This document shows positions 1-13,471 of a stretch of 13,471 bases of DNA, piece by piece (the stretch's first letter is position 1; each line of letters opens with the position of its first letter). Both the position numbers and the translations under genes were made by a program. The stretch comes from Synergistota bacterium (GTDB lineage Bacteria; Synergistota; JAGHAJ01), in contig JAGHAJ010000173.1 of assembly GCA_021161545.1 (NCBI GenBank), positions 1-13,471 of the forward strand, read 5' to 3'. The notes below the pieces were generated by a model. That model made no database searches. It saw nothing but the letters and a program-made list of their open reading frames with translations, and was not told where the DNA came from.

Positions 1-1
1 T

Positions 2-1117
2 TACTATCCACTCCACTACGATTATTATGATATGAAATTTGTTTCCTTCTCAGACAAGCCAGAGTTACTCTCTTATCTCCTTTATCTTCAGAATAAGGGG
101 GTTAAGTTTGTTCTTACGGGGTGTTTAAGGCGGTATTATAAGAAGGAATATACAAGAGATGCAGAATTTTGGGATTTGCGGAAGGATAAACCTATAAGTA
201 ATTTTGTTGAATATTTCGATACTCGTATGAATGTCGCTCTATCCATCTCGGTCAATACTGGGATATACCCCATTGCGATAGAGCCATCTGAGTTTATGTT
301 CCCACCAGCTTACAGGAAAGAGATAGTCAAATATTTTAGGTATTACCTTGGGCAGGTGCAGGTGAGTAGTGATACGTATAAGGGAACGCAAACTTTTCCA
401 TATATTACATTTGATAGGGATAACAACCTTACTATAGTGCCAGTTAACTTGGGTTATGTTAACAGGAACAATCTTGATAGAGGTGCAAATACGGTTATAG
501 AGAGAGCAAGAAGACTGAAAGATGTGGGGAATGTATTTGCGGTGTTTTTATATCATCCGTTTGTGGGGAAAAGGCACCTTGTCAGGATAGTAGAATATCT
601 CAAAAGGTATGGTTACAAGTTTGTTTCGCTTCCCTTTGACCCTGAGGATAATCCTTATTACAAGATGAAGTTTAAGAGGATAGATGGTTATACAAAGCTT
701 TTTATGAAAGAGGAGATACCCGAGACGAAGAAACTTGCTGAGAGGAGCATGTCTGTTATATATATACTTGGAACTATAGCAGGAGGCATTCTTCTGATAG
801 TATTTCTATACATTATAGGAAAGATAAAGAAAAACCTGTTTACAGGCATGTTACTGCTTTTTATTCTGGGTAGCATGTATTTACCATCTGATTCTTATGC
901 TAAGGAAATCTCTGTTTTAGCAGAGAAAAAAGAGTCTATGGTGATGTTGGTTAACCTGTTTGGGAACTTTCGGGCTGATGTTAGACTTGTCAGCAATAAT
1001 GGTAAAAAGGCATCCAAGAAAGCGTTGGACTTGCTGACCCACAGAAAAGGTGAGTTTTGTTTTATAGGAAATGACTTATACGGGATGTATAGGAATAAAA
1101 AGAGTAGGTGGATGTAA
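2..1117 (+). CDS. DUF2334-type polysaccharide deacetylase paralogue, 5'-truncated by the window, probably inactive
   Basis: The frame is open to the left edge (codons from position 2), so the ATG at 32 is internal and about 258 N-terminal residues lie outside, judging by an ungapped match to the complete paralogue at 6032-7651. Numbered from that ATG, residues 1-200 are the C-terminal half of the deacetylase fold. Conserved blocks include EFWD (45-48), a YF(D)..M stretch, PVNLGYV, ERARRLK and the HPF motif (H175). The metal-binding HGxTH motif of the paralogue is here TGCLR (T29 and R33 replace both His), and APHY has become PSEF. Loss of deacetylation is therefore likely. A membrane helix spans about 241-262, and a second hydrophobic segment at 267-290 leads into a short tail resembling the N-terminus of the paralogue. 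The stop overlaps the next gene's start (TAATG). A structural or regulatory role in the exopolysaccharide machine is inference. Confidence 0.82.
   Translation, partial: YYPLHYDYYDMKFVSFSDKPELLSYLLYLQNKGVKFVLTGCLRRYYKKEYTRDAEFWDLRKDKPISNFVEYFDTRMNVALSISVNTGIYPIAIEPSEFMFPPAYRKEIVKYFRYYLGQVQVSSDTYKGTQTFPYITFDRDNNLTIVPVNLGYVNRNNLDRGANTVIERARRLKDVGNVFAVFLYHPFVGKRHLVRIVEYLKRYGYKFVSLPFDPEDNPYYKMKFKRIDGYTKLFMKEEIPETKKLAERSMSVIYILGTIAGGILLIVFLYIIGKIKKNLFTGMLLLFILGSMYLPSDSYAKEISVLAEKKESMVMLVNLFGNFRADVRLVSNNGKKASKKALDLLTHRKGEFCFIGNDLYGMYRNKKSRWM
848..1114 (+). pseudogene. In-frame remnant of a second DUF2334 deacetylase copy fused to the preceding gene
   Basis: Translated in frame with the preceding gene, this stretch begins like a signal peptide: a KIKK charge cluster just upstream, then MLLLFILG and a small-residue site SDSYA. 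It continues with blocks matching residues 44-121 of the complete deacetylase at 6032-7651: EKK, VMLVNLFGNFRADV versus VMLVNLLGHFRVDV, and THRKGEFCFIGNDLY versus VHRKKGFCFVGNDLY. It then jumps straight to a tail, YRNKKSRWM, matching that protein's last residues YRNRRNRWE. About 400 residues, including the whole catalytic domain, are missing between these blocks, and a shorter gap lies inside the first block. The simplest reading is a tandem deacetylase copy reduced by internal deletion. No SD precedes the ATG at 848, so separate translation is unlikely. Confidence 0.65.
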
Positions 1118-2376
1118 TGAGTATTGAGCTTATATTCCTTGTATCCCTCTTCATAATATGGATTTTTTTGCTATATCACGCATTTTTGTCGTATAAGGGT
1201 TTTTTCTACTCCTTACGTATGGAGAGGGAAAAAGAAGAGATAGATAGAACTCCTGTACCTGATGATGAGCTTCCTTTTGTCTCTGTTCTTATCCCTGCGC
1301 ACAACGAGGATGTTGTCATAGAAAGGGCATTGAGGGCGGTATGCTCTCAGGATTATCCCGTTGAGAAATTTGAAGTTATATGCCTTAATGACCATTCAAC
1401 GGATTCAACTGGTGAAGTTGCGAGAGGATTACTGAAGCATTTCCCTAACTTGAAGGTTGTTGACCTACCAGAGGGTGAGGGGGGAAGTAAAGGAGCTGTT
1501 TTGAACTACGGTGCTAAGAATATTGCAAAAGGGGATTACATAGCTGTGTATGATGCTGACAATACACCCTCCTCCAAGGCTCTGTATTACCTGATGGTTA
1601 ACATAATGAAGGATGAAACTATGGGAGCGGTTATAGGTAAGTTCAGGACGAGAAATTGGGATCACAGTTTGCTTACGAGGTTTATAAACATAGAAACTAT
1701 ATTTTTTCAGTGGGTCACTCAGGCTGGTAGAGCGAGTTTGTTCAGGGTTGCTACCATTCCGGGCACGAACTTTGTTATAAGAAAGAAAGTTCTTGAAGAG
1801 GTTGGATATTGGGATCCGGATGCACTTACCGAGGATACAGAGCTGAGTATAAGAGTGTATGAGGCTGGATACTGGATAAAGATGGCACCTTACTCTATGA
1901 CATGGGAAGAAGAACCAGAGACTATGAGAGTCTGGATGAAACAGAGAACGAGATGGGCAATGGGCAATATCTATGTGCTTTTTAAGTACTTCTGGAGGAT
2001 ACCGTTTATGAAGAATTTCTGGATAGCTGTAGATATATTCTACTTGATGATGGTCTATGTGATGTTTTTGCTCGCTATAATAGGCTCTTTATATGTTTTT
2101 GTGGTGGGTAGTTTGGGGTTACATACACTTGACCTTGAAGGTAATTTTATACTTATATGGGTGCTTGCTATCTTGCTATTTGTTATTGAGATAGGAATAG
2201 CGCTTGGGGCAGAAAGACTTGAGAATAGCTTCTCTAACATAGCACTGGCTTTTTTGATGTATTTTACTTACACACAGTTGTGGGTGGTGGTGGTGTTTAA
2301 GGCTGTAGGAATACTCCTGTTTACAAAGGTGTTTAGGGTTAGATATAGATGGTATAAAACAGAGAGAGTGGGGTGA
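1117..2376 (+). CDS. Membrane processive family-2 glycosyltransferase (BcsA/PgaC-like exopolysaccharide synthase)
   Basis: This 419-residue inner-membrane GT2 would polymerise a beta-linked glycan from a nucleotide sugar and push it through its own channel. One N-terminal membrane helix (about 4-22) is followed by the GT-A domain. Its signatures are PAHNE (60-64), LNDHSTD with D92, the DAD metal site (146-148), TED catalytic base region (238-240) and QRTRW (276-280), which is typical of processive synthases. Three or four membrane helices follow (about 300-333, 344-364, 373-402). It ends at 419 right after the last helix, so the c-di-GMP-binding PilZ domain of canonical BcsA is absent. The ATG at 1117 is preferred over the GTG at 1108 because AGGTGG at 1106-1111 sits five bases upstream and the stop/start overlap is TAATG. 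The sugar is unknown. Neighbouring deacetylases hint at N-acetylhexosamine (inference). Confidence 0.9.
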   Translation: MSIELIFLVSLFIIWIFLLYHAFLSYKGFFYSLRMEREKEEIDRTPVPDDELPFVSVLIPAHNEDVVIERALRAVCSQDYPVEKFEVICLNDHSTDSTGEVARGLLKHFPNLKVVDLPEGEGGSKGAVLNYGAKNIAKGDYIAVYDADNTPSSKALYYLMVNIMKDETMGAVIGKFRTRNWDHSLLTRFINIETIFFQWVTQAGRASLFRVATIPGTNFVIRKKVLEEVGYWDPDALTEDTELSIRVYEAGYWIKMAPYSMTWEEEPETMRVWMKQRTRWAMGNIYVLFKYFWRIPFMKNFWIAVDIFYLMMVYVMFLLAIIGSLYVFVVGSLGLHTLDLEGNFILIWVLAILLFVIEIGIALGAERLENSFSNIALAFLMYFTYTQLWVVVVFKAVGILLFTKVFRVRYRWYKTERVG

Positions 2377-2381
2377 GTATT

Positions 2382-4961
2382 GTGAAGGCATATCGATTGT
2401 GGTTGTTTTTGCTTCTTGGACTGATTTTTGTGTCTTTCTCGGGGATGGTGTATGGTAGCGAGATTAAGGATGTCAGACTTGGTATACATAGGAATTTTAG
2501 GAGACTGGTCTTTGACCTTGATGCAAAGCCTTCTTGGAATATAAAAGTCAATAGGAGGAGTGTGCTCATAACGTTTAAGGGGATGGATGCGTCTCCGAAG
2601 TTGCAGGCTGCGAAATTTAGGGATAGAATCTTGGAGAAATATAAGGTTTATAGAAAGAAAGGACTTGTTAGGGTAGAGGTTTTTACAAGGGTGGATTTCT
2701 ATGTGAAAACTCTTGTAGTTCCCAACCCGTATAGGCTTGTTGTGGATTTCTACCCCAAAGTTGCCGGGAAGAACGAGAATGTGATTGCTAATGTAGCAAA
2801 ACCGCAGGAGAAGAAGCCTGCTACTGTTGTGAGGAAAACTAAGCCAGCTGAACCTGAACCATCGAAGAAGGTTGTGTCTAAGGTTAGTAAAATTGCGACG
2901 AAGGAGAAAGGTATATCTATAAAAGGTATTTCCTTACCTACTGCTCCAAGTAAGGTACAAGTTGTGAACCTACCACTGCTACCTACTGATAAGGATGTCT
3001 GGGGAAGGAAGATATTTAATACATTCTTGTTCTATTTTTCGGTGGATCCTGCATGGGTGGTTAGAAAAGGAAGCTTTATAAACCTGGTGGTAAGTCATTC
3101 TTCTCTTTCACTGAATAGGATATCTTCTCTTACCGTTTACCTAAACGGCTTGCCGCTAAAAAGTTTGTTTTTGGACAAAAGCAATGAGCTAAAGACAACG
3201 GTGACTATTCCACTTCCACTCAAATACGTGAAGAAGGGCTATAATGAGATTGCTGTTAAGGCTTACCTTAGGAGCCTTGCCGATCCGTGCCAGGATGTAG
3301 ATAATCCCGGTAACTGGTTAAAGATACACCATGAGAGTGTTATTCATATAGAGTACACACTGAAGAAAGACCTGCTGTTGAGCGATTATCCAGTGCCATT
3401 CTTTGAACCTATCTCTCCGAAGTACTTCAGGACAGTTGTGGTAGTGCCCGATAAGCCTTCTGGTAGGGAGCTGTCAGCGGCATTTTCTCTCATCATGGAT
3501 TGGGCACAAAACTCTCCTTATGGTGGTTTCTTTCCTATAGTTTCAACTGAATCAGAATTAACCTCTCGTGATAAAGAGGATAAGAATTTAGTGTATATAG
3601 GAAGGTTTAACGGCTTCAGTGTGTCTTTCAAAAGGTATGTTTCTTCTAAAGTAGATATGAATTTGAAAGTGGGGAAGAGCTATTTGGTTGTTATGAGATC
3701 ACCATTTACAGATAAGCGTATGATGTTGCTCATAACTGGATATGATGATCTGGACGTTTTGAGAGGAGCTAAGGCGATAATAATACCTACTATAAGAAGA
3801 CAGATGACAGGGAAGGTTGCTATGATAGACAGAAGTGTAGTATTACCCATGAAGAGCAACTACAAGGTGTTGGGTGACTTTATAACAATATCTGAGCTTG
3901 GTTATCCAAATATACTCCTTGAGGGAATGTATCATCAGGAAAAGCTTGTTACTTATATGGTTCCTACTAATTGGAAACTTAAAAGGGGTGCATACGCTAA
4001 GATATACTTCAGGCATTCAAAGGTTTTGAGTCCTGATAGGTCTTCTCTAACCATCATGCTTAACGATGTGCCCATAACATCAGTGAAACTTACGAAAGAG
4101 AATGCTGATAATGGAGAGGTTACCGTTAAGCTTCCCGATGAGATACTAAAAGGTGGAACTCTGAATTTTGGCTTTAGGGCTTATTTGGATATTAATACAA
4201 AGGATTGTGCCAAAAACTATGTCGAAGATGCTTGGGTGCTGATAAAAGGGACATCACTTTTCTACCTACCTCACACAATACTGCCAGCGAAGTTCTTAAT
4301 AGAGTATATGCCTTATCTCTATATGGGTAAAGAGGGGCTTAAGGATACCGATGTGGTGTTCACAGATAAACCAGACAGAGCGACTATGTCTGTTCTTGCG
4401 AATATACTGGCTTCGTGGCAGGATAGAATAACCCTTCCAATGCCGCCAAATGTCCACATAGTTAAGAATGAGAGGGGTTCTGTTTTTAAGAAGAGGACAA
4501 AGATGATAGTAGTTGGTAGAGCGAAGGCGTATATGCATAAGTTGTTCCCTAAGCTGATTTCTTATGACGCTAAGAAAGATCGGTTTTATTCAGAAAAATA
4601 TCCCTTGGTGCCTAAATTTGTCAGGGATGCGACGGTTATTCAGGTTATAAATAATGGAGGATATCCACTGACGTGGATAGTAGTTCCTCGGAATTTAAAG
4701 TTGACACCTGTGTACCTTCTCAGTCTGGATGGTAGGTCAACTACCAATATACCTGTGGGTGAGCTTTCTCTTATATCTCAAACTGGAAAAGTTGTTTCCT
4801 TTGTGGAAAAGAAAAAGAAGAAGCAGAAGAAAGAACAGAATATTGTATCGAGGGTATTAGAGGCAGCAGCTGAGAGACGTATGCTTACAACCTTGCTTAT
4901 TTTCTTGACAGCAGCTGCTATAGTGGTAATCATTATACTGAGAAGGGAGCGGAAGAAATAA
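2382..4961 (+). CDS. BcsB-like cellulose-synthase regulatory subunit with N-terminal AMIN-like domain
   Basis: This 859-residue secreted, C-terminally anchored protein would accept and guide the polymer leaving the synthase. It has a signal peptide (about 1-26, ending VYGSE). An AMIN-like domain follows at about 27-127 (RLVFDLD ... VVPNPYRLVVDF). Then come a Lys/Pro-rich linker (about 130-190) and the BcsB region. The BcsB region shows two related modules, each with a Cys and W..I signature: DPCQDVDNPGNWLKI (C303) and KDCAKNYVEDAWVLI (C609). After a Lys-rich stretch, a helix near the end (MLTTLLIFLTAAAIVVIIIL) is followed by RRERKK, as in the BcsB membrane anchor. The GTG at 2382 has GGTGA five bases upstream and gives a clean signal peptide. 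The GTG at 2373, overlapping the previous stop as GTGA, adds three residues and is the alternative. Family BcsB is well supported; the polymer identity is not. Confidence 0.85.
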   Translation: MKAYRLWLFLLLGLIFVSFSGMVYGSEIKDVRLGIHRNFRRLVFDLDAKPSWNIKVNRRSVLITFKGMDASPKLQAAKFRDRILEKYKVYRKKGLVRVEVFTRVDFYVKTLVVPNPYRLVVDFYPKVAGKNENVIANVAKPQEKKPATVVRKTKPAEPEPSKKVVSKVSKIATKEKGISIKGISLPTAPSKVQVVNLPLLPTDKDVWGRKIFNTFLFYFSVDPAWVVRKGSFINLVVSHSSLSLNRISSLTVYLNGLPLKSLFLDKSNELKTTVTIPLPLKYVKKGYNEIAVKAYLRSLADPCQDVDNPGNWLKIHHESVIHIEYTLKKDLLLSDYPVPFFEPISPKYFRTVVVVPDKPSGRELSAAFSLIMDWAQNSPYGGFFPIVSTESELTSRDKEDKNLVYIGRFNGFSVSFKRYVSSKVDMNLKVGKSYLVVMRSPFTDKRMMLLITGYDDLDVLRGAKAIIIPTIRRQMTGKVAMIDRSVVLPMKSNYKVLGDFITISELGYPNILLEGMYHQEKLVTYMVPTNWKLKRGAYAKIYFRHSKVLSPDRSSLTIMLNDVPITSVKLTKENADNGEVTVKLPDEILKGGTLNFGFRAYLDINTKDCAKNYVEDAWVLIKGTSLFYLPHTILPAKFLIEYMPYLYMGKEGLKDTDVVFTDKPDRATMSVLANILASWQDRITLPMPPNVHIVKNERGSVFKKRTKMIVVGRAKAYMHKLFPKLISYDAKKDRFYSEKYPLVPKFVRDATVIQVINNGGYPLTWIVVPRNLKLTPVYLLSLDGRSTTNIPVGELSLISQTGKVVSFVEKKKKKQKKEQNIVSRVLEAAAERRMLTTLLIFLTAAAIVVIIILRRERKK

Positions 4962-4962
4962 T

Positions 4963-6039
4963 TTGAAAAGAATAGTAAGCATGGTTTTGATACTGTTGTC
5001 TGTGGTTCTGCTCTCACCGGGTTTGGTGGAAGCAGCACCTTTTGCTTATACGGAACGGGTTATATATAATTTTATTACAACAAAACTTATGGATGAAGAA
5101 GGTGGAATATACTCAAACTACCACAACGATTACCCGGATAGCGATGTAGCAGGAGTGAATCACGATATGCTTTCGGAATCTTTGGGGCTTTTTATGGAAT
5201 ACCTTTACCTTTATGATGATAAGAGGGGTTTTGCAACGCAGGTTAAGCTTTTGGAGAAGAAGTTTTTGTCTCCTGTGGGTCTTCTTTATTGGCGTGTCAG
5301 GGAAAATGGTGAAAAGGAAAAATCCAACGCTCTTATAGATGATCTTAGGGTGGTTAAGTATCTACTTCTTGCCGGTGAGAAGTGGGAGGAAGATTCTTAC
5401 ATAAAGTTGGCTAAAAAGATTTCAAAAGCTATTGAGGAGTATAATACCTATAGAGGGTATCTTGTAGAAGGTGCAGATTGGAGCAAGGGGTTTATATTTG
5501 GTTATTCTGTGACCAAAGCAAAGAGGGTTTGTGTGCCTTATCTTGACCTTTATGCGATTGAACTGATTCGCAGGAAAGTGAATGCTTTTGCTCCTTTATA
5601 CAGGAGTTCTGTTGGGATTGTGGTAGATGGTGTTAAGGAGAGAAAGGTGAAGAAATTCTTTTATCCCCGTAAGGGTAGATATGGTAAGGGGTATGCAGAC
5701 TCTGTAAATACGTTGAACGCCATACAACATCTTGTTGATATAGGATTTTCACCATATAAGTTTCTGGAGCACTTGAGGGTGAAGTTTACAAATCCTGCCT
5801 TTAGAGTAGATGATACTGCTACCTGTGCTCTTTCTGCTGAGATATTTACAGCTGTAGGTGATAGATATGCTGCAAGGTCTGCCTTGAAGAAGATGTTGAG
5901 GTTTTATATAAAGACGGGGCCACTTGTTGGCGGGATAGGGTATAAAGAAAGAGGTCGTTATCATGTATATGCCTTTGACAATTTGCTTGCGATAGATGCG
6001 CTGAGGAGATACTCTTTGAGGTGGAAAGAAGTTGAATAA
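4963..6039 (+). CDS. Secreted GH8-like glycoside hydrolase (BcsZ analogue)
   Basis: A 358-residue protein with a signal peptide (KRIVSMVLILLSVVLL, cleavage near VEA-AP). The mature part is helical and resembles the (alpha/alpha)6 barrel of glycoside hydrolase family 8. LSESLGLFMEYL (E72) sits where GH8 has SEGxGYGM with its catalytic acid. GLLYWRV (106-112) matches the GLMxWR block. ALIDDLRVVKYLLLAGEKW (D126/D127) matches the TDADLDIAYALLLA block bearing the catalytic Asp. Family members cleave beta-glucan, xylan or chitosan, and BcsZ is the GH8 enzyme of cellulose operons. Its place directly after the BcsB-like gene (one base gap) supports a role in trimming or editing the nascent polymer. 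The start is TTG at 4963, with GGAAG seven bases upstream. The family call rests on motif spacing, not on a search. Confidence 0.68.
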   Translation: MKRIVSMVLILLSVVLLSPGLVEAAPFAYTERVIYNFITTKLMDEEGGIYSNYHNDYPDSDVAGVNHDMLSESLGLFMEYLYLYDDKRGFATQVKLLEKKFLSPVGLLYWRVRENGEKEKSNALIDDLRVVKYLLLAGEKWEEDSYIKLAKKISKAIEEYNTYRGYLVEGADWSKGFIFGYSVTKAKRVCVPYLDLYAIELIRRKVNAFAPLYRSSVGIVVDGVKERKVKKFFYPRKGRYGKGYADSVNTLNAIQHLVDIGFSPYKFLEHLRVKFTNPAFRVDDTATCALSAEIFTAVGDRYAARSALKKMLRFYIKTGPLVGGIGYKERGRYHVYAFDNLLAIDALRRYSLRWKEVE

Positions 6040-7651
6040 GCATCTAATTCTTGCAATACTATTTTCTTTTTTGTTTTTAACTCGTTTCGCTTTTGCGGAA
6101 ACTTTTGGCACGCCTCCCCGTAAGAGGGTGGTAATGCAGCCTTCTATAGATAGTGTAGCTGTGGTATCTGAAAAGAAGAATCAGCTCGTTATGTTGGTCA
6201 ATCTGTTAGGGCACTTTCGAGTAGATGTGAAGCATTGTCTGGTTAATTCTATAGGAAATGGGGATGTTGAGGAAATAAGTAAAAGTGACTTTGTTTTCTT
6301 TATAAGCGATAATGATGGTAAGATACCCTCAAATATATTGAATCTTATGGTTCACAGGAAGAAAGGGTTTTGCTTTGTTGGGAATGACTTATATGTGCTT
6401 TTAAGACGTGTAAGGTATCCGATTAGTTACAATGGTGAGATAAGTAGCTACAGTTATATAAACTACCGTGGCAGGCGCTACTTTAATGATGGTAGGAGTG
6501 CATTTTTTAGCTCGTATAGTATGAATGGGGGTAAGGTACTATCCTACTTTACTGATGGGACTAATAGGGCGGTTTATATAGGCAAAATGGGTAATATGTG
6601 GTTTGTTACAAATCCCGCTTTGTATGGATATTCTATTCCCGGCTTGATCTTTGCAGATGCACTTCACGACATACTCAAGAGGGAACATACAAGAGTGTTA
6701 GGAGCATTGATTAGACTGGAGGACATAAACCCGAGTTATGATGACAAGGTCTTGGAAAAGACACTTTCTTACCTTTATAGAAACCATCTCCCGTTTGCGA
6801 TGATATTTTACCTTGTATATGTGGATTTTGCGGATAAAGAGGTCATTACTATTTCTCAGAGACCTGACCTTGTTAGGATATTGAAGAAAGCGGATAGACG
6901 CGGTGGGACGCTGATACTTCATGGAGTTACGCATCAGTATAGGAAGGTAGAGATTTCAGGAGAAGGTTCTGAGTTCTGGGATATGGAGAGAAATGCAATG
7001 ATTCCGAACTTTAAGAAGTACTTTGATGAGAGGATGAGGTATGCTATAATGGTATCTAAGAAGTATGGGATACCGTTTAGGGCATTTGAGGCTCCCCATT
7101 ACAATTTACCTTTAGTTGGGCAGGAGATGTTAAAAAAATATTTCCCTGTATATGTTGGACAGGCTATGGTTAACAATGATAATTATAGGGTTACTCAGCA
7201 GTTTCCGTATTTTATATACAGGAGCTATGCAGGTTTGTTTATAGTGCCTGAGAACCTTGGTTATGTGGCTATCCATGAGGAGGAGAAGGGTGTGGGCTCT
7301 ATTTTATCGAGGGCGAGATTGTTGAAGGAGATAGTGAGAGATCCTGTGGCAGCGTTTTTCTTTCATCCGTTTGTTGGGGTCAAGTATTTGAGGGAGGTAG
7401 TGGAAGGTTTGGAGAATATGGGTTATAATTTTGTTGATTTGAAGAATGTGATACCTTTGTATGAAATGCCTGATGTTAAGGCTGTATCTATAAAGAACAT
7501 AGGATTGCCGTTTGATATATCGAAGGTGGAAAAGAAGAAGGGAAAGCTTGACCTCCGTATATTGGTTTTGGGGATATTCTTGACTGTAGTTGTGCTGAGC
7601 GTAGCTTATATATTCAGGTTATATAGGAATAGGAGAAATAGGTGGGAGTAA
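6032..7651 (+). CDS. DUF2334-family membrane-anchored polysaccharide deacetylase
   Basis: This 539-residue exported protein is predicted to remove acetyl (or other acyl) groups from the exopolysaccharide. A signal peptide (1-22, ends AFA) is followed by an N-terminal alpha/beta-looking domain (about 40-215). The deacetylase domain (about 222-475) has NodB-like features: RLEDINP (E230, D231), ILHGVTHQY (H297 and H301, metal ligands), FEAPHY (E353, H356) and FFFHPF (H445, candidate catalytic His). A C-terminal membrane helix (about 508-528) ends in a basic tail. All key residues missing from the left-edge paralogue are present here, so this is likely the working enzyme of the cluster. The TTG start at 6032 overlaps the hydrolase stop by eight bases, with GAGGTGG seven bases upstream. 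Substrate is inferred from context only. Confidence 0.85.
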   Translation: MNKHLILAILFSFLFLTRFAFAETFGTPPRKRVVMQPSIDSVAVVSEKKNQLVMLVNLLGHFRVDVKHCLVNSIGNGDVEEISKSDFVFFISDNDGKIPSNILNLMVHRKKGFCFVGNDLYVLLRRVRYPISYNGEISSYSYINYRGRRYFNDGRSAFFSSYSMNGGKVLSYFTDGTNRAVYIGKMGNMWFVTNPALYGYSIPGLIFADALHDILKREHTRVLGALIRLEDINPSYDDKVLEKTLSYLYRNHLPFAMIFYLVYVDFADKEVITISQRPDLVRILKKADRRGGTLILHGVTHQYRKVEISGEGSEFWDMERNAMIPNFKKYFDERMRYAIMVSKKYGIPFRAFEAPHYNLPLVGQEMLKKYFPVYVGQAMVNNDNYRVTQQFPYFIYRSYAGLFIVPENLGYVAIHEEEKGVGSILSRARLLKEIVRDPVAAFFFHPFVGVKYLREVVEGLENMGYNFVDLKNVIPLYEMPDVKAVSIKNIGLPFDISKVEKKKGKLDLRILVLGIFLTVVVLSVAYIFRLYRNRRNRWE

Positions 7652-7674
7652 GTTGTTGGTGGATGAAATACTCC

Positions 7675-7702
7675 TTGATGTTATTTGAATAGGTGATATA
7701 AT
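7675..7702 (+). promoter_or_regulatory. Promoter of the rpsF-ssb-rpsR operon
   Basis: TTGATG at 7675-7680, a 16-base spacer, then a perfect TATAAT at 7697-7702 preceded by TGA, giving an extended -10 (TGnTATAAT). It begins 24 bases after the deacetylase stop and predicts a transcript start near 7709, just ahead of the structured leader. It separates the exopolysaccharide genes from the ribosomal genes even though no intrinsic terminator is visible between them. Confidence 0.8.
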
Positions 7703-7713
7703 ATGTGCGTGTA

Positions 7714-7754
7714 TCCCTGCTCCTTTTGTGGGAAGGAGCTTTAATCCGTAGGGA
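7714..7754 (+). promoter_or_regulatory. S6:S18-binding leader RNA motif (rpsF autoregulation)
   Basis: The outer stem TCCCT (7714-7718) pairs with AGGGA (7750-7754). The inner hairpin GCTCCTT (7719-7725) pairs with AAGGAGC (7733-7739) around a 7-base loop. Between the 3' arms is a 10-base bulge (7740-7749) carrying CCG at 7746-7748. A published motif in rpsF leaders of many phyla has exactly this layout: a conserved CCG in a bulge flanked by a stem and a hairpin, mimicking the 16S rRNA site bound by S6:S18. Both proteins are encoded in this operon. The outer stem overlaps the rpsF SD (GGGAGGAGGT, 7751-7760), so S6:S18 binding would block rpsF translation. The assignment is from hand folding, not a covariance search. 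Confidence 0.8.
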
Positions 7755-7767
7755 GGAGGTGAAGTGA

Positions 7768-8055
7768 GTGAGAGATTATGAAGTTATGTGTCTTTTTGTC
7801 CCCGATCTGGAAGAAGAACCCCTTAAAGAGGAGATAGACAAGTTAAAGGCTTTTGTTACAGATGAGGGCGGAGAAGTAGAGAAGGTTGATATATGGGGGA
7901 AGAGACATCTGGCATATCCTGTTAACAAAAAAGAGGAAGGATACTATGTGGTTGTCAACTTCAAGCTTTCTCCGGATAGGATTACAGAATTTAAGAGGAG
8001 GCTTGGTTTGTTGACGAGTGTGATGAGATTCCTCATAGTGAGGACAGGGGAGTGA
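7768..8055 (+). CDS. rpsF: 30S ribosomal protein S6
   Basis: A 95-residue protein with the S6 pattern: an N-terminal RDYEVMCLFVPDL strand, the block GGEVEKVDIWGKRHLAYPVNK, the GYYVVVNF strand, and a C-terminal helix ending in VMRFLIVR. S6 binds the 16S platform together with S18, which is encoded two genes downstream. The GTG at 7768 is chosen because GGAGGT lies seven bases upstream and the nearby GTG at 7764 runs into a stop. It is the first gene of the operon and is likely repressed through the leader motif. Confidence 0.97.
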   Translation: MRDYEVMCLFVPDLEEEPLKEEIDKLKAFVTDEGGEVEKVDIWGKRHLAYPVNKKEEGYYVVVNFKLSPDRITEFKRRLGLLTSVMRFLIVRTGE

Positions 8056-8061
8056 TGAGTT

Positions 8062-8487
8062 TTGGCGTTTGATGATATCAATGTGGTAATACTGAGTGGC
8101 AGGCTCACTCGTGACCCAGAGGTGAAGTATACCCCTAGTGGTAGGCCTGTTGTGAGGTTTGGAATAGCGGTTAATAGGTCTTTTGTTGATAGTAACAATG
8201 AAAGGCAAGAAAGGACAAGCTTTGTTAATATTGTTGTTTGGGGTGCTCAGGCAGAGAATTGTGGTAAGTTTTTGTCCAAGGGTAGCCCTGTCATGGTTGA
8301 AGGAAGACTTGAAATAAGGAAATATACGGCGCAAACAGGTGAAGATAGAAGGGTAACGGAAGTGGTTGCTAGGAAGGTAACCTTTCTTCCCACTGGTAAG
8401 ATTAAGCAGGATGACAATATGGTAGACGAGGAGGAGGAACTTATAGAGAAATTTGCTGGTCCAATAGACGAAAATCCTCCTTTTTGA
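8062..8487 (+). CDS. ssb: Single-stranded DNA-binding protein
   Basis: A 141-residue protein with the SSB OB-fold in residues 1-110: NVVILSGRLTRDPEVKYTPSG, VVRFGIAVNR, TSFVNIVVWG, GSPVMVEGRL and a strand ending in KVTFLP. The acidic C-terminal tail finishes DENPPF, the tip that recruits replication and repair partners. It coats ssDNA at replication forks and sits between rpsF and rpsR as in most bacteria. The start is TTG at 8062, six bases after the rpsF stop, with GGGGAG upstream. The ATG at 8055 reads into a stop after a few codons. Confidence 0.97.
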   Translation: MAFDDINVVILSGRLTRDPEVKYTPSGRPVVRFGIAVNRSFVDSNNERQERTSFVNIVVWGAQAENCGKFLSKGSPVMVEGRLEIRKYTAQTGEDRRVTEVVARKVTFLPTGKIKQDDNMVDEEEELIEKFAGPIDENPPF

Positions 8488-8507
8488 GACGAAAGGGGTG
8501 TTGTTGA

Positions 8508-8732
8508 TTGGCTTATGTGAGGAAAAGAAGACCAAAGGCATGCTTGTTTTGTAAGGATAAGATAGAGCATATAGACTACAAGGATGTTTCTCGCTTGCGC
8601 AGGTATATTACTGATAGGGGTAAAATACTGCCACGCAGGGTTACAGGGACCTGTGCGAAGCACCAGAGACAGCTTACAAGGGCCATAAAGCGTGCAAGGT
8701 ATATGGCATTGTTGCCCTATACCAGTGAGTAG
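8508..8732 (+). CDS. rpsR: 30S ribosomal protein S18, zinc-ligand (C+) form
   Basis: A 74-residue protein with the S18 signature: the basic N-terminus, [43 protein letters not shown] and the end ALLPY. It partners S6 on the 30S platform. CLFC (C12, C15) plus CAKH (C49, H52) could bind zinc, matching the Cys-containing form of S18 known from some bacteria. The start is TTG at 8508, with AAAGGGGTG about eight bases upstream. It is followed by a strong hairpin. Confidence 0.97.
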
Positions 8733-8751
8733 CTATAGCTAAAAAATTCTT

Positions 8752-8781
8752 CATCTCGGCACCACCCATGGTGCCGAGATG
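8752..8781 (+). other. 13-bp perfect hairpin between rpsR and the DUF2232 gene
   Basis: CATCTCGGCACCA (8752-8764) and TGGTGCCGAGATG (8769-8781) form a 13-bp perfect stem with a CCCA loop. No T-run follows on the + strand, so it is not a canonical terminator for the operon. On the minus strand it is followed within a few bases by AATTTTTT (complement of 8741-8748), but no minus-strand gene is seen here. It may act as an mRNA processing or stabilising element, or as a partial attenuator, that lowers the downstream genes relative to S6/SSB/S18. Confidence 0.7.
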
Positions 8782-8787
8782 TCCTTC

Positions 8788-8793
8788 AGGGGG
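8788..8793 (+). promoter_or_regulatory. Ribosome binding site deciding the DUF2232 gene start
   Basis: AGGGGG at 8788-8793 lies nine bases before the TTG at 8803. The in-frame ATG at 8779 has no SD and lies inside the 3' arm of the 13-bp hairpin, so the TTG is the better start. Confidence 0.55.
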
Positions 8794-8802
8794 TTACTCT
8801 TT

Positions 8803-9729
8803 TTGAGGTCAAGGGATTTGGTTGAGGTTTCCTTACTTTCCGCAATTTCTGCTGTGTTGTTTTTAAGCAGTATCTTTATACCTATTGTTGGAGTTATTAT
8901 TGCCCTTTTTTGTCCTGTCCCTATAGTTGTTTTGGGCATAAAGCATGGACTTAAGCGTGGACTAACTGGAACTATTATAACCTCTGTTATAGTAGGATTG
9001 CTTTCAGGTCCATTTCAGGCGCTGTGGGTGTTCATGGGGTTTGGTTTTGTTGGTCTTGGTATAGGTGTTCTTGTTGCTAAGGGTAAGAGTGCCATAGAAG
9101 TATTAATATATGGAAGTATGATATCTTTGGCTTCCAAAATTGTCCTCGTTCTATTATCGCTTGCACTGTTTGGAGTTAACCCATTCTCTATAGATGTCAA
9201 ACAGATGGAGCATGCTTTGACCTCTGCACTCTCTGTTGCTGGTTCTTCCGCGGATGTGAAATTGATGATTAGCAGATGGTTAACCATTCTGCAGATAGCT
9301 ATTCCTGCCATATTCTTTTTGGCTTCTGTGATAGATACATTTCTTGCCTATGTGGTTTCTTGCAAAGTCCTGAAGAAGATGCACATATCCATGCCACAAC
9401 TCTTGCCATTTGAGCTATGGGTATTGCCCCGGTCAATGTTTTGGGGGTTTGTGGCTGGTGTTTTGTTTATGTGGCTTGGTAAGGGAGATGTAGGGAGTAT
9501 ATGGTATAGAATAGGTGTAAATGTGCAGATAGTCTTTTCTATCGCTTTTATGATATCCGGGATGTCTATACTCTATTTCTGGCTGAAGAAGATCAGAGTG
9601 CCAAAGATAGTGGCTTGGATAATAGTAATAGTTACTATTCTACAGCCGTTTCTTTCCCAATTGCTGGTGTTTTTAGGAATATTTGACTTGTGGGTGGATT
9701 TCAGAAAGATAAGAAAGGGGGCGGGGTGA
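8803..9729 (+). CDS. DUF2232 (YybS-like) integral membrane protein
   Basis: About 308 residues, very hydrophobic, with seven or eight predicted membrane helices. Recognisable blocks are the N-terminal LLSAISAVLFLSS followed by a hydrophobic stretch, LFCPVPIVVLGIKHG, RGLTGTIITS, GFVGLGIGVL, and a C-terminal set around LWVLPRSMFWGF and FLGIFDLWVDFR. Size, these blocks and the position between rpsR and rplI fit the DUF2232/YybS family found at this locus in Firmicutes and other phyla. The biochemical role is not established, although resemblance to membrane transport (ECF S-like) components has been suggested for the family. The TTG at 8803 is preferred over the ATG at 8779. It ends two bases before rplI, suggesting coupled translation. 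Confidence 0.85.
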   Translation: MRSRDLVEVSLLSAISAVLFLSSIFIPIVGVIIALFCPVPIVVLGIKHGLKRGLTGTIITSVIVGLLSGPFQALWVFMGFGFVGLGIGVLVAKGKSAIEVLIYGSMISLASKIVLVLLSLALFGVNPFSIDVKQMEHALTSALSVAGSSADVKLMISRWLTILQIAIPAIFFLASVIDTFLAYVVSCKVLKKMHISMPQLLPFELWVLPRSMFWGFVAGVLFMWLGKGDVGSIWYRIGVNVQIVFSIAFMISGMSILYFWLKKIRVPKIVAWIIVIVTILQPFLSQLLVFLGIFDLWVDFRKIRKGAG

Positions 9730-9731
9730 TT

Positions 9732-10178
9732 ATGGAGGTACTACTTTTGGAGGATGTGAAAAAGCTTGGCAAAAAAGGGGATGTAGTGAAAGTCAAGGAT
9801 GGGTATGCAAGGAATTATCTTATTCCCAAAGGACTCGCCAAGAGAGTTGATAAAGGAGTTATTGCTCAGAGAAATGAAGTAATAAAAGTAATGAGTGCAA
9901 AGGAGAAAAAGGAAAGAGCAGCTGCACAGGAACTAAAGAAGTCTTTAGAATCCCAACCTGTTGTGGTTAATGTTAAGGTTGGGGAGGGTGGAAAACTTTA
10001 TGGTTCTGTGACCAGCAAGCACGTAGCGGAAGCTGTACGGGATACGATTGGTAGAGAAGTGGACAAAAAACGGATAGAGCTGCAGGAACCTATCAAGAAG
10101 ACTGGTAGGTATAGGATTCCTGTTAAGCTGGGGTATGGTATAGTTGCTAAGATGGAGGTAGTAGTCGAGGGGAAATGA
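9732..10178 (+). CDS. rplI: 50S ribosomal protein L9
   Basis: A 148-residue protein, the usual L9 length. It opens with MEVLLLEDVKKLGKKGDVVKV and KDGYARNYLIPKGLA (the N-terminal rRNA-binding domain). A charged connecting helix follows (about 45-75), and then a C-terminal domain (GKLYGSVTSKHVAEAV, then a KLGYG block). The ATG at 9732 is the start, with a G-rich SD (GGGGCGGGG, 9718-9726) upstream. An earlier in-frame codon at 9690 would add 14 residues not found in L9. Its stop overlaps the dnaB start as ATGA. Confidence 0.97.
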   Translation: MEVLLLEDVKKLGKKGDVVKVKDGYARNYLIPKGLAKRVDKGVIAQRNEVIKVMSAKEKKERAAAQELKKSLESQPVVVNVKVGEGGKLYGSVTSKHVAEAVRDTIGREVDKKRIELQEPIKKTGRYRIPVKLGYGIVAKMEVVVEGK

Positions 10179-11536
10179 CTTTTGAGCGTATATTTGATAG
10201 GGTTCCACCACATAATATAGAGGCTGAAAAGAGCGTTCTTGGGGCATTAATGCTTGAAGGAGATTCCATTGTAAAGGTAGTTGATAGAGTTTTTCCAGAG
10301 GATTTTTACTATGATGCCCACAAGAGAATATATGAATCTATGCTTTCTTTGTACAATACATCGAAGGTTATAGATGTTGTTACTGTGTCTGATGAGCTTT
10401 CAAAGTCTGGTAAGCTCGAAGAGGTAGGCGGAATAATGTACTTGAGGGAGCTTGTGGATGCTGTTCCCACGGCTGCCAATATAGAATACTATGCAAATAT
10501 TGTTAAGGAGAAGGCACTTCTTCGTGCCCTTATAGAAAGGGGTACCGAGATTGTGAAGATGGGCTATGAGGAGGATAAGTCGATAGATGAGCTTCTTGAT
10601 AGGGCAGAGAGGCTTATATTTGAGATAGGACGAAGGAATATCAGGGAAGGGTTTGTTCATGTCCAAGAAGTTGTGGAGCAAACATTTAAAGATATGAAAA
10701 GCCTTTATGAAGAGAAGAAGCGGGTCACGGGAGTGCCTTCTGGTTTTGTGGATATAGATAATATTACGGCTGGTTTTCAGAGGGGCTCTTTGAATGTAAT
10801 AGCAGCAAGGCCTTCAATGGGGAAAACAGCACTTGCTATAGATATAGCGAGAAATGCCAGTATGAGGTATGGCATACCAGTGGCTATATTTAGTCTGGAA
10901 ATGTCAAAGGAACAGATAGCTCAGCGTCTTATCTGTTCAGAAGCAAAAATTGAATTGCATAAACTTCGGACTGGTTTCATAAAGAAGGATGAGTGGCCAA
11001 AACTGGTTTCTGCAGTTGGAAGGCTTACCAGGGCACCTATATATATAGATGAGTCTCCTACGATTACAGTAGTTGAGCTTAGAGCAAAGGCAAGGAGGCT
11101 GAAGAAAGAAGTGGGAATAGGCCTTATAATAGTGGATTATTTACAGCTTGTTACCCTTGGTAGGAGAGTAGATAACCGTCAACAGGAGGTTTCTGAGATA
11201 TCCAGAGCTTTGAAATCCCTTGCGAGGGAACTTGACATACCAGTTATTGCACTCTCTCAACTTAGTAGGGCTGTTGAGCAGAGGAATGATAAGAGACCGC
11301 TTTTATCTGATTTAAGGGATTCAGGTGCTATAGAGCAGGATGCAGACCTTGTGGCTTTTATCTATAGAGATGAGGTTTATAACTCCAAGACAAAGGATAG
11401 GAATATTGCAGAGATAAAGATAGCCAAACATAGGAATGGTGCTACTGGCATAAAGAGACTGGCTTTCTTCAAGGAATTTACCACGTTTGAAGACCTTGCT
11501 TCTTCGGAGATATCAGAGATGGAAGAGGAGGTGTAA
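10175..11536 (+). CDS. dnaB: Replicative DNA helicase DnaB
   Basis: A 453-residue hexameric helicase that unwinds DNA at the replication fork. The N-terminal domain has PPHNIEAEKSVLGALML (11-27) and the TAANIEYYANIVKEK block (about 99-113). The RecA-like domain follows with Walker A ARPSMGKTA (K217, T218), SLEMS with catalytic E242, Walker B IIVDYLQL (D321), SQLSR (361-365), LLSDLRDSGAIEQDAD (376-391) and AKHRNGATG near the end. No intein is present at the Walker A or later motifs. The ATG overlaps the rplI stop (ATGA), so it is translationally coupled and last in this operon. No terminator hairpin was seen after it. Confidence 0.98.
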   Translation: MTFERIFDRVPPHNIEAEKSVLGALMLEGDSIVKVVDRVFPEDFYYDAHKRIYESMLSLYNTSKVIDVVTVSDELSKSGKLEEVGGIMYLRELVDAVPTAANIEYYANIVKEKALLRALIERGTEIVKMGYEEDKSIDELLDRAERLIFEIGRRNIREGFVHVQEVVEQTFKDMKSLYEEKKRVTGVPSGFVDIDNITAGFQRGSLNVIAARPSMGKTALAIDIARNASMRYGIPVAIFSLEMSKEQIAQRLICSEAKIELHKLRTGFIKKDEWPKLVSAVGRLTRAPIYIDESPTITVVELRAKARRLKKEVGIGLIIVDYLQLVTLGRRVDNRQQEVSEISRALKSLARELDIPVIALSQLSRAVEQRNDKRPLLSDLRDSGAIEQDADLVAFIYRDEVYNSKTKDRNIAEIKIAKHRNGATGIKRLAFFKEFTTFEDLASSEISEMEEEV

Positions 11537-11551
11537 TGGTTTATTTGGGGG

Positions 11552-11580
11552 TTGACTTTTGATTATTGCTATTTTAAAAT
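11552..11580 (+). promoter_or_regulatory. Promoter of gdhA
   Basis: TTGACT (11552-11557), a 17-base spacer and TAAAAT (11575-11580) give a near-consensus promoter in the 81-base gap after dnaB. A second TAAAAT occurs at 11591-11596, partly repeating the first with similar flanks (TGCT before each). This could be a second -10 or part of an operator. A start near 11587 leaves a leader of about 30 bases before the GTG at 11618. Confidence 0.78.
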
Positions 11581-11617
11581 TCGTCTGCTTTAAAATTTGC
11601 GTGGGGGAGTGGTGGGT

Positions 11618-12868
11618 GTGAAGAAGGCGAACCCGTTTGAGGAGGCACTGAGGACATTTGATAAGGCAGCTGGAATAATGGGATTAGACTCTGATATGGC
11701 TAAGATATTAAAGAATCACGAAAGGGTGCTTGAAGTTTCTGTACCTGTGAGGATGGATGATGGGCATTATGAGGTGTTTAAGGGGTATAGGGCGCAGCAT
11801 AATACGGCTAAAGGACCGGCAAAAGGAGGTATAAGATTTCATCCTGATGTAACACTGGATGAGGTAAAGGCATTATCGTTCTGGATGACATGGAAGTGTG
11901 CAGTGGTGGATATTCCTTATGGTGGTGGAAAGGGTGGGGTGGTTGTTGACCCGTCCAAACTTTCTATGGGTGAACTTGAGAGGCTTTCAAGAAGATACAT
12001 TGTTGAGATACTACCTATAATAGGTCCAAATAAGGATGTGCCTGCACCAGATGTGAACACGAATCCGCAAATAATGGCGTGGATGACAGATACTTATATT
12101 ATGCATGTGGGTTACCCTGAGATAGCGACATTCACAGGGAAACCACTTGAACTTGGAGGTTCAAAAGGAAGGATAGAGGCAACAGGTAGGGGTGTACAGT
12201 ATATAACAAGGGAAGCCCTTAAGTATATAGGACTCGAGCCTTCTAAGGTGAGAGCGGCTATACAGGGATTTGGAAATGTCGGTTCCTATACTGCAAGATT
12301 CCTGGTGGAAGATGGAATAAAGGTTGTGGCTATTAGCGATGCATTTGGTGGCGTGTATAATCCGAATGGCCTTGATGTGGAAGATATGATAAGGTATAGA
12401 GATACCCATGGGGGAACGATAAACGGGTATCCCAATGGTGAGCCTATATCTTCTGATGATCCATTGTTTATGGATGTTGAGCTTGTTATACCGGCAGCTT
12501 TGGACGAGGTTATAAGAGAGGATAATGTGGATAAAGTTCGTGCACAGGTTATTGTTGAGGCAGCAAACGGTCCTATAACTTCAGAGGCAAACAGGGTCCT
12601 CACTGAAAGAGGGGTGTTTGTTGTACCGGATATACTTGCGAACGCAGGAGGTGTTACGGTTTCTTATTTTGAGTGGGCGCAAAACAGATATTCATACTAT
12701 TGGGAGATAGAGCAAGTGAGGAGTGAACTCAGGAGGTTTATGACAAAAGCGTTCCACAATGTTATGGAAGTGAGAGAAAAGTATAACGTTGATCCAAAGA
12801 GCGCAGCGTACATACTGGCCATTGAAAGAGTGGCTAGTGCGATGAGGCTGAGAGGTATCTATCCATAA
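11618..12868 (+). CDS. gdhA: Glutamate dehydrogenase (Glu/Leu/Phe/Val dehydrogenase family)
   Basis: A 416-residue enzyme interconverting glutamate and 2-oxoglutarate plus ammonia with NAD(P). The N-terminal substrate domain has KGPAKGGIRFHPDV (K69), TWKCAVVDIPYGGGKGG (K93 and the catalytic K105) and VPAPDVNT (D145). The Rossmann domain has QGFGNVGSYTA (216-226), AISDAFGGVYNP and EAANGPITSEA. FVVPDILANAGGVTVSYFEW completes the family signature. Length matches the hexameric GdhA of thermophiles. The GTG at 11618 is chosen because GGGGGAG (11603-11609) lies eight bases upstream. The in-frame TTG at 11597 and GTGs at 11609 and 11612 are less suitable. Coenzyme preference cannot be settled by eye. 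It has its own promoter, and its 3' end overlaps the convergent peptidase gene by 35 bp. Confidence 0.96.
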   Translation: MKKANPFEEALRTFDKAAGIMGLDSDMAKILKNHERVLEVSVPVRMDDGHYEVFKGYRAQHNTAKGPAKGGIRFHPDVTLDEVKALSFWMTWKCAVVDIPYGGGKGGVVVDPSKLSMGELERLSRRYIVEILPIIGPNKDVPAPDVNTNPQIMAWMTDTYIMHVGYPEIATFTGKPLELGGSKGRIEATGRGVQYITREALKYIGLEPSKVRAAIQGFGNVGSYTARFLVEDGIKVVAISDAFGGVYNPNGLDVEDMIRYRDTHGGTINGYPNGEPISSDDPLFMDVELVIPAALDEVIREDNVDKVRAQVIVEAANGPITSEANRVLTERGVFVVPDILANAGGVTVSYFEWAQNRYSYYWEIEQVRSELRRFMTKAFHNVMEVREKYNVDPKSAAYILAIERVASAMRLRGIYP

Positions 12869-13471
12869 ATGCGTTGAAACTTTGTTCAAACCATCTTTCT
12901 GGTTTCTTCAGGAGTTCAGGGAGGGTATGCCTGCTTAGTATCATAGAGGCATACCCTCTTAGTATCTGGTAAGTATTCTGGTATTTTACTTTGTCTGACT
13001 TCTTCTTCAATATTTCTTCTATCTTTTTTATGTTGTAGGTGTCAAAATTCTCTTTTTGGGCTTTGCCTGTAAGTTCCTCTGTGAAGCGTATGGCAATAGC
13101 TTCGTTAACCCATGCTGGTAAGCGATATCCACTTTTGTCTATAAGAAAGTGGATGTACTCGTGGGAAATGACTTCCCTTAAAATCCTCTTTGATAACAAT
13201 ACTCTCACTGGCTGGAGGTAAACAGTCCCATTTGTGTAAATTGCTGCAATCCACCACCTTACTCCAGTGGCTCTGACAAAATCCCTTGTTGTATCAAAGA
13301 AGTAGTAGATCACTTCTTTGTTGCTTCTCAAGGTTGTTAGGTTTTCCACTTTCTCCTTCATCTCGATGAAATCACGGGCTATTTCCGTTACTCCTCTACC
13401 AACTAATAAGAAGTTACTGATTCTTACCTCTGCTGCGTAGCTATTACTACAAAGCCAGATTAGTAAGACAA
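12834..13471 (-). CDS. Secreted HExxH zinc metallopeptidase, 5'-truncated by the window
   Basis: The frame is open to the right edge. Reading in from the edge the first codons give VLLIWLCSNSYA-AEV, the end of a signal peptide, so the true start lies a few codons outside and the ATG at 13361 is internal. Numbered from that ATG, HEYIH (H67, E68, H71) is the zinc site and catalytic Glu. The Glu in LPAWVNEAIA (E87) fits the third ligand of gluzincins. This spacing resembles the Peptidase_MA_2-like family of short exported peptidases. The preceding segment (VYLQPVRVLL) and the C-terminal helices (QILRGYASMIL, ERWFEQSFNAFMDRY) also fit. It acts outside the cytoplasmic membrane; the substrate is unknown. 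Its last 35 bases overlap the end of gdhA. Confidence 0.8.
   Translation of the reverse strand, partial: VLLIWLCSNSYAAEVRISNFLLVGRGVTEIARDFIEMKEKVENLTTLRSNKEVIYYFFDTTRDFVRATGVRWWIAAIYTNGTVYLQPVRVLLSKRILREVISHEYIHFLIDKSGYRLPAWVNEAIAIRFTEELTGKAQKENFDTYNIKKIEEILKKKSDKVKYQNTYQILRGYASMILSRHTLPELLKKPERWFEQSFNAFMDRYLSASSH
12921..12958. repeat. 12-bp perfect inverted repeat inside the peptidase gene
   Basis: GAGGGTATGCCT (12921-12932) and AGGCATACCCTC (12947-12958) are perfect inverted arms around a 14-base loop, extendable by two G-T pairs (12919-12920 with 12959-12960). The 9-base direct repeat CTTAGTATC occurs in the loop (12934-12942) and again across the right arm's end (12958-12966). It starts 53 bases after the gdhA stop and lies in the coding part of the minus-strand peptidase. 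No T-run follows on either strand. It may define the gdhA transcript 3' end. Confidence 0.6.

Follow-up and report, generated by a model that had tools for sequence, protein, structure and literature searches.

A collapsed DUF2334 gene fused to its upstream neighbor in a ydaJKLMN/pssA-E-type operon of a Synergistota bacterium

Gene order and the tail of gene A

Why does the DUF2334-family protein encoded at the left edge of this contig continue beyond its own membrane helix into a second hydrophobic segment and a short tail that ends on the start codon of a polysaccharide synthase gene? The window (the whole stretch of DNA analyzed, 13,471 nucleotides) is the complete contig G000:C239 from a fragmented bin of 288 contigs that is 82% complete. 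Its left end falls inside gene A, cutting off the 5' part of that gene, which was not found on the other contigs of the bin. The window has the order A-b-GT2-BcsB-GH8-C, in which b denotes the tail fused to A and C a full-length DUF2334 gene. In comparing these genes with named operons, we take YdaL to be the DUF2334 protein, YdaM the GT2 protein and YdaN the BcsB-type protein. The features, all on the forward strand, are as follows:

2..847, + strand: gene A, DUF2334 family (Pfam DUF2334, E = 1.7e-13; alignment to relatives)
848..907, + strand: signal-peptide-like start of stub b (MLLLFILGSMYLPSDSYA/KE), in frame with A (hydropathy)
908..985, + strand: stub b, first half of the N-domain (ISVLAEKK...RADVR), homologous to C residues 42-67
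986..1081, + strand: stub b, second half of the N-domain (LVSNNGK...GNDLY), homologous to C residues 90-121
1085..1117, + strand: end of stub b (MYRNKKSRWM, then stop), homologous to the C-terminal tail of C
1117..2376, + strand: GT2 polysaccharide synthase, YdaM/PssC-like (Pfam; start context)
2373..4961, + strand: BcsB-like protein, YdaN/PssD-like (Pfam BcsB, E = 1.3e-42)
4963..6039, + strand: GH8-like protein, YdaJ-like (Pfam Glyco_hydro_8, E = 5e-5, just under the cut-off; synteny)
6032..7651, + strand: gene C, full-length DUF2334 protein (Pfam, E = 7e-38; tree; alignment)

The reading frame from 2 to 1117 is open throughout, with no stop codon. The membrane helix of A lies at 764-820 (Kyte-Doolittle 2.49 over 19 residues) and is followed, at about 830-844, by the residues KKNLF(T), which correspond to the ancestral C-terminus of A: KKNLF lines up with the termini conserved among relatives (RKKRLFR-stop and RRRDLFS-stop, pattern [KR][KR]x[LM]F), and the fusion point is therefore the old gene border. 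The second hydrophobic stretch, at 836-871 (Kyte-Doolittle 2.46 over 12 residues), leads into SYA/KE, in agreement with the initial annotation, which had noticed a signal-peptide-like segment after the helix of A. The stub does not have a charged n-region of its own, such as those with which C and the intact B genes of relatives (the DUF2334 genes preceding GT2) begin.

The initial annotation proposed that the tail at 848-1114 derives from a duplicate DUF2334 gene that suffered an in-frame internal deletion and was fused to the preceding gene, and both the homology and the coordinates are borne out. BLASTP aligned the tail with C at E = 3e-14 with a single 22-residue gap, and the mature tail scored 146 against C, compared with a mean of 27.1 (sd 4.5, maximum 55) for 2000 shuffled sequences (z = 26.5), while z was 7 or less for b against every other DUF2334 N-domain. 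The last nine residues of the tail, which had been attributed to the paralog's last nine, match those of C end to end (YRNKKSRWM and YRNRRNRWE, respectively; p = 0.0005 by shuffling). Alignment at the DNA level, which had been suggested as a check, gave 80% identity to C over 41 nt and 85% over 27 nt, with 73% over the final 41 nt including the stop codon; DNA homology proper begins at ~908, and 75 of 207 aligned nucleotides differ (~36%). In a tree of N-domains, b and C pair with support of 98/99, which places the duplication inside this lineage. The tail thus represents a DUF2334 gene copy that has collapsed to a stub of 270 bases, and its closest full-length paralog is C.

Two segments are missing from the stub. 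Between the halves of its N-domain, 22 residues of C (68-89) are absent, leaving a 66-nt gap, and a second loss of ~1.2 kb took the entire catalytic domain together with the membrane helix that anchors the protein; the stretch 824-1114 has no Pfam match and no DUF2334 catalytic domain, whereas A and C both match. In C as it stands today, the large missing segment is bordered by a 7-nt repeat, CTTATAT, yet a simple join at this repeat does not match the junction in the stub; the 66-nt deletion has no shared flanking word of at least 5 nt.

Although A was initially labeled a deacetylase, that label is probably wrong. At the HGxTH site A reads TGCLRRYY, with both histidines gone, where C has HGVTHQYR, and at the APHY site A reads EPSEF, again without the histidine, where C has APHY. 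Gene C keeps all three histidines of these motifs and is a predicted deacetylase; a comparison of C with PDB entries gave no useful sequence match. In two other genomes of the phylum, G127 and G183, gene A shows degeneration at these motifs too. The N-domain tree, in which the branches are long, gives A of the window no firm place and no firm orthology with A of G127 and G183. DUF2334 genes of the A type precede the main DUF2334 gene in the window (2-847) and in loci L024 (6834-8690) and L025 (10381-12006), all of them without the HGxTH histidines, and the histidine-less A is a recurrent, probably inactive partner in ydaJKLMN-type operons.

Ancestral gene order and a proposed history

The comparison set comprised 185 genomes of the phylum, with none from the same family and no intermediate stage of the collapse among them. 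Relatives of gene C occur in five of the other genomes, and where contigs show the operon its order is GH8, membrane GGDEF, DUF2334 (B), GT2 and BcsB; an Omnitrophota genome has the same order, GH8-GGDEF-B-GT2-BcsB. G127 and G183 carry two tandem DUF2334 genes in an intact A-B-GT2 arrangement, with A and B overlapping by 4 nt (GTGA and TTGA, respectively), and G006 and G047 have B-GT2 (the contig of G008 stops within B and that of G006 within reach of GT2). The intact extra DUF2334 gene that the initial annotation had suggested looking for in relatives is therefore present at that place, and the stub occupies exactly the position of B, between A and GT2. A and B were already separate paralogs before B was duplicated and collapsed. 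The stub, initially described as a second deacetylase copy fused to the first, is a DUF2334 duplicate but not a copy of A: it sits in the ancestral place of B, the main DUF2334 gene of the operon, and it is C that looks like the displaced copy.

The genes for GH8, DUF2334, GT2 and BcsB are all present in the window, in permuted order as judged from Pfam matches and the synteny of relatives. Since B precedes GT2 and GH8 lies upstream in relatives, the window order, with GH8 and C behind BcsB, is derived, and C is probably a displaced copy of B. The contig, cut at its left end within A, has no membrane GGDEF gene; the rest of the bin contains four GGDEF genes, and a search there for a YdaK-like gene identified none. 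Compared with loci L022-L025 and L008, in which GH8 and DUF2334 come before GT2, the segment 4963-7651 shows a permuted operon, which possibly arose by operon duplication and reciprocal loss. Had the whole operon been duplicated in tandem, remains of the GT2 start would be expected after C, and none were found there (p = 0.16 for protein, 0.105 for DNA). In L007 (4049-7975; a Bacteroidetes-labeled bin), the DUF2334 protein encoded before GT2 has 1308 aa and is fused to a large extra C-terminal part.

We infer the following order of events, and regard the account as a whole, a collapsed B kept for the start of GT2 in a ydaJKLMN/pssA-E-type operon, as likely. At first, an intact B would have separated A from the GT2 synthase in an exopolysaccharide operon of this type. 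Duplication of B within this lineage would then have given a second copy (C), which ended up after BcsB and GH8 and made the original B dispensable. The original would have lost, in frame, the 66-nt piece of its N-domain and the ~1.2 kb segment encoding the catalytic domain and membrane helix, and with the A/B stop and start gone A would read through into b. Behind the helix of A, the chain would enter the membrane again at its second hydrophobic segment, and cleavage by signal peptidase after SYA may set 71 residues free. The last codons would have been retained by selection on the sequence they contain, a Shine-Dalgarno AGGTGG and an overlapping stop, TAATG, from which translation of GT2 would start.

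Retention of the stub end and possible function of the stub protein

As the initial annotation stated, the frame and the TAATG coupling to the synthase are preserved: the stop codon of the stub (1115-1117) overlaps the ATG of GT2 (1117-1119). The last codons of the stub contain AGGTGG at 1106-1111, a putative ribosome-binding site 5 nt before that ATG. Comparable sequences (AAGGAGG, AAGGGAG and AAAGG) lie in the last codons of B in G006, G183 and G047, a few bases before the GT2 ATG, and in all three the stop codon of B overlaps the GT2 start. In several relatives (B/GT2 borders of L022, L023 and L025), basic codons at the end of the DUF2334 gene thus also serve as the GT2 Shine-Dalgarno sequence. 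Gene C ends in the same AGGTGGGAG as the stub, with no gene beginning directly behind it, which fits descent of C from a copy that once lay before GT2; the following gene, rpsF, begins >100 nt downstream with its own GGGAGGAGG. Because the end of the stub carries the start signal of GT2, its deletion would strip GT2 of that signal. On the basis of sequence context, the stub end most likely survived for this cis role, as the Shine-Dalgarno sequence and start of GT2.

Two observations on the stub protein weigh against this account. For b compared with C, pN/pS is 0.40 (bootstrap 0.27-0.58), a value that includes time before the collapse, has saturated synonymous sites, and is not a reading of present selection on the stub. 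The frame is open over 89 codons, for which the chance under a Markov model is 0.001. Either the collapse is young relative to the duplication, or constraint on the stub protein persists. AlphaFold2 models built from three-row alignments reached pLDDT 44 for A-b and 42 for C, too poor to judge folding of the stub, with the tail at about 25-39. In the low-confidence model of C (pLDDT 42), the residues missing from b (68-89) span a strand, a helix and the greater part of a second strand.

The initial annotation saw in the tail a new small exported domain, and one alternative is that it works as such: A-b would span the membrane as a hairpin, and its extracellular tail of 71 residues, perhaps after cleavage, would still take the part of the N-domain, for example by binding or regulating the synthase complex. 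The open frame and the pN/pS value would fit this alternative, as would the in-frame nature of both deletions and the retention of EKK..VMLVNLxGxFRxDV and HRK..FCFxGNDLY, the pieces that are best conserved. However, the missing 22 residues include predicted core strands of a beta-alpha-beta domain, which casts doubt on a working domain, the tail is modeled at low pLDDT from a shallow alignment, and no homolog of the short form occurs in the other 184 genomes. A functional domain is thus unlikely, and there is no support for a new exported domain that is stable; the ribosome-binding site of GT2 is a better reason for the kept end. An adaptive collapse, in which an export signal, a synthase-binding mini-domain and the next gene's ribosome-binding site were all kept and signal peptidase splits the polyprotein into A and a 71-residue exported peptide, is quite improbable. 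We consider the stub protein most likely to be a passenger, with no function of its own.

Two other explanations would do away with the collapse altogether. The contig could join different DUF2334 genes or strains during assembly or binning, with an intact B existing in the organism, and the fragmented bin and the beginning of the contig inside A leave room for such an error. Yet 824-1140 and C have no exact word longer than 11 nt in common, a length insufficient for a k-mer join, an artifact would require three separate breakpoints, the ~36% nucleotide difference argues against a chimera with C, and the region has no match on the other contigs of the bin; we consider an artifact very unlikely. 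The in-frame fusion of the tail to A would also agree with an ancient accessory domain that has no full-length gene behind it, but the A genes of G127 and G183 end at KKxLF and are followed by an intact B with the 4-nt overlap, and the tail has a signal peptide and the C-terminal end of B. Nor is a conserved tail domain seen elsewhere in the phylum (no match in the other 184 genomes; remaining hits E > 0.05), making this explanation extremely improbable. Collapse of B in place, with its end probably held by the start signal of GT2, would best account for these observations.

Comparison with known exopolysaccharide operons

The closest known counterpart is ydaJKLMN of Bacillus subtilis, an exopolysaccharide operon controlled by c-di-GMP (PMC13274460, PMC5422440). 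The gene set is the same, and relatives also share the order (glycosyl hydrolase, membrane GGDEF c-di-GMP receptor, YdaL, GT2, BcsB-like). The window differs in its order, A-b-GT2-BcsB-GH8-C, in the extra histidine-less DUF2334 gene A, in the collapse of B and in having no GGDEF gene on the contig. The pssA-E operon of Listeria monocytogenes, also a c-di-GMP-controlled exopolysaccharide operon, likewise has GT2 (PssC) followed by a BcsB-like gene (PssD) and includes a degenerate GGDEF receptor; there the GGDEF gene is last, and a tandem or collapsed deacetylase gene is not reported in the part of the source drawn on here, to which this comparison is limited (PMC4125290). A literature search under the name DUF2334 found nothing relevant.

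Duplication, loss, rearrangement and fusion of loci are described as usual in exopolysaccharide operons and have been catalogued for those of cellulose, PNAG, Pel and alginate (PMC7112194). That survey counts intact loci, whereas the remnant described here shows stages of loss and a reason for the part that was kept. The locus makes an operon rearrangement legible: once a gene has a copy elsewhere, the old one shrinks to a stub with the bases for starting the next gene. Fused tails on annotated proteins can thus be remnants that a cis signal keeps in place, a point of importance for annotation and for the interpretation of domain architectures, and the case also points to a recurrent histidine-lacking DUF2334 partner in operons of the ydaJKLMN type. 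The scar is not a new kind of system but a well-resolved example of the operon rearrangement known from these exopolysaccharide loci.
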